DNA of 53,179 nucleotides from Eubacteriales bacterium (lineage in GTDB: Bacteria; Bacillota; Clostridia; Lachnospirales; Lachnospiraceae): contig JAUNOK010000018.1 in assembly GCA_030537195.1 (NCBI GenBank), positions 1 through 53,179 on the forward strand. The letters are read 5' to 3'. The translations under genes and the position numbers were made by a program. The notes under the pieces were generated by a model. That model searched no databases and had not been told where the DNA came from. It saw only the letters and a program-made list of their open reading frames with translations. Shown piece by piece: positions 1 through 53,179 of the stretch (position 1 is its first letter; every line of letters starts with the position of its first letter).

Positions 1-473
1 TGCCTAATATGAATGGGATAGATGCACTAAGGATTATTAAAGAACAGAAAATGCTCTGTAAAGTTATAATGTTAACCAGACATAATGAGATAGATTATCT
101 TATGAAAGCATTAGAGATTGGATGCGATGGATACATATTGAAAGAATCAAGCTTTGATACATTAAAAAAGGCAATTTTTAAAGTGTATTCAGGGGATAAA
201 TATATTGAGCCTAATATGATGCCATTACTTAATGCCAACATGGAGGAAAAGAGTAATGTTAAAAAGAAAATATCAGAGTTAACAAGAAGAGAAATAGATG
301 TCCTTAAGATGATTGCATCTGGAGCATTCAATAAAGAGATAGCTTCAACATTAAATATAAGTGAGCGAACAGTGAAAAATCATGTTTCTAATATATTTAA
401 GAAAATTGAAGTGTCTGATAGAACACAGGCCGCAGTATTTGCTATCAAGAATGGCATTATATCTGTTAAGTAG
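1..473 (+). CDS. NarL/FixJ-family response regulator, 5' truncated by window edge
   Basis: The reading frame is open from the first base, so the start and the phospho-acceptor Asp lie outside the window; the visible part begins at the conserved MP-x-M-x-G stretch that follows that Asp. The rest of the receiver domain follows, including the switch residue T in MLTR and the conserved Lys in ILKESS. The C-terminal ~65 residues form a LuxR-type helix-turn-helix with the typical LTRREIDVLKMIASG and ISERTVKNHVSNI signatures. It is a DNA-binding transcriptional regulator that would be phosphorylated by a partner kinase upstream of the window. A hairpin terminator ends the unit before parA. Family assignment is firm; target genes are unknown. 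Confidence 0.93.
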   Translation, partial: PNMNGIDALRIIKEQKMLCKVIMLTRHNEIDYLMKALEIGCDGYILKESSFDTLKKAIFKVYSGDKYIEPNMMPLLNANMEEKSNVKKKISELTRREIDVLKMIASGAFNKEIASTLNISERTVKNHVSNIFKKIEVSDRTQAAVFAIKNGIISVK

Positions 474-495
474 TTACAGTTTAATATGATTTATA

Positions 496-553
496 AAAAA
501 CAGACATATTTTATTGTTTATGTTAAACATAATAATGAGGTATGTCTGTTTTT
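496..553 (+). terminator. Rho-independent terminator after response regulator
   Basis: A 13-base left arm of five A plus CAGACATA (496-508) pairs exactly with TATGTCTGTTTTT (541-553). The T-run is part of the right arm. It closes the response regulator unit just before the first parS site. Confidence 0.75.
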
Positions 554-558
554 ATGTA

Positions 559-574
559 TGTTTCACGTGAAACA
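559..574. promoter_or_regulatory. parS centromere site 1
   Basis: Perfect 16-bp palindrome TGTTTCACGTGAAACA, identical to the established Firmicute parS consensus bound by ParB/Spo0J. It lies in the intergenic region upstream of parA, where ParB would load and spread to form the partition complex that also recruits SMC condensin. Confidence 0.95.
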
Positions 575-673
575 TATATAAAAAATGTAAATTAGTAGCA
601 CACATTTATATAATATGTGATATAATAAAAAAGTGGTGAATTTAATTCAACTATAACTATTATGATATGATAG

Positions 674-689
674 TGTTTCACGTGAAACA
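674..689. promoter_or_regulatory. parS centromere site 2, beside the parA promoter
   Basis: A second perfect TGTTTCACGTGAAACA, 115 bp downstream of the first. It sits just after TATGAT-like sequences that could be a -10 element, and 27 bp before the likely GTG start of parA. ParB binding here could therefore repress its own operon as well as mark the origin region. The regulation is inferred. Confidence 0.94.
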
Positions 690-716
690 TTATATTATAT
701 GGAAGAAGAGGGTAAT

Positions 717-1481
717 GTGGGAAGAATAATAGCAATAGCAAATCAGAAAGGCGGAGTTGGTAAAACAACTACTGCAATTAATCTTGCTGCATGTCTGGCA
801 GAAGCAGGACAAAAGGTACTGATTATTGATATAGATCCGCAGGGAAATACTACAAGTGGATTTGGATTGTCTAAAACAGACATTGAGAATACTGTTTATG
901 AAGTATTATTAAGAGAATGTGATATTAAAGATGCAATTCAAGAGCAGGTTATAGATAATCTTGATATTTTACCATCAAATGTTAATCTTGCAGGTGCAGA
1001 GATTGATTTAATTGATGTTGAAAACAGAGAATATACTTTAAAAGAAAGTATAGCAGAAGTAAGGGACAGATATGAATATATAATTCTTGACTGTCCTCCA
1101 TCACTCAGTATGCTTACAGTTAATGCAATGACAGCAGCGGATACTGTATTAGTTCCAATTCAGTGTGAATATTATGCACTGGAAGGATTAACACAGCTTA
1201 TACATACAATTAATCTTGTTAAGAAGAAACTTAATCCAGAACTTGAGATGGAAGGAGTTGTATTCACTATGTATGATTCAAGAACTAATCTTTCATTACA
1301 GGTTGTTGAAAATGTTAAGGATAATCTTAAACAGAATATATATAAGACAATAATACCAAGAAATATACGTCTGGCAGAGGCACCAAGCCATGGACTTCCG
1401 ATTAATCTGTATGATCCAAAATCTACAGGTGCAGAAAGTTATAGACTATTAGCAGAAGAAGTAATGGGAAGAGAAGAATAA
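717..1481 (+). CDS. parA: ParA/Soj chromosome-partitioning ATPase
   Basis: 254-residue ParA-family ATPase with the deviant Walker A KGGVGKTT near the N-terminus (ANQKGGVGKTTTAIN), Walker A' (IIDIDPQGNTTSG) and Walker B (YIILDCPPS). It dimerises on ATP, binds DNA nonspecifically and works with ParB-parS to separate replicated origins; Soj homologues also regulate DnaA. I chose the GTG at 717, not the in-frame ATG at 699, because a GAAGAAGAGGG ribosome binding site lies just before it and the protein then starts MGRIIAIANQ, as homologues do. It heads a short operon with parB, 24 bases apart. Confidence 0.96.
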   Translation: MGRIIAIANQKGGVGKTTTAINLAACLAEAGQKVLIIDIDPQGNTTSGFGLSKTDIENTVYEVLLRECDIKDAIQEQVIDNLDILPSNVNLAGAEIDLIDVENREYTLKESIAEVRDRYEYIILDCPPSLSMLTVNAMTAADTVLVPIQCEYYALEGLTQLIHTINLVKKKLNPELEMEGVVFTMYDSRTNLSLQVVENVKDNLKQNIYKTIIPRNIRLAEAPSHGLPINLYDPKSTGAESYRLLAEEVMGREE

Positions 1482-1505
1482 ATATAATGGAGGATTGTAA
1501 GTAGT

Positions 1506-2435
1506 ATGCCAACAAAGAGTACTAAAACAAGTAAATCAAGAGGATTGGGAAAAGGAATTGGTAATCTGTTTCAGGAAGAAGATACTAATGATAAGAATGT
1601 AGTGGTAAAAGAAGTAGTAAAAGAGGTTGTTAAGGAAGTACCTGTTCCAGCAGAGACTAAACTTAAGATTTCCCAGATTGAACCTAATAAGAATCAGCCT
1701 AGAAAAGCATTTGACGAGGATGCACTTATAGAACTTTCAGAATCAATAAAGCAGTATGGTGTATTGCAGCCACTTCTTGTTAAGAAGATGGATAAGAATT
1801 ATCAGATTATAGCTGGTGAAAGACGATTCAGAGCTGCAAGACTTGCTGGTGTTAAAGAAGTACCTGTAATAATTAAAGATTATTCTTCACAGGAGGTTAT
1901 GGAAATTGCTCTTATTGAGAATATCCAGAGAGAGGACCTCAACCCAATTGAAGAAGCACTTGCTTATCAGCAGCTTATCAAAGATTATAGATTAAAGCAG
2001 GATGAAGTTGCTGAAAAGGTAGCAAAGTCAAGAACTGCAATTACTAACTCATTAAGATTATTAAAGCTTGATGAGAGAGTTCAGGAAATGGTAATCGAAG
2101 GCAAATTAAGCAGTGGTCATGCAAGAGCAATTATCAGTATTGAAGATAAAGAAAAACAGTACATGGTTGCACAGAAGATATTTGATGAAAAGCTTAATGT
2201 GCGTGATGTTGAAAAACTTGTTAAGAATATTGATAAATTAGACAAACCTGTGGAAAAGGTAAAGCCAGAAAATGATTTTGTATACAGAGATTTTGAGGAA
2301 AAATTAAAGAAAATCATGGGTACACAGGTTGTTATTAAAAACAAGAATAATAACAAAGGTAAGATTGAAATTCAGTATTATTCACAGGCAGAGCTTGAAA
2401 GAATATATGATATGTTAAGAAAAATAAATGAATAG
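1506..2435 (+). CDS. parB: ParB/Spo0J CTPase, parS-binding protein
   Basis: 309 residues. A basic ParA-interacting N-terminus (SRGLGKGIGNLF) is followed by a low-complexity linker of repeated VVKE (about residues 33-46). Then come the ParB N-terminal CTP-binding domain with the GERRFR box at about 104-109, a helix-turn-helix (KVAKSRTAITNSLRLLKL) and a C-terminal dimerisation domain. It binds the two parS sites upstream, slides as a CTP-dependent clamp, and stimulates ParA. A GGAGG site lies 11 bases before the ATG. Synteny with parA and parS makes the call secure. Confidence 0.96.
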   Translation: MPTKSTKTSKSRGLGKGIGNLFQEEDTNDKNVVVKEVVKEVVKEVPVPAETKLKISQIEPNKNQPRKAFDEDALIELSESIKQYGVLQPLLVKKMDKNYQIIAGERRFRAARLAGVKEVPVIIKDYSSQEVMEIALIENIQREDLNPIEEALAYQQLIKDYRLKQDEVAEKVAKSRTAITNSLRLLKLDERVQEMVIEGKLSSGHARAIISIEDKEKQYMVAQKIFDEKLNVRDVEKLVKNIDKLDKPVEKVKPENDFVYRDFEEKLKKIMGTQVVIKNKNNNKGKIEIQYYSQAELERIYDMLRKINE

Positions 2436-2503
2436 TATATTTATAATATTATATTAATTAAATAAGTATAAAAGAAGATTCAGAAGTACAGAAAGGAAAA
2501 GAT

Positions 2504-3061
2504 ATGTTAGATGTATTTGGATTATTTAAAGTGGATACACTTTATGTAATCATAGGAATGCTTGTAATAACTATAGTTGCAATTATTCTTGCAATAGTAG
2601 CTATAAGCAAAGCTGGTTCTATGATGAAGAAGTACGAGATGATGATGGAAGGCTCTGATGGAAAGAGCATGGAAAAGATGGTAAGAAAATACACAGATGA
2701 TATTATCAATCTCCAGAAGACAAGTGAAGATAATACAGAGGCTATCAAGGATATATATGAAAAAATGCAGCTTACATTTCAGAAGGTTGGTGTTAATAAG
2801 TATGATGCATTCCATGAGATGGGCGGAAAGTTAAGCTTTGCATTATGTATGCTTGATAAGAAAGATAACGGTTATGTTGTAAATGTTATGCACAGCAACG
2901 ATGGATGCTTTGCTTACATTAAGGAAATTGTTAATGGAAAGTCTTACATTGAACTTGGTAAGGAAGAAGAAAAAGCTGTTAAACAGGCTTTAGCAGGTCG
3001 TATGGGAGACGAAGAATTAAGCAAAGAAGTTAATGATTTAGTACAGAAAGACAAAATGTAA
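2504..3061 (+). CDS. DUF4446-like single-pass membrane protein
   Basis: 185 residues with one N-terminal membrane segment (about residues 13-36) followed by a charged, partly coiled-coil stretch and a compact C-terminal domain containing YDAFHEMGGKLSFAL. This matches my memory of the DUF4446 family, usually encoded next to parB in Clostridia; the function is unknown. The start has an AGAAAGGAAAAG ribosome binding site. Position in the parAB-serS block suggests co-transcription with parAB and perhaps a role at the membrane in origin positioning, but that is only context. Confidence 0.8.
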   Translation: MLDVFGLFKVDTLYVIIGMLVITIVAIILAIVAISKAGSMMKKYEMMMEGSDGKSMEKMVRKYTDDIINLQKTSEDNTEAIKDIYEKMQLTFQKVGVNKYDAFHEMGGKLSFALCMLDKKDNGYVVNVMHSNDGCFAYIKEIVNGKSYIELGKEEEKAVKQALAGRMGDEELSKEVNDLVQKDKM

Positions 3062-3090
3062 TTGAAAATATACTGAAAAAGGTGCATAAT
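3062..3090 (+). promoter_or_regulatory. Probable serS promoter
   Basis: TTGAAA (3062-3067), 17-bp spacer, CATAAT (3085-3090), placed about 60 bases before the serS start. The leader is too short for a T-box. Confidence 0.45.
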
Positions 3091-3150
3091 AGCATTTGGT
3101 AAATTTGATAAAATAGTGTCAATTATTATAAGACGCAGAAATGAGGAGTA

Positions 3151-4440
3151 ATGTTAGATTTAAAATTTGTCAGAGAAAACCCGGATATTGTTAAACAGAA
3201 TATTAAGAATAAATTTCAGGACAGAAAGCTTCCACTTGTAGATGAAGTTATTGAGCTTGATGCTAAGGCTCGTGCAACACAGACAGAAGCTGATGAGTTA
3301 AGAGCCAACAGAAACAAGCTTTCTAAGCAGATTGGTGCTCTTATGGCACAGGGTAAGAAGGAAGAGGCTGAGGCTGTTAAGGCACAGGTAAGTGCAGATG
3401 CAGCAAAGCTTGCTGAATTAGAGGCTGCTGAGAAGGAACTTAATGAGAAGGTTACTAAGATTATGATGACTATTCCTAACATCATTGATCCTAGCGTACC
3501 AATCGGTAAGGATGACAGCGAGAATGTTGAAATCGAGAAGTTTGGTGAGCCTGTAGTTCCTGATTTTGAAGTACCATACCATACAGATATTATGGAAAGA
3601 TTCAACGGAATCGATATGGATGCAGCTGGTAAGGTTGCTGGTAACGGTTTCTATTACCTTATGGGAGATATTGCAAGACTTCATTCAGCAATTATCTCAT
3701 ATGCAAGAGATTTCATGATCGACAGAGGTTTCACATACTGTATTCCTCCTTATATGATAAGAAGTAACGTAGTTACAGGTGTTATGAGCTTTGATGAGAT
3801 GGATGCCATGATGTATAAGATTGAGGGTGAAGACCTTTACCTTATCGGAACAAGCGAACACTCAATGATTGGTAAGTTCATCGATACAATTACACCAGAG
3901 GAAGAACTTCCTAAGACACTTACAAGCTATTCTCCATGTTTCAGAAAAGAGAAGGGTGCTCATGGTATCGAGGAAAGAGGTGTATATAGAATTCACCAGT
4001 TCGAGAAGCAGGAGATGATTGTTGTCTGCAAGCCAGAAGACAGCAAGATGTGGTTTGATAAGTTATGGCAGAACACAGTAGATTTCTTCAGAACAATGGA
4101 CATTCCAGTAAGAACACTTGAGTGCTGTTCAGGAGATTTAGCTGACCTTAAGGTTAAGTCTATCGATGTTGAAGCATGGTCACCAAGACAGAAGAAGTAC
4201 TTCGAGGTTGGTTCATGCTCTAACTTAGGAGATGCTCAGGCAAGAAGACTTAAGATAAGAGTTCAGGGTAAGGACAAGAACAAGTACTTTGCACATACTC
4301 TTAACAACACATGTGTTGCACCTCCAAGAATGCTTATCGCTTTCCTTGAGAACAACCTTCAGGCAGACGGCAGAGTTCTTATTCCAGAAGCTCTTCGTAT
4401 GTACATGGGTGGCAAGACAGAATTAGTACCAGTTAAGTAA
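3151..4440 (+). CDS. serS: Seryl-tRNA synthetase
   Basis: 429-residue class II aminoacyl-tRNA synthetase that charges tRNA-Ser. The N-terminal ~110 residues form the long antiparallel coiled coil that contacts the variable arm of tRNA-Ser. The catalytic core carries motif 2 (CFRKEKGAHGIEERGVYR) and motif 3 around NNTCVAPPRMLIAFLENN, where the arginine of motif 3 is present although APPRM replaces the more common AVGRT-like sequence. Length is normal. GAGGAG precedes the ATG. A hairpin terminator built from DnaA-box-like arms follows. In many Firmicutes serS lies close to the origin, in agreement with the flanking parAB. Confidence 0.97.
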   Translation: MLDLKFVRENPDIVKQNIKNKFQDRKLPLVDEVIELDAKARATQTEADELRANRNKLSKQIGALMAQGKKEEAEAVKAQVSADAAKLAELEAAEKELNEKVTKIMMTIPNIIDPSVPIGKDDSENVEIEKFGEPVVPDFEVPYHTDIMERFNGIDMDAAGKVAGNGFYYLMGDIARLHSAIISYARDFMIDRGFTYCIPPYMIRSNVVTGVMSFDEMDAMMYKIEGEDLYLIGTSEHSMIGKFIDTITPEEELPKTLTSYSPCFRKEKGAHGIEERGVYRIHQFEKQEMIVVCKPEDSKMWFDKLWQNTVDFFRTMDIPVRTLECCSGDLADLKVKSIDVEAWSPRQKKYFEVGSCSNLGDAQARRLKIRVQGKDKNKYFAHTLNNTCVAPPRMLIAFLENNLQADGRVLIPEALRMYMGGKTELVPVK

Positions 4441-4481
4441 TAGAATTATTAAGTAATATGAATACTATATATAATTAAACA

Positions 4482-4528
4482 AATGTGGATAAAACATATC
4501 AGATGAATATGCTTTATCCACATTTTTT
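4482..4528 (+). terminator. serS terminator made of DnaA-box-like arms
   Basis: AATGTGGATAAA (4482-4493) pairs with TTTATCCACATT (4513-4524) and is followed by a T-run to 4528; an inner CATAT/ATATG extends the stem. Each arm contains a perfect TTATCCACA. Confidence 0.75.
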
Positions 4529-4678
4529 AAATGTTATCCACAAAATTTGTGGATAAGTGTGTTAAGACTGTGGGGAATCCACTGAAATACTGTTAAATAC
4601 AGGCATTTTTCTGTGGAAAACCTTGTAATTACGGGCTTGTGGAAAACTTTTACTGGAAATCTACGACATTTATCCACT
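4484..4678. promoter_or_regulatory. Cluster of DnaA-box-like 9-mers
   Basis: Four perfect TTATCCACA boxes: minus strand at 4484-4492, plus at 4514-4522, plus at 4534-4542, minus at 4548-4556. One-mismatch TGTGGAAAA lies at 4612-4620 and 4638-4646, and weaker copies TGTGGGGAA at 4569-4577 and TTATCCACT at 4670-4678. The first pair doubles as the serS terminator and the second forms another short palindrome. Whether DnaA binds here is untested. It could be an origin-associated titration or regulatory site, or simply terminators with this arm sequence. Confidence 0.5.
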
Positions 4679-5417
4679 GCTCAAGAAGTTCTTTTTCCTC
4701 TTCTTTATTCTTAGTAAGTCTTGCTGCAGCAACCAATGGAAGCCATTCATTAACGTATGAACGCTTTGTGTTAGTTAATTCGCAGAAAGCATTTATGTAT
4801 TTCTCAGGAATGTCACTCTTGTCACCAAACTGTAACTTAAGAAGTAAAAATGTATTGGCAATATCTGCAGATGCATTACCCTGTGTTGCATGTACCCAGT
4901 CGACTGCTGTGATTTCTTTAATATTGCCTTTAGCATCAGCGGTTACAATAATATTGTCTGGGCAATAATCACCGTGGCACAGCTTGGTATGATTCTTCAT
5001 GGAATTAAGTCTTGTAAGAAGTTCATACTTAACGCTGTTATCAAGTTCCTCAATAGAGTTAATCTGGCGGTTCATCTTATCTTTTAATACAAGAAGGAGT
5101 GGATTAGACTTCTTCTGGAAGGATACCTGATATTCAACCATTTTCTTAATGTATTCGTCCGCTTTGTCAGGATATTTTTCAATTAACTGTGTAAGAGTCG
5201 GACCTTCGACATATTCACTTGTGATAGACCATTTGTCGTCAGTGACAGCTACTTCTAAAAGCTTAGGAATATTAACGCCTGCGTCCTCAACTCTTGCAGT
5301 ATTAAGAGCCTCGTACAAAACATCCGACTTGTTGTAGGTCTTGGCAAAGACCTTAGTGGCCTTGCCGTTCTCTACATAAACTGATTTTAACTTGGATTTT
5401 GCTAAATATTTCTTCAT
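4650..5417 (-). CDS. Aminoglycoside/choline kinase-like phosphotransferase
   Basis: 255 residues with the protein-kinase-like phosphotransferase fold. The catalytic loop LCHGDYCPDNIIV matches the HGDxxxxN signature of the APH/choline kinase superfamily, and AVDWVHATQG supplies the metal-binding Asp. An N-terminal beta-rich lobe with VYVENGKATKVF precedes the ITSEYVEGPTL hinge. It transfers phosphate from ATP to a small hydroxylated or amino substrate that cannot be named from sequence; nothing specifically marks it as a resistance enzyme. It starts 32 bases after adhE on the same strand and so is probably read from the adhE promoter. Confidence 0.75.
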   Translation of the reverse strand: MKKYLAKSKLKSVYVENGKATKVFAKTYNKSDVLYEALNTARVEDAGVNIPKLLEVAVTDDKWSITSEYVEGPTLTQLIEKYPDKADEYIKKMVEYQVSFQKKSNPLLLVLKDKMNRQINSIEELDNSVKYELLTRLNSMKNHTKLCHGDYCPDNIIVTADAKGNIKEITAVDWVHATQGNASADIANTFLLLKLQFGDKSDIPEKYINAFCELTNTKRSYVNEWLPLVAAARLTKNKEEEKELLEQWINVVDFQ

Positions 5418-5449
5418 AGGACATGTTTCCTTTCTTAATATAATGATGA

Positions 5450-8065
5450 TTATTTACCGTAATAAGCCTTTAAGTACATAGCTTTCATTTCACTCATAAG
5501 AGGATATCTTGGGTTAGCACCAGTACACTGGTCATCAAATGCGGCTTCTGTCATCTCATCAAGAGTTGCAAGGAAGTCCTCCTCTTTAACACCATAATCT
5601 GCAATAGTTTTCTTAATTCCTACTTTAGCCTTCAATTCTTCAATAGCTTTGATGAAGTTCTCGAATTTCTCATCATCATCTTTACCCTGAATACCAAGGA
5701 AATTAGCACACTCTACATAACGTGCTTTGCAATGTGGATACTGATACTGTGAGAATGTTCCCATCTTGGTTGGAACTTCTGCAGCGTTGAATCTCATTAC
5801 ATCTGTGATAAGGAGTGCGTTAGCAATTCCGTGTGGAAGGTGGTGATAAGCACCAAGCTTATGTGCAAGTGAGTGGCATACTCCAAGGAAAGCATTGGCA
5901 AATGCCATACCAGCCATAGTAGAAGCTGTAGCCATCTTTTCTCTTGCAACTGCGTCATGTGCGCCTAACTCATAAGCTGCAGGAAGATATTCAAATATAT
6001 TCTTCATAGCCTGTAATGCAAGACCATCTGTATATTCTGTTGCCATGATAGAAGCGTATGCCTCAAGAGCATGTGTAAGTGCATCAATACCAGAAGCTGC
6101 TGTAAGTCCCTTAGGCTGATCCATATGCATATCAGCATCAATAATAGCCATCTTAGGAAGTAATTCGTAGTCAGCAAGCGGATATTTCTGTCCTGTTGTC
6201 TCATCAGTAATAACTGCAAATGGAGTTACCTCTGAACCTGTTCCTGAAGATGTTGAGATAGCAACAAAGTAAGCCTTCTCACCCATCTTAGGGAATGTGT
6301 ATATTCTCTTTCTTATATCCATGAAACGCATAGCCATGTCAAGGAAGTCAGCTTCCGGATGTTCATACATAACCCACATAATCTTGGCTGCGTCCATTGC
6401 AGAACCACCACCGATTGCAATGATTACATCAGGTTCAAAAAGTCTCATTGCTGCTGTACCTTCTTTAGCACAGGCAAGTGTTGGGTCAGGTGCTACATTA
6501 TAGAAAGTAGTATGCATGATTCCTAAAGAATCTAACTTATCTGTGACACATTTGGTATAACCATTCTTATAAAGGAACTGGTCAGTAACGATAAATGCTT
6601 TCTTCTTACCCATTACAGTTCCAAGTTCATCAAGGGCAACAGGTAAGCAGCCCTTCTTAAAGTAAACCTTCTCAGGCGCTCTAAACCAAAGCATATTCTC
6701 TCTCCTCTCAGCAACAGTCTTTACATTAAGCAGATGTTTTACTCCGACATTCTCAGATACTGAGTTGCCGCCCCATGAGCCGCAGCCAAGAGTAAGAGAA
6801 GGAGCCATCTTGAAGTTGTAGAGGTCACCGATACCGCCGTGAGATGAAGGTGTATTGATAAGGCAGCGGCAAGTCTTCATTCTCTCAGAGAATTCAGCAA
6901 TCTTGTCTGCCTGTGTTTCAACATTAATATAAAGAGAAGATGTATGGCCGAATCCGCCATCTGCAATAAGATGTTCAGCCTTAGAAAGTGCATCTTCAAA
7001 ATCCTCTGCCTTGTACATTGCAAGAACAGGTGATAACTTCTCATGTGCAAATTCTTCGGAAAGGTCTACAGATGTTACCTCGCCGATAAGAATCTTAGTC
7101 TCTTCAGGAACAGTAACGCCTGCTAAAGCTGCGATTGTGTGAGCTTTCTGACCTACAATCTTCGCATTAAGAGCGCCATTGATGATAATTGTCTTTCTTA
7201 CCTTCTCGGTCTCACTCTTATTAAGGAAGTAACAGCCTCTGTAAGCAAATTCCTCTTTAACAGCTTTGTAAACTTTCTTATCAACAATTACAGACTGTTC
7301 AGAAGCACATATCATACCATTATCAAATGTCTTAGAGTGAATAATTGAATTGACTGCAAGTATTACATCTGCTGATTCATCAATAATAGCAGGTGTATTA
7401 CCAGCACCTACACCAAGTGCAGGTTTTCCAGAAGAGTAAGCAGCCTTAACCATTCCAGGACCGCCTGTAGCTAAGATAATGTCTGCTTCTTTCATAAGTG
7501 TATCTGTAAGTTCGAGTGAAGGAACATCTATCCAGCCAATGATTCCCTCAGGTGCGCCTGCTGCAACAGCGGCTTCAAGAACAACCTTAGCAGCTGCTAT
7601 GGTTGACTTCTTAGCACGTGGATGTGGGCTGATGATGATACCATTTCTTGTCTTAAGTGAAATAAGAGTCTTGAAAATAGCTGTTGAAGTTGGATTAGTT
7701 GTTGGAATTACAGCTGCAACAACACCGATAGGTTCAGCAACCTTCTTGATACCGTAAGACTTATCCTCTTCGATAACACCACATGTCTTAGTATCTCTGT
7801 AAGCATTATAAATGTATTCAGAAGCATAGTGGTTCTTGATAACCTTATCTTCTACAATTCCCATACCAGTTTCTTCAACTGCAAGCTTGGCAAGAGGTAT
7901 TCTTGCTTTATTGGCAGCAAGTGCAGCGGCAGTGAATATCTTATCTACCTGCTCCTGAGTATAAGTTGCGAAGATGCGTTGTGCCTCACGGACACCGGCA
8001 AGCCTTTCTTCAAGGGCTTCAACTGTGTCAACAATTGGGTAATTCTCAGTAAGATTCTTTGACAT
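5450..8065 (-). CDS. adhE: Bifunctional acetaldehyde-CoA/alcohol dehydrogenase
   Basis: 871 residues. The N-terminal half is a CoA-acylating aldehyde dehydrogenase with catalytic Cys near residue 253 (MICASEQS); the C-terminal half is an iron-dependent alcohol dehydrogenase with a nucleotide-binding GGGSAMDAAK and the metal-ligand segment HSLAHKLGAYHHLPHG. It reduces acetyl-CoA to ethanol in two NADH-dependent steps and works as the terminal redox valve of fermentation, typically as spirosomes in the cytoplasm. An upstream in-frame ATG at 8152 is rejected: it lies in the -35 element, while the ATG at 8065 has a GGAGG site 7 bases before it and gives MSKNLTENYP. A Rex-type operator covers the start of transcription. 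Confidence 0.97.
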   Translation of the reverse strand: MSKNLTENYPIVDTVEALEERLAGVREAQRIFATYTQEQVDKIFTAAALAANKARIPLAKLAVEETGMGIVEDKVIKNHYASEYIYNAYRDTKTCGVIEEDKSYGIKKVAEPIGVVAAVIPTTNPTSTAIFKTLISLKTRNGIIISPHPRAKKSTIAAAKVVLEAAVAAGAPEGIIGWIDVPSLELTDTLMKEADIILATGGPGMVKAAYSSGKPALGVGAGNTPAIIDESADVILAVNSIIHSKTFDNGMICASEQSVIVDKKVYKAVKEEFAYRGCYFLNKSETEKVRKTIIINGALNAKIVGQKAHTIAALAGVTVPEETKILIGEVTSVDLSEEFAHEKLSPVLAMYKAEDFEDALSKAEHLIADGGFGHTSSLYINVETQADKIAEFSERMKTCRCLINTPSSHGGIGDLYNFKMAPSLTLGCGSWGGNSVSENVGVKHLLNVKTVAERRENMLWFRAPEKVYFKKGCLPVALDELGTVMGKKKAFIVTDQFLYKNGYTKCVTDKLDSLGIMHTTFYNVAPDPTLACAKEGTAAMRLFEPDVIIAIGGGSAMDAAKIMWVMYEHPEADFLDMAMRFMDIRKRIYTFPKMGEKAYFVAISTSSGTGSEVTPFAVITDETTGQKYPLADYELLPKMAIIDADMHMDQPKGLTAASGIDALTHALEAYASIMATEYTDGLALQAMKNIFEYLPAAYELGAHDAVAREKMATASTMAGMAFANAFLGVCHSLAHKLGAYHHLPHGIANALLITDVMRFNAAEVPTKMGTFSQYQYPHCKARYVECANFLGIQGKDDDEKFENFIKAIEELKAKVGIKKTIADYGVKEEDFLATLDEMTEAAFDDQCTGANPRYPLMSEMKAMYLKAYYGK

Positions 8066-8101
8066 AACATTTCCTCCATGATTTGATTCGTGTAATAATG
8101 A

Positions 8102-8119
8102 TTGATAATATTTTAACAA
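8102..8119. promoter_or_regulatory. Rex (redox repressor) operator of adhE
   Basis: TTGATAATATTTTAACAA matches 13 of the 14 fixed positions of the known Rex consensus TTGTTAA-N4-TTAACAA. It lies directly downstream of the -10 element, covering the predicted transcription start. Rex bound here would block adhE until NADH is high, as established for adhE in other Firmicutes. Confidence 0.75.
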
Positions 8120-8123
8120 AGTC

Positions 8124-8152
8124 AATATAACACTAATATAATTATAAGTCAA
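8124..8152 (-). promoter_or_regulatory. adhE promoter
   Basis: On the minus strand: TTGACT (8152-8147), 17-bp spacer, TATATT (8129-8124). The Rex-like operator begins 5 bases downstream. Confidence 0.7.
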
Positions 8153-8239
8153 TATCGATTGTAATATTAATTAAAATATGCTATCTTTTACCTAGTAAAT
8201 GGGGAATAATTATTAGTTAGATTAAGGATGGAGCGGCTT

Positions 8240-9163
8240 ATGAATCTCTATATAAGAGCCCTTGGATTTGATAAACTTACATCAGAGGCTGAAGAGAAAT
8301 TTATTAAATTAGGAATAAAAGACAATGTTGCCAATGGATTCGTTATACGCCACGAGAAATTAAATCGTGGCGTTATTATCGTGCGTATCAGTAATTCAAC
8401 AGGATTGTATATATACGGAAGATACGAGGGTGATACATTTATATATGAATATTATTTTCCATTTGTCGTTGGAAAAGTTGCAAGTGACAATGAAGAGATG
8501 ACAATAGAGAGACATTTGGACAAAGAATCATTCGCTGTAATATGTGATGAATTAAAGACGGGAGTTACGCTTATATTCTATCTTCAGAATGTTATGGATT
8601 ATCTTGAATATCTATATAGTGGAAAAGATTTTAAAGTGCCTGAATTCAATCCTGACAGAAAGAATGATGTAGCCAAGTTACCGATTAAGAATAAAAAGGT
8701 TACTCTTACAGGATTGTCTCTTGGCGGAATCATTATGCTTCCTATAAGAAAAGAGAAAAAGACTGCGCGCAATAAGAAGGAAGAGCTTGCCAGAAAGAGA
8801 CTCATCCAGGCTGCCAAGAATGGTGATGAGGATGCCATAGAGAGTCTTACTATAGAGGACATTGATACATATAATGAGCTTTCTAACAGGGTTATGAAAG
8901 AGGATATATTCACAATAGTCGATTCAACATTTATGCCATGTGGAGTGGAGTGTGACCAGTATTCGGTAATAGGCGAGATACAGGAACTTTACGAGGAGAA
9001 GAACAGATACACAGGTGAAACTATATATATTATGGTGCTTGAGTGTAACAGCCTCATAATAACAACTGCAATTAATAAGCAGCATTTGCTTGGTGAGCCT
9101 GCTGTTGGAAGAAGATTCAAAGGGCAGATATGGCTTCAGGGCAATGTAAGATTCACGGATTAG
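8240..9163 (+). CDS. DUF3881-like conserved protein of unknown function
   Basis: 307 residues, soluble, no signal peptide. The N-terminus MNLYIRALGFDKLTS and overall plan resemble what I remember as the Lachnospiraceae family DUF3881. The middle (about 160-200) is a charged helical stretch rich in Lys/Glu/Ala; the C-terminal third (FTIVDSTFMPCGVECDQYS onward) looks like a small beta-rich domain. The ATG at 8240 is preferred to the one at 8228 because GGATGGAG lies at the right distance and homologues start this way. No catalytic motif is seen. It is divergent from adhE and followed by tRNA-Arg. Confidence 0.7.
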   Translation: MNLYIRALGFDKLTSEAEEKFIKLGIKDNVANGFVIRHEKLNRGVIIVRISNSTGLYIYGRYEGDTFIYEYYFPFVVGKVASDNEEMTIERHLDKESFAVICDELKTGVTLIFYLQNVMDYLEYLYSGKDFKVPEFNPDRKNDVAKLPIKNKKVTLTGLSLGGIIMLPIRKEKKTARNKKEELARKRLIQAAKNGDEDAIESLTIEDIDTYNELSNRVMKEDIFTIVDSTFMPCGVECDQYSVIGEIQELYEEKNRYTGETIYIMVLECNSLIITTAINKQHLLGEPAVGRRFKGQIWLQGNVRFTD

Positions 9164-9173
9164 AGTGCCAGCA

Positions 9174-9202
9174 TTGACCACAAGATTTAAATGTGGTAGA
9201 AT
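9174..9202 (+). promoter_or_regulatory. tRNA-Arg promoter
   Basis: TTGACC (9174-9179), 17-bp spacer, TAGAAT (9197-9202), 24 bases before the tRNA. The spacer also contains ACCACA/TGTGGT arms that could form a weak terminator for the upstream gene. Confidence 0.6.
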
Positions 9203-9225
9203 TTTTCATGGTGTTTAGCCAAGTT

Positions 9226-9297
9226 GTTCTCATAGTTAAGTGGATATAACGGGGACCTCCTAAGTCTCAATCCCCAGTTCGACTCTGGGTGGGAACA
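9226..9297 (+). tRNA. tRNA-Arg (anticodon CCT)
   Basis: A full cloverleaf can be folded: acceptor GTTCTCA/TGGGAAC, D stem GTTA/TAAC, anticodon stem GGGAC/GTCTC with loop CTCCTAA giving anticodon CCT, T arm CCCAG-TTCGACT-CTGGG, discriminator A. CCA is not encoded. It reads the rare AGG codon. There is no terminator before the exonuclease gene, so the two may be co-transcribed. Confidence 0.93.
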
Positions 9298-9344
9298 TTA
9301 TTAGAAACAATCTAATTAAGAATAAGTAACAGAGGAAAATGTTT

Positions 9345-10313
9345 ATGAATTATATTGTTATGGATCTTGAGTGGAATCAGAGTGCCAAGGGAAAACAATT
9401 TTCTGAGGAACATTTTCCTTTTGAGATTATACAGATAGGTGCGGCAAAAGTTAATGAACAGCTTGATATTGTAGATGAGTGGCAGTGTATTATCAAGCCA
9501 CAGGTGTATACCAAGCTTCAGAATAATATTAAGAAGATTCTTGGAATTACAGAAAAAGACCTTGATAATGGAACAGATTTCGTGTCAGGTGTGACTGAAT
9601 TTCTTGAATGGTGCGGTGAGGATTACACATTTGTTACATGGGGAAGCATGGATATTACTGAATTAAGACGTAATATGAAGTACTATGATGTTCCGGAGAA
9701 CTTTCCTATGCCACTTCTGTATCTTGACCTTCAGAAGCTCTACAGCATTAATTTCTCAGATGGCAAGACACGCATGAATCTTAAGTCTGCGATTGATGAG
9801 CAGGGAATTAAGGGTGATGAGCATTATCATTCAGCGATGAGTGACGCAAGATATACAGCCAAGATAATGAAAACTCTTGATTTTGACAGGGTTAAGAAAT
9901 TCTGCAGTATAGATACATTTACAATTCCAGAATCAAGAAAAGACGAGGTATATCTTAACTTCGGGACATATGAGAAGTATATTTCGAAGGGATTCGCCAC
10001 AAGGGACAAGGCTGCAAGCGACAGAACAGTCCGTTCATGCAAATGTTTCTTATGCGGCAAGGCTATGGAAAGAACGGTTAAATGGTTTGCCACTAATTCA
10101 AAGAGCTATTATGGCTTGTTTACATGTGATGAACATGGTCTTATAAAGGGCAGATTCAAAATCAAGCAGAGTGAAAGCGGCAGATTCTACGCCATAAGAA
10201 TAATGAAGCGCACTGATGAGAAGGGTGCACTTAAGATATATGAAAAGCAGATAAAAGAGAGGGAGCACAGACGCAGAAGACGTCAGGCAGAGAAACTCTC
10301 AGAGCAGCAATAA
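9345..10313 (+). CDS. DEDDh 3'-5' exonuclease with C-terminal Cys/His cluster
   Basis: 322 residues. The first ~180 form an exonuclease domain of the DnaQ/RNase T/KapD type: DLEW gives the first D and E, and HSAMSDA gives the DEDDh histidine and last aspartate. After it, CKCFLC (about 231-236) and CDEH (about 260) could bind zinc, and the tail is very basic (EHRRRRRQAEK). Such enzymes trim RNA or DNA ends; the substrate here is unknown. An ATG at 9339 also exists but the AGAGG site is only 3 bases from it, so 9345 is preferred. It is probably transcribed through from tRNA-Arg, which would fit an RNA-trimming role only loosely. Confidence 0.85.
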   Translation: MNYIVMDLEWNQSAKGKQFSEEHFPFEIIQIGAAKVNEQLDIVDEWQCIIKPQVYTKLQNNIKKILGITEKDLDNGTDFVSGVTEFLEWCGEDYTFVTWGSMDITELRRNMKYYDVPENFPMPLLYLDLQKLYSINFSDGKTRMNLKSAIDEQGIKGDEHYHSAMSDARYTAKIMKTLDFDRVKKFCSIDTFTIPESRKDEVYLNFGTYEKYISKGFATRDKAASDRTVRSCKCFLCGKAMERTVKWFATNSKSYYGLFTCDEHGLIKGRFKIKQSESGRFYAIRIMKRTDEKGALKIYEKQIKEREHRRRRRQAEKLSEQQ

Positions 10314-10347
10314 AGGCATGTCAGAAAATAAACTGACATGCCTCTTT
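10314..10347. terminator. Bidirectional terminator between exonuclease and MraY-like genes
   Basis: Perfect 11-bp stem AGGCATGTCAG (10314-10324) / CTGACATGCCT (10333-10343), followed by CTTTT on the plus strand. It serves two convergent genes. Confidence 0.8.
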
Positions 10348-10366
10348 TAGTGAATTGATATATGTG

Positions 10367-11332
10367 TTAGAACATAAGTCCGTATATTACAGCCAGACCA
10401 AGTATTATCTGGACAATTGTAAATCTGAATACAACCTGTGTGTCTGACCAGTCTTTATTCTTTCTCATATGGTCGTGGATTGGTGTACGGAGGTTCTTCA
10501 TGAGGTTGATGTGAAGGAATCTCATGAATGAAACCTTGATAAGACCAAGTCCGCCATCGAGGATAATTACAAGTGCCATTGGGATGTAAAGCAGTGGTGC
10601 GTGAAGCTTTAAGAATGTAAATGCAATGAATATTCCTATTGCACGCGAACCGGCATCACCCATAAGCAGCTTGCTTGGAGAAGCGTTGAACCACAGATAA
10701 CCGAGGATACATACAATCATGATAAGAACGGTATGTCTGTAATCTGCTTCAATATTAAATGACTTAAAGAGTACATACACAGAGGCAAGTGTTACAACTG
10801 AAAGTGTACCGCATAAGCCGTCAACACCATCTGAGCAGTTAGTAACATTAATACTAACCCAGATAAGTATGATAATAAGTATTGCATATATGATTGGATT
10901 GAGAGTTACTGTCTTTCCGAAGAATGCAAGGTCAAATGTGTTAGGGTTGTAATGCAGGTAAGTAACTGCCGCCATAACTGATATGGCAAGGTCAATAAGA
11001 CCTTTCTTTAAGTTGCCCCAAGGTGATGAAGCACTGTCATCAAGGTATCCACTGAGCATTGCTGCAAGCACGAGGATAAGATAAATGATAAGCTCAGCGC
11101 TTAAGTTAACAAACAAAGCACAAGTTATTGTGAATGTAAGAATAAAAATCATGCCGGCACCTCTTGGTTTTCCGACTGATTTGCTACCGTTGATGGCGTA
11201 AGCTCTTCCGGCATCTCTTGGAAGAAGGTTCTTGCCAAAAGCAATTGCTGCTATTGTAAATGCGAAAGCAAACAGAATGCTCACAAATGCTATAATATTA
11301 GTATAACTGCTGTTAACAATATAGTATATCAT
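10367..11332 (-). CDS. mraY: MraY-like phospho-N-acetylmuramoyl-pentapeptide transferase
   Basis: 321 residues, about ten membrane segments, polyprenyl-phosphate N-acetylhexosamine-1-phosphate transferase superfamily. Superfamily motifs are present: GYLDDS, NCSDGVDGL and GDAGSRAIG. The C-terminal cytoplasmic loop PIHDHMRKNKDWSDTQVVFRF resembles MraY, but the usual PIHHH reads PIHDH, and the N-terminal PTMGG-like motif reads PRGAG. MraY transfers phospho-MurNAc-pentapeptide to undecaprenyl phosphate to make lipid I. The gene stands alone here, outside any division/cell-wall cluster, so a second MraY-like enzyme with another role is possible. The superfamily is certain; the exact substrate is likely but not proven. 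Confidence 0.72.
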   Translation of the reverse strand: MIYYIVNSSYTNIIAFVSILFAFAFTIAAIAFGKNLLPRDAGRAYAINGSKSVGKPRGAGMIFILTFTITCALFVNLSAELIIYLILVLAAMLSGYLDDSASSPWGNLKKGLIDLAISVMAAVTYLHYNPNTFDLAFFGKTVTLNPIIYAILIIILIWVSINVTNCSDGVDGLCGTLSVVTLASVYVLFKSFNIEADYRHTVLIMIVCILGYLWFNASPSKLLMGDAGSRAIGIFIAFTFLKLHAPLLYIPMALVIILDGGLGLIKVSFMRFLHINLMKNLRTPIHDHMRKNKDWSDTQVVFRFTIVQIILGLAVIYGLMF

Positions 11333-11550
11333 AAGAATTTAATACTCCTTTTCATCTTTCTAACTCATATAATGCATTAATTCCAATGCGACTTACAGTA
11401 TAACATAATATATGTGAAATGAACATTTTTTTTGCTAATGAAATGTAGTAATTAATTTGTTAATGTGGTAATATACTATTAATTAGTGGGATAATCTGAG
11501 GGGGACCCATGAGTGTCGTGTAGGATAATAATAATATAATGGAGGATTTT

Positions 11551-13482
11551 ATGAAGAATATGCAAAAATACGAGCAGCTGGCAATCACAGAACTGGATGC
11601 ATATCTTTTTGGACAGGGAACTCATTATGAGATATATAACAAGATGGGTGCACATGTTGCGGTTAAAGATGGAAAAGAAGGTGTGTATTTTGCTGTGTGG
11701 GCTCCTGCAGCAAAAGATGTTTATGTCATAGGCGAGTTTAACAACTGGAATGCATATGGTTATGATATGAAGAAGATTTCAGATGGTGGAATATATGAAT
11801 TGTTCATACCGGGTGCTAAGGCTGGGGATATGTATAAGTATCTTATTATATCACAGAGCGGAGAGGCACTTTACAAGGCTGATCCATATGCTAATCAGGC
11901 ACAGTTAAGACCAGAGACAGCATCAGTTGTCACAGACCTTTCAGGTTATGTATGGAAGGATACTGAATGGGTTGAGAAGAAGAAGACAGAGGATCATCTT
12001 AAAGCACCTCTTTCTATATATGAATGTCATCTTGGTTCATGGAAGAAGAAAGATGATGGAACAGAGGATGGATTCTATACATACAGAGAGCTTGCTCCAG
12101 AGCTTGCAAAGTATGTGAAAGATATGGGATATACACATATTGAGCTTATGGGAATTGCAGAGTATCCGTTTGATGGTTCATGGGGATATCAGGTAACTGG
12201 TTATTATGCCCCTACTGCAAGATATGGTACACCTAAGGATTTTATGTATTTTGTGGATTATATGCATGGAAAAGGAATCGGCGTAATTCTTGACTGGGTA
12301 CCGGCACATTTTCCAAAGGATGCACACGGACTTGCTAACTTTGATGGAAGCTGTGTATATGAGTATGCAGACCCTAGAAAGGGTGAGCATCCTGACTGGG
12401 GAACCAAGGTATTTGATTATTCCAAGAATGAAGTATCTAACTTCCTTATTGCTAACGGAATGTTCTGGGTGGACAAGTTCCATATTGATGGTTTAAGAGT
12501 TGATGCGGTTGCTTCAATGCTTTATCTTGATTACGGAAGAACTGAAGGAAACTGGGTTCCTAACAAATATGGTGACAACGGTAATCTCGAAGCAATCAGC
12601 TTTTTAAAGCATTTTAACAGCATGTTAAAGAAGAGATTCCCACAGGCAATTACTATAGCTGAGGAATCAACAGCATGGCCTATGGTAAGTGGTGATCCTG
12701 ACAACGGAGAGTGTCTTGGATTCACATTTAAGTGGAATATGGGATGGATGCATGATTTCCTTGAATATATGAAGCTTGATCCATATTTCAGAAAGTTTAA
12801 TCATAGTAAGATGACATTTTCACTTATGTATGCTTACAGCGAGAATTTCATTCTTGTGCTTTCACATGATGAGGTTGTACATCTTAAGTGTTCTATGCTT
12901 GGTAAGATGCCTGGCGACAGAGAGGACAAGTTCAAGAATCTTAAGCTGGCATATGCATATATGTGCGGACATCCTGGCAAGAAGCTTCTGTTCATGGGAC
13001 AGGAATTCGGTCAGTGGAATGAGTGGAGTGAAAAGCGTGCGCTTGACTGGTATCTGTTAGAGGACGAAAGTCATAGTGAGCTTAAGGATTTCACTAAAAA
13101 GTGTCTGCATCTTAATAAGAATTATCCATGTCTGTATGCTACTGATTACAGTGGTGAAGGCTTCAGATGGATTAATGCTAACGATAAGGACAACAGTGTA
13201 TTCTCATTCATGAGATTAAGTCCTGATGGTAAGAAGAATCTTCTATTTGTGCTTAATTTCACACCGGTTGAAAGAGACAGCTTCAGAATTGGTGTTCCAT
13301 TCAAGACTAAGTACAAGCTAGTTCTAGGTGATGATGAAGCTAACCAGAAGAAGACTCTTACAGCAGTTACAGGTGATTGTGACGGATATCCACAGTCACT
13401 GCTTGTTGATTTACATAAGTATGGAATAGCCGTATATGAGTTTAATGGTGATGTTTCTAAGGTTCAGGCATGGAAGATATAA
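11551..13482 (+). CDS. glgB: 1,4-alpha-glucan branching enzyme
   Basis: 643 residues, normal for GlgB. An N-terminal CBM48 region (VYFAVWAPAAKDVYVIGEFNNW) precedes a GH13 barrel with nucleophile D near 318 (GLRVDAVAS), acid/base E near 371 (IAEES) and D near 440 (LSHDEV). It cuts alpha-1,4 glucan chains and re-attaches them through alpha-1,6 links in glycogen synthesis. The ATG at 11551 is chosen because GGAGG lies just before it; an ATG at 11539 overlaps that site. No other glycogen gene is adjacent. A strong terminator follows, so it is monocistronic. Confidence 0.96.
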   Translation: MKNMQKYEQLAITELDAYLFGQGTHYEIYNKMGAHVAVKDGKEGVYFAVWAPAAKDVYVIGEFNNWNAYGYDMKKISDGGIYELFIPGAKAGDMYKYLIISQSGEALYKADPYANQAQLRPETASVVTDLSGYVWKDTEWVEKKKTEDHLKAPLSIYECHLGSWKKKDDGTEDGFYTYRELAPELAKYVKDMGYTHIELMGIAEYPFDGSWGYQVTGYYAPTARYGTPKDFMYFVDYMHGKGIGVILDWVPAHFPKDAHGLANFDGSCVYEYADPRKGEHPDWGTKVFDYSKNEVSNFLIANGMFWVDKFHIDGLRVDAVASMLYLDYGRTEGNWVPNKYGDNGNLEAISFLKHFNSMLKKRFPQAITIAEESTAWPMVSGDPDNGECLGFTFKWNMGWMHDFLEYMKLDPYFRKFNHSKMTFSLMYAYSENFILVLSHDEVVHLKCSMLGKMPGDREDKFKNLKLAYAYMCGHPGKKLLFMGQEFGQWNEWSEKRALDWYLLEDESHSELKDFTKKCLHLNKNYPCLYATDYSGEGFRWINANDKDNSVFSFMRLSPDGKKNLLFVLNFTPVERDSFRIGVPFKTKYKLVLGDDEANQKKTLTAVTGDCDGYPQSLLVDLHKYGIAVYEFNGDVSKVQAWKI

Positions 13483-13492
13483 TAAAGATATT

Positions 13493-13524
13493 AAAGTCCC
13501 CGTATATTTGCGGGGACTTTTTTT
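13493..13524 (+). terminator. glgB terminator
   Basis: AAAGTCCCCG (13493-13502) pairs with CGGGGACTTT (13511-13520), followed by a T-run to 13524. Confidence 0.92.
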
Positions 13525-13535
13525 GACCGAATGTA

Positions 13536-13560
13536 AACTTTTCAGAGGAATGTTTCGTAT
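13536..13560 (+). promoter_or_regulatory. ECF-sigma-type promoter of lipoprotein gene
   Basis: AAC (13536-13538), 17-bp spacer, CGTAT (13556-13560), the general layout of ECF sigma promoters. The segment starting AACTTTTCA is shared, with identical spacing, with the promoter at 28414. The sigma factor itself is not in the window. Confidence 0.45.
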
Positions 13561-13616
13561 ATAATTGTAGATACAGATAATGCATTTATATTAAGGATAA
13601 AGAATGGGGGATTATT

Positions 13617-14393
13617 ATGAAAAGGAAGATATTTGCGACATTTATTGTAATTGGATGTCTTGTGTGTGCTGTTGGCTGTAGAAAATCAGATAATAATAAC
13701 CAGAATATAACATCGTCCGGTAATGGCGGTAATCAGAAAGAAACAACCGCACAGGGAAAGGATAGTGGCTCGCAGAAGATTGAATCAGGATCAGTGTATG
13801 AGACGGCAGCAATTATAGAGTCAGAATCAGATGGGGTAAAATATGTTGAAGAATCCGGAAAAGTGATGGATATAAAGTATCCGATGATTAATGATGCATT
13901 TTCAGATGAAGAGTTAGTCACTGGGTATAAGGTGCTAAGGAATGGCAGTTCAGTGCAGAATACTAATGAGACTACAAAGTATTACAAATATGTTGTAGCT
14001 TATCAGTGGGAGGGACTTTATAAAGGCGACAATATCAGTACAATAGAATATAGCACATATAACAGCAGATGCTGGTTTGTGGATGCAGATTATTCTTTAA
14101 GTGATTTACTGAAAGAAGATAAACTGGAAGCGCAAAATATTACCGTTGAGAATAACGATACAGAGAATTTAAGGCTCGCAATGTTCGTAGAACTTCCAAC
14201 ACTTAAAGAGGCATGGTATGGATACAGACAGTCACCACAGACTGAGAATGAAGCAATATGTGACATACTCAATAATGTCATTATAACTGCAGATGTAACA
14301 TACAAAGACGGAACGAAGAAAACAGATTATTACCGTCTGGAGACATTAAACTCTTCCGGTACATTAATGAATATATACAGATTAATACCATAA
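13617..14393 (+). CDS. Lipoprotein, paralogue of the one at 28466
   Basis: 258 residues starting with a lipoprotein signal peptide (MKRKIFATFIVIGCLVCAVGC, lipobox AVGC), then a Ser/Asn/Gln-rich linker and a globular domain. The C-terminal third closely resembles the lipoprotein at 28466: both have a predicted helix before the end, then tYkDGtkkTDYYRlE and a final MNIYrL. No known catalytic motif is seen, so it is probably an extracytoplasmic binding or sensing protein anchored on the outer face of the membrane. It stands alone between glgB and a convergent carboxypeptidase, behind an ECF-type promoter. Confidence 0.8.
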   Translation: MKRKIFATFIVIGCLVCAVGCRKSDNNNQNITSSGNGGNQKETTAQGKDSGSQKIESGSVYETAAIIESESDGVKYVEESGKVMDIKYPMINDAFSDEELVTGYKVLRNGSSVQNTNETTKYYKYVVAYQWEGLYKGDNISTIEYSTYNSRCWFVDADYSLSDLLKEDKLEAQNITVENNDTENLRLAMFVELPTLKEAWYGYRQSPQTENEAICDILNNVIITADVTYKDGTKKTDYYRLETLNSSGTLMNIYRLIP

Positions 14394-14397
14394 TAAA

Positions 14398-14431
14398 AAT
14401 GCGCCACCAGATTACTTTACTGGGGCGCATT
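14398..14431. terminator. Bidirectional terminator between lipoprotein and carboxypeptidase genes
   Basis: AATGCGCC (14398-14405) / GGCGCATT (14424-14431) with an inner CCAG/CTGG stem, between two convergent genes. Confidence 0.75.
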
Positions 14432-14435
14432 CTTA

Positions 14436-15830
14436 TTATAATCTACGTCTTCTTCTGTTATAGTGTCTTCTCTGGCGTTTTCTTCTTGCACGCTCTTCAA
14501 TAATATAGATGACGAACAGGATAACAGCTCCTATGCCAACTATTACCCAGATATTAATCTTAATGCATGTCTTAGGTTTATAAGTTGATGTCACAGCATT
14601 ATTAATATATGGGAGCTGGCTGCCTGTGTCAGTGCCTGCCGCAGATATATTAAGAGTTGTGGTTCCTACTGTGTTATTATTGTACAGGAACTTAAGGTGT
14701 GTGGTCATAACACCATTCACATTAGTCATATCGTAATTATCATCAACAGTCATAGTTACATTTGATAATGAACTCTTATTAGGTATTGTGATGAATGAAG
14801 CGTTGAGTCCGAAGTTAAGTGAGCGTGTTGAGAAAACTGCTGAGTTGTAATAGTTGTCATTAGAGAACATTGCTCCAAGCTGGCTTCCTGTAGTTGTTGA
14901 CTTCTGGAAATTCGCAAAGCCCCAGTCAAAAAGGGTTCTTGTATCAACATATCTTATCTCGTCAGTTGCTTCCTTAAATACAACGCATATAAGACGCATG
15001 CCGTCTTTTTCTGCAAATGTAACAAGCGTATTCTGTGATTCATCAGTATAACCTGTCTTGCCGCCCTTGCAGTACTCATAATAATAAGCCCTTCCCTTTA
15101 ACATCTTATGTCTGTGCTTGATTGTACGCTGTGCGGACATGTTAGTTGCAGGAATTACATATGAATCGGCAGTTGAATCAATACTTACGAAAGAAGCGTT
15201 GTTATAGCAGCCTCTTGCAATCATAGCCATATCATATGCTGTTGTGTAATGGTCTGTATTAAACAATCCGCTTGCGTTAGCAAAATGTGTATTCAGAGCA
15301 CCAAGTTCTTTAGCCTTGGCATTCATCATGTCTACAAATGCGTCTATAGAGCCGGCAACATGTTCACCGAGTGCATATGCCATCTCGTTGGCAGAATACA
15401 GTAAAAGTCCGTGTAGAAGCTGGTTGACAGTAAACTGTTCACCGGGCTTGGAACTTAAGTTGGCATCTTCATATACATTAATTGAATTAGCCGCTGCCTG
15501 TGAAAATGTTACAACATCGTCCATGTTACAGTTCTCAATTGTAAGAAGACCTGTAAGAATCTTGGTTGTGCTGGCTGGATAACATTTTTCATGAGAGTTC
15601 CTCTCAAAAAGAATGGAACCTGTATCAGCATCAATAAGAATACAGCTGCTTGAGTTGACCTCTGGTGCATCCGGCCAGACAGCCTCTGTACTGGTCGTAT
15701 CAGCCTCGCTGTAGACTTTGTTATATGTCGCAGCCAGAGTATCTGTCGCAAATGCGGAGCACACCAAAACAGTGGCAGATACCGCGCTGGTTATCTTTAT
15801 AAGTAATCCTTTAAGAAAATGCTTTTTCAT
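14436..15830 (-). CDS. Serine-type D-Ala-D-Ala carboxypeptidase (PBP5/DacF family)
   Basis: 464 residues with a signal peptide. The three penicillin-binding active-site motifs are complete: S87-T-T-K (ASTTK), S146-A-N and K258-T-G. It removes the terminal D-Ala from peptidoglycan pentapeptides outside the membrane, which limits cross-linking. Unlike classic PBP5, which ends in an amphipathic helix, it ends in a true membrane segment (IWVIVGIGAVILFVIYII) followed by a strongly basic tail of mostly Arg. The start at 15830 gives the signal peptide MKKHFLKG; GGAGG is 13 bases upstream, a rather long spacing. The upstream ATG at 15872 overlaps the promoter. Confidence 0.93.
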   Translation of the reverse strand: MKKHFLKGLLIKITSAVSATVLVCSAFATDTLAATYNKVYSEADTTSTEAVWPDAPEVNSSSCILIDADTGSILFERNSHEKCYPASTTKILTGLLTIENCNMDDVVTFSQAAANSINVYEDANLSSKPGEQFTVNQLLHGLLLYSANEMAYALGEHVAGSIDAFVDMMNAKAKELGALNTHFANASGLFNTDHYTTAYDMAMIARGCYNNASFVSIDSTADSYVIPATNMSAQRTIKHRHKMLKGRAYYYEYCKGGKTGYTDESQNTLVTFAEKDGMRLICVVFKEATDEIRYVDTRTLFDWGFANFQKSTTTGSQLGAMFSNDNYYNSAVFSTRSLNFGLNASFITIPNKSSLSNVTMTVDDNYDMTNVNGVMTTHLKFLYNNNTVGTTTLNISAAGTDTGSQLPYINNAVTSTYKPKTCIKINIWVIVGIGAVILFVIYIIEERARRKRQRRHYNRRRRRL

Positions 15831-15870
15831 TATATGGATAATTCCTCCGATTAATAAAATACACAAATAC

Positions 15871-15899
15871 ATTGTAGCTTAGGATTGTCTATAAGTAAA
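15871..15899 (-). promoter_or_regulatory. Promoter of the D,D-carboxypeptidase gene
   Basis: Minus strand: TTTACT (15899-15894), 17-bp spacer, TACAAT (15876-15871), about 40 bases before the ATG. Confidence 0.6.
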
Positions 15900-15968
15900 C
15901 CCCGCTTGGCAAAAAGTGATATTTATGGTAAATATAATATGAGCTAATATATAAGATAGGAGTAACGT

Positions 15969-16613
15969 ATGAGACTTAGAAATGTACCTGGAGCAAGGGA
16001 AGTAATGATAGAGAATAAATATGTGTTTACAGAGCCTGAAGGCATGAAAGGCACATGGTCAGAGGTGTTTGGCAATGATAATCCTGTCCGTATCGAGATT
16101 GGTATGGGAAAAGGCACATTTATAACAACACTGGCAGCTAATAATCCTGATATTAATTATGTGGGTATCGAGAAGTATTCAAGTGTGCTTTTAAGAGCTG
16201 TTGAGAAGCAGGACGAGCTTGAGCTTCCTAACTTAAGATTTATCAGAATGGACGCAGAGGCTATATGCGAAGTATTTGGTGAGAATGAGGTTGACAGAAT
16301 ATACCTTAATTTCTCAGACCCATGGCCAAAGGACAGACATGCGAAGAGAAGACTTACATCAAGACAGTTTATGGCAAGATATGACGTCATATTAAAGCCA
16401 GACGGACAGGTGGAATTCAAGACTGATAATAAGGATTTATTCGACTTTTCATTAGAGGAGATTAAGGAGGCAGGCTGGGAGCTTCCAGTTGTAACATTTG
16501 ACTTACATAACGACCCTGTGCTTAACGAGGGCAATGTAATGACAGAGTATGAGACAAGATTTTCACAGATGGGCAATTCTATATGTAAACTTGTTGCAGT
16601 AAGAAATCATTAA
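15969..16613 (+). CDS. trmB: tRNA (guanine-N7-)-methyltransferase
   Basis: 214 residues with the TrmB layout: SAM-binding EIGMGKGTFI, then IEKYSSVLLRA, and the family signature NFSDPWPKDRHAKRRLTS, with VEFKTDN and YETRF near the C-terminus. It methylates G46 of tRNA to m7G in the cytoplasm. The ATG follows AGGAGTAACGT. A 42-residue small gene starts 42 bases downstream and probably shares the transcript. Confidence 0.96.
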   Translation: MRLRNVPGAREVMIENKYVFTEPEGMKGTWSEVFGNDNPVRIEIGMGKGTFITTLAANNPDINYVGIEKYSSVLLRAVEKQDELELPNLRFIRMDAEAICEVFGENEVDRIYLNFSDPWPKDRHAKRRLTSRQFMARYDVILKPDGQVEFKTDNKDLFDFSLEEIKEAGWELPVVTFDLHNDPVLNEGNVMTEYETRFSQMGNSICKLVAVRNH

Positions 16614-16655
16614 TTATAAATGCATATACTATATAAAGGCTTTGGGAGAAATGTT

Positions 16656-16784
16656 GTGAAGAATAGAGCATTTGCAAGAAAAGTATCAGAAGTGATGTAT
16701 GTGCATAAAGGAGCGAATTACAGAGTGGTAAGGTTTAAGAATTCCCTCGACGATGTCGTGAGAATTCTTAATACCAAGAAATAA
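16656..16784 (+). CDS. Small basic protein (42 aa) downstream of trmB
   Basis: A GTG-initiated frame of 42 codons preceded by GGGAGA at a suitable distance; the ATG at 16651 in another frame stops after two codons. The product is basic (MKNRAFARKVSEVMYVHKGA, then NYRVVRFKNSLDDVVRILNTKK), has no membrane segment and no domain I recognise. The 3' half of the gene is also a strong inverted repeat (16735-16771), so codon choice here is constrained by RNA structure. It could be a real RNA-binding-like micro-protein or a chance frame over an RNA hairpin; coding is favoured by the ribosome binding site and plausible composition. Confidence 0.5.
   Translation: MKNRAFARKVSEVMYVHKGANYRVVRFKNSLDDVVRILNTKK
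16735..16771 (+). repeat. Strong inverted repeat inside the small gene
   Basis: TTAAGAATTC (16735-16744) pairs perfectly with GAATTCTTAA (16762-16771); inside, CGAC/GTCG forms a second stem with a GAT loop. No T-run follows, so it is not a classic terminator. Confidence 0.85.
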
Positions 16785-16790
16785 ACCAGA

Positions 16791-18089
16791 TTAAAGGTCA
16801 TCGGGCGAGTCATAAGGCTGCACGGTGACTTTTCTTTTATCCAGAAAATGCTGTACTGTGAGGTTTAACAGATAGCTTAATACGGCAAATACCGGAACTC
16901 CGAGAAACATTCCGATTACGCCGAACAGTGCGCCGCCCACAGTTATTGAGAATACAACCCATACAGGCTTAAGTCCTGTTGTACTGCCGATAATACGAGG
17001 TCCGATGAGCAGACCGTCAACCTGCTGTATGCAGATGATCATAATTACGAATATAATGAGCTTGATAGGGCTTGCAATAACGATAATTACGCCGCCAATC
17101 ACGCCGCCGATATATGGTCCGAAATACGGAATCATGTTCGTTATACCGACAATAACGCTTATAAGCACTGCATAAGGCAGCTTAAGAATCATCATTACAA
17201 TAAAGCATATAATCATGACAATAATTGAGTCAAATGATTTGCCTATAATATAATTGATGAAAATGCTTGCACAGTTCTTGCAGATAATTCGTGTATTGTC
17301 AGCTGTTTTCTTAGGAAGAACAGCGTATAAGAATCTCTTGAAATGATAAAAGATATTCTTATTATCAGAAATCATGTAGACAGACACGATAATTGCAATA
17401 ACAAGGTTCAATACACCGGAAAGAATTGCCATGGATGTATTGAGAATGTAAGGAACAATATTGCCAAGTGCTCCAGTCAGGTAATCAACGAGCTTAGGAA
17501 GTGCATCTTCAATCTTCTGATTAATAAAATTATAATCAATAGAAGAGTTGGCATGCTTATTCTCAAACTCAGTGAACCAGTTGCGGATGTTGTCGTACCA
17601 CACAGGAGCCTGATTGGCAATCTCTGTAATACTCTTGTATATCTGTGGTACAACGAAACCTATTAATACTGCAAATGCGCCTACAGCAATCAGGTAAGCA
17701 ACAAGAATAGAAAGCATTTTGGCAGCCTTCTTAGACTTGATATGACATACACCCATGAAAAACTTGTTATAAAGAGCTTTAATAAAAGGATAAAGAACAA
17801 GCGCAATCATGGCACCGGTAAGGAATGGCGACAGTATATGGAATATATTGCCAAGGGACTTAACGGTTGCGGGCCAGTTACCAATAAACTTATATATAAG
17901 AATTGCGCCAAGCACAAAAAGCAGACCGTATACAACAATTGTAAAATACTTACTGTTAGGCTGAAACACATTCTTAGCGACAGCTTTGTCTGGCTTAGGT
18001 GGCTGTTCCTGTTCAGAATCAAGATCAACAGCCTCAATTGGAATATTGTCAACATGTTTTGGCTGCGGTTCAAACTTTTTTAACTTCAT
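16791..18089 (-). CDS. AI-2E/PerM-family (DUF20) membrane transporter
   Basis: 432 residues. A charged cytoplasmic N-terminus (~45 residues) is followed by about eight membrane segments in the AI-2E transporter/PerM pattern, with the family's conserved C-terminal region MIPYFGPYIGGVIGGVI ... GPRIIGSTTGLKPVWVVFSI. Members are putative permeases or antiporters; substrate assignments (AI-2, ions) differ between members and cannot be made here. GAGGG precedes the ATG. It converges on trmB and the small gene with a 6-base gap and no obvious terminator except the 16735 hairpin. Confidence 0.88.
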   Translation of the reverse strand: MKLKKFEPQPKHVDNIPIEAVDLDSEQEQPPKPDKAVAKNVFQPNSKYFTIVVYGLLFVLGAILIYKFIGNWPATVKSLGNIFHILSPFLTGAMIALVLYPFIKALYNKFFMGVCHIKSKKAAKMLSILVAYLIAVGAFAVLIGFVVPQIYKSITEIANQAPVWYDNIRNWFTEFENKHANSSIDYNFINQKIEDALPKLVDYLTGALGNIVPYILNTSMAILSGVLNLVIAIIVSVYMISDNKNIFYHFKRFLYAVLPKKTADNTRIICKNCASIFINYIIGKSFDSIIVMIICFIVMMILKLPYAVLISVIVGITNMIPYFGPYIGGVIGGVIIVIASPIKLIIFVIMIICIQQVDGLLIGPRIIGSTTGLKPVWVVFSITVGGALFGVIGMFLGVPVFAVLSYLLNLTVQHFLDKRKVTVQPYDSPDDL

Positions 18090-18272
18090 ATCAACCCTCT
18101 TTTCTTAATAAATGTATATTAAATATGAATATTTTCTCTTAAAATCGGGAATATAATAGAATTATAAGGGTTATAAAGGCACATATCAATAAAAAAAGCA
18201 TGCCAAAATCATGAAAAAACAAGAAAAATGTAAAAAAAGTTAAATTGTTCTTAAATAAATACAAAAAAGTGC

Positions 18273-18301
18273 TTGCATTTTATTAAAACATGCTATAGAA
18301 T
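18273..18301 (+). promoter_or_regulatory. tRNA-Lys promoter
   Basis: TTGCAT (18273-18278), 17-bp spacer, TAGAAT (18296-18301), 48 bases before the tRNA. The preceding ~180 bases are A-rich and hold no gene. Confidence 0.6.
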
Positions 18302-18349
18302 ATCACTTGTGCTTGAGACAACACGAAAGCACAGAACAAAATAAGTTAA

Positions 18350-18422
18350 GCACCGCTAGCTCAGTTGGTAGAGCACCTGACTCTTAATCAGGGTGTCCAG
18401 GGTTCGAACCCCTGGCGGTGCA
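18350..18422 (+). tRNA. tRNA-Lys (anticodon CTT)
   Basis: Cloverleaf: acceptor GCACCGC/GCGGTGC, D arm GCTC-AGTTGGTA-GAGC, anticodon stem CCTGA/TCAGG with loop CTCTTAA giving anticodon CTT, T arm CAGGG-TTCGAAC-CCCTG, discriminator A. CCA is not encoded. Confidence 0.96.
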
Positions 18423-18426
18423 CTGG

Positions 18427-18473
18427 AAGGTCTTATGATTTAGGGAATCCTAGGTTGTAAGGCTTTTGTTTTT
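18427..18473 (+). terminator. tRNA-Lys terminator
   Basis: AAGGTCTTA (18427-18435) pairs with TAAGGCTTT (18458-18466) using two G-T pairs, followed by a T-rich run. Confidence 0.65.
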
Positions 18474-18489
18474 ATATAAGAATAGTTGT

Positions 18490-18518
18490 TTGACATAAAT
18501 ATATGAATAGAGTATTAT
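18490..18518 (+). promoter_or_regulatory. Strong promoter of small RNA
   Basis: Consensus TTGACA (18490-18495), exactly 17-bp spacer, TATTAT (18513-18518). The predicted start falls on the first base of the stem at 18524. Confidence 0.75.
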
Positions 18519-18523
18519 GATAA

Positions 18524-18618
18524 TACAAAGGAACTTACCGATAGACGGCTAGCCTTTGTAGATTAGAGAGTTAAAAAATAACTGCCCAAACTGTCCAGGC
18601 TGGGGCGGTTATTTTTTT
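18524..18618 (+). ncRNA. Unassigned ~95-nt small RNA with own promoter and terminator
   Basis: The transcript predicted from the upstream promoter begins with TACAAAGG (18524-18531), which pairs perfectly with CCTTTGTA (18553-18560). The enclosed part contains a CCG/CGG stem with an ATAGA loop and unpaired AACTTA and CTAG segments. A 16-nt purine-rich linker leads to a terminator, AAATAACTGCCC (18576-18587) / GGGCGGTTATTT (18603-18614), with T7. No reading frame fits. It does not match a riboswitch, 6S or tmRNA core I can recall. It may be a trans-acting sRNA or a terminating leader for the small gene at 18751. The rest of the 18423-18750 interval is tRNA terminator and AT-rich sequence. Confidence 0.55.
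18576..18618 (+). terminator. Terminator of the small RNA
   Basis: 12-bp stem with one G-T pair and a T7 tract at 18612-18618; the loop is AAACTGTCCAGGCTG. Confidence 0.9.
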
Positions 18619-18750
18619 GTCTTTTTATCAGAAAGAATAACATAGACAAAGTTTAAATACAACAAAAAACAACGCAATGCACCAATTGCATACTAATCGG
18701 ATAAAATATTGTGGATTATAACATACTACATTCGAAAGGAGGTAGTATTT

Positions 18751-18960
18751 ATGTTTCCAGCATTTGACTATAATCATGAAAAAGATGAGTACAGAAACGG
18801 ATATGGTGATGGACATGGCGATAAAGGTTATGATGATGGTGAGAATGAATTTGCCAGCAACTTGGACGAAAGCGATGTGATGCGTCCGGTCAATTCACTT
18901 GATGATTATACAAGTTTCCTTTTGTGGGGAACTGATTTTGACGATAAGAATAATATCTAA
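18751..18960 (+). CDS. Small acidic hypothetical protein (69 aa)
   Basis: A strong AAAGGAGG site lies 8 bases before the ATG at 18751, so the longer frame from 18709 is not used. The product is acidic and rich in Gly, Asp, Tyr and Asn, with near-repeats NGYGDGHGDKGYDDGENEF in the middle. No membrane segment or recognised domain. It lies between a small RNA and a DUF5685-DnaJ pair that has its own promoter. Coding is well supported by the ribosome binding site; the function is unknown. Confidence 0.65.
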   Translation: MFPAFDYNHEKDEYRNGYGDGHGDKGYDDGENEFASNLDESDVMRPVNSLDDYTSFLLWGTDFDDKNNI

Positions 18961-18998
18961 AAATAATATTAATAATTTATTAATCTTTCAAAGGCAGA

Positions 18999-19027
18999 TT
19001 GACTGAATATTTTCTATGTTATATGAT
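18999..19027 (+). promoter_or_regulatory. Promoter of the DUF5685-DnaJ operon
   Basis: TTGACT (18999-19004), 17-bp spacer, TATGAT (19022-19027). It excludes the TTG-like upstream starts of the next gene. Confidence 0.65.
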
Positions 19028-19054
19028 AAGCGAAAATGGAGGTATGCATTAGGT

Positions 19055-19921
19055 ATGTACGGTTATATTGTTGTTGACCAGCCAGAACTTAAGTTCAGAG
19101 AATTTGATAAATACCGCTCATACTATTGCGGTCTGTGCGATTCACTTGCGGAGGCGCATGGATTAAAGGGGCAGATTTCCTTAAGCTATGATATGACATT
19201 TCTGGTTATACTCCTTACAGGGCTGTATGAACCGGAGACAACGTATTCTGAGGAACGCTGCGTCACACATCCATTAAGAAAGCATCCTGTGCGGCGTAAC
19301 GTTGTCTCAGATTATGTTGCGGACATGAATGTACTTCTGACATATTACAAATGTATGGACGACTGGTACGATGAGAAAAAGGTCTTAAAAAGAACTTATG
19401 CAGGTGTGCTTAAAAGAGATATTAAAAAGCTTGAGAAGAAGTATCCCAAGAAAGCATCTGTAATAAAGGAAAGTCTAAAAAAGCTGTCAGAATATGAGAA
19501 GGCACAGGAAACTAACATAGATAAGCCAGCCGAACAGTTTGGAATATTGTTGGGAGAAGTTGCTGCCATGAAAGATGATGAGTGGAGCATCGAATTAAGA
19601 GTGCTTGGCAATAATCTTGGCAGATTCATATATCTGTTAGATGCGTATGATGATCTGGAAAAAGATGAGAAAAAGAACAACTACAATGTGTTTAAGTATC
19701 ATAAAGATGTAGAGGATTTTGACACATTTGCAGAGAGCATACTTAAAGCATATATGGCAGGATGTGCAAGGGCTTTTGAGAGGCTGCCTATCCTTGCTAA
19801 TGCAGAGCTGTTAAGAAATATTATATATTCAGGTGTATGGACAAAGTTCTACGCCGCCAGAAGGAAAAGAAATAACACTGCCGGTAAGCAGTTGGAGGAA
19901 CATAATGACAGATCCATATAA
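19055..19921 (+). CDS. DUF5685-like protein
   Basis: 288 residues beginning [20 protein letters not shown], which resembles my memory of DUF5685 proteins. An early CGLCDSL motif plus later Cys/His ([10 protein letters not shown]) may bind metal. The rest is helical; the conserved-looking [24 protein letters not shown] contains an aspartate-rich DAYDD motif that recalls metal-binding helices of prenyl transferase folds, but I do not claim that function. The start is set by the promoter at 18999 and GGAGG 12 bases upstream. Its end overlaps the following DnaJ gene by 17 bases, so the two are translationally coupled. Confidence 0.7.
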
Positions 19922-20708
19922 AGTGTTGGGAGTATCAAGAGATGCTTCCGATGATGAAGTGAAAAAAGCATACAGAACACTGAGCCGTAAGTATCATCCT
20001 GATGCTAACATCAACAACCCTAATAAAGATCAGGCAGAAGAGATGTTTAAGCTTGTACAGCAGGCATATAACCAGATTATGCGTGAGCGCGAAGGTGGAT
20101 ACAGCAGTCAGTCATATAGCCAGACAAGATACGGAACAGGACGTTCAGACCACTATGGTTATGATGGTGATTACCAGAACCAGTCACAGGGCGGATATGG
20201 AGATTTCGGAAGCTTCTGGGGATTCGGTCCATTTGGATTTGGCGGATATACAGGAAGCTATGGTGGCAATGGATATGGACCAGATAATATGAGTGGCAAT
20301 GATCCTACAACTGTTCATCTGAGAGCAGCAGCTAATTATATTAATAATTCAAGTTATGATGAGGCTATTAATGTGCTTAATAACATAACTGACCGAGATG
20401 GAAGATGGTACTATTACAGTGCATTGGCTCATCTTGGAAAAGGTGAAGAGGCAACAGCATTGGAAGATGCCAAGCGTGCGTTAGATTCTGATCCTGACAA
20501 TATGCAGTATCAGTTATTGTATCAGCGTATAGCAAGCGGTGGAAGCTGGTATGCAGGAAGAAGAACACAGTATCAGGGACCATCATCAACAACATATTGT
20601 ACGGGATGTGCGCCATGGGTTGCACTCTGTCTGTGTTCCAATATATGCGTGCCGATGTGTTGTAGCTGTGGTTCAGGAGGCTATTATCCGGGTGGCGGAA
20701 GTATATAA
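19905..20708 (+). CDS. J-domain protein with TPR-like and Cys-rich tail
   Basis: 267 residues. An N-terminal J domain (about 1-70) with the HPD tripeptide in KYHPDAN that stimulates DnaK ATPase is followed by a Gly/Tyr/Ser-rich linker (about 75-145), a short TPR-like helical repeat ([13 protein letters not shown] ... [15 protein letters not shown]) and a Cys-rich end ([20 protein letters not shown] followed by CCSCGSGG). It lacks the zinc-finger and substrate domains of true DnaJ. The ATG has GGAGG 7 bases upstream. Coupling to the DUF5685 gene suggests a dedicated co-chaperone for that protein or its target. Confidence 0.85.
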
Positions 20709-20722
20709 TAAGCAATTAATAA

Positions 20723-20765
20723 GGGATGTTACCAGAACATTTGGTTAAGGTAACATCCCATTTTT
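20723..20765. terminator. Terminator after the J-domain gene
   Basis: Perfect 11-bp stem GGGATGTTACC (20723-20733) / GGTAACATCCC (20749-20759), then ATTTTT. It is placed between convergent genes. Confidence 0.9.
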
Positions 20766-20775
20766 AATGCTTTGT

Positions 20776-22590
20776 TTAATTATTCTTTTCTTTCTCAATC
20801 CATGCATCAAGATTATTAAATAATATATCAAACTGAACAGGTCCCATGTCGAGTACATACTGGTGGAAATTCTTAAGATTGAACTTATCTGAAAGCTCAC
20901 TTTGTGCCTGAGCCTTTAACTGTTCAAAACCTAACATTCCGAGAACGTATTTGCAATAATTACCAGGGTCAGATACAAATGCATAGTACATTTCATGGGC
21001 AATCGAAGTGTCATCAAAGCCATACTGGCTGATGAAGCGGTAGACGTCATCTTCACTCCAGCCATAATAATTAACGCCGATATCGCCTTTGGCATACAGA
21101 CACAGAACAGTAGCATAATTAGCACCATACATTCTGTTAAGGGCATCATTGCCAGTCTGTGCATAATTATATGAAAGAACCTCAACATACGAAGCCCAGC
21201 CTTCAACATAACCGCCCGGTGTGAGAATATATCTTATCCAGTCAGGATTGCTGGCTGCAAAATACTGAGTCTGATACATATGTCCCGGATATCCCTCATG
21301 TGCAAGTGTAGGATATAGCTCGCTTGCAGAAGTGCCTGATGAATTGATGTATATTGAATTGACATCAAGATTATCAAGCTGCGGGATAAAGTACATTGCA
21401 GGGCTTGTGTAGTCCTCAAGCGCCTTTGAGACATATTTGATATCATAATTCACATCAGGAATCTCAGGAAAATCATCGGTTATCCTTTTCTTAAGGTCGG
21501 TAAGTATGCCAACCGGGTCTGTAAGATTGAATGAAAATGTATCAAATTTATCTAATATGCTGGAATCCCTGAAAGCCAGAGTCTGCATTGTAAGCATGTA
21601 TTTCTTGATATATGAATCGACAAGCTTATCGTATTCGTCAACAGATTTATTCCATCCAAGAGTAGAGGAAAGAATATATTCAAAATACCTTGAACCATCA
21701 GGATAATTACATAAACCGCCTGAATATCTGTTAGAACCTTTCAATGAAGTAAGCGCATTTACAAGGAATGTGTATCCCGGTATTACGTGTTCATTGACAG
21801 CGGACACATTTTTAGCCTTATAATCGGCTATGTCCTGCGAAGAAAGTCCTTCAACAGAAGCAATCTTTTCATTAAAAGTTGATATCATGACACCGTCTTC
21901 TGAACCGGCAGTCTCAAGGAATGAATTGCAGCTTTCGATTACTTCATCTGCAAGTGTATCTTCCATAAAATATCCGTTATCAGCACGAAGCTTCTCGAAT
22001 GCAGCCATGTTCTCGAAATATCCGTCGACATCGCACAGAAGCCCGATATATTCGTCAACATCCTTCTTTTCTTCAAATGTATACTCAGCAAAGAGCAGTG
22101 GCAGCTGGACGTGTATTCCTGTTGTTGTCTGAAGCTGTGTATTAAACATATACAGGTCGCTGTATTCCAGTTCATTTTCCATATACATAAGAAGCTCATC
22201 AAGCGTTATCTGCTGTTTAGCAGATAGTGAATTCCTGTCAAATGCTCTGAGTGTGGATATGACGTCCGTATAATCTGAGGTATCATCAGGATTATCAAGA
22301 TTATATCTGCCAAGAGTTATATCGTAATCATCAATACCGAAATCCTGTGGATGCTCGACATAAGCATGCAAAGATACCGTGTCAGCACTTAACAAATCAG
22401 CAAACAGACTGTTGATATATTCTGTGAAATCAGCGTTGTCCTCTGAAGCGGATGAGTTGATTTCTGATATCTGTCTGTGACTCCATGGCAGACTACAGCC
22501 GGACATGGTTATAATAATAGAAAGAATCACAAGAATACAGGCTGTTTTATTAATAAATTCATGTAGCAGGGGGTGATGTTTGTTATGCAT
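20776..22590 (-). CDS. DUF885-family lipoprotein, predicted metallopeptidase
   Basis: 604 residues with a lipoprotein signal peptide (lipobox MSGC at about residue 32). The central-C-terminal domain has LAHEGYPGHMYQTQ, the HExxxGH-type motif of the DUF885 family, thought to be a zinc peptidase related to carboxypeptidase Taq-like folds, plus TPGGYVEGWASYVE downstream with the third-ligand glutamate. It would sit on the outer face of the membrane and cleave peptides or amide bonds; the substrate is not known. AAGGAG lies 7 bases before the ATG. Single gene, with a shared terminator downstream. Confidence 0.88.
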   Translation of the reverse strand: MHNKHHPLLHEFINKTACILVILSIIITMSGCSLPWSHRQISEINSSASEDNADFTEYINSLFADLLSADTVSLHAYVEHPQDFGIDDYDITLGRYNLDNPDDTSDYTDVISTLRAFDRNSLSAKQQITLDELLMYMENELEYSDLYMFNTQLQTTTGIHVQLPLLFAEYTFEEKKDVDEYIGLLCDVDGYFENMAAFEKLRADNGYFMEDTLADEVIESCNSFLETAGSEDGVMISTFNEKIASVEGLSSQDIADYKAKNVSAVNEHVIPGYTFLVNALTSLKGSNRYSGGLCNYPDGSRYFEYILSSTLGWNKSVDEYDKLVDSYIKKYMLTMQTLAFRDSSILDKFDTFSFNLTDPVGILTDLKKRITDDFPEIPDVNYDIKYVSKALEDYTSPAMYFIPQLDNLDVNSIYINSSGTSASELYPTLAHEGYPGHMYQTQYFAASNPDWIRYILTPGGYVEGWASYVEVLSYNYAQTGNDALNRMYGANYATVLCLYAKGDIGVNYYGWSEDDVYRFISQYGFDDTSIAHEMYYAFVSDPGNYCKYVLGMLGFEQLKAQAQSELSDKFNLKNFHQYVLDMGPVQFDILFNNLDAWIEKEKNN

Positions 22591-22671
22591 ATGATACTCC
22601 TTACTGTCTTAATTAATATTATAAAAAATGCAGCTTTATTATTCACATATTGTATCATACTTAATACAGAC

Positions 22672-22700
22672 TTGACACTTATTGTAAATTTTTCTATGAT
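22672..22700 (+). promoter_or_regulatory. metG promoter
   Basis: TTGACA (22672-22677), 17-bp spacer, TATGAT (22695-22700); leader of about 70 bases, too short for a T-box. Confidence 0.75.
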
Positions 22701-22778
22701 AAAGTTTACGGATAAAGGATTCACACTACATTTGCGTTATAGCGATGAATTAGAATAATAGATTATGGAGGAAATGAT

Positions 22779-24752
22779 ATGCCACAGAGTAAAGGTCCAT
22801 TTTATATGACAACAGCTATTGCCTATACATCAGGCAAGCCACATATCGGTAATACTTATGAAATCGTTCTTGCAGACAGTATTGCAAGATTCAGAAGACA
22901 GGAAGGTTACGATGTATTTTTCCAGACAGGAACTGACGAGCATGGTCAGAAGATTGAGCTTAAGGCTGAGGAAGCTGGAATTACACCTAAGGAATTCGTT
23001 GACAATGTTTCAACAGAAATCAAGAGAATCTGGGATCTTATGAATACTTCATATGATAAATTCATCAGAACAACAGATGATTATCATGAGAAGCAGGTTC
23101 AGAAGATTTTCAAGAAACTTTATGATCAGGGAGACATTTATAAGGGTTCATATGAGGGTATGTACTGTACTCCATGTGAGTCTTTCTGGACAGAGAGCCA
23201 GCTTGTTGACGGCAAGTGCCCTGACTGCGGACGTGAAGTTAAACCAGCTAAGGAAGAGGCTTATTTCTTCAAGATGAGCAAATATGCTAACAAGCTTATT
23301 GAACATATCAATACACATCCAGAATTCATCCAGCCTGTTTCAAGAAAGAATGAGATGATGAACAACTTCCTTCTTCCAGGACTTCAGGATTTATGTGTAT
23401 CAAGAACATCTTTCAAATGGGGTATCCCAGTTGATTTTGATGACAAGCATGTAGTTTATGTATGGCTTGATGCGCTTACTAACTATATTACAGGTATCGG
23501 ATATGATGCTGATGGCAATTCTTCAGAGCAGTACAAGAAGTTCTGGCCAGCAGACCTTCACCTTATCGGTAAGGATATTATCAGATTCCATACAATTTAC
23601 TGGCCAATATTCCTTATGGCACTTGGTGAGCCACTTCCTAAGCAGGTATTTGGACATCCATGGTTATTACAGAATGACGGTAAGATGAGTAAGTCTAAGG
23701 GAAATGTTATCTATGCAGATGACCTTGTAGACCTCTTCGGCGTTGATGCTGTACGTTATTTTGTTCTTCACGAAATGCCATTTGAAAATGATGGTGTTAT
23801 CTCATGGGAGCTTATGGTTGAGCGTATGAACTCAGACCTTGCCAACACACTTGGTAACCTTGTAAACAGAACAATTGCAATGTCTAACAAGTATTTTGGC
23901 GGAGTTGTTAATAAGACTGGCGTAGAGGATGCTGCAATTGACGGCGACCTTAAGGCAGTTGTAACAGCAACAAGAGATAAGGTTCAGGCAAAGATGGCTA
24001 CACTTCATGTAGCAGATGCTATCACAGAGGTATTCACACTCTTTAAGAGATGTAACAAATATATCGACGAGACAATGCCTTGGGCTCTTGCAAAGGATGA
24101 GGCACAGCAGGACAGATTAGCAGAAGTTCTCTACAACCTTGTTGAGAGTATTACAATCGGTGCTAATCTTCTTAAGTCTTTCATGCCAGAGACTACAGAC
24201 AAGATTCTTGCACAGCTTTACCCAGCTAATCCAGAGGTAGGAGTAAGAGATTTTGACGATCTTGCTACATTTGGCTTAAGAGAAACAGGACTTAAGGTTA
24301 CTGAGACTCCAGAGATTCTTTTCGCAAGACTTGACTTCGAGAAGGACCTTAAGGAAAAGGTTGAGGCTATTCAGGAAGCACAGAAGAAGGCTAATGGTGT
24401 TACAGAATATCCACAGGTTGAAGCTAAGCCTGAGATTACATTTGATGATTTTGAAAAGGTTCAGTTCAGAGTTGCCAAGGTTCTTACATGTGAAGCTGTT
24501 AAGAAGACAAAGCTTCTTAAGTTCGAGCTTCAGATTGGTGATGAGAAGAGAACTATTGTATCTGGTATCCAGAAGTACTATAAGCCAGAGGAGCTTATTG
24601 GTAAGAAGTTAGTTGTATGTACTAACTTAAAGCCAAGAAAGATCTGTGGTATTGAGTCACAGGGAATGATTATCTCAGCATGGGATGATAAGGATAACTT
24701 ATCAGTTCTTACTCTTGAGAAAGATATTATTGAAGGCGCAGAGATTGGCTAA
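22779..24752 (+). CDS. metG: Methionyl-tRNA synthetase
   Basis: 657-residue class I synthetase that charges tRNA-Met. The HIGH-type signature HIGN is at about 22, a CxxC zinc knuckle pair (CTPC and CPDC) follows, and KMSKS is near 302. The last ~105 residues (FDDFEKVQFRVAKVLTCE onward) are an EMAP-II/Trbp111-like tRNA-binding domain that also dimerises the enzyme. GGAGG precedes the ATG. tatD follows after 5 bases, a common pairing in Firmicutes. Confidence 0.97.
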   Translation: MPQSKGPFYMTTAIAYTSGKPHIGNTYEIVLADSIARFRRQEGYDVFFQTGTDEHGQKIELKAEEAGITPKEFVDNVSTEIKRIWDLMNTSYDKFIRTTDDYHEKQVQKIFKKLYDQGDIYKGSYEGMYCTPCESFWTESQLVDGKCPDCGREVKPAKEEAYFFKMSKYANKLIEHINTHPEFIQPVSRKNEMMNNFLLPGLQDLCVSRTSFKWGIPVDFDDKHVVYVWLDALTNYITGIGYDADGNSSEQYKKFWPADLHLIGKDIIRFHTIYWPIFLMALGEPLPKQVFGHPWLLQNDGKMSKSKGNVIYADDLVDLFGVDAVRYFVLHEMPFENDGVISWELMVERMNSDLANTLGNLVNRTIAMSNKYFGGVVNKTGVEDAAIDGDLKAVVTATRDKVQAKMATLHVADAITEVFTLFKRCNKYIDETMPWALAKDEAQQDRLAEVLYNLVESITIGANLLKSFMPETTDKILAQLYPANPEVGVRDFDDLATFGLRETGLKVTETPEILFARLDFEKDLKEKVEAIQEAQKKANGVTEYPQVEAKPEITFDDFEKVQFRVAKVLTCEAVKKTKLLKFELQIGDEKRTIVSGIQKYYKPEELIGKKLVVCTNLKPRKICGIESQGMIISAWDDKDNLSVLTLEKDIIEGAEIG

Positions 24753-24757
24753 TAGAT

Positions 24758-25579
24758 ATGAAGATATTTGAAACTCATGCTCATTATGATGATGAAAGAT
24801 TTGATGAGGACAGAGATGAACTTATAAGCAGCATGCTTAGTGATGCAGGGGAGCTTGATTACATTGTTAATGTAGGTGCAAGCCGTCAGGGTTGTGAGGC
24901 TTCCCTTGCACTTGCTGCACAGTATGAAAAGGTATATGCGGCGATTGGTTTCCATCCAGAGGATATTGTAAGATTGAAAGAATCGGACATTGAATGGCTG
25001 GAAAATATGCTGAATGAAGCTAAGGCAAGAAAGATTGTTGCGCTTGGAGAAATCGGACTTGATTACTACTATGTGTCAGATGATGCAGATATAGCGGCTG
25101 CTGAAAAGAAGCAGCAGCGAGAATGGTTTGCAGCACAGATGAATGTAGCGTACCGCACACACATGCCGGTAATGATTCATTCAAGAGATGCATGTCAGGA
25201 TACAATCGACATATTAAAGAGTAATCACGGACAGGATACAGGCGGAATTATCCACTGTTATTCATATAGCAAGGAATCAGCAAGAGATTTTCTTAATATG
25301 GGCTTCTCTATAGGAATCGGCGGAGTGCTTACATTTAAGAATGCCAAGAAGCTTGTAGAAGCAGCTTCATATATACCAATGGATAGAATTGTTCTTGAGA
25401 CAGACAGCCCATATATGGCACCTGAGCCTAACCGCGGTAAGAGAAACGACAGCCGCAATATAAAATACGTTGCAGAAAAGCTGGCGCAGATTAAAGGGCT
25501 TGATACGCAGGAAGTTATTGATATCACTAACCAGAATGCGAGAAGGCTGCTTTTTGGGGCTGAAACCTATAAATTATAA
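24758..25579 (+). CDS. tatD: TatD-family metal-dependent hydrolase
   Basis: 273-residue TIM-barrel metallohydrolase with the family's metal ligands: HAHYDD at the N-terminus, GEIGLDYYY, IHSRDA, IHCYS and ETDSPYMAPEP. TatD proteins act as 3'-5' deoxyribonucleases or D-amino-acyl-tRNA/ester hydrolases; the precise role of this copy is unknown. It is translated directly after metG, with a 5-base gap and a weak ribosome binding site, so coupling is likely. Confidence 0.93.
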   Translation: MKIFETHAHYDDERFDEDRDELISSMLSDAGELDYIVNVGASRQGCEASLALAAQYEKVYAAIGFHPEDIVRLKESDIEWLENMLNEAKARKIVALGEIGLDYYYVSDDADIAAAEKKQQREWFAAQMNVAYRTHMPVMIHSRDACQDTIDILKSNHGQDTGGIIHCYSYSKESARDFLNMGFSIGIGGVLTFKNAKKLVEAASYIPMDRIVLETDSPYMAPEPNRGKRNDSRNIKYVAEKLAQIKGLDTQEVIDITNQNARRLLFGAETYKL

Positions 25580-25583
25580 TAAA

Positions 25584-25660
25584 ACGGCTATTTAGTAGGT
25601 CTTTTAACGTGGTTTTTATCGTTAAAACCATGAAAACACCTACTAAATAGCCGTATTTTT
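25584..25660. terminator. Large 17-bp inverted repeat, probable bidirectional terminator
   Basis: ACGGCTATTTAGTAGGT (25584-25600) pairs perfectly with ACCTACTAAATAGCCGT (25638-25654); inside, TGGTTTT/AAAACCA adds a second stem. A T-run follows on the plus strand (25656-25660), and the opposite strand ends in GTTTTATT. It lies between convergent tatD and rsmA. The 25661-25768 stretch has no gene but repeats parts of the arm: TAGGTCTTTAG near 25670 and CCTACTAAAG near 25723. Confidence 0.7.
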
Positions 25661-25768
25661 GTTGTTGTATAGGTCTTTAGTCTAGAAATAACCTGATTTA
25701 CATGAATTTTGCTGCAAAAAAACCTACTAAAGCAGTGAAAATGCGACTACTTATAGGTATAACGTCCC

Positions 25769-26650
25769 CTAACCCAGCAGGTTGCTAAGCTTGGCAAACT
25801 GTTCAAGTGTAAGGGCTTCGCCGCGGATTGTAAGCGGAAGTCCCATAGTTTCTAATGCACTGGTGAGAGCTTCTTTAGTGATGCCGATGCCGGAATTGCC
25901 GACACTGTTAAGCATAGTCTTGCGGCGCTGGTTGAATGATGCTCTTATTATCTTGAACATAAGATGTTCATTCTTAACATCAACAGGCGGAGTCTTGAAA
26001 CGTTCAAGACGGATAACCGCTGAATCAACATTAGGACGAGGCATAAAGCAGCTTGCAGGTACATTAAGCACAACCTTAGGGTTGGCGTAGAACTGTACAG
26101 CAAGCGAAAGTGCGCCGTAGTCTTTAGTTCCCGGACCGCACTGCATACGGTCAGCTACTTCTTTCTGAACCATGATAGTTATACTGTCTAATGGTACATG
26201 GCTCTCAAAAAGTCCCATAATAATAGGTGTTGTTATATAGTATGGAAGGTTGGCAACAACCTTAATTGGTCTGCCTTCATTCTTCTCATCAGCAAGCTTC
26301 TTGATATCAAGTTTTAAGATATCTTCGTTGATGACAGTTACATTGTCATAATAAGAAAGTGTGTCCTCTGTAAGTATAGGAATAAGCTTCTTATCAATCT
26401 CAACAGCAACAACTTCTCTTGCATTCTCACACAGAATCTGAGTCATTGTTCCGATTCCCGGACCGACTTCAACAACGAAATCGTCTTTAGTAACGCCTGC
26501 TTCACGGACGATTTTCTCAACAACATTTTCATCTATAAGAAAGTTCTGACCGAACTTTTTCTTGAAATCAAAACCATATCTGTTAAGCACTGCAATCGTG
26601 TTGGTCGGGTTGCCGAGGTGCATAACATTATTATATTTATTATCGCTCAT
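25769..26650 (-). CDS. rsmA: 16S rRNA dimethyladenosine transferase
   Basis: 293 residues, RsmA/KsgA family. FGQNFLIDE at the start, SAM-binding VVEVGPGIGTMTQ, and the catalytic NLPYYITTP are all present, with RASFNQRRKTM in the C-terminal RNA-binding part. It makes four methylations on two adjacent adenines near the 3' end of 16S rRNA during small-subunit assembly. GGAGG-like sequence precedes the ATG and a consensus promoter lies directly upstream. Confidence 0.97.
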   Translation of the reverse strand: MSDNKYNNVMHLGNPTNTIAVLNRYGFDFKKKFGQNFLIDENVVEKIVREAGVTKDDFVVEVGPGIGTMTQILCENAREVVAVEIDKKLIPILTEDTLSYYDNVTVINEDILKLDIKKLADEKNEGRPIKVVANLPYYITTPIIMGLFESHVPLDSITIMVQKEVADRMQCGPGTKDYGALSLAVQFYANPKVVLNVPASCFMPRPNVDSAVIRLERFKTPPVDVKNEHLMFKIIRASFNQRRKTMLNSVGNSGIGITKEALTSALETMGLPLTIRGEALTLEQFAKLSNLLG

Positions 26651-26673
26651 ATTGCCTCCAATCTATAAGAATA

Positions 26674-26702
26674 ATGTTATGAAACTTAATAAAAAATGTC
26701 AA
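26674..26702 (-). promoter_or_regulatory. rsmA promoter
   Basis: Minus strand: TTGACA (26702-26697), 17-bp spacer, TAACAT (26679-26674), 23 bases before the ATG. Confidence 0.7.
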
Positions 26703-26827
26703 GAAAAACAGCCGGCATGTTATTGGCATTGTTGTTGGCATATTATTGGCGCTGAGAAATTTTCGGAATAATCTACAGAAATCTGGCATAAGGTGCATAA
26801 GAGAATTAATTATGGTGGAGGGTTATT

Positions 26828-27856
26828 GTGGATTATCAGCGTCTTGTTTCATACATATATTCATATCCGGAGGGAGTAAAAGGGAGAAATGTAGGATTTG
26901 CAAAGGCATTGGTGCATCAGGGGCAGTTCAAGTTAAGCATCAGTTTAAGAGGCGTTAAGACAGACAGTCCGGAGATGTTTGGAATATATATGATGGTTAT
27001 TGACAGTAGTTACAGGCTTATAAAGCTTGGTGAATGTCTTGTAAAAATGGGACAGATGGAATACAGTGGCGTATTCAATCCTGATAATATCAATGAAACC
27101 GGTTATGGATTTAAGGATATATGCGGACTTGCGGTTGCAATGGAGGATGCAAGGTATGACTGCATGCTTTCGATGTGGAAGGATGAGGACGTCACACCGG
27201 ATATGCTTGTGTTCTCGGGAATGGATGCAAAGAAGCAGGTGGAAGCCGGGATTGTTATTAAAGAACGTATGAGACAGAGCGAGGAGGAAGAACGGAGGCA
27301 GCAAATGTCAGAGTCTGTTCCGGCAGAATCGTTAAGGTCAGAACCGGTCAGACCAGAGTCGGCAGAGCCGCAGACAGGGGTGACCGCGGAAAGCGTAAGT
27401 GACACATCAACAGAAGATATAAAGGCTGCAGGAGTAGTAGCTGAAATACCGGTGGATACACAGCATTTGCAGCAAAAGGCGCACAGAGCCGATACAACAC
27501 AGCCGGATCCTTTTGAGAAGCTTTTTGTCAGGGCTGATTATATAGATGTATTTGATGATGATTACTTCTATGATTGTATAGAAGTGTCACCGGAGAAGTT
27601 AAAGAGTCTTAACCAGCAAGAAATTGATATCGCTGGAAACAGCTTCCTGCTGCATGGCTATTATAATTTCAGACACATACTTTTTGGAAGAGTCCGCGAT
27701 AATCTTGATAATACGAGGTATTTCATAGGCGTTCCGGGCATGTACTGCAACCGGGAACGCTATATGGCTTCGATGTTCGGATTCAATAATTTTAAGAAGA
27801 GCCACAGAAGTGATTATGCCAATCCGTATTTCGGGTACTGGTATCAGGAAATATAA
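26828..27856 (+). CDS. DUF6128-like conserved protein with variable linker
   Basis: 342 residues, GTG start after GGAGGG. Three parts can be seen: an N-terminal domain (about 1-155), which handles self-contained beta-rich sequence including RGVKTDSPEMFGIYMM; a Pro/Glu/Ser/Ala-rich linker (about 160-225) that is likely disordered; and a C-terminal domain (about 230-342) with GNSFLLHGYYNFRHILFGR and ending in GYWYQEI. The C-terminal part recalls DUF6128 of Lachnospiraceae, unverified. No signal peptide or membrane segment, so cytoplasmic. It ends immediately against convergent tadA with no spacer. The function is unknown. Confidence 0.65.
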   Translation: MDYQRLVSYIYSYPEGVKGRNVGFAKALVHQGQFKLSISLRGVKTDSPEMFGIYMMVIDSSYRLIKLGECLVKMGQMEYSGVFNPDNINETGYGFKDICGLAVAMEDARYDCMLSMWKDEDVTPDMLVFSGMDAKKQVEAGIVIKERMRQSEEEERRQQMSESVPAESLRSEPVRPESAEPQTGVTAESVSDTSTEDIKAAGVVAEIPVDTQHLQQKAHRADTTQPDPFEKLFVRADYIDVFDDDYFYDCIEVSPEKLKSLNQQEIDIAGNSFLLHGYYNFRHILFGRVRDNLDNTRYFIGVPGMYCNRERYMASMFGFNNFKKSHRSDYANPYFGYWYQEI

Positions 27857-28357
27857 TCAGGCATTGGCATCTTTCTTCTTGCTTTTGCGTAGCTCCTTGA
27901 AAAATGTTGTGAGCATTTCTGAACATTCTTCTTCACATACACCTTTAGTAATTTCGCATTGGTGATTAAATGTCGGAATCTGAAGGATGTTAAGTATAGA
28001 ACCGGCACAGCCTGCTTTAGGGTTCATTGAGCCGATAACAACTCTTGGAATTCTTGCCTGAACAATAGCACCTGCACACATCTGGCATGGTTCAAGCGTA
28101 ACATATAAAGTGCAGTCTTCAAGACGCCAGTCGCCCATGTAGCGGCTGGCTTTCTTAATTGCAGTAATCTCCGCATGACCGAGAGAAGTCTTATCAGTAT
28201 TACGGCGGTTGTAGCCTCTTCCTATAACTTTTCCTTCATACACAATTACACAGCCGATAGGTACTTCATTAAGTTTATAAGCCTTCTTAGCCTGCGTGAT
28301 TGCCTGTTTCATATATCTATAATCATCTTTTTCAAAATCTACCTGAGTATTATCCAC
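27857..28357 (-). CDS. tadA: tRNA-specific adenosine deaminase
   Basis: 166 residues, cytidine-deaminase fold. HAE (SLGHAEITA) gives the zinc ligand and catalytic glutamate, and PCQMC gives the two cysteine ligands. It converts A34 to inosine in tRNA-Arg(ACG). The frame is open upstream to a GTG at 28372, but GGAGG lies inside that stretch and 8 bases before the GTG at 28357, so 28357 is the likely start. Its proximity to SRP RNA, dnaX and recR is a conserved Firmicute arrangement. Confidence 0.95.
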   Translation of the reverse strand: MDNTQVDFEKDDYRYMKQAITQAKKAYKLNEVPIGCVIVYEGKVIGRGYNRRNTDKTSLGHAEITAIKKASRYMGDWRLEDCTLYVTLEPCQMCAGAIVQARIPRVVIGSMNPKAGCAGSILNILQIPTFNHQCEITKGVCEEECSEMLTTFFKELRKSKKKDANA

Positions 28358-28413
28358 TGGATTATCCTCCACTAAATATTATAAAAATTTTAACTTTTTT
28401 GTGAAAATGCGTC

Positions 28414-28438
28414 AACTTTTCATAAACATTTTTCGTAT
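28414..28438 (+). promoter_or_regulatory. ECF-sigma-type promoter of the lipoprotein-ABC operon
   Basis: AAC (28414-28416), 17-bp spacer, CGTAT (28434-28438). AACTTTTCA and the spacing to CGTAT are identical to the promoter at 13536, upstream of a paralogous lipoprotein. Confidence 0.45.
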
Positions 28439-28465
28439 TAATAATAAAAGGAGGGGACGTATGTT

Positions 28466-29107
28466 ATGAGAAGAATACTGTTATTAATGGGAATTGTTCC
28501 AATTCTTATGTCTTTAGCATCATGCGGGAAAAAGGAAAATGTAACTGTTGAGGAGACAACAGAAGCGTGGGAGGAGATGTCTTATCTTGAACTTGATAAG
28601 ACATTTACAGGCGAGGAGTTTATTGGAACATATGATACAGGCTGTATGGGAGCCGGTGGAGGGTATAGCAAAGGTGAGGTTCCCCCATATTATACACTGG
28701 GGATTGTTATTGACTGGCCGTCGCTGTACGCGGATAAAGGTATGTCAGCAATTACGGCAACGGTGTATAACACTACCGGATTTTTCGATGATTACAAGAC
28801 GGACGAGCACGCATATTATAAAAGACGTAATTACAAAACTGGGGAGAAGAGGATAGTTGGAAGTGATGAAAATGCTTTAAGGCTTATATTTATGTATGAC
28901 ATACCGACAACGCAGGACGCATGGAATCTCTACATGCAGTCAAGCGTAGAGGAATACAGATACATGAATGAGTGCATTAATAAGGCTGTAATAGAGATTA
29001 AAGCAGAATATCAGGACGGAAGCACCGGAACAGATTATTACAGAATTGAACTGTACAACCAGTACAGGACAGGTAAGATGAATATATATAAGCTTTCAGA
29101 AGAATAG
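28466..29107 (+). CDS. Lipoprotein, first gene of an ABC operon
   Basis: 213 residues with a lipoprotein signal peptide (lipobox LASC at about residue 20), then an acidic linker and a single domain. The last ~75 residues align by eye with the lipoprotein at 13617 (yDIPTTqdAW ... Y-DGs-gTDYYRIEL ... MNIYKL). No enzyme motif. AGGAGGGG precedes the start; a nearer ATG at 28460 stops at once. The next gene starts 10 bases downstream, followed by permease and ATPase genes, so this protein is probably the extracytoplasmic component or sensor of that transporter. Confidence 0.8.
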   Translation: MRRILLLMGIVPILMSLASCGKKENVTVEETTEAWEEMSYLELDKTFTGEEFIGTYDTGCMGAGGGYSKGEVPPYYTLGIVIDWPSLYADKGMSAITATVYNTTGFFDDYKTDEHAYYKRRNYKTGEKRIVGSDENALRLIFMYDIPTTQDAWNLYMQSSVEEYRYMNECINKAVIEIKAEYQDGSTGTDYYRIELYNQYRTGKMNIYKLSEE

Positions 29108-29117
29108 GGGGATTGAC

Positions 29118-30350
29118 ATGAGGGGAAATATTATAAAAAAGGTGCTGATTCCGGTGGGATTTCTTGCCGTGGTAATCATTGCAGTTGTTGTCTATGTGGG
29201 ATTACATAGGAACAAAGAGGCATCGGCACCACTGGATTATTCAGGGATTAAGGGTATTAATCTTGAAAATGTACCGCCTAATTACTGGAATACTGACGCC
29301 ATACATAAAATAGCAGCAGCCGAGAACGGATATTATTATATTACAGATGAAGATATGCTTGTGTATTTTGATATGGATAACAAAGATGAAGTCCCTGTCT
29401 GCGCAAGACCGGACTGTGCACATAATTCAACAAGCTGTGACGCATGTCTTAATGGCTGTGTTGTATTCAACATTTATTATTATAATGGCAGCCTGTATTA
29501 TATGCCGATAGAAAATGGTATGGCAAAATTGTGCAGGGCAGACCCTGACGGCGGTTCGCGGGAGATTATCGGTGAGCTGCTGCCATGTGATAACTCAAGT
29601 TCAATTCATCTGGCATTCCTTGGTGATTATGTGTATGCATTTGATAAGGGAACACATCTTGGAAGTGATGTGGAGTATACGGAGCAGATAATAGAATTGT
29701 CATTGAAAGATGGCAGCAGCAATGTTGTCTATGATGTTACCGGAAAGTCAATATCGGTTGCTAATGTTAAAGGATTTGGCGACAAGGTGATGTTTACTGT
29801 GATAGAAAGCAATAAGGACGATAAAGGAATTATCCGGGTAAAAAGCAGAGGAATTATCGCTTATTCACAGAGCAGTAAAAATATTTCACAGATAAGTACT
29901 GAAGATGTTAATGACTACTATTTTGATGATAATGGAGAAACATTTTATTATTATGTGAATGGTCAGGGATTGTATAAATCGGACATTAACAGTGAGCAGA
30001 CTGAACTGATATTTAAAGCTGATAAATACTGTGATTTCTGTAATGTTTCGTCAGATGGCAGATACATATATCTTAATAATGGTATGTATTGTAATTATTT
30101 TCACAGCATTATAGATAATGAAGAAAAGAAGTATGTTGTGCTTGATAAAGAAGGAAATGTTGTTAATGAAATACCGTGTCCGGAGGCACTGGATATGTTC
30201 TTTGGTGATGAGAGATATCTGTTCTGCCTGAATATGGGAGAGGACAGGCTTATGTATATAGATAAGCAGAATATTGAATCAGAGACAGAATGGAAAGAGG
30301 TATTTGACGGACCTATATATCTTCTTGACTGGAGGAATATTAATAAGTAG
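29118..30350 (+). CDS. Membrane-anchored beta-propeller-like protein
   Basis: 410 residues with one N-terminal membrane anchor (about 9-28), the rest being extracytoplasmic. Repeating short strands of the YYYNGSLYYM / DYVYAFDKG / RYIYLNNGMY kind suggest a propeller like DUF5050 or TolB-type repeats. A Cys-rich patch near 95-120 (CARPDCAH, then CDACLNGC) could form disulfides or bind metal. No catalytic site seen. It lies between a lipoprotein and an ABC permease with small gaps, so it likely works with them at the cell surface. Confidence 0.65.
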   Translation: MRGNIIKKVLIPVGFLAVVIIAVVVYVGLHRNKEASAPLDYSGIKGINLENVPPNYWNTDAIHKIAAAENGYYYITDEDMLVYFDMDNKDEVPVCARPDCAHNSTSCDACLNGCVVFNIYYYNGSLYYMPIENGMAKLCRADPDGGSREIIGELLPCDNSSSIHLAFLGDYVYAFDKGTHLGSDVEYTEQIIELSLKDGSSNVVYDVTGKSISVANVKGFGDKVMFTVIESNKDDKGIIRVKSRGIIAYSQSSKNISQISTEDVNDYYFDDNGETFYYYVNGQGLYKSDINSEQTELIFKADKYCDFCNVSSDGRYIYLNNGMYCNYFHSIIDNEEKKYVVLDKEGNVVNEIPCPEALDMFFGDERYLFCLNMGEDRLMYIDKQNIESETEWKEVFDGPIYLLDWRNINK

Positions 30351-30367
30351 AGAAAACGAGGGGTATT

Positions 30368-32329
30368 ATGCAGGAGTTAAAGAGGGTTATTAATTATAAG
30401 AAGCTGATATTGATAGCTGTAATCGCGCTTGTCAACATAATATTTTTCCTGTATGCCAACAGACCGGTAACTGATGAGGGGATTCTTGAATCAGAGAAGA
30501 ATATACATGCAAGATATCTGGAGGAGTATTCGGACAGTGTTAATTCAGTAATCGATAATGCGGACAAATTAAAGAAATACAGTATATTTACTAAGGCAGG
30601 GTCATTCTCATATGCCAACATTCTGCAGACGGCAGATGGTTTCAGGAGGGTGGCTGATGTAAATGTATTCGAGGATGAGTATAAGGGGGTAAAGAATTTT
30701 ACAGGATATTATTATCAGTATTTCTTCTCAATGGCGTTAATGCTGATTGTGATATATGACCTGTTTGCACAGAGAGACAACGGAATGTGGCAGCTTACAT
30801 ATGGAAGCTCTAAAGGGCGTGTCATTCTTGCAATTAAACAGACTGGCGTAATAGCCGCTGCTGCGATGCTTGTCCACACAATAATGTACTGGACAACATT
30901 TGTCGCAGCAATGGCACAGAGCGGAGGCTTTAAGGACTTAGCCAATCCAATACAGAATATTGATACATTTGCAAAATTCACATATCCGTGGAGCAAGATA
31001 CAGTATATAATGGTTTTATATGTTATATCACTGATGTGCATAATGGCGCTTGCACTGATAATATGGTCGGTGTTCGTATTGTTCAGAAACCGCAATCTTG
31101 CTATGGTTGTGTTTCTGATATTTGCGGCGGTTGAGCAGTTTATATATTCGCATATTGATGTTCACAGCATATGGAACGGGCTGCATTACATTAACATAAT
31201 CAGCATAGTTAATATTAATGCTACATTTTCATCATACAGGAACTGGGGCGTTGGTACATTTGTGTTTCCTGTGTTCTCGGCGAGTCTGTTCGTACTAGTA
31301 ATTATTACATGCATAATGACTTATATTGCGATAAATGTGTTCGCAGTAATGAAGCCTTACAGGAACGCGTCACTGATAGCAAGGTTTACAGACCGTATAT
31401 CAGCGGGATATCAGAAATTACTTTTTAAGTTTCCTGATGTTGTTAAGGAGATTCATAAGCTTGTATTTTCTAATAAATGTGTATGGGTAATAGCTGCTAT
31501 GTTCGTGGTTTCGGCATATGTGTGTTCATCAGGACAGTATTATTATACTGATGATAATAAGCATATGGATGAAGAGTATATCCTGCATGGAGGTGCGGAT
31601 TATACATATTTTCAGGATTATCTTGATGAACTGCAGAAGAAATATGAAGCAGTTGAAGAGGAGATAGCTAAATATGCCGGAGAGTCATACGAGAATGTAG
31701 ACCCTGTTATGTTCATGAATCTTAAGCAGAGAGAACAGCAGATAGTAAAAGAACAAAAACGTGCACAGGAGTATGTAGATAAGATTGAATATATCGGACA
31801 TATTAAAGACGATTATGGCACGCAGGCGTGGTTCATATCAGACAGGGGATATGAGGTTATCTTAGGTGACAAGGGTTTATACCGCAGAATTATGATTACA
31901 CTGGCATTGATTAGTGGTATAATGATTATATCAGCAGGTAGTGAACGTATAGAATATAAGTCAGGAATGATTCTGTTAGAGAGAAGCTCAGCAGATGGAC
32001 GAAAGAAGATAGTAAGAGACAAATATATTGCCAACATTATATTAACGGTGGCATTAGCAGTGATGATTCATGGGATGGAACTGATATGGCTTAAGAATAT
32101 TTATGGTATGCCATATCTTAATGCACCGGTAGTAAGTCTTACATTTATGGGAGATGTACTGGGGAATGGAGCAGGCAGTATCGGGGTTATAAAAAGTCTT
32201 ATACTTCATACATCGGTAGGACAATTCATGATTGTGCGCTATATGACAGAGCTGGTATGCGAGCTTGTAATTATGCTGGTTATGATGAAGGTTGGAAAAT
32301 CATTAGGAAAGAGAAGGTACAGGGTATGA
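30368..32329 (+). CDS. ABC-2-like transporter permease, large
   Basis: 653 residues. An N-terminal membrane segment (about 13-30) is followed by an extracytoplasmic stretch and a group of five or so membrane segments (about 118-335). After another membrane segment (about 375-392) comes a large coiled, charged extracytoplasmic part (KKYEAVEEEIAKYAGES), then three more membrane segments. This layout fits exporters of the ABC-2/BceB-like kind. GAGGGG precedes the ATG. The stop overlaps the ATPase start (ATGA), a strong sign of one complex. The substrate is unknown; antimicrobial peptide or lipid export is a reasonable guess only. Confidence 0.75.
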   Translation: MQELKRVINYKKLILIAVIALVNIIFFLYANRPVTDEGILESEKNIHARYLEEYSDSVNSVIDNADKLKKYSIFTKAGSFSYANILQTADGFRRVADVNVFEDEYKGVKNFTGYYYQYFFSMALMLIVIYDLFAQRDNGMWQLTYGSSKGRVILAIKQTGVIAAAAMLVHTIMYWTTFVAAMAQSGGFKDLANPIQNIDTFAKFTYPWSKIQYIMVLYVISLMCIMALALIIWSVFVLFRNRNLAMVVFLIFAAVEQFIYSHIDVHSIWNGLHYINIISIVNINATFSSYRNWGVGTFVFPVFSASLFVLVIITCIMTYIAINVFAVMKPYRNASLIARFTDRISAGYQKLLFKFPDVVKEIHKLVFSNKCVWVIAAMFVVSAYVCSSGQYYYTDDNKHMDEEYILHGGADYTYFQDYLDELQKKYEAVEEEIAKYAGESYENVDPVMFMNLKQREQQIVKEQKRAQEYVDKIEYIGHIKDDYGTQAWFISDRGYEVILGDKGLYRRIMITLALISGIMIISAGSERIEYKSGMILLERSSADGRKKIVRDKYIANIILTVALAVMIHGMELIWLKNIYGMPYLNAPVVSLTFMGDVLGNGAGSIGVIKSLILHTSVGQFMIVRYMTELVCELVIMLVMMKVGKSLGKRRYRV

Positions 32330-33243
32330 AATTAGAGGTAAGGAATTTAAAGAAAACTTATGGTACAGTTCAGGCACTGAAGGGGATTAATTATACATTT
32401 ACACCAGGAGTATATGGTATTCTTGGTGCTAATGGAGCAGGAAAGAGTACTATGATTAATCTTATCACTGATAATGTATCAAGAGATAAGATGAATGGTG
32501 GAAGTATTCTTTTTGGAGAGGACAGCTCAGAGGAAGATATATTAAAGCTTGGCAAACAGTTCAGGGGATTGGTTGGATATATGCCGCAGCAGCAGGGCTT
32601 TTATGAGGATTTTTCGCCTAAAGCATTTCTTAAATATATGGCAGAGATTAAGGGCGTTAAGAAGATTAAGACTACTGATGAGAATGGCAATGAGGTTGTT
32701 AAGACGGTCAACCAGCAGATTGACGAACTGCTTGAGGTAGTTAATCTTACGAAGGTTGCATATAAGAAGATTGGAGGCTTTTCAGGAGGAATGAAGCAGA
32801 GAGTGCTGCTTGCACAGGCACTTCTTGGCAATCCTAAGATTCTTATTCTTGATGAGCCGACGGCAGGACTTGACCCTAAAGAGAGAATTTCAATAAGAAA
32901 CTATATTGCAGAGCTGTCTAAGGATAAGATAATTCTTTTCGCAACTCATGTTGTAAGTGATATTGAATGTATCGCAGATAAGGTACTGCTTCTAAAGAGT
33001 GGAGAGATAATTGCGACAGGAACACCAGTTGAGCTGATTGAAAGCATGGCTGGAAAAGTCGGTGAGATAACATGCACACTTGACGAGGTCGGCGAGCTGC
33101 AGAAGGAATACAAGATTGGCAATATCAGACAGAGAAAGAATGGACTTGCATTAAGAGTTGTAGGCGACGAGCTTCCAGAAGAAGCAGTAAAAGTTGGAGA
33201 TAATATTGACCTTGAGGACGTATATCTGTATTATTTTGAGTAG
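32326..33243 (+). CDS. ABC transporter ATP-binding protein
   Basis: 305 residues. Walker A GANGAGKST, signature FSGGMKQR and Walker B ILILDEPTAGLDP are intact, followed by an H-loop (FATHVVSD). The C-terminal ~75 residues form an accessory domain as in ABC-2 exporters. The ATG at 32326 overlaps the permease stop by four bases, so the longer frame from 32257 is not used. It energises the permease encoded upstream. Confidence 0.92.
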   Translation: MKLEVRNLKKTYGTVQALKGINYTFTPGVYGILGANGAGKSTMINLITDNVSRDKMNGGSILFGEDSSEEDILKLGKQFRGLVGYMPQQQGFYEDFSPKAFLKYMAEIKGVKKIKTTDENGNEVVKTVNQQIDELLEVVNLTKVAYKKIGGFSGGMKQRVLLAQALLGNPKILILDEPTAGLDPKERISIRNYIAELSKDKIILFATHVVSDIECIADKVLLLKSGEIIATGTPVELIESMAGKVGEITCTLDEVGELQKEYKIGNIRQRKNGLALRVVGDELPEEAVKVGDNIDLEDVYLYYFE

Positions 33244-33278
33244 AATATTGGAATATCAGATTGTCAGGGAGAGATATC

Positions 33279-33848
33279 ATGGAACTTATTAAAGGAAGAC
33301 CTGCTGATGAAACAGGAAGATTAGAAAAAGAAATCAGAGTGTATGATTTGTTAGACAAGCTTGGGATGGAATATTACAGAACAGACCATGAGCCGGCTAC
33401 AACAATGGAAGTATGCAATGACATAGATAAGATTCTGGACACGCTTATATGTAAGAATCTTTTCTTATGTAACAGGCAGAAGACGAATTTCTATATGCTT
33501 ATGATGCCGGGTGACAAGCCATTTAAGACCAAGGATCTGAGCAAGCAGATTAATTCGGCGAGACTTTCATTCGCAGACGAATCATATATGGAGGAATTCC
33601 TTGATATAACACCGGGATCAGTATCTATAATGGGACTTATGAATGATACAGACAATCATGTGCAATTACTTATGGACAAAGAAGTGCTTGAGGGTGAATC
33701 TCTTGGATGCCATCCTTGCATCAATACATCAAGTCTTAAGTTAAAGACTAAAGAAGTGATGGAAAAGTTCCTCCCGGCTGTTCATCATGAGGCTGTGATA
33801 GTTGAGCTTCCTAGGTATGAAGAACATAAAGATGACGAACAGGGATAA
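33279..33848 (+). CDS. YbaK/ProX-type aminoacyl-tRNA deacylase
   Basis: 189 residues with the YbaK/ProX fold: YYRTDHEPATTMEV at the start, the LCKNLFLCNRQK-type region (CKNLFLCN), and the catalytic-site area with GVSIMGL-like GSVSIMGLMND and GCHPCINTSSLKL. ProX/PrdX-like proteins hydrolyse mischarged tRNA-Pro (for example Ala-tRNA-Pro). GGGAG precedes the ATG at 33279. It starts 35 bases after the ABC ATPase and may be read from that operon; a terminator follows before SRP RNA. Confidence 0.85.
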   Translation: MELIKGRPADETGRLEKEIRVYDLLDKLGMEYYRTDHEPATTMEVCNDIDKILDTLICKNLFLCNRQKTNFYMLMMPGDKPFKTKDLSKQINSARLSFADESYMEEFLDITPGSVSIMGLMNDTDNHVQLLMDKEVLEGESLGCHPCINTSSLKLKTKEVMEKFLPAVHHEAVIVELPRYEEHKDDEQG

Positions 33849-33867
33849 TATGTTGAGATATGTTTAA

Positions 33868-33902
33868 GGCAGCTTCTGCAAGGAATGCGGAGGCTGTCTT
33901 TT
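33868..33902 (+). terminator. Terminator before SRP RNA
   Basis: 12-bp stem (33868-33879 with 33887-33898, three G-T pairs), loop AAGGAAT, then TTTT. Confidence 0.65.
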
Positions 33903-33946
33903 GTGTGTGCGAGCAGCGATGAGAGAAGGTATGGAAAGTTCACACC

Positions 33947-33976
33947 TTGACAACAAGCATATATAACAAGTATAAT
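33947..33976 (+). promoter_or_regulatory. SRP RNA promoter
   Basis: Consensus TTGACA (33947-33952), 18-bp spacer, perfect TATAAT (33971-33976); predicted start at about 33983. Confidence 0.85.
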
Positions 33977-33982
33977 TGAAAT

Positions 33983-34251
33983 ACCGTGCAGCCGGGGTAG
34001 TAGCGGCACCTTGAACCTGCAATCCGCTATAGCAGGGGTGATGTTCGGCAGAGGGCTGATATTTATGGAGCAGCCCGGTGTAAGTGGTGTTGACATTTGG
34101 GTCTTTCACGACGGAAATCCACGAACCATGTCAGGTCAGGAATGAAGCAGCATTAAGTGGAACCTTCCGGGTGTTGAAAGGGTGCCTGGATCGAGCTAAC
34201 TGCATCGGTAACGTCTGTGGATATCAGTTCGAAGCCGGACGCACGGTTTTT
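33983..34251 (+). ncRNA. ffs: Signal recognition particle RNA, long Gram-positive type
   Basis: About 269 nt. The 5' ACCGTGC (33983-33989) pairs with the 3' GCACGGT (34241-34247), followed by a T-run. The S-domain core reads GTCAGGTCAGGAATGAAGCA (34132-34151), close to the universal SRP tetraloop and Ffh-binding region. The length shows that it carries the Alu domain, as in Bacillus scRNA. It forms the particle that targets nascent membrane and secreted proteins with Ffh. An open frame across it is spurious. Location just before dnaX is conserved in Firmicutes. Confidence 0.95.
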
Positions 34252-34277
34252 GTTATTAAAATGTTACTCGTCGCAGC

Positions 34278-34415
34278 TAATTTAGGAATGTCAGGCAGAT
34301 TCGTCATGCTTGCATGTAAGAAGCTGTATGATATTCCTAAATTATCCTGCGAAGCAGGAACTTAACCGACATAAGTAAAACATAAGCTGCGAAGCAGCGA
34401 CAGACGCCGGAGGCG
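34278..34415 (+). other. Structured leader or palindromic repeat element upstream of dnaX
   Basis: No gene lies between SRP RNA and dnaX, but four hairpins do. A perfect 12-bp pair, TAATTTAGGAAT (34278-34289) / ATTCCTAAATTA (34333-34344), is followed by TCCTGC-GAA-GCAGGA (34345-34359), GCTGC-GAA-GCAGC (34386-34398) and CGCC-GGA-GGCG (34405-34415). Three successive stems closed on GNA triloops are unusual. It may be a dispersed palindromic repeat or a folded 5' leader of dnaX. Confidence 0.55.
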
Positions 34416-34477
34416 GATGGTTTTACGCATTGAGGTTAAGAGCTGCGAAAGTAAATAAAGCGCAGAGGGAGGTAACC

Positions 34478-36100
34478 ATGTCATATCAGGCTTTATACAG
34501 AAAATGGCGTCCAGACAATTTTAATGATGTCAAAGGACAGGATACAATAGTAACAACTCTGCGAAATCAGATTAATGCAGACAGAATAGGTCATGCATAT
34601 CTGTTCTGCGGAACGAGGGGAACTGGTAAGACATCAGTTGCGAAGATATTTGCGAAAGCAGTTAATTGTGAGCATCCGGTTGATGGCAATCCTTGTGGGG
34701 AGTGTCCGACATGCAAAGCAATTGCAGCTGGAACAAGCATGAATGTAATAGAGATAGATGCGGCATCTAACAACGGTGTCGATAATATAAGACAGATAAG
34801 AGAAGAAGTACAGTACTCACCGACAGAAGGCAGATTCAAAGTCTATATAATTGATGAGGTTCATATGCTTTCTATAGGAGCGTTCAATGCACTGTTAAAG
34901 ACGCTTGAAGAACCTCCGGCATATGTAATATTTATACTGGCAACAACAGAAGTGGCGAAGATTCCTATTACAATCCTTTCAAGATGTCAGAGATATGACT
35001 TCCACAGGATAACAATAGAGACAATTGCCGGCAGACTGTCAGAACTTATGAAGGCAGAAGGGCTGAATGTAGAGGATAAAGCAATAAAATATGTTGCCAA
35101 AGCTGCAGATGGTTCTATGCGAGATGCGTTAAGTCTGTTGGACCAGTGTCTGGCGTTCTATCTGGGAAAAGACCTTAAGTATGAAAATGTATTAGATGTT
35201 CTTGGGGCAGTTGATACAGCGGTATTCAGCAAAATGCTTTCAACAATCCTGTCAGGAGATGTTGCTGTGTGCATGTCGCTGATGGAAGACCTGATAATGC
35301 AGGGAAGAGATTTGTCACAGTTTGTTACAGACTTCATATGGTATCTGAGAAATCTTCTTCTTATTAAGACAACCAAAGATACTGAAAGAATTGAAGATGT
35401 AATAGAAGTATCTGCAGATAATCTTGAAGATCTTAAGAAAGATGCACAGAACGTTGATATAGATACACTTATGTACTATATAAGAGTGTTGTCAGAGTTA
35501 TCGAATGACCTGAAGTTTTCTACACAGAAGAGAGTTAAGACAGAGATAACATTTATAAAGCTGATGCGTCCGGCGATGGATAACAGTCAGGATATCGGCG
35601 ATGTTGTAAGCCGTGTGACAATGCTTGAAGGACAGTTACAGAAAGTTCTTGATGACATTAAGAGTGGTAAACTTGTAAGTGCAGGTGCTGCACAGGGTCA
35701 GACAGCGGCAGTGCAGCAGGCACCGAAGAAGCCTGTAGTTAAGCGTGTGTATGACGCTGTTCCGGAAGATGTTAAGGCAATTGCGGCAGGATGGAAAGAT
35801 ATCGTTGCAACGATAGATGACCCGGTTAATCAGACATTTTTACAGGCTGCACATGTTACATTAGCAGAAGATGGAATTAGTCTTGAAATTATGGTAGAAT
35901 CACTTAGTGCCTATAATTCACTCAGCAGACAGGAAGTTATGGAAAGCATAGAGAATGTCATTGAGGAGAGAACAGGAGTAAGGGTTTCAATTAAAGTGAC
36001 TAAGCTTAACGATGATGAAGATTTCCACAGCAGATTCGTGGATCTTAAGGAACTCGTAGGCATAGATATAGAAGTAGATGATAAGGAGGAACTTATATAA
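34478..36100 (+). CDS. dnaX: DNA polymerase III subunit gamma/tau
   Basis: 540 residues. The clamp-loader AAA+ module contains Walker [10 protein letters not shown], a four-Cys zinc site ([16 protein letters not shown]), Walker B IIDEVHML and the sensor/SRC motif SRCQRYDF. The C-terminal third is the tau-like region for polymerase and helicase contact. It loads the sliding clamp at the replication fork. The ATG at 34478 has AGGGAGG 6 bases upstream and gives the standard [12 protein letters not shown]. The stop overlaps the ybaB start by one base. Confidence 0.97.
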
Positions 36101-36450
36101 TGGCTAAAAGAGGTGGTTTTCCAGGAGGAATGCCTGGTAATATGAATAATCTGATGAAGCAGGCACAGAGAATGCAGCGTCAGATGGAGGAGCAGCAGGC
36201 AGAGCTTGAGAATAAGGAATTCAGCGCTACAGCAGGCGGCGGAGTAGTTGAGGTAACTGTTACAGGTAAGAGAGAAGTTTCTAAGGTTAAGATTGACCCT
36301 GAAGCAGTTGATCCAGATGATGTAGAGATGCTTGAGGACTTAATCGTAGCAGCTACTAATGAAGCTTTAAGAAAATGCGAAGAAGAGTCACAGGCACAGA
36401 TGGCTAAGATTACTGGAGGACTTGGAGGATTAGGCGGAGGCTTATTCTAA
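36100..36450 (+). CDS. YbaB/EbfC nucleoid-associated protein
   Basis: 116 residues. A Gly/Met-rich start ([20 protein letters not shown]), a central helix and beta region with [20 protein letters not shown], and a Gly-rich end, all standard for YbaB/EbfC. These small dimers bind DNA as tweezers and organise the nucleoid. It overlaps dnaX upstream and recR downstream by one base each (TAATG), so it is translationally coupled, as in most bacteria. Confidence 0.96.
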
Positions 36451-37046
36451 TGGACATCTACAGTGGTCATATAAACAGATTAATTGAAGAATTGTCGAGA
36501 TTACCAGGGGTTGGGGCGAAGAGCGCCCAGCGCCTGGCATTTCACATTATAAACATGCCTGAGTCTGAGGTTAAGAGCCTTGCGGATACAATGATTGATG
36601 CAAAGCAGCATATTCACTACTGTAAGGAGTGCTTTACACTTACAGATGAAGAACTGTGTCCGATATGCCGTGACCAGAAAAGAGACCATAAGACAATTAT
36701 GGTTGTTGAACATACAAGAGATATGGCGGCATATGAAAAGACGGGAAAGTATGAAGGGGTATATCATGTCCTTCATGGTGCAATAAGCCCGATGCTTGGA
36801 ATCGGACCGGCTGATATCAAGTTAAAGGAGCTTATGGTAAGGCTTCAGGGAGATGTTAATGAGGTTATCATTGCAACCAATTCTAATCTTGAAGGCGAGA
36901 CAACAGCAATGTACATAAGCAAAATGATAAAGCCAACAGGAATTAAGGTGACAAGAATTGCAAGCGGAGTACCTGTCGGCGGCGACCTTGAATACATCGA
37001 TGAAGTTACACTTTTAAGAGCGCTGGATGGAAGAACCGAGCTTTAA
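36450..37046 (+). CDS. recR: Recombination mediator protein RecR
   Basis: 198 residues. A helix-hairpin-helix ([16 protein letters not shown]), a four-Cys zinc finger ([16 protein letters not shown]), a Toprim domain ([10 protein letters not shown]) and a Walker-B-like C-terminal part are present. RecR forms a clamp with RecO/RecF and helps RecA replace SSB on gapped DNA. It is the third gene of dnaX-ybaB-recR. The condensin-like operon begins about 110 bases downstream with no clear terminator between. Confidence 0.97.
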
Positions 37047-37154
37047 CATTCAGCTAAGAACTGGGGTTTAAGAACAAGATTAAAAGCTGAGTTGTAAGAT
37101 TAGTGCCTGAGCGTACCAGACACTAATCGATATGTGTAAAATGTGTGCGCAGAA

Positions 37155-38684
37155 ATGAAGAATACTATGGCAGAGAATATGACAGGTGATATCATATCGG
37201 ATCACCGTGAACGAATGCTTAATCTGAAGAAATATTATCCTTTCTTCAGACTGATAGACACATCGTTTTCTAATTTCAAGGACGGTAAGTACGAAATTCT
37301 TGATATGGGCTATATAGTTATGGCGGTTCTCCGTTTCTTTATAGAGGAGAATAATTTTAAGGAAAAGGATGTTACATATCCCGAATATCTCGATTTCTTA
37401 AGGCTGATACTTAAGAGAGATTTCGGGCTTGATTTGAATGAACAGGACAGCAAGGATATTGCTGATTATATATTTGACAAGATAAAGAATGATGGCAGAC
37501 CATTTGAATTCTCGTATTTTGATCCGGTGGACAGGAAAAAGAGAGTCTCAAGAATGAAGATAATCGAGAGTTCAATAAGGGACAATACCGTGTGGTATTC
37601 GATAAGCCCTGATGCTATTGAATTCTATCTTGATACCAAGGAAATCAAGGACGAGAGCAGGATAAGCGTATCCCAGCTTCTTCTTGAAAAAATGATTAAT
37701 TCACAGAACTTCCGTGGCGGAGTTGAAGTGGTTGAAAGAATCAACGAAGAGGTCAACCGCCTTAAGCTAAAGAAGAATGAAGTGCTGACAATATTGTCAG
37801 GTGACGTATTTGCAGGAATAGAGGCATATGAGGAATTCGTCAAGACAGGAATGAAATGGTTTGATGATGAGGAAAAGCTTTTTAAGAAGAACCGTGACCT
37901 CATTGCAAAGTCCATTGAGAAGCTTAATGCGTCGGGCAGTACAGGCGAAGGCTATTACAGGACGATGAACGAGATATACAGCCTTGAGACACAGCTTAAG
38001 CAGGCAATGAACAGGCACAGCGAGCTGTTAAAGGATTGTACAGAAATGCAGAAGATGACCGATGATGCAGTAAGACGCGCCAAGCTTGGCAGATTAAGAA
38101 GCCATATGGATTTCACATCGGCACTTTCAGATATGATTAAGAGGGACAATGCAGATATATTAGTCACAATGTTAAGTCCGCTTCTAAAGCCTAACATAAG
38201 AAAAACATTTGACCTGATAAGCATTGATGATGCACTTATGGTGAAGCCTCCAAGATATGAGGAGAGAGAACTCATAAGCAATGAAAGACCGGAAGACATC
38301 GAGTTTGCAGATGAGATTGAAGAGAAGCGAATTAAAGATAATTATATATTCCTTATGAAAAATCTTGTTGCGTGTTTGAAAAAATCGGACATTATAACAC
38401 TCGGTCAGTTCGCAGACGCAATGAAGAGGGCGTATGGTGAGCAGATTCTAAGAAATGCGGACTTCTTCTCATTTTTTGTTAATCTGTGCCAGAAGGATGA
38501 GTACCATCTTGGCGGTGACGCGGGAGAAGATACATTTCTTGATGCATACTTAGAGGAAGGCTTTAAGGATACGGAAAGCTTTACATTTGCTATAAGAAAA
38601 GGACTTGGCGGGCAGGTTATATTGTCGGATAACTGTATGATGGCTGATGTTGAATTGGTACGAAAGGAAGCACATGGAGAATAG
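37155..38684 (+). CDS. JetA-like kleisin subunit of a Wadjet/MksBEF-type condensin
   Basis: About 509 residues. An N-terminal helical/winged-helix region (about 20-175: YYPFFRLIDTSF, GYIVMAVLRFFIE) is followed by a long coiled coil (about 230-340) and a C-terminal domain. This is the plan of MukF/MksF and of Wadjet JetA; I recall the family as PF18982-type JetA, unverified. Kleisins bridge the two SMC heads and recruit the MukE-like partner. The start is uncertain: GTG at 37143 and ATGs at 37155, 37167 and 37179 are in frame and none has a strong ribosome binding site. It overlaps the next gene by 11 bases, so the three genes form one unit. Confidence 0.8.
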   Translation: MKNTMAENMTGDIISDHRERMLNLKKYYPFFRLIDTSFSNFKDGKYEILDMGYIVMAVLRFFIEENNFKEKDVTYPEYLDFLRLILKRDFGLDLNEQDSKDIADYIFDKIKNDGRPFEFSYFDPVDRKKRVSRMKIIESSIRDNTVWYSISPDAIEFYLDTKEIKDESRISVSQLLLEKMINSQNFRGGVEVVERINEEVNRLKLKKNEVLTILSGDVFAGIEAYEEFVKTGMKWFDDEEKLFKKNRDLIAKSIEKLNASGSTGEGYYRTMNEIYSLETQLKQAMNRHSELLKDCTEMQKMTDDAVRRAKLGRLRSHMDFTSALSDMIKRDNADILVTMLSPLLKPNIRKTFDLISIDDALMVKPPRYEERELISNERPEDIEFADEIEEKRIKDNYIFLMKNLVACLKKSDIITLGQFADAMKRAYGEQILRNADFFSFFVNLCQKDEYHLGGDAGEDTFLDAYLEEGFKDTESFTFAIRKGLGGQVILSDNCMMADVELVRKEAHGE

Positions 38685-39390
38685 AAATCTAGATAAGGCG
38701 CTGGACATAGTTTCCAAGCTTATCACAGGGGAAAATGTGTCTGAGAGGGGCGAGAATGCAGCTCTTTATCAGGAATACAATAATAATGCGGAAGTGTATG
38801 ACATCGTTCATATGTCATTGAAGAAACTTAACCTTAACATATATGAATATAACAATGGTCTGTATGTGAGCGCGGGTGATAATAACAAAGTGTTCGGATA
38901 TTCCAACGAGGAATTAAGAAATGTACTGGGTTTAAGGGTTAACAAAGAGTTATATCTTGCGTATTTCATAATCTACAACATAATAACAGAGTTTTATTCA
39001 GATACAATGAGTTCAACTTATGCTGAGTTCATAAGGCTTGAGGATATCATTAAAAATGTTGATAAGACAACAGGCGGTATTGTCGATAAGAGCGCAGGGC
39101 TTGTGCTTGATGAGGTTGAGGAGAACAGCTTTAAGCAGATAGCACTTACATGGGACGAGCTGCCGGTGACAACAGTAGAGGATCAGACTGGAGCGAGGGC
39201 AGCAAGAAATTCCAAGTCGGGTATGGTAAAGCTTGTGCTTAATTTCTGTGTTGCACAGGAACTCCTGGTTGAGAGTCAGGACAGATATTATCCGACAGAC
39301 AGATTCAGAAGTCTTATAGAGAATTATTTTGATGATTACAGAGGACGATTTGCCGAACTTATGAATGGAGGACGCGATGCCACAGATTAA
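38674..39390 (+). CDS. JetB/MukE-like subunit of the condensin operon
   Basis: 238 residues, mostly helical, with tandem winged-helix-like stretches and no enzyme motif. Size and place between the kleisin-like and SMC-like genes fit the MukE/MksE/JetB role (KITE-type partner of the kleisin); I recall a DUF6063 label for such proteins but cannot confirm it. The ATG at 38674 has AAGGAAG nearby and overlaps the jetA-like end by 11 bases; the earlier ATG at 38647 is less likely. Its end overlaps the jetC-like start by 14 bases. Tight coupling implies stoichiometric synthesis. Confidence 0.75.
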   Translation: MENRNLDKALDIVSKLITGENVSERGENAALYQEYNNNAEVYDIVHMSLKKLNLNIYEYNNGLYVSAGDNNKVFGYSNEELRNVLGLRVNKELYLAYFIIYNIITEFYSDTMSSTYAEFIRLEDIIKNVDKTTGGIVDKSAGLVLDEVEENSFKQIALTWDELPVTTVEDQTGARAARNSKSGMVKLVLNFCVAQELLVESQDRYYPTDRFRSLIENYFDDYRGRFAELMNGGRDATD

Positions 39391-42300
39391 CAGAATCAGA
39401 GTTAATAATGTTAAATATAATTTCGGTACACAGGTGTACGACGATTTCGTGATGCGCTTCAATTGCCAGAATACTATATACGACCTTGCCAATGGTGGTG
39501 GTAAGAGTCTGCTTATGCTGCTTCTTATGCAGAATATGCTCCCTAACTGTACGCTTGATGACAAGCAGCCAATTGAGAAGCTTTTCAGACAGGGAAGCGG
39601 TAACACATGTATTCATTCATTAGTGGAGTGGAAGTTAGACCCATGCTATCAGAAGGATGGCTTCAGATTCATGACAACTGGTTTCTGTGCAAGAAAGGGA
39701 AGAGGCACAGATGATGAGAATCAGGATGGACAGGAGCAGACATCTGCACCGACAGCAAGCGTAGAATACTTTAATTACTGCATATTCTACAGAGAGTTCG
39801 GCGATAACGATATTAAGAATCTTCCACTTGTAAGCAATGGGGAGAGAATTACATATAACGGACTTAAGGCTTATCTTCGTGACCTTGAGAAGAGCGAGTA
39901 CAAATATGTTGTTAAGATATTTGACAGAAAAGGTGATTACCAGAGTTTCATAAGCAACTATGGAATATATGAGAGTGCATGGGAAATAGTCCGTGGAATT
40001 AATAAGACAGAGGGACATGTAAGAACATATTTCGAGTCTAATTATAAGACAAGCCGTAAGGTTGTAGAGGATCTTCTTATAGAGGAGATTATCCAGAAGT
40101 CTTTCAATAACAAGCTGTCAGTTGATAATGACGAGGGCATGATGGCGCAGACTCTTATGGATATCAAGGACAAGCTGGTGGAACTTTCTAAGAAACATTC
40201 ACAGCTTGGAGCATATGACAGCCAGATTGCAGCTATCGACAGTTTTAAAGAATATCTGTCGACATATGAAGCATTTTACAATAGAAAAGAAGAAATCGAG
40301 AAGCAGCTTTATGACCTGCTTCTTGTTGCCATGAGCGAAAGTGATAAGAAGGATAAGGAACTTAAGAGTCAGGATGACCTTATCAATAAGATGCATGATG
40401 AGCTGGCACACGAGAAAGAAGCAATAGCAGTTGCTGAGGTTATGTCTGAAAAGAACTCAATGGCAGGAGTAGAGAGCCTTGTTAATGAGACAAGAAAATC
40501 TCTTGAACTTAAGAACGCCGCAATTGCAGATGCAAGAGGAAAGCTTTCTTTGATGGAATCTGCGGGCGATTATAAAGACTATGCAGAATATGAGAAGTCT
40601 TATAAAGGGCTTCAGATTGCTATAGATAACAGATTAAGAGAAGATACGGATATAACAGCAGAGTTAAAGATACTTGCAGCAGGTTATAGAAAGTTCTATG
40701 AGACAGAGACTAAGAGACTTAAAGAAAAGCTTGATATAGCATCTAACCGCGTTAAGGCTCTTGAAGTCAGATTATCAGAGGCAAAGGATAATCTTAGAAA
40801 TGCTGATAAAGAGGCAGCAGGTCTTGGCAGTCTTTCAGATAATCTTGAGAACGAGATACAGGAGTTACAGACACAGCTTGGAGCATCTTTATCTGAGGCT
40901 GGAACTGTTGTATGTGAAAATGCGTCTGAAGAATATGATAAGTCATTCAGGGACAAAGAACTGTTAAAGAATGAAGAGACAAGAATGTCCGAAAAATTCA
41001 ATGATGTGCAGCAGCAGTTAATGTCACTTAATGAGACAATATCTGCCAATAAGGCGCTTATTGATATATTTACAGAGCAGTCAGATAAGCTTGACAAGGC
41101 TGATGAAGCTGGAAATGCTGATACAGAGCGCATGGGTAAAATCCGTGAAATATATAGTGCAGATAATGATGATGCAATGCTTTCACTTATTCTTGAGACT
41201 TACCAGAAGATGCGTAGTGAATATACAGAAGAGTGTAAGGCAGCAGAAGAACTTGAGAGATTTATTGACAATGCAAGAAAGGGAACATACATCTGCAAGA
41301 GTCCTGAAAGAGACAGACTTAAGGAATACCTTGAGAGCCAGTATGGTTCAGATGTTGTTGAAGGCCATGAGTGGTTTGCTAATCTGAATGCAGGACAGAA
41401 GCGTGATGTATTAAAGAGAACACCTTTCGTTGAGTACGCATTTATAATAAAGAACGATTTCGAGAGAATTAAAGCTGATGAGATGCTTAAGGATTTCGGA
41501 AAAGGTGCCGCAGCCTATCCAGTTATAAGCGAGCAGGTGCTTATCGACACTAAGTTAGAGATTAACAAAGACCTGATTGTATTCGCATTAAAGGATATGT
41601 CATTCCTTCGTGATGAGGCAAAGCTCGAGACACAGATTAAGCTTGCACAGGAGGAACTTGAGTCGCACAAAGCACAGGCAGGAAAGCTGTCAGACAGAAT
41701 GGAACTTGTGTGGAGCGATTATACATTTGCACTTGTATATAATGCTGCGTCTGGAAAGGCTGATGAGTCCGAGGCAGAAGCAATAAGATTAAAGATTGCT
41801 GACGGCGAGGCTGCAATTATTGACGCAGAAAAGAAGAGAAGTACATTAAATGAGATTAAAGAGCAGCTTTCAAGGAACCTCACACAGACAAGGGCTGATA
41901 TTGAAGAAAAGGAAAATTCATGCAGACTTCTTTCACGGATTATTGAGATGAATTCTTCTATAGATAAGAAGTATGAGCGTTTAAAGGGTCTGAAGGCTGA
42001 TGTGGACAGTGCAAGAAACCGCATATATGAGTGCGAGGAGGCAGCAGTTTCTGCTAATTCTGAGTATGAGGCTGCAAGGGATTTCGAGGACAGTACAAGA
42101 AAGGCATATGATGAAATCATTAAATCATGGGAGGAGCAGTACGCACCTTATTATGATGAAAATGTTTCAATAGAAATCGATGATGATACATACCGCCTTG
42201 ATAAGGATGAAATTGAAAGCAGATTCACTGGATTAAAGACAGCACTTTCACAGAAGAACAGTGACTTTGCAGATAAGCAGGCACTTATGAATCATCTGTC

Positions 42301-43810
42301 AGCTTCTATGAACAAATGTCGTGATGCAATAGAGTACAGAGGCTATACATTTGATGATATTAAGGCAAAGTATGAAGCCGGTGAGATTATGGCGGCGGGT
42401 TCACAGCAGTTAAGAACTGCCAAGGACGCTCTTAATAATCTTGTTAAGGGCAGTGATTCTGTAAGGGAAGAGCTTGAGTCGCAGGAAGCACTTCTTAACA
42501 GACTTGAGGGAAGTATTGCACATGGTATTAACCAGATTGAGAATAATTATGGAAGCTTTAACGAGTTCCCATGTGATGACCCTGATGGATTCATTACACA
42601 GCACAAGGCGCTTATTAAGAAGTTAGAGGATAATACTAAGGTTCAGGAAAAGACACGCAGACAGATGTCTGATTCATTGAAAGACATACTTGTATGCAGA
42701 AAAGACCTTGAAAGGATCGTGTCTGATGCGGGCATGCATGTTCCGGAAGAATTTCGTCATGAGGATGCACAAGGAATTACAGCTAATCTTACTGAATATG
42801 AGGATGTACATAAAGAATATGCTTCAATCAACAGATTAGAGTACAAGAAGGTTGATGAATTTAACAAGAATAAAGCTAAACTTATTGACCTGCTTAATGG
42901 ATTTAATGCAGTTGAGCTTGCAGATGAAGTAAGAATATCACTTAATGTTCCTGAAAATGTGGCTAAGACCAGAAGTATGATTGAATCGTTAAATGAAACG
43001 AACACATTTATACAGTTGGAAAAGGACCGTGTTGCCAAGGGCATAGAGGATATGCAGATGATTAAGGATAACTTCGAGAACCGTTGTATCCAGACATGCA
43101 GTAATATTAAGACAGAGCTTGACCGTCTGCCACAGTTATCTAATATCAATCTTGACGGTGAACAGATTGCGATTATCAGTTTACAGATTCCTTATATAAA
43201 GGAAGAATTATATAAGGAAAAGATGTCTGAATATATTGATGAGACTGTATTCATGGCGGAAAGTTTTAAAGAGCCGGCAGAAAGACTTAAGTATATAAGA
43301 AACAGACTGTCATGGAAGAGACTTTTCTCAGTTATTGTCACAGATATGAATTCAATCAGAATTAATCTGTATAAGAGAGAAAGAATCAAGGATCAGAGCC
43401 GTTACTTAAGATATGAAGAGGCGGTTGGTTCAACAGGACAGTCACAGGGTATATATATCCAGTTCCTTATTGCGATTATCAACTACATATCTAATATGAA
43501 TTCTTCAGGTAATGAAGGCGTTGAAGGCAAGACAATATTCATAGATAACCCATTTGGTGCGGCTAAGGATATATACATATGGGAGCCAATATTCAAGCTG
43601 CTTGCAACTAACCATGTACAGCTTGTCGTTCCGGCAAGAGGAGCAACTCCTGCAATTACGGGAAGATTCGATGTTAATTATATACTCGGACAGAAGCTTG
43701 TTGATTCAAGACAGCAGACTGTAGTTGTTGATTATTACAGCAGCACGAAGGAATCAGAATTAGAATATACAAGAATGGATTACGAACAGGCTACATTTGA
43801 TTTTTTGTAA
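39377..43810 (+). CDS. JetC/MukB-like SMC ATPase
   Basis: 1477 residues. N-terminal head with Walker A ANGGGKSLLML (about 39-49); long coiled coils on both sides of a central hinge-like globular region (about 610-755); C-terminal head with a signature-like GSTGQSQG near 1350 and Walker B IFIDNPFGAA near 1389. This is the architecture of MukB/MksB/JetC, which act as ATP-driven DNA loop extruders. Instead of the usual catalytic glutamate after the Walker B Asp there is Asn (DN). The ATG at 39377 has GGAGG 5 bases upstream. It is the last gene of the three; no JetD-like nuclease follows. Confidence 0.85.
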   Translation: MPQINRIRVNNVKYNFGTQVYDDFVMRFNCQNTIYDLANGGGKSLLMLLLMQNMLPNCTLDDKQPIEKLFRQGSGNTCIHSLVEWKLDPCYQKDGFRFMTTGFCARKGRGTDDENQDGQEQTSAPTASVEYFNYCIFYREFGDNDIKNLPLVSNGERITYNGLKAYLRDLEKSEYKYVVKIFDRKGDYQSFISNYGIYESAWEIVRGINKTEGHVRTYFESNYKTSRKVVEDLLIEEIIQKSFNNKLSVDNDEGMMAQTLMDIKDKLVELSKKHSQLGAYDSQIAAIDSFKEYLSTYEAFYNRKEEIEKQLYDLLLVAMSESDKKDKELKSQDDLINKMHDELAHEKEAIAVAEVMSEKNSMAGVESLVNETRKSLELKNAAIADARGKLSLMESAGDYKDYAEYEKSYKGLQIAIDNRLREDTDITAELKILAAGYRKFYETETKRLKEKLDIASNRVKALEVRLSEAKDNLRNADKEAAGLGSLSDNLENEIQELQTQLGASLSEAGTVVCENASEEYDKSFRDKELLKNEETRMSEKFNDVQQQLMSLNETISANKALIDIFTEQSDKLDKADEAGNADTERMGKIREIYSADNDDAMLSLILETYQKMRSEYTEECKAAEELERFIDNARKGTYICKSPERDRLKEYLESQYGSDVVEGHEWFANLNAGQKRDVLKRTPFVEYAFIIKNDFERIKADEMLKDFGKGAAAYPVISEQVLIDTKLEINKDLIVFALKDMSFLRDEAKLETQIKLAQEELESHKAQAGKLSDRMELVWSDYTFALVYNAASGKADESEAEAIRLKIADGEAAIIDAEKKRSTLNEIKEQLSRNLTQTRADIEEKENSCRLLSRIIEMNSSIDKKYERLKGLKADVDSARNRIYECEEAAVSANSEYEAARDFEDSTRKAYDEIIKSWEEQYAPYYDENVSIEIDDDTYRLDKDEIESRFTGLKTALSQKNSDFADKQALMNHLSASMNKCRDAIEYRGYTFDDIKAKYEAGEIMAAGSQQLRTAKDALNNLVKGSDSVREELESQEALLNRLEGSIAHGINQIENNYGSFNEFPCDDPDGFITQHKALIKKLEDNTKVQEKTRRQMSDSLKDILVCRKDLERIVSDAGMHVPEEFRHEDAQGITANLTEYEDVHKEYASINRLEYKKVDEFNKNKAKLIDLLNGFNAVELADEVRISLNVPENVAKTRSMIESLNETNTFIQLEKDRVAKGIEDMQMIKDNFENRCIQTCSNIKTELDRLPQLSNINLDGEQIAIISLQIPYIKEELYKEKMSEYIDETVFMAESFKEPAERLKYIRNRLSWKRLFSVIVTDMNSIRINLYKRERIKDQSRYLRYEEAVGSTGQSQGIYIQFLIAIINYISNMNSSGNEGVEGKTIFIDNPFGAAKDIYIWEPIFKLLATNHVQLVVPARGATPAITGRFDVNYILGQKLVDSRQQTVVVDYYSSTKESELEYTRMDYEQATFDFL

Positions 43811-43838
43811 CATATTTGTAACATTTCTGTGAACTCGG

Positions 43839-43867
43839 TTTACAATGAACTTAGGCTGTGCTAAACT
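43839..43867 (+). promoter_or_regulatory. Promoter of the TPR/AAA-like gene
   Basis: TTTACA (43839-43844), 17-bp spacer, TAAACT (43862-43867). It suggests the next gene is transcribed apart from the condensin operon. Confidence 0.5.
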
Positions 43868-43945
43868 TTAATGAGTTGTAAAATACGACAATTAGATTAT
43901 TCACAACATTCAACGAGTATGCATTGGAATGAGGAATATATATTT

Positions 43946-46669
43946 ATGAATAAATACGAATTAGGAATTAAGATAGACCAGATTAAGAAACTGGCAGCAA
44001 AAAAAGAATATGCAGAGGCAGCAGCCATAGCTAAGGATATTAACTGGACCAAGGTTAAGGACTGGCAGGCACTGGCTACTGTTATCAATGTACAGGAAGC
44101 AGTCGGTGACTTTGAAGAAGCAAGAGATATGGCTATTCTTGCTTATAATAGAAACCTTGGAGGAAGAAAGCTTGTATATAAGCTTACTGAATTCTTTATT
44201 AAGGTTGGAGATTATGACAATGCCAACGAGCTTTATGAAGAATACAGCAAATCTTCACAGCATGATGTAAGCAGATTCATTCTGTATTATGACCTCAGAA
44301 AGGCGCAGAACGCATCTGATAATGAACTTGTAAGTATCTTAGAGGAATACAGAGATCATGAGATTGATGAGAAGTATATGTATGAGCTTGCAAGACTTTA
44401 TTATAAGACTGGAAGAAAAGAAGAATGTATTAAGACATGTGATAATATCGTTCTGTGGTTTCAGGATGGTACATATGTTGAGAAAGCAGTACAGTTAAAG
44501 GAGAAGCTTGGCGTTGTTCTTACTAAGACACAGAAGGGCATCTTAGATGATGTCATGAAGAGAAAGAGCGATGTTGAAGCTAATAAGGAAGAACTTTTTG
44601 CAAAGCAGAAAGAGCTTGCTAATCTTAAGAGAGATGAAGTTGAAGATGTTTTCCGCGAAGACGATGAGGAAGAGCAGAAAGCATCTGGCAAACAGCCTGC
44701 ACCAGAGGTAAGTCTTAATGTTCCAGAATATGACAAGGAACAGGAAGAAGGACCTCTTTCAATAGACCTTGTACAGAATGATCAGAATGATGATATCAAA
44801 GCATTTTTAATGAAAGCTCTGAATAAGGATGAGGATGCAGATAATACTAAGGACAGCGCTGTTGTTATGTCTAAGATAGAGACTCCTCAGGTGGAGAAGC
44901 CAGAGGTTTCTGAGACGCTTAGCGAAGATGGAGAGAAGAATTTCTCAAGCGAGATTAATAAGGCAAATGTTTCACTTAAGGAACTTATTGAGAATGCAAA
45001 GCAGAAGTTAGCTAATAATTATGAGCAGATTCATAAAGAAGACGAAGCTGAACAGAGAAAAGAAGCTGAGGAAAGAATCAATAAGGAAGCAGAGAATATT
45101 GATATCAATGTTCCAGTACCAGAATATAACAGTCTCTATGATACAAGAAATCTTCAGGAAGAACTTGCAGCCAAGATGAATGACTTATTCGGTGATGAGG
45201 AAGAAGATGACGATGTCAAGACATTTGTACCAGCTTCCAAGAATAAGGAAGAACAGCCTGCAGAGGAGGTTAAGACTCCTGCTCCTGTAGTTGAACAGGT
45301 TGTTAATGAAGATGCAGAAGCTCAGGAAGATGATGACCAGATTGAAGGTCAGATGGATATAACAGAGTGGATGCAGTCTGTCAGAGAAGAAAAGTATGGC
45401 AAGCAGGATACTAAGGAATTCTCTAAGTCAGAGCTTGAGCGTTATCTTGATGAGAAAGACGAGAAGAGTGCAGCTTACGAAAAGCTTGTAGAGCAGAAGA
45501 AGGAAGAGGCAAAGGCTGACGGCAAAGAGATTGACAAGGAAGAAGCCAAGAGAGCTGCTATAGCACAGATGGCAGTTGATTCTGCGAGAATGGATCTTGC
45601 CATAAGAACAGGCAAGGCAGCAGCAAGACTTGAGCAGGCAGCAACAGTTGTGGCAAATGAAGTTGTTCCATTGGTAACAGCACAGATACCAACTGTTTCA
45701 GAGACAATGATTTCAGATATCAATTCAATAATGAATGAAGATATTGATAATAAAGACAATAAAGAAGAAGGTGAGGAGGCTGTTGTACTAGATGAGGTAG
45801 CTGCAGGTGTTGAGCCGGAAGAAACAGTAGATCCTTTCACCAGACATGAAGAAGAACAGCCATTAATTATGGAAGAAGAGATTGAAGAAACTGAGCAGAA
45901 AGAGAAGAAGCTTACAGGAGAGCTGGCTAAGATATTCAGAAAGTACAGAGATATGCCAGGTCTTGAGGAACAGTTAGCAGATCTTTTTGATTCAATTGAT
46001 GGAGAGATGAATATGAGTTCTTCATCAAGAGGTAATATACTTATATCAGGTAATTCAAGTTCTGATAAAACAGATCTTGCAAGAACTATAGTAAGAGCCA
46101 TTAATACTTTATATCCAGACCAGCAGAAGAAGATTGCCAAGACATCAGGAGAGAGTATTAACCAGAGAGGTATTGCCAAGGCAATGGGCAGACTTAAGGG
46201 AACAGCTCTTATTGTCGAAGGCGCAGGTACAATTCAGCCTAAGAGAATTAATGAACTGCTTAACTGTCTTGAACAGGATACAGACAGAATGATTGTTATA
46301 TTTGAGGATTCAGATACAGACATGAATGTTCTTATCAACTTTAATCCTGAACTTACCAAGACATTCAATCACAGAATTGTACTTAAGCAGTACACAGTTA
46401 ATGAGCTTGTTGAGATGGCAAAGAGATTTGCAAGAAAGAGACAGTACGAGGTTGACGATAATGCGTTACTTGAGCTGTATCTTAAGATTGACAAACTCCA
46501 TAACGTGAATGATAATATTAAACTTGATGATATCAAGGAAATAATCAATCAGGCTATCGTTAATTCTGAGAAGAGAGCATCAAGAAGATTCTTTGGCGGA
46601 CTTAAGAAGAAGAGAAGCGAGAATGGTGATGTTATATTCTTGACAGAGGCAGATTTTAAAGACAGATAA
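43946..46669 (+). CDS. TPR protein with acidic linker and degenerate AAA+ domain
   Basis: 907 residues. About 1-190 are TPR-like helical repeats (KKEYAEAAAIAKDIN, GDFEEARDMAILAYN, GDYDNANELYEEYSK, GRKEECIKTCDNIV). A very acidic, Glu/Lys-rich coiled and disordered linker runs to ~640. The last ~260 residues resemble the CbxX/SpoVK-type AAA+ fold, but the P-loop reads GNSSSDKTDL (about 701-710, with D where Gly is expected) and the Walker B position reads LIVEGAG without the Asp-Glu pair, so ATP hydrolysis is doubtful. The start at 43946 gives MNKYELGIKI with GAGGA upstream. It is probably a scaffold or regulator; its partner is unknown. Confidence 0.7.
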   Translation: MNKYELGIKIDQIKKLAAKKEYAEAAAIAKDINWTKVKDWQALATVINVQEAVGDFEEARDMAILAYNRNLGGRKLVYKLTEFFIKVGDYDNANELYEEYSKSSQHDVSRFILYYDLRKAQNASDNELVSILEEYRDHEIDEKYMYELARLYYKTGRKEECIKTCDNIVLWFQDGTYVEKAVQLKEKLGVVLTKTQKGILDDVMKRKSDVEANKEELFAKQKELANLKRDEVEDVFREDDEEEQKASGKQPAPEVSLNVPEYDKEQEEGPLSIDLVQNDQNDDIKAFLMKALNKDEDADNTKDSAVVMSKIETPQVEKPEVSETLSEDGEKNFSSEINKANVSLKELIENAKQKLANNYEQIHKEDEAEQRKEAEERINKEAENIDINVPVPEYNSLYDTRNLQEELAAKMNDLFGDEEEDDDVKTFVPASKNKEEQPAEEVKTPAPVVEQVVNEDAEAQEDDDQIEGQMDITEWMQSVREEKYGKQDTKEFSKSELERYLDEKDEKSAAYEKLVEQKKEEAKADGKEIDKEEAKRAAIAQMAVDSARMDLAIRTGKAAARLEQAATVVANEVVPLVTAQIPTVSETMISDINSIMNEDIDNKDNKEEGEEAVVLDEVAAGVEPEETVDPFTRHEEEQPLIMEEEIEETEQKEKKLTGELAKIFRKYRDMPGLEEQLADLFDSIDGEMNMSSSSRGNILISGNSSSDKTDLARTIVRAINTLYPDQQKKIAKTSGESINQRGIAKAMGRLKGTALIVEGAGTIQPKRINELLNCLEQDTDRMIVIFEDSDTDMNVLINFNPELTKTFNHRIVLKQYTVNELVEMAKRFARKRQYEVDDNALLELYLKIDKLHNVNDNIKLDDIKEIINQAIVNSEKRASRRFFGGLKKKRSENGDVIFLTEADFKDR

Positions 46670-46717
46670 CTTATATATCTATATTATGCACAGATGTGCT
46701 TACACAGGGAGGAAACT

Positions 46718-48706
46718 ATGACTAACATCGATGAAATGTCAATTAATGCAATCAGAGTATTGTCAGCAGATGCAATCCAGAAGGCTAATTCAGGACATCC
46801 TGGACTTCCACTTGGAACTGCACCAACAGCTTATGAATTATGGACTAACCATATGAATTACAATCCAGCTAATCCAGAATGGGAGAACAGAGACAGATTC
46901 GTTCTTTCTGGCGGACATGGTTCAATGCTTCTTTACTCATTGTTCCATTTACTTGGAATTGGCAATCTTTCTTTAGATGATGTAAAGAATTTCAGACAGA
47001 TGGGTTCTAAGACACCAGGTCATCCAGAATATGGCCACACAGTTGGTGTTGAAGCTACAACAGGACCTCTTGGACAGGGTATGGCTATGGCAGTTGGTAT
47101 GGCTATGGCAGAAGCACATCTTGCATCAGTATTTAACAAAGACGGATACAATGTAGTTGACCATTACACATATGTACTTGGTGGAGACGGCTGTATGATG
47201 GAAGGTATTTCATCAGAGTGTTTCTCACTTGCAGGAACATTAGGTCTTTCAAAGCTTATTGTATTCTATGATTCTAACAATATATCAATCGAAGGAAGCA
47301 CAGATATTGCATTTACAGAAAATGTAATGAAGAGATTCGAAGCATTTGGCTTCCAGACAATCGAAGTTGCTGATGGCAATGATATCGAAGCTATCGGCAA
47401 GGCTATTGAAGAAGCCAAGTCAGATAAAGAAAGACCATCACTTATCAAGGTTAACACTATGATTGGATATGGCTGTCCTGCAAAGCAGGGTAAGGCAAGT
47501 GCACACGGCGAGCCTCTTGGTGTTGATAATGTTGCAGCACTTAAGGAAAACCTCAACTGGCCATGCAAGGGTGATTTCGAAGTACCACAGGAAGTATATG
47601 ACCATTATAAAGAGATAGCTGCAAGAATGGCTAAGCCAGAAGAAGAATGGAATAAGCTTTTTGCAGAGTATTGTGAGAAGTTCCCTGAGATGAAAGAACT
47701 CTGGGATAAGTATTACAATGGTTGTGATATGTCCGATTTATTCAATTCAGAAGAATATCTTGCAAAGCCTGAGAAGGCAGAAGCAACAAGAAGTTCAAGT
47801 GGAACAATTCTTAATATGATTAAGAATGTAATGCCTAACCTTATCGGTGGTTCAGCAGATTTAGCACCATCTAATAAGACTAATATGAAGGATGCCGGTG
47901 ACTTCTCTAAGCAGAACTATGCAGGAACTAACCTTCACTTTGGTGTAAGAGAGCAGGCTATGGCAGCAATTGGTAACGGACTTGCACTTCACGGTGGATT
48001 AAGACCATTCGTTGCAACATTCTTCGTATTCAGTGATTATACAAAGCCAATGGCAAGACTTACATCACTTATGAAGTTACCAGTTGTATATGTATTCACA
48101 CATGACAGTATCGGAGTTGGTGAGGACGGACCTACACATGAGCCAATCGAGCAGCTTGCAGCATTCCGCTCAATGCCTAACTTCACAGTATTCAGACCAT
48201 GTGACAGAACAGAGACAGCACTTGCATGGGAATATGCTATTGAGTCTAAGGACGAGCCAACAGCATTAGTTCTTACAAGACAGAATCTTCCACAGATGGC
48301 AGGTTCATCTAAGGAAGCACTTAAGGGTGCATACATTCTTGAGGATTCAGATAAAGAGACTCCAGATGGAATCATTATTGCAAGCGGTTCAGAAGTGAAC
48401 TTAGCTGTATCTGCAAAGGCAGAACTTAAGAATGCAGGAATAGATGTAAGAGTAGTAAGTATGCCATCTATGGATGTATTCGAGAAGCAGTCAGATGAAT
48501 ACAAGGAATCAGTACTTCCTAAGAGTGTAAGAAAGAGAGTTGCAGTTGAAGCACTTTCAGACTTTGGCTGGTACAGATATGTAGGACTTGACGGCAAGGT
48601 AATCTGCATGAAGGGCTTCGGAGCTTCAGGTCCGGCTAATCAGTTATTCGAGCATTTCGGATTCACTGTAGAGAATGTAGTTAATACTGTTAAGAGTCTT
48701 TTCTAA
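46718..48706 (+). CDS. tkt: Transketolase
   Basis: 662 residues, full-length. The thiamine diphosphate domain has SGHPGLPLG at the start and GGDGCMMEG with the NN of [10 protein letters not shown]; the pyrimidine domain has [14 protein letters not shown], and the C-terminal domain is present. It moves two-carbon units between ketose and aldose phosphates in the non-oxidative pentose phosphate pathway. GGGAGG lies 5 bases before the ATG at 46718; the earlier in-frame ATG at 46694 has none. It follows the TPR gene by 48 bases and may be read through from it. Confidence 0.97.
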
Positions 48707-48757
48707 GATGATAGAACAATATAATAAGAATCAATATTAATGATGAATTAATATAAT

Positions 48758-48806
48758 AAAAACAGGGATTTCGGCTATTAAATGTAACTGGAATCCCTGT
48801 TTTTTT
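48758..48806 (+). terminator. tkt terminator
   Basis: AAAAACAGGGATT (48758-48770) pairs with AATCCCTGTTTTT (48792-48804), followed by more T. Confidence 0.9.
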
Positions 48807-48853
48807 ATAATGTCAAGTGCAGAATGTGCCATATATTACCGAATGTGCCAGAA

Positions 48854-50173
48854 CTATTGCATGATGCCAGGGTGCTGTATTAATATAGTGTATTTAAAAT
48901 AATGGTCTTTCTCATCGTACGAATACTGCATAATTCCATCGTAACTGTCAACAATTCTTTTAATGCTTCGTGTTCCAAGACCATGATTAATAGTGTCCGG
49001 TTTGGTTGTACGTAAAGTTCCATCGGGGGCAATCGGATTATTACTGCATGAGTTGGTAACGATAATAAGATCTGCATTGCCATTCTGTATAAGTGAGACA
49101 TTACAGTCAATAAATGCATGCGGAGTACCACTTGCAGCGGCAACAGCATTGTCGAGAAGATTACCGAACAATGAAGCATAATCGTTAGCAGAAAAATATT
49201 CTAAGGTTCTGTATCTTATGTCAGCAGCAAAACTGATATCATTGCTGGCACATATCTGTGCATAACGTGACAGAATTGCATTAAATATAGGGTTCCGGCA
49301 ATATGTTCTTGAGCTTTTAAGTGCATCACTGTCAGAAAGCTCAGATATATAATCAGATATTTCTTTCGTATGACTTCCATCATTGAGGGCTGCGATTGTA
49401 TTAAGGTGCTCTTTGATATCATGAATCAATATCCGCTGTTTATCATAATTGCCTTTGAGAGAATTATAATACTGTACATTATCCGATTCGCGTTGTAATT
49501 CAAGTAAAAGGCGGGCATTTTCATTGTTCTTCCTGACAATAATCTGCTGCATATAAAATGTGAACATGTTAATTGCCAGTAACAGCAGTATGGACACAGA
49601 AATATATGTATTAGCCTTTGAAGGAAGTGGCATGCTTATACATATAAAACATAGACATAACATAATAATTATAGATGTTGCAGGAATGATAGAAAGAAAA
49701 AGGGTGCTTCTATCAGAGTAAGGATATGAACCTTTTCTTTTTTTCAGGATTGTGGATACAGCCTGTGATATGAATAAATAAATTGTTTTACTTATGAAAA
49801 CATAAAGTGCAGTATTATTAATAGTGCCTGATTCACGGTAAAATAATATACAAAGATTAGGGACAAAGCCTACAACTAATAATTCAGATAACCCCATTAT
49901 AATTGTCAACATAAGGCTGTGAAAAATAGCAGAAAAGAAGGAAATATCAGATATTATAATGGTAACAATATATGTAATAAGAATAAAAGAAATAATATTC
50001 AAAACAGGAAAATGTAACATATATACAGGCGCTGATAACAAATTCATAATTATTGCTATTAATATTGAGAGAGGAGTGTTTAATCTCTGCTTGAAGAGTT
50101 TATTACAATAAAGCCATAAAATAAATGCTTCAATCACAGAGGCAACCGTATAATATGTAAGTGAATTATCCAT
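48854..50173 (-). CDS. AgrC-like sensor histidine kinase (GHKL)
   Basis: 439 residues. Six or seven membrane segments fill the first ~220 residues, typical of AgrC/peptide-pheromone receptors. Then comes a coiled dimerisation helix with HDIKEHLNTIAAL (phospho-accepting His) and a GHKL ATPase domain with LFGNLLDNAVAAA (N box) and GLGTRSIKRIVDSY (G box). It would sense an extracellular signal, probably a peptide, and phosphorylate the LytTR regulator encoded 13 bases upstream on the same strand. No AgrB/AgrD pair is in the window. Confidence 0.88.
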   Translation of the reverse strand: MDNSLTYYTVASVIEAFILWLYCNKLFKQRLNTPLSILIAIIMNLLSAPVYMLHFPVLNIISFILITYIVTIIISDISFFSAIFHSLMLTIIMGLSELLVVGFVPNLCILFYRESGTINNTALYVFISKTIYLFISQAVSTILKKRKGSYPYSDRSTLFLSIIPATSIIIMLCLCFICISMPLPSKANTYISVSILLLLAINMFTFYMQQIIVRKNNENARLLLELQRESDNVQYYNSLKGNYDKQRILIHDIKEHLNTIAALNDGSHTKEISDYISELSDSDALKSSRTYCRNPIFNAILSRYAQICASNDISFAADIRYRTLEYFSANDYASLFGNLLDNAVAAASGTPHAFIDCNVSLIQNGNADLIIVTNSCSNNPIAPDGTLRTTKPDTINHGLGTRSIKRIVDSYDGIMQYSYDEKDHYFKYTILIQHPGIMQ

Positions 50174-50186
50174 AAATCTCCTTTAT

Positions 50187-50891
50187 CTAAACATGCGAGT
50201 TAACATATGCAGCATAGTGTTCTTTAAAATCTGTATATTTTCTAGCTGCAACATCTGCAGACAAATTACTATTAAGATATATATTGTGCGAATTGTGAGA
50301 AACCACATAATTCAAGTTAATAATAAAACTTCTATGGCACTGATAAAAATAATTATGTTCCAGCTTTTCTTTTATTTCTGAAAATGACTGATAAGGTTTA
50401 AAATTACCATTAGTTGTATATATAATGGTCTGTCTCAAAGAAGCTTCAACCATTATGATATCATTCTGATTGATAACCACATAGTCAGAACCACATTTTA
50501 CATATAGTGTTGAATTCTGGTTATTGTATGCGGCGACAGCATCCTGCATATTGCGAAAAAGACGGTCTTTATCAATTGGTTTCGATATATATCTGAAAAC
50601 ATTAAAACGCATGGCATCATCCAGATAATCCATGAAAGAGGTTATTACTATAATAATAGCATCAGGATACTTGTTGTGTAATATGTTACCCACATCTATA
50701 CCAGACAATTCCGGCATCTGAATATCAAGAAAGACAATATCTGGTCTGACATTAGATGATAAAAGAGATTTTCCATCGGTAAATGTATGAAAAACAGGCA
50801 TTGTCATATTATTGGTTCTGAAAAATTCAGATACGAGCGAATTAATTTCATTACATATAAGAGTATTGTCGTCACATATAATAATATTCAT
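50187..50891 (-). CDS. LytTR-family response regulator (AgrA-like)
   Basis: 234 residues. The receiver domain has the acidic pair CDD at 6-8, phospho-acceptor D56 (IVFLDIQMP) and switch residues ITSF. The C-terminal LytTR DNA-binding domain contains IMVEASLRQTIIYTTNG and FYQCHRSFIINLNYV. It forms an operon with the histidine kinase and is divergent from a lipoprotein operon, its most likely target. A GGAGACC-like site precedes the ATG. Confidence 0.92.
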   Translation of the reverse strand: MNIIICDDNTLICNEINSLVSEFFRTNNMTMPVFHTFTDGKSLLSSNVRPDIVFLDIQMPELSGIDVGNILHNKYPDAIIIVITSFMDYLDDAMRFNVFRYISKPIDKDRLFRNMQDAVAAYNNQNSTLYVKCGSDYVVINQNDIIMVEASLRQTIIYTTNGNFKPYQSFSEIKEKLEHNYFYQCHRSFIINLNYVVSHNSHNIYLNSNLSADVAARKYTDFKEHYAAYVNSHV

Positions 50892-51002
50892 AAGGTCTCC
50901 GTAACATTTAAAAATATAAATATATTATACAATACCGAAATAAAATAGCAACGAAAAATATCAGTGTAATACGATTAAAGATGCATTTCATGCCGCTTTT
51001 TC

Positions 51003-51038
51003 GTCATTTCGTGACATATATCTAGGATAAGATATAAA
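51003..51038 (+). promoter_or_regulatory. Promoter with palindrome, lipoprotein operon
   Basis: GTGACA (51011-51016), 16-bp spacer, TATAAA (51033-51038). The -35 overlaps a short palindrome GTCATTTCGTGAC (51003-51015), a possible operator for the divergent LytTR regulator. Confidence 0.4.
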
Positions 51039-51040
51039 AT

Positions 51041-51105
51041 AAAGCTATAATCAATGTAACAGAGATTGTGAAAAACAGGTTGCATTGGTTATAGCTTTTT
51101 ATTTT
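51041..51105 (+). terminator. Leader hairpin/attenuator of the lipoprotein operon
   Basis: A 20-base arm (51041-51060) starting AAAGCTATAA pairs over its full length with 51079-51098, with only two G-T pairs; the loop is 18 nt, and a T-rich tract TTATTTT follows. It lies between the promoter and the first gene, where a terminator would act as an attenuator; the predicted transcript starts at or in the left arm. Confidence 0.6.
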
Positions 51106-51127
51106 CGGATAAAATGGGGGATTGAAT

Positions 51128-52060
51128 ATGAAAAGAAAAATAGCATGTGTATTATTAGTGGCAATGTCGCTGCAGTTGTTGTCTTGTGGACAACATGACA
51201 GTAACGAGACACTGACTGAGCCAAACTATGTGCTTCAGGAATATGAGACAACGAAGAGCGAGAATGGATATTCAGTAGTTAATGATTTTATGGTCTATGA
51301 TGAACCAAGTGCTTCCGGATTGTATATATATTATCCATATGTTGAAGAAAAGAAAAAAGGTGTGAACTACCTTGATGATATGTATATAAGAGGAAATTTT
51401 GCTAGGGATGAGGAATTACAAGGGGAGGCAAGACCAGACGGTACATCAAGTAAAGCTGGAAATTCAGCGTGTGACAGTATGATAGTTAATGTATGGTCTA
51501 CACCGGAGTTTGCATTAAAATATAATTCTATTTCATCTAATGGAGTAGGTGATGAACGCGTTGGTTTTGCATTTTCATATCTTATTGATTCTGGTGACAA
51601 AGAATATAAATCAGGTGATGATACAATGGCAGATATCGATGTTGCAGCATATTCTTTTGCACTGTATGAGGATTTTAAAGATTATGGCGGTCTGGTATGC
51701 ACTGTAGAGGTATATGGAGTACCGCAGGCTTTATTTAAAGAGAAACTTGGCAAGAAATTTGATAGCGATAAATTATATGATTTTTTGGATAAGCTGAAAA
51801 AAGATAATTATAAATCATGTGAGCTTCTTGCAACTAAAAGTATTACTGAAACTGACGTATATTATATAGATTATTCTGAGTTTAGTAAAAAGGGGCAGTA
51901 TGGAAATTATGTCATAAAGTACACCTTTAGTGAAAAACCGCGTTATAACTGGGTTAATACTGTAAATGTCGGCCGTTACAATATTAATGATGAAGCAAAG
52001 TATACAAGCTGGAAAAAGGAGCATGCAGACAAGTTCATCAATATAATTGATAAAGGTTAG
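51128..52060 (+). CDS. Lipoprotein 1 of a tandem paralogous pair
   Basis: 310 residues with a lipoprotein signal peptide (lipobox LLSC). The domain contains a RPDGTSS motif, then AAYSFALYEDF, a predicted helix pair around FLDKLKKDNYKSCELLA, and VYYIDYSEFSKKGQYGNY near the end. All these are shared in order with the next gene. No catalytic motif. The ATG at 51128 follows GGGGG; a TTG two codons earlier is not needed. It would be surface-anchored, and its divergence from an AgrCA-like system suggests signal-controlled expression. Confidence 0.8.
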   Translation: MKRKIACVLLVAMSLQLLSCGQHDSNETLTEPNYVLQEYETTKSENGYSVVNDFMVYDEPSASGLYIYYPYVEEKKKGVNYLDDMYIRGNFARDEELQGEARPDGTSSKAGNSACDSMIVNVWSTPEFALKYNSISSNGVGDERVGFAFSYLIDSGDKEYKSGDDTMADIDVAAYSFALYEDFKDYGGLVCTVEVYGVPQALFKEKLGKKFDSDKLYDFLDKLKKDNYKSCELLATKSITETDVYYIDYSEFSKKGQYGNYVIKYTFSEKPRYNWVNTVNVGRYNINDEAKYTSWKKEHADKFINIIDKG

Positions 52061-52088
52061 ACAACCGAATGGGGAAAAGGAGGGGCTT

Positions 52089-53048
52089 ATGAGAAAGGTA
52101 TTATTAACAACAGTATTATTGGGAGTTATGTTTTCAGTGAGTGCATGTTCAGGAAACAAAGATGTTGTATCAGATGAAAGTTCTGAACTGCTTGCGAAAC
52201 CAGAAGTTACACAGGCATCAACTAAGGAAAGTGAAAGTGTTAATGATAATTCAGGAACAGATGACACTGGGAAATATGAGAAAATCCAGTATGGAGAGGA
52301 TGAGATTTATTTTCCTATAATAAAAGAAAGTGACAAGATACGAGGTGTGCAGTATCTGTATGATGCGTATTATGCGGAAAATATGGATGTATATAAATCA
52401 ATAAACCGTCCAGATGGTACTTCTTCAGTAGAAGGTAATATGCAATTAAGTTGTTGTGCAGGAGCGTTACCAGATTTTGCTGTTATAACCGATGAAATGA
52501 TAAATAAAAGAAATGAAATGATAGATACAAAGAATGAGCTTATTAAGAAAAGAGTATCAGAGGCATATACAAGAACTACAGAAGGGGGAGCATATAACAG
52601 AGCTCAAAAGACTAAGTATCAGATAAATAATAATGTAGATGTACAGGCAGTGTCATTTGCTTTATATGAAAGCTTTTATGAAACGATACCTAATCTTACA
52701 GTAAATGTATATGGAATAAGTTCTTCAACATGGAATAAATATCTGCCGGAAGACGATATTTATTCTTATAATGATTTTACAGATATGATGTCAGCACTGG
52801 CTGAAAATAATTATTCAGGCTGTGATAAACTCGCCAGCAGGGAAATTGATAAGAGCGGCGTATATTATATGGATTATAGTGAGTATAACAAGGATAACAG
52901 ATATAAGCAGTTATTCATAGTGGCAGAATTTGATGAAATGCCGGTCGATTATGCAGTGGTTATTAATGATGCCATGAATTACAACATAAGTAAACCTGAA
53001 GATTATGCTAAGTGGAAAGAGAATAATAAGGATAAATTTATAGAATAA
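52089..53048 (+). CDS. Lipoprotein 2 of a tandem paralogous pair
   Basis: 319 residues, lipobox VSAC, then a Ser/Thr/Asp-rich linker and the same domain as the gene before it: RPDGTSSVEGN, VSFALYESF, NVYGIS, a helix with LAENNYSGCDKLA, and VYYMDYSEYNKDNRYKQ before the C-terminal YAKWKENNKDKFIE. AGGAGG lies just before the ATG at 52089, so the longer frame is not used. It follows lipoprotein 1 by 28 bases and precedes a membrane-protein gene. The function is unknown; the pair may form a heteromeric surface complex. Confidence 0.8.
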   Translation: MRKVLLTTVLLGVMFSVSACSGNKDVVSDESSELLAKPEVTQASTKESESVNDNSGTDDTGKYEKIQYGEDEIYFPIIKESDKIRGVQYLYDAYYAENMDVYKSINRPDGTSSVEGNMQLSCCAGALPDFAVITDEMINKRNEMIDTKNELIKKRVSEAYTRTTEGGAYNRAQKTKYQINNNVDVQAVSFALYESFYETIPNLTVNVYGISSSTWNKYLPEDDIYSYNDFTDMMSALAENNYSGCDKLASREIDKSGVYYMDYSEYNKDNRYKQLFIVAEFDEMPVDYAVVINDAMNYNISKPEDYAKWKENNKDKFIE

Positions 53049-53085
53049 AAGAGAAGGGGATTGAGAAAAGGGGGTGATACTATAG

Positions 53086-53179
53086 ATGAAGCTGGTTAAT
53101 AAGCTGATTGTTATATACAGGGAATATATAAAGAGAGCATTTGTAACGCTTATGCTTATACTTATATGTGTGATATCGT
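53086..53179 (+). CDS. Start of a membrane protein, cut by window edge
   Basis: The ATG at 53086, 9 bases after a GGGGGTGA ribosome binding site, opens a frame that runs off the window. The visible 31 residues (MKLVNKLIVIYREYIKRAF, then VTLMLILICVIS) give a basic stretch followed by a membrane segment, like the N-terminus of an ABC-type permease. It is 37 bases after lipoprotein 2 and therefore probably in the same operon. Confidence 0.6.
   Translation, partial: MKLVNKLIVIYREYIKRAFVTLMLILICVIS

Follow-up and report, generated by a model that had tools for sequence, protein, structure and literature searches.

A jetABC locus of the Wadjet type III kind

The window, meaning the whole 53,179-nucleotide stretch of DNA analysed, carries three overlapping genes downstream of dnaX, ybaB, and recR (Table 1). 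Both their coordinates and their PADLOC matches bear out the earlier note, which had described a kleisin-like, a MukE-like, and a 1477-residue SMC-like protein. With ATG starts, jetA and jetB overlap by 11 bases and jetB and jetC by 14, and from this overlap we infer that jetABC is co-transcribed. The jetB ATG is preceded by GGAAG at 38666, in a frame opening at 38647, and that of jetC by GGAGG at 39367, in a frame opening at 39365. Between the end of recR and the start of jetA lie 108 bases. Promoter-like sites were as frequent as chance predicts (35 against 34.7). Terminator-like sites numbered 11, with 5.8 expected, and the recR-jetA gap contained none of the 11. By eye, a hairpin was present in this gap in the window and in a 93%-identical relative (L105); the same form was absent from the other 14 sequences compared.

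Table 1. Features of the jetABC locus and its surroundings, in window positions
Feature	Position	Strand	Details
Bacterial large SRP RNA (context)	33984..34246	+	Rfam RF01854, 184 bits; upstream of dnaX
dnaX (context)	34430..36100	+	ORF; named from sequence and synteny, no profile search
ybaB-type nucleoid-associated protein (context)	36100..36450	+	ORF; named from sequence and synteny
recR (context)	36450..37046	+	ORF; named from sequence and synteny
jetA, alternative in-frame GTG start	37143	+	gives 513 aa
jetA, putative kleisin-type subunit, Wadjet type III kind	37155..38684	+	509 aa, ATG
jetB, putative KITE/MukE-type subunit, DUF6063	38674..39390	+	238 aa, ATG
jetC, SMC-type ATPase	39377..43810	+	1477 aa, ATG
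TPR protein with C-terminal AAA-like (SpoVK/EccA-like) domain	43946..46669	+	ORF frame opens at 43871

PADLOC profiles, run on the program-listed ORF frames, assigned all three genes to Wadjet type III: JetA3 (PDLC00560, 781 bits, E 1.1e-235, residues 9-509 of the 513-aa frame), JetB3 (PDLC00571, 376 bits, E 1.3e-113), and JetC3 (PDLC00581, 2038 bits, E 0), all three nearly end to end. The overlapping genes place JetA3, JetB3, and JetC3 in one predicted operon, and the possibility that the proteins are unrelated to Jet families can be set aside. Among the three, Pfam recognised JetB alone (DUF6063, PF19539, E 2.1e-47). The kinship to MukF, MukE, and MukB that was also to be checked did not emerge, no Muk family being matched in Pfam or NCBIfam up to E 1. 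Against the PDB, the profiles of JetA, JetB, and JetC gave coiled-coil, repeat, or chance-level similarities only; JetA and JetB found no Muk chain up to E 10, and JetC had a weak coiled-coil match to MukB (E 0.0025). The assignment of JetA as a kleisin and JetB as a KITE protein follows the Jet family labels, and both folds are putative.

Absence of jetD at the locus and among relatives

No jetD lies beside jetABC, and a scan of nine further window genes turned up no Jet protein, as the earlier note had read from the neighbouring genes. The canonical type III order is jetD-jetA-jetB-jetC; hence, the 108 bases between recR and jetA are where jetD should have stood, and the JetD Toprim nuclease that marks a type III operon is lacking here. 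The genome-wide search was also empty: Pfam JetD_C had no match in the whole genome (99.8% complete), and a profile of 17 type III JetDs, in a search without an internal positive control, returned nothing up to E 10. As controls, JetD_C picked up JetD at 18 of 19 JetD-carrying loci of the family, and the 17-row profile, when cut to half its size, still recovered 8/8 held-out JetDs.

We then extended the comparison to the family, where the JetC type of the window is present in 33 of 250 genomes. JetD was encoded on the same contig at 0/33 of these loci vs 19/19 lower-scoring type III JetC loci, adjacent in 18 and about 9.5 kb off, behind an inserted 2433-aa ORF, in one. Among the best 80 named relatives jetD was seen in none, 63 of them having enough upstream DNA to reveal it. 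Of 19 loci fetched at class level from outside the clade defined below, 17 had jetD directly upstream. From 27 listed places, 20 regions were taken; of the rest, two were already in the set, four scored weakly (66-85 bits), and one was the remaining half of a split gene. Within the genus, JetC occurred in 18 of 22 genomes, the window's own included, and in 12 of 13 good ones. It was not found in the other four, one of them good (G649), and in G218 all that is left of jetC is a 45-codon stub, with recR on one side and the TPR gene on the other; hence, JetABC is not essential and is dispensable in some species.

In a quick JetC tree, midpoint-rooted, without bootstrap and with long branches flagged, 44 JetD-less rows formed one clade (SH-aLRT 99), joined at support 92 by the JetD-carrying loci L205-L208. 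Given this position beside JetD-carrying loci, loss of jetD looks derived. JetC residues NGGGKS (39-44), GSTGQ (1351-1355), and FIDNPFG (1388-1394), which we take to be Walker A, a signature-like motif, and Walker B, respectively, were kept in at least 90% of the 44 clade rows. The ABC signature is divergent, reading STGQSQG vs an SGGE-like motif in most JetD-carrying rows, and the JetD-carrying sisters have part of the same change.

jetABC is under purifying selection. Compared with L105, dN/dS was 0.040 for jetA, 0.012 for jetB, and 0.072 for jetC (0.041 for dnaX), and it ranged from 0.01 to 0.15 across comparisons with unsaturated dS. Smc (TIGR02168) coexists with JetC in 33/33 genomes, above cut-off in 32 and split over two contigs in one, and the idea that JetC replaces Smc was therefore rejected. 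Distances of the JetC head correlated with those of Smc (Pearson 0.82 across 31 genomes; 0.49 across 32 with the outlier G092 included). Loci outside the clade also correlated with Smc distances (0.58 for 19; 0.73 for 16), so this signal is not special to the JetD-less clade.

A candidate nuclease-free condensin and its alternatives

The three-gene set of this gut bacterium and many of its relatives has the look of an ancient chromosomal system that has been preserved, and JetABC, to judge from sequence comparison, probably handles the cell's own DNA. The explanation that we favour, with moderate confidence, is that a Wadjet type III system was domesticated into a loop extruder without a nuclease, parallel to MksBEF. 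A four-gene plasmid-cleavage ancestor (jetD-jetA-jetB-jetC) would have lost its nuclease gene. JetA (kleisin), JetB (KITE), and JetC (ATPase) would form a three-subunit SMC complex that may still load on DNA and extrude loops with ATP, like Wadjet and MukBEF. With the cutter gone, its substrate would be the cell's own DNA: as an accessory condensin working alongside Smc, comparable to Pseudomonas MksBEF, it would compact the chromosome or handle sisters or replication intermediates. This proposal draws on homology, on the absence of JetD across the clade, on the kept ATPase motifs and purifying selection, and on the chromosomal neighbours of the genes and their retention in most of the genus.

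The housekeeping role put forward in the earlier note agrees with conservation, selection, and neighbours, and its Jet-family identification stands; the tie that it drew to RecR and DnaX is narrower than it implied. These genes do flank jetABC in the window, but recR lay upstream in only 11 of 32 fetched family loci (dnaX was matched upstream in 11 of 32) and in 32 of the best 80 named loci, the other JetD-less loci sitting elsewhere; 4 of the 32 had little or no upstream DNA.

Were JetABC instead an anti-plasmid or anti-phage system that traps or silences small circular DNA by loop extrusion without cutting, its nearest kin, which carry JetD and belong to a defence family, and its occasional losses, which suit a non-essential function, would fit. 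MksBEFG, moreover, affects plasmid copy number in Corynebacterium glutamicum, according to PMC7083940. However, only three PADLOC families appeared among 115 proteins flanking the JetD-less clade vs 77 among 129 proteins flanking type III loci outside it (E 1e-20). This comparison dropped proteins of at least 1300 aa and those touching a locus end, left out L211, and counted among its 37 outside-clade loci two (L099 and L223) without adjacent jetD. The three models of the clade, GlgB, mad3, and subtilase, were read as generic. Most of the genus has also retained JetABC, whose distances parallel those of Smc, and, according to the review PMC10586767, suppression of plasmid transformation in Bacillus subtilis required all four Jet subunits. 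No match was found in the phages searched and one weak match in the plasmids searched. We regard non-cutting defence as unlikely, though the least so of the alternatives.

Supply of a nuclease from elsewhere in the genome, either JetD in trans or another enzyme, is a still more doubtful reading. The genome-wide nuclease search covered JetD only, and a JetD_C match lay on another contig in 10 of the 33 JetD-less genomes. Yet this rate is that of other genomes (70/217; Fisher p = 1), so that jetD elsewhere does not co-occur with jetABC, and the window's own genome has no match. Two of the ten (G151 and G174) own a second, complete type III locus, and three (G014, G115, and G227) hold fragments or matches below cut-off. 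The effector in trans that the earlier note had offered as an alternative thus finds no support as far as JetD is concerned.

The gene downstream of jetC, whose product matches Pfam TPR_19 and, locally, NCBIfam spore_V_K/EccA, far below cut-offs, might encode a fourth subunit that took the place of JetD. Of 32 family loci, 22 have it 3' of jetC, 11 of these being among the 21 without recR in view; so do 51 of the best 80 named loci. In 20 sampled genomes without window-type JetABC it stood beside recR in only one. A JetABC-specific subunit is, however, hard to reconcile with a family that has matches in 243 of 250 genomes (E 0.001, some weak), mostly without window-type JetABC. In 10 of 32 loci, one of them lacking downstream DNA, no copy was seen near jetC. 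The linkage is explained by common descent of the gene order; to judge from the G218 stub and L187, an earlier order may have been recR-JetABC-TPR, with JetABC lost later. We consider such a subunit very improbable. A decaying relic left by nuclease loss, to which JetABC losses in some relatives might point, is scarcely credible, being contradicted by the dN/dS values given above and by the lack of internal stops in the 33 high-scoring family JetC matches, one cut by a contig end.

Relation to Wadjet, MksBEF, and MukBEF

Like Wadjet type III, the locus has near full-length JetA3, JetB3, and JetC3 matches, the A-B-C order, and the ATPase motifs; unlike it, the locus lacks jetD, has mostly non-defence neighbours, and falls in a separate, well conserved clade. 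Pseudomonas aeruginosa MksBEF, as described in the abstract of PMC7485682, is a kleisin-KITE-SMC complex that lacks MksG/JetD and occurs together with Smc. The window locus shares this constitution, three subunits and no JetD/MksG with Smc present, but belongs to another phylum, and the role demonstrated for MksBEF would apply to JetABC by analogy. MksBEF belongs to another Jet lineage. With MukBEF, which the earlier note had named, the locus has the three-subunit F/E/B architecture in common. MukBEF replaces Smc-ScpAB (PMC10586767), whereas Smc is present beside JetABC in 33/33 genomes, in a search that covered Smc itself. C. glutamicum MksBEFG (Wadjet type I) has the JetABC core in common with the locus but carries the nuclease MksG, which is missing here, and acts on plasmids and not on the chromosome (PMC7083940).

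The review PMC10586767 speculatively derives both MukBEF and MksBEF from Wadjet, with JetD loss as the route to MksBEF. We see about even odds that, in an ancestor of many Lachnospiraceae, a defence machine that cut plasmids turned a single time into a chromosomal condensin without a nuclease, running beside Smc and in one subclade built into the dnaX-ybaB-recR block; this would independently repeat, with phylogenetic resolution, the path proposed for MksBEF/MukBEF. JetD loss is visible inside one family in which JetD-carrying loci are still present. As these persist and G151 and G174 hold both forms, the loss step is datable, comparable, and testable in commensal gut bacteria. Gene-by-gene annotation with defence profiles will call these loci Wadjet despite the missing cutter.

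The jetABC genes and their setting

PADLOC matches running nearly end to end bore out the claim of an earlier note that three overlapping condensin-type genes lie here. jetA matched JetA3 (PDLC00560, E = 1.1e-235), jetB matched JetB3 (PDLC00571, E = 1.3e-113), and jetC matched JetC3 (PDLC00581, 2038 bits), each over almost its whole length. In a Pfam scan of the three proteins, JetB alone was recognised, as DUF6063. The dnaX-ybaB-recR setting described in the same note was also seen upstream in the window, with names taken from sequence and synteny. The source genome, of which the window is contig C14, comprises 2,569,914 bases and is 99.84% complete.

Features at and around jetABC and in related loci (window positions unless a locus is named)
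Feature	Position	Remarks
Large SRP RNA (Rfam RF01854), dnaX, ybaB, recR	5' of jetABC	named via sequence and synteny
Inverted repeat	37098-37128	recR-jetA gap; GATTAGTG...CACTAATC
jetB	start 38674	ribosome-binding-like sequence ahead
jetC	start 39377	1477 aa; ribosome-binding-like sequence ahead
TPR/AAA-like protein, transketolase	3' of jetABC	named via sequence and synteny; TPR gene 43946-46669
Sensor/LytTR-like regulator pair	48854-50891	adjoins the next entry
Two secreted or lipoprotein-like genes	51122-53048	neighbouring, apparently paralogous
jetC 3'-end remnant	L224:12462-12596 (G218:C43)	45 codons; between recR and TPR gene
JetD-carrying type III locus	L225:2069-15499 (G176:C10)	

Among 16 sequences compared, the inverted repeat was otherwise found only in L105, the locus of the closest relative (93% identical). 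The corresponding gap in another fetched locus, L111, is 301 bases long and folds as a single very long hairpin (-90.7 kcal/mol) that looks like an inserted repeat element. The regulator pair and the secreted or lipoprotein-like genes were named from sequence.

Type III loci with and without JetD

A JetC3 search of 250 Lachnospiraceae genomes returned 33 matches at 990-2038 bits, including the window's own genome, and, after a gap in score, 19 further matches at 95-190 bits; beneath these, the matches listed included a stub in genome G218 and partial, mainly coiled-coil matches. All 32 other high-scoring and all 19 low-scoring loci were fetched with flanks. In the low group, jetD adjoined jetA at 18 of 19 loci in the order jetD-jetA-jetB-jetC, and the two JetDs scanned (L083 and L097) were assigned to JetD3 by PADLOC. 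At the G176 locus, jetD lies ~9.5 kb upstream of jetA, with ORFs of 2433 and 381 aa between them. The JetD profile matched none of the 32 fetched high-group loci; jetA was called in 30 of these, and at least 1.2 kb upstream of it was visible in 28. JetD_C was found on the same contig as a high-group JetC in 0/33 cases. Genomes G151 and G174 each carry one JetD-less and one JetD-carrying locus. At three JetD-less loci (L059, L077, and L081), a ~770-aa protein with a Crp-like start lies directly 5' of jetA and a tadA-like gene farther 5', in the position held by dnaX-ybaB-recR in other loci (naming by eye).

The absence of JetD, noted earlier for the neighbouring genes, held across the window's genome, where neither Pfam JetD_C nor a profile of 17 type III JetDs (A2, up to E 10) gave a match. 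Positive controls were drawn from other genomes and loci, not from within the own-genome A2 search: JetD_C matched in 80 of the 250 family genomes and found JetD at 18/19 JetD-carrying type III loci, the nineteenth JetD being truncated by a contig end, and A2 reduced to half its size picked up 8/8 held-out JetDs.

A scan of genome contigs yielded at least 362 confirmed named relatives. No JetD occurred in the DNA around the best 80 loci, 63 of which had at least 1.2 kb 5' of jetA; recR was upstream in 32/80 and the TPR gene downstream in 51/80. These 80 included Lachnospira multipara, L. pectinoschiza, 'Lactobacillus rogosae', [Clostridium] fimetarium, Diplocloster modestus, Frisingicoccus caecimuris, Eubacterium ruminantium, and Clostridium akagii. 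A class-wide search of 391 genomes gave matches in 24 at E 1e-15, and 20 places were fetched. One, in G384 of the same family, reads dnaX-ybaB-recR-jetABC-TPR-transketolase without jetD; 17 of the other 19 have jetD directly 5', one as a fragment at a contig end. Genome G573 holds a lone jetC (L211, contig C1), whose 19 kb of fetched DNA shows no jetA, B, or D; a jetABC on contig C2 of this genome (L223) likewise has no visible jetD. These are possibly additional, separate JetD-less cases.

In a quick JetC tree of head columns (82 rows, midpoint root, no bootstrap, long branches flagged), the 44 JetD-less rows of the window's type formed one clade (SH-aLRT 99), which a fork supported at 92 united with the JetD-carrying L205-L208; the other 31 JetD-carrying rows fell outside both. 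As JetD-carrying loci flank both sides of the next forks, the simplest reading is that JetD was lost in the ancestor of the 44-row clade. Four changes of JetD state are needed, the three besides the clade's own being L211, L223, and L099, whose jetD was later located 9.5 kb away.

Genomic context and likely function

In Wadjet, JetABC has been described as the sensor that extrudes loops and JetD as the cutter; Pseudomonas aeruginosa MksBEF likely arose through JetD loss and contributes to chromosome organisation, and a similar past has been speculated for MukBEF (PMC10586767). For MksBEFG, nuclease included, plasmids are given as the sole target in PMC7083940. Nuclease-free relatives as such are already known; a description of the JetD-less type III clade was not found in the open-access literature searched. 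The present clade resembles P. aeruginosa MksBEF in being nuclease-free, likely via JetD loss. By analogy with MksBEF, as against the nuclease-bearing MksBEFG, it would most simply be an extruder redirected to the cell's own DNA.

JetABC could instead defend the cell without cutting, which we consider unlikely given its flanks. When the nearest two genes on either side were compared with PADLOC at E 1e-20, the 115 proteins beside the 33 JetD-less loci matched only three families through four proteins (GlgB, mad3, and subtilase models), all read as generic. Outside the clade (37 loci, 129 proteins), 77 families were matched, 25 of them listed; many are overlapping models of few proteins, e.g., DpdE/ZorD, RT, and AbiEi, so the figure reflects a small number of defence genes rather than a gene count. 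The phage collection searched gave no match and the plasmid collection a single weak one (23% identity over 21%).

Cooperation with a nuclease encoded in trans, also raised earlier, appears quite improbable: 10/33 JetD-less genomes do carry JetD elsewhere, but so do 70/217 others (p = 1), which is no enrichment, and the window's own genome has no JetD match.

Conservation and gene-order history

Rather than decaying, as judged by dN/dS between the window and L105, jetA (0.040), jetB (0.012), and jetC (0.072) gave low values, with dnaX at 0.041 and recR at 0.009 for comparison; against more distant relatives with unsaturated dS, the jet genes gave 0.03-0.15. At least 90% of JetD-less clade rows share the conserved JetC motifs that we take to be Walker A and Walker B. 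The clade's signature is GSTGQSQG, most JetD-carrying rows have an SGGE-like form, and JetD-carrying sister loci share part of the change. Across the genus, own genome included, JetC occurs in 18/22 genomes and in 12/13 good ones.

Within the clade, JetC head distances correlated with those of Smc. The Pearson coefficient was 0.49 across 32 genomes and 0.82 once the outlier G092 was removed, with 0/2000 permutations as high either way; G040 was omitted owing to its split smc. This speaks for descent in place. The correlation was also present outside the clade (0.58 for 19 loci, 14/2000 permutations; 0.73 for 16, 2/2000), and the signal is thus not distinctive of it.

In G218, dnaX-ybaB-recR is followed by a piece matching the end of JetC and then the TPR gene, indicating that JetABC formerly stood there and was lost in place. 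The remnant points to recR-JetABC-TPR being an old arrangement in this subclade, and demonstrates that cells can do without JetABC. The TPR family was matched in 243/250 family genomes, some weakly, and recR lay beside the TPR gene in 1/20 sampled genomes lacking this JetABC. In the TPR protein (in the window and L051-L079), a long acidic linker is combined with an AAA-like domain at the C-terminus; the P-loop of this domain is degenerate in the lineage of the window, with GNSSSDKT against G..K.GKT in the alignment consensus.
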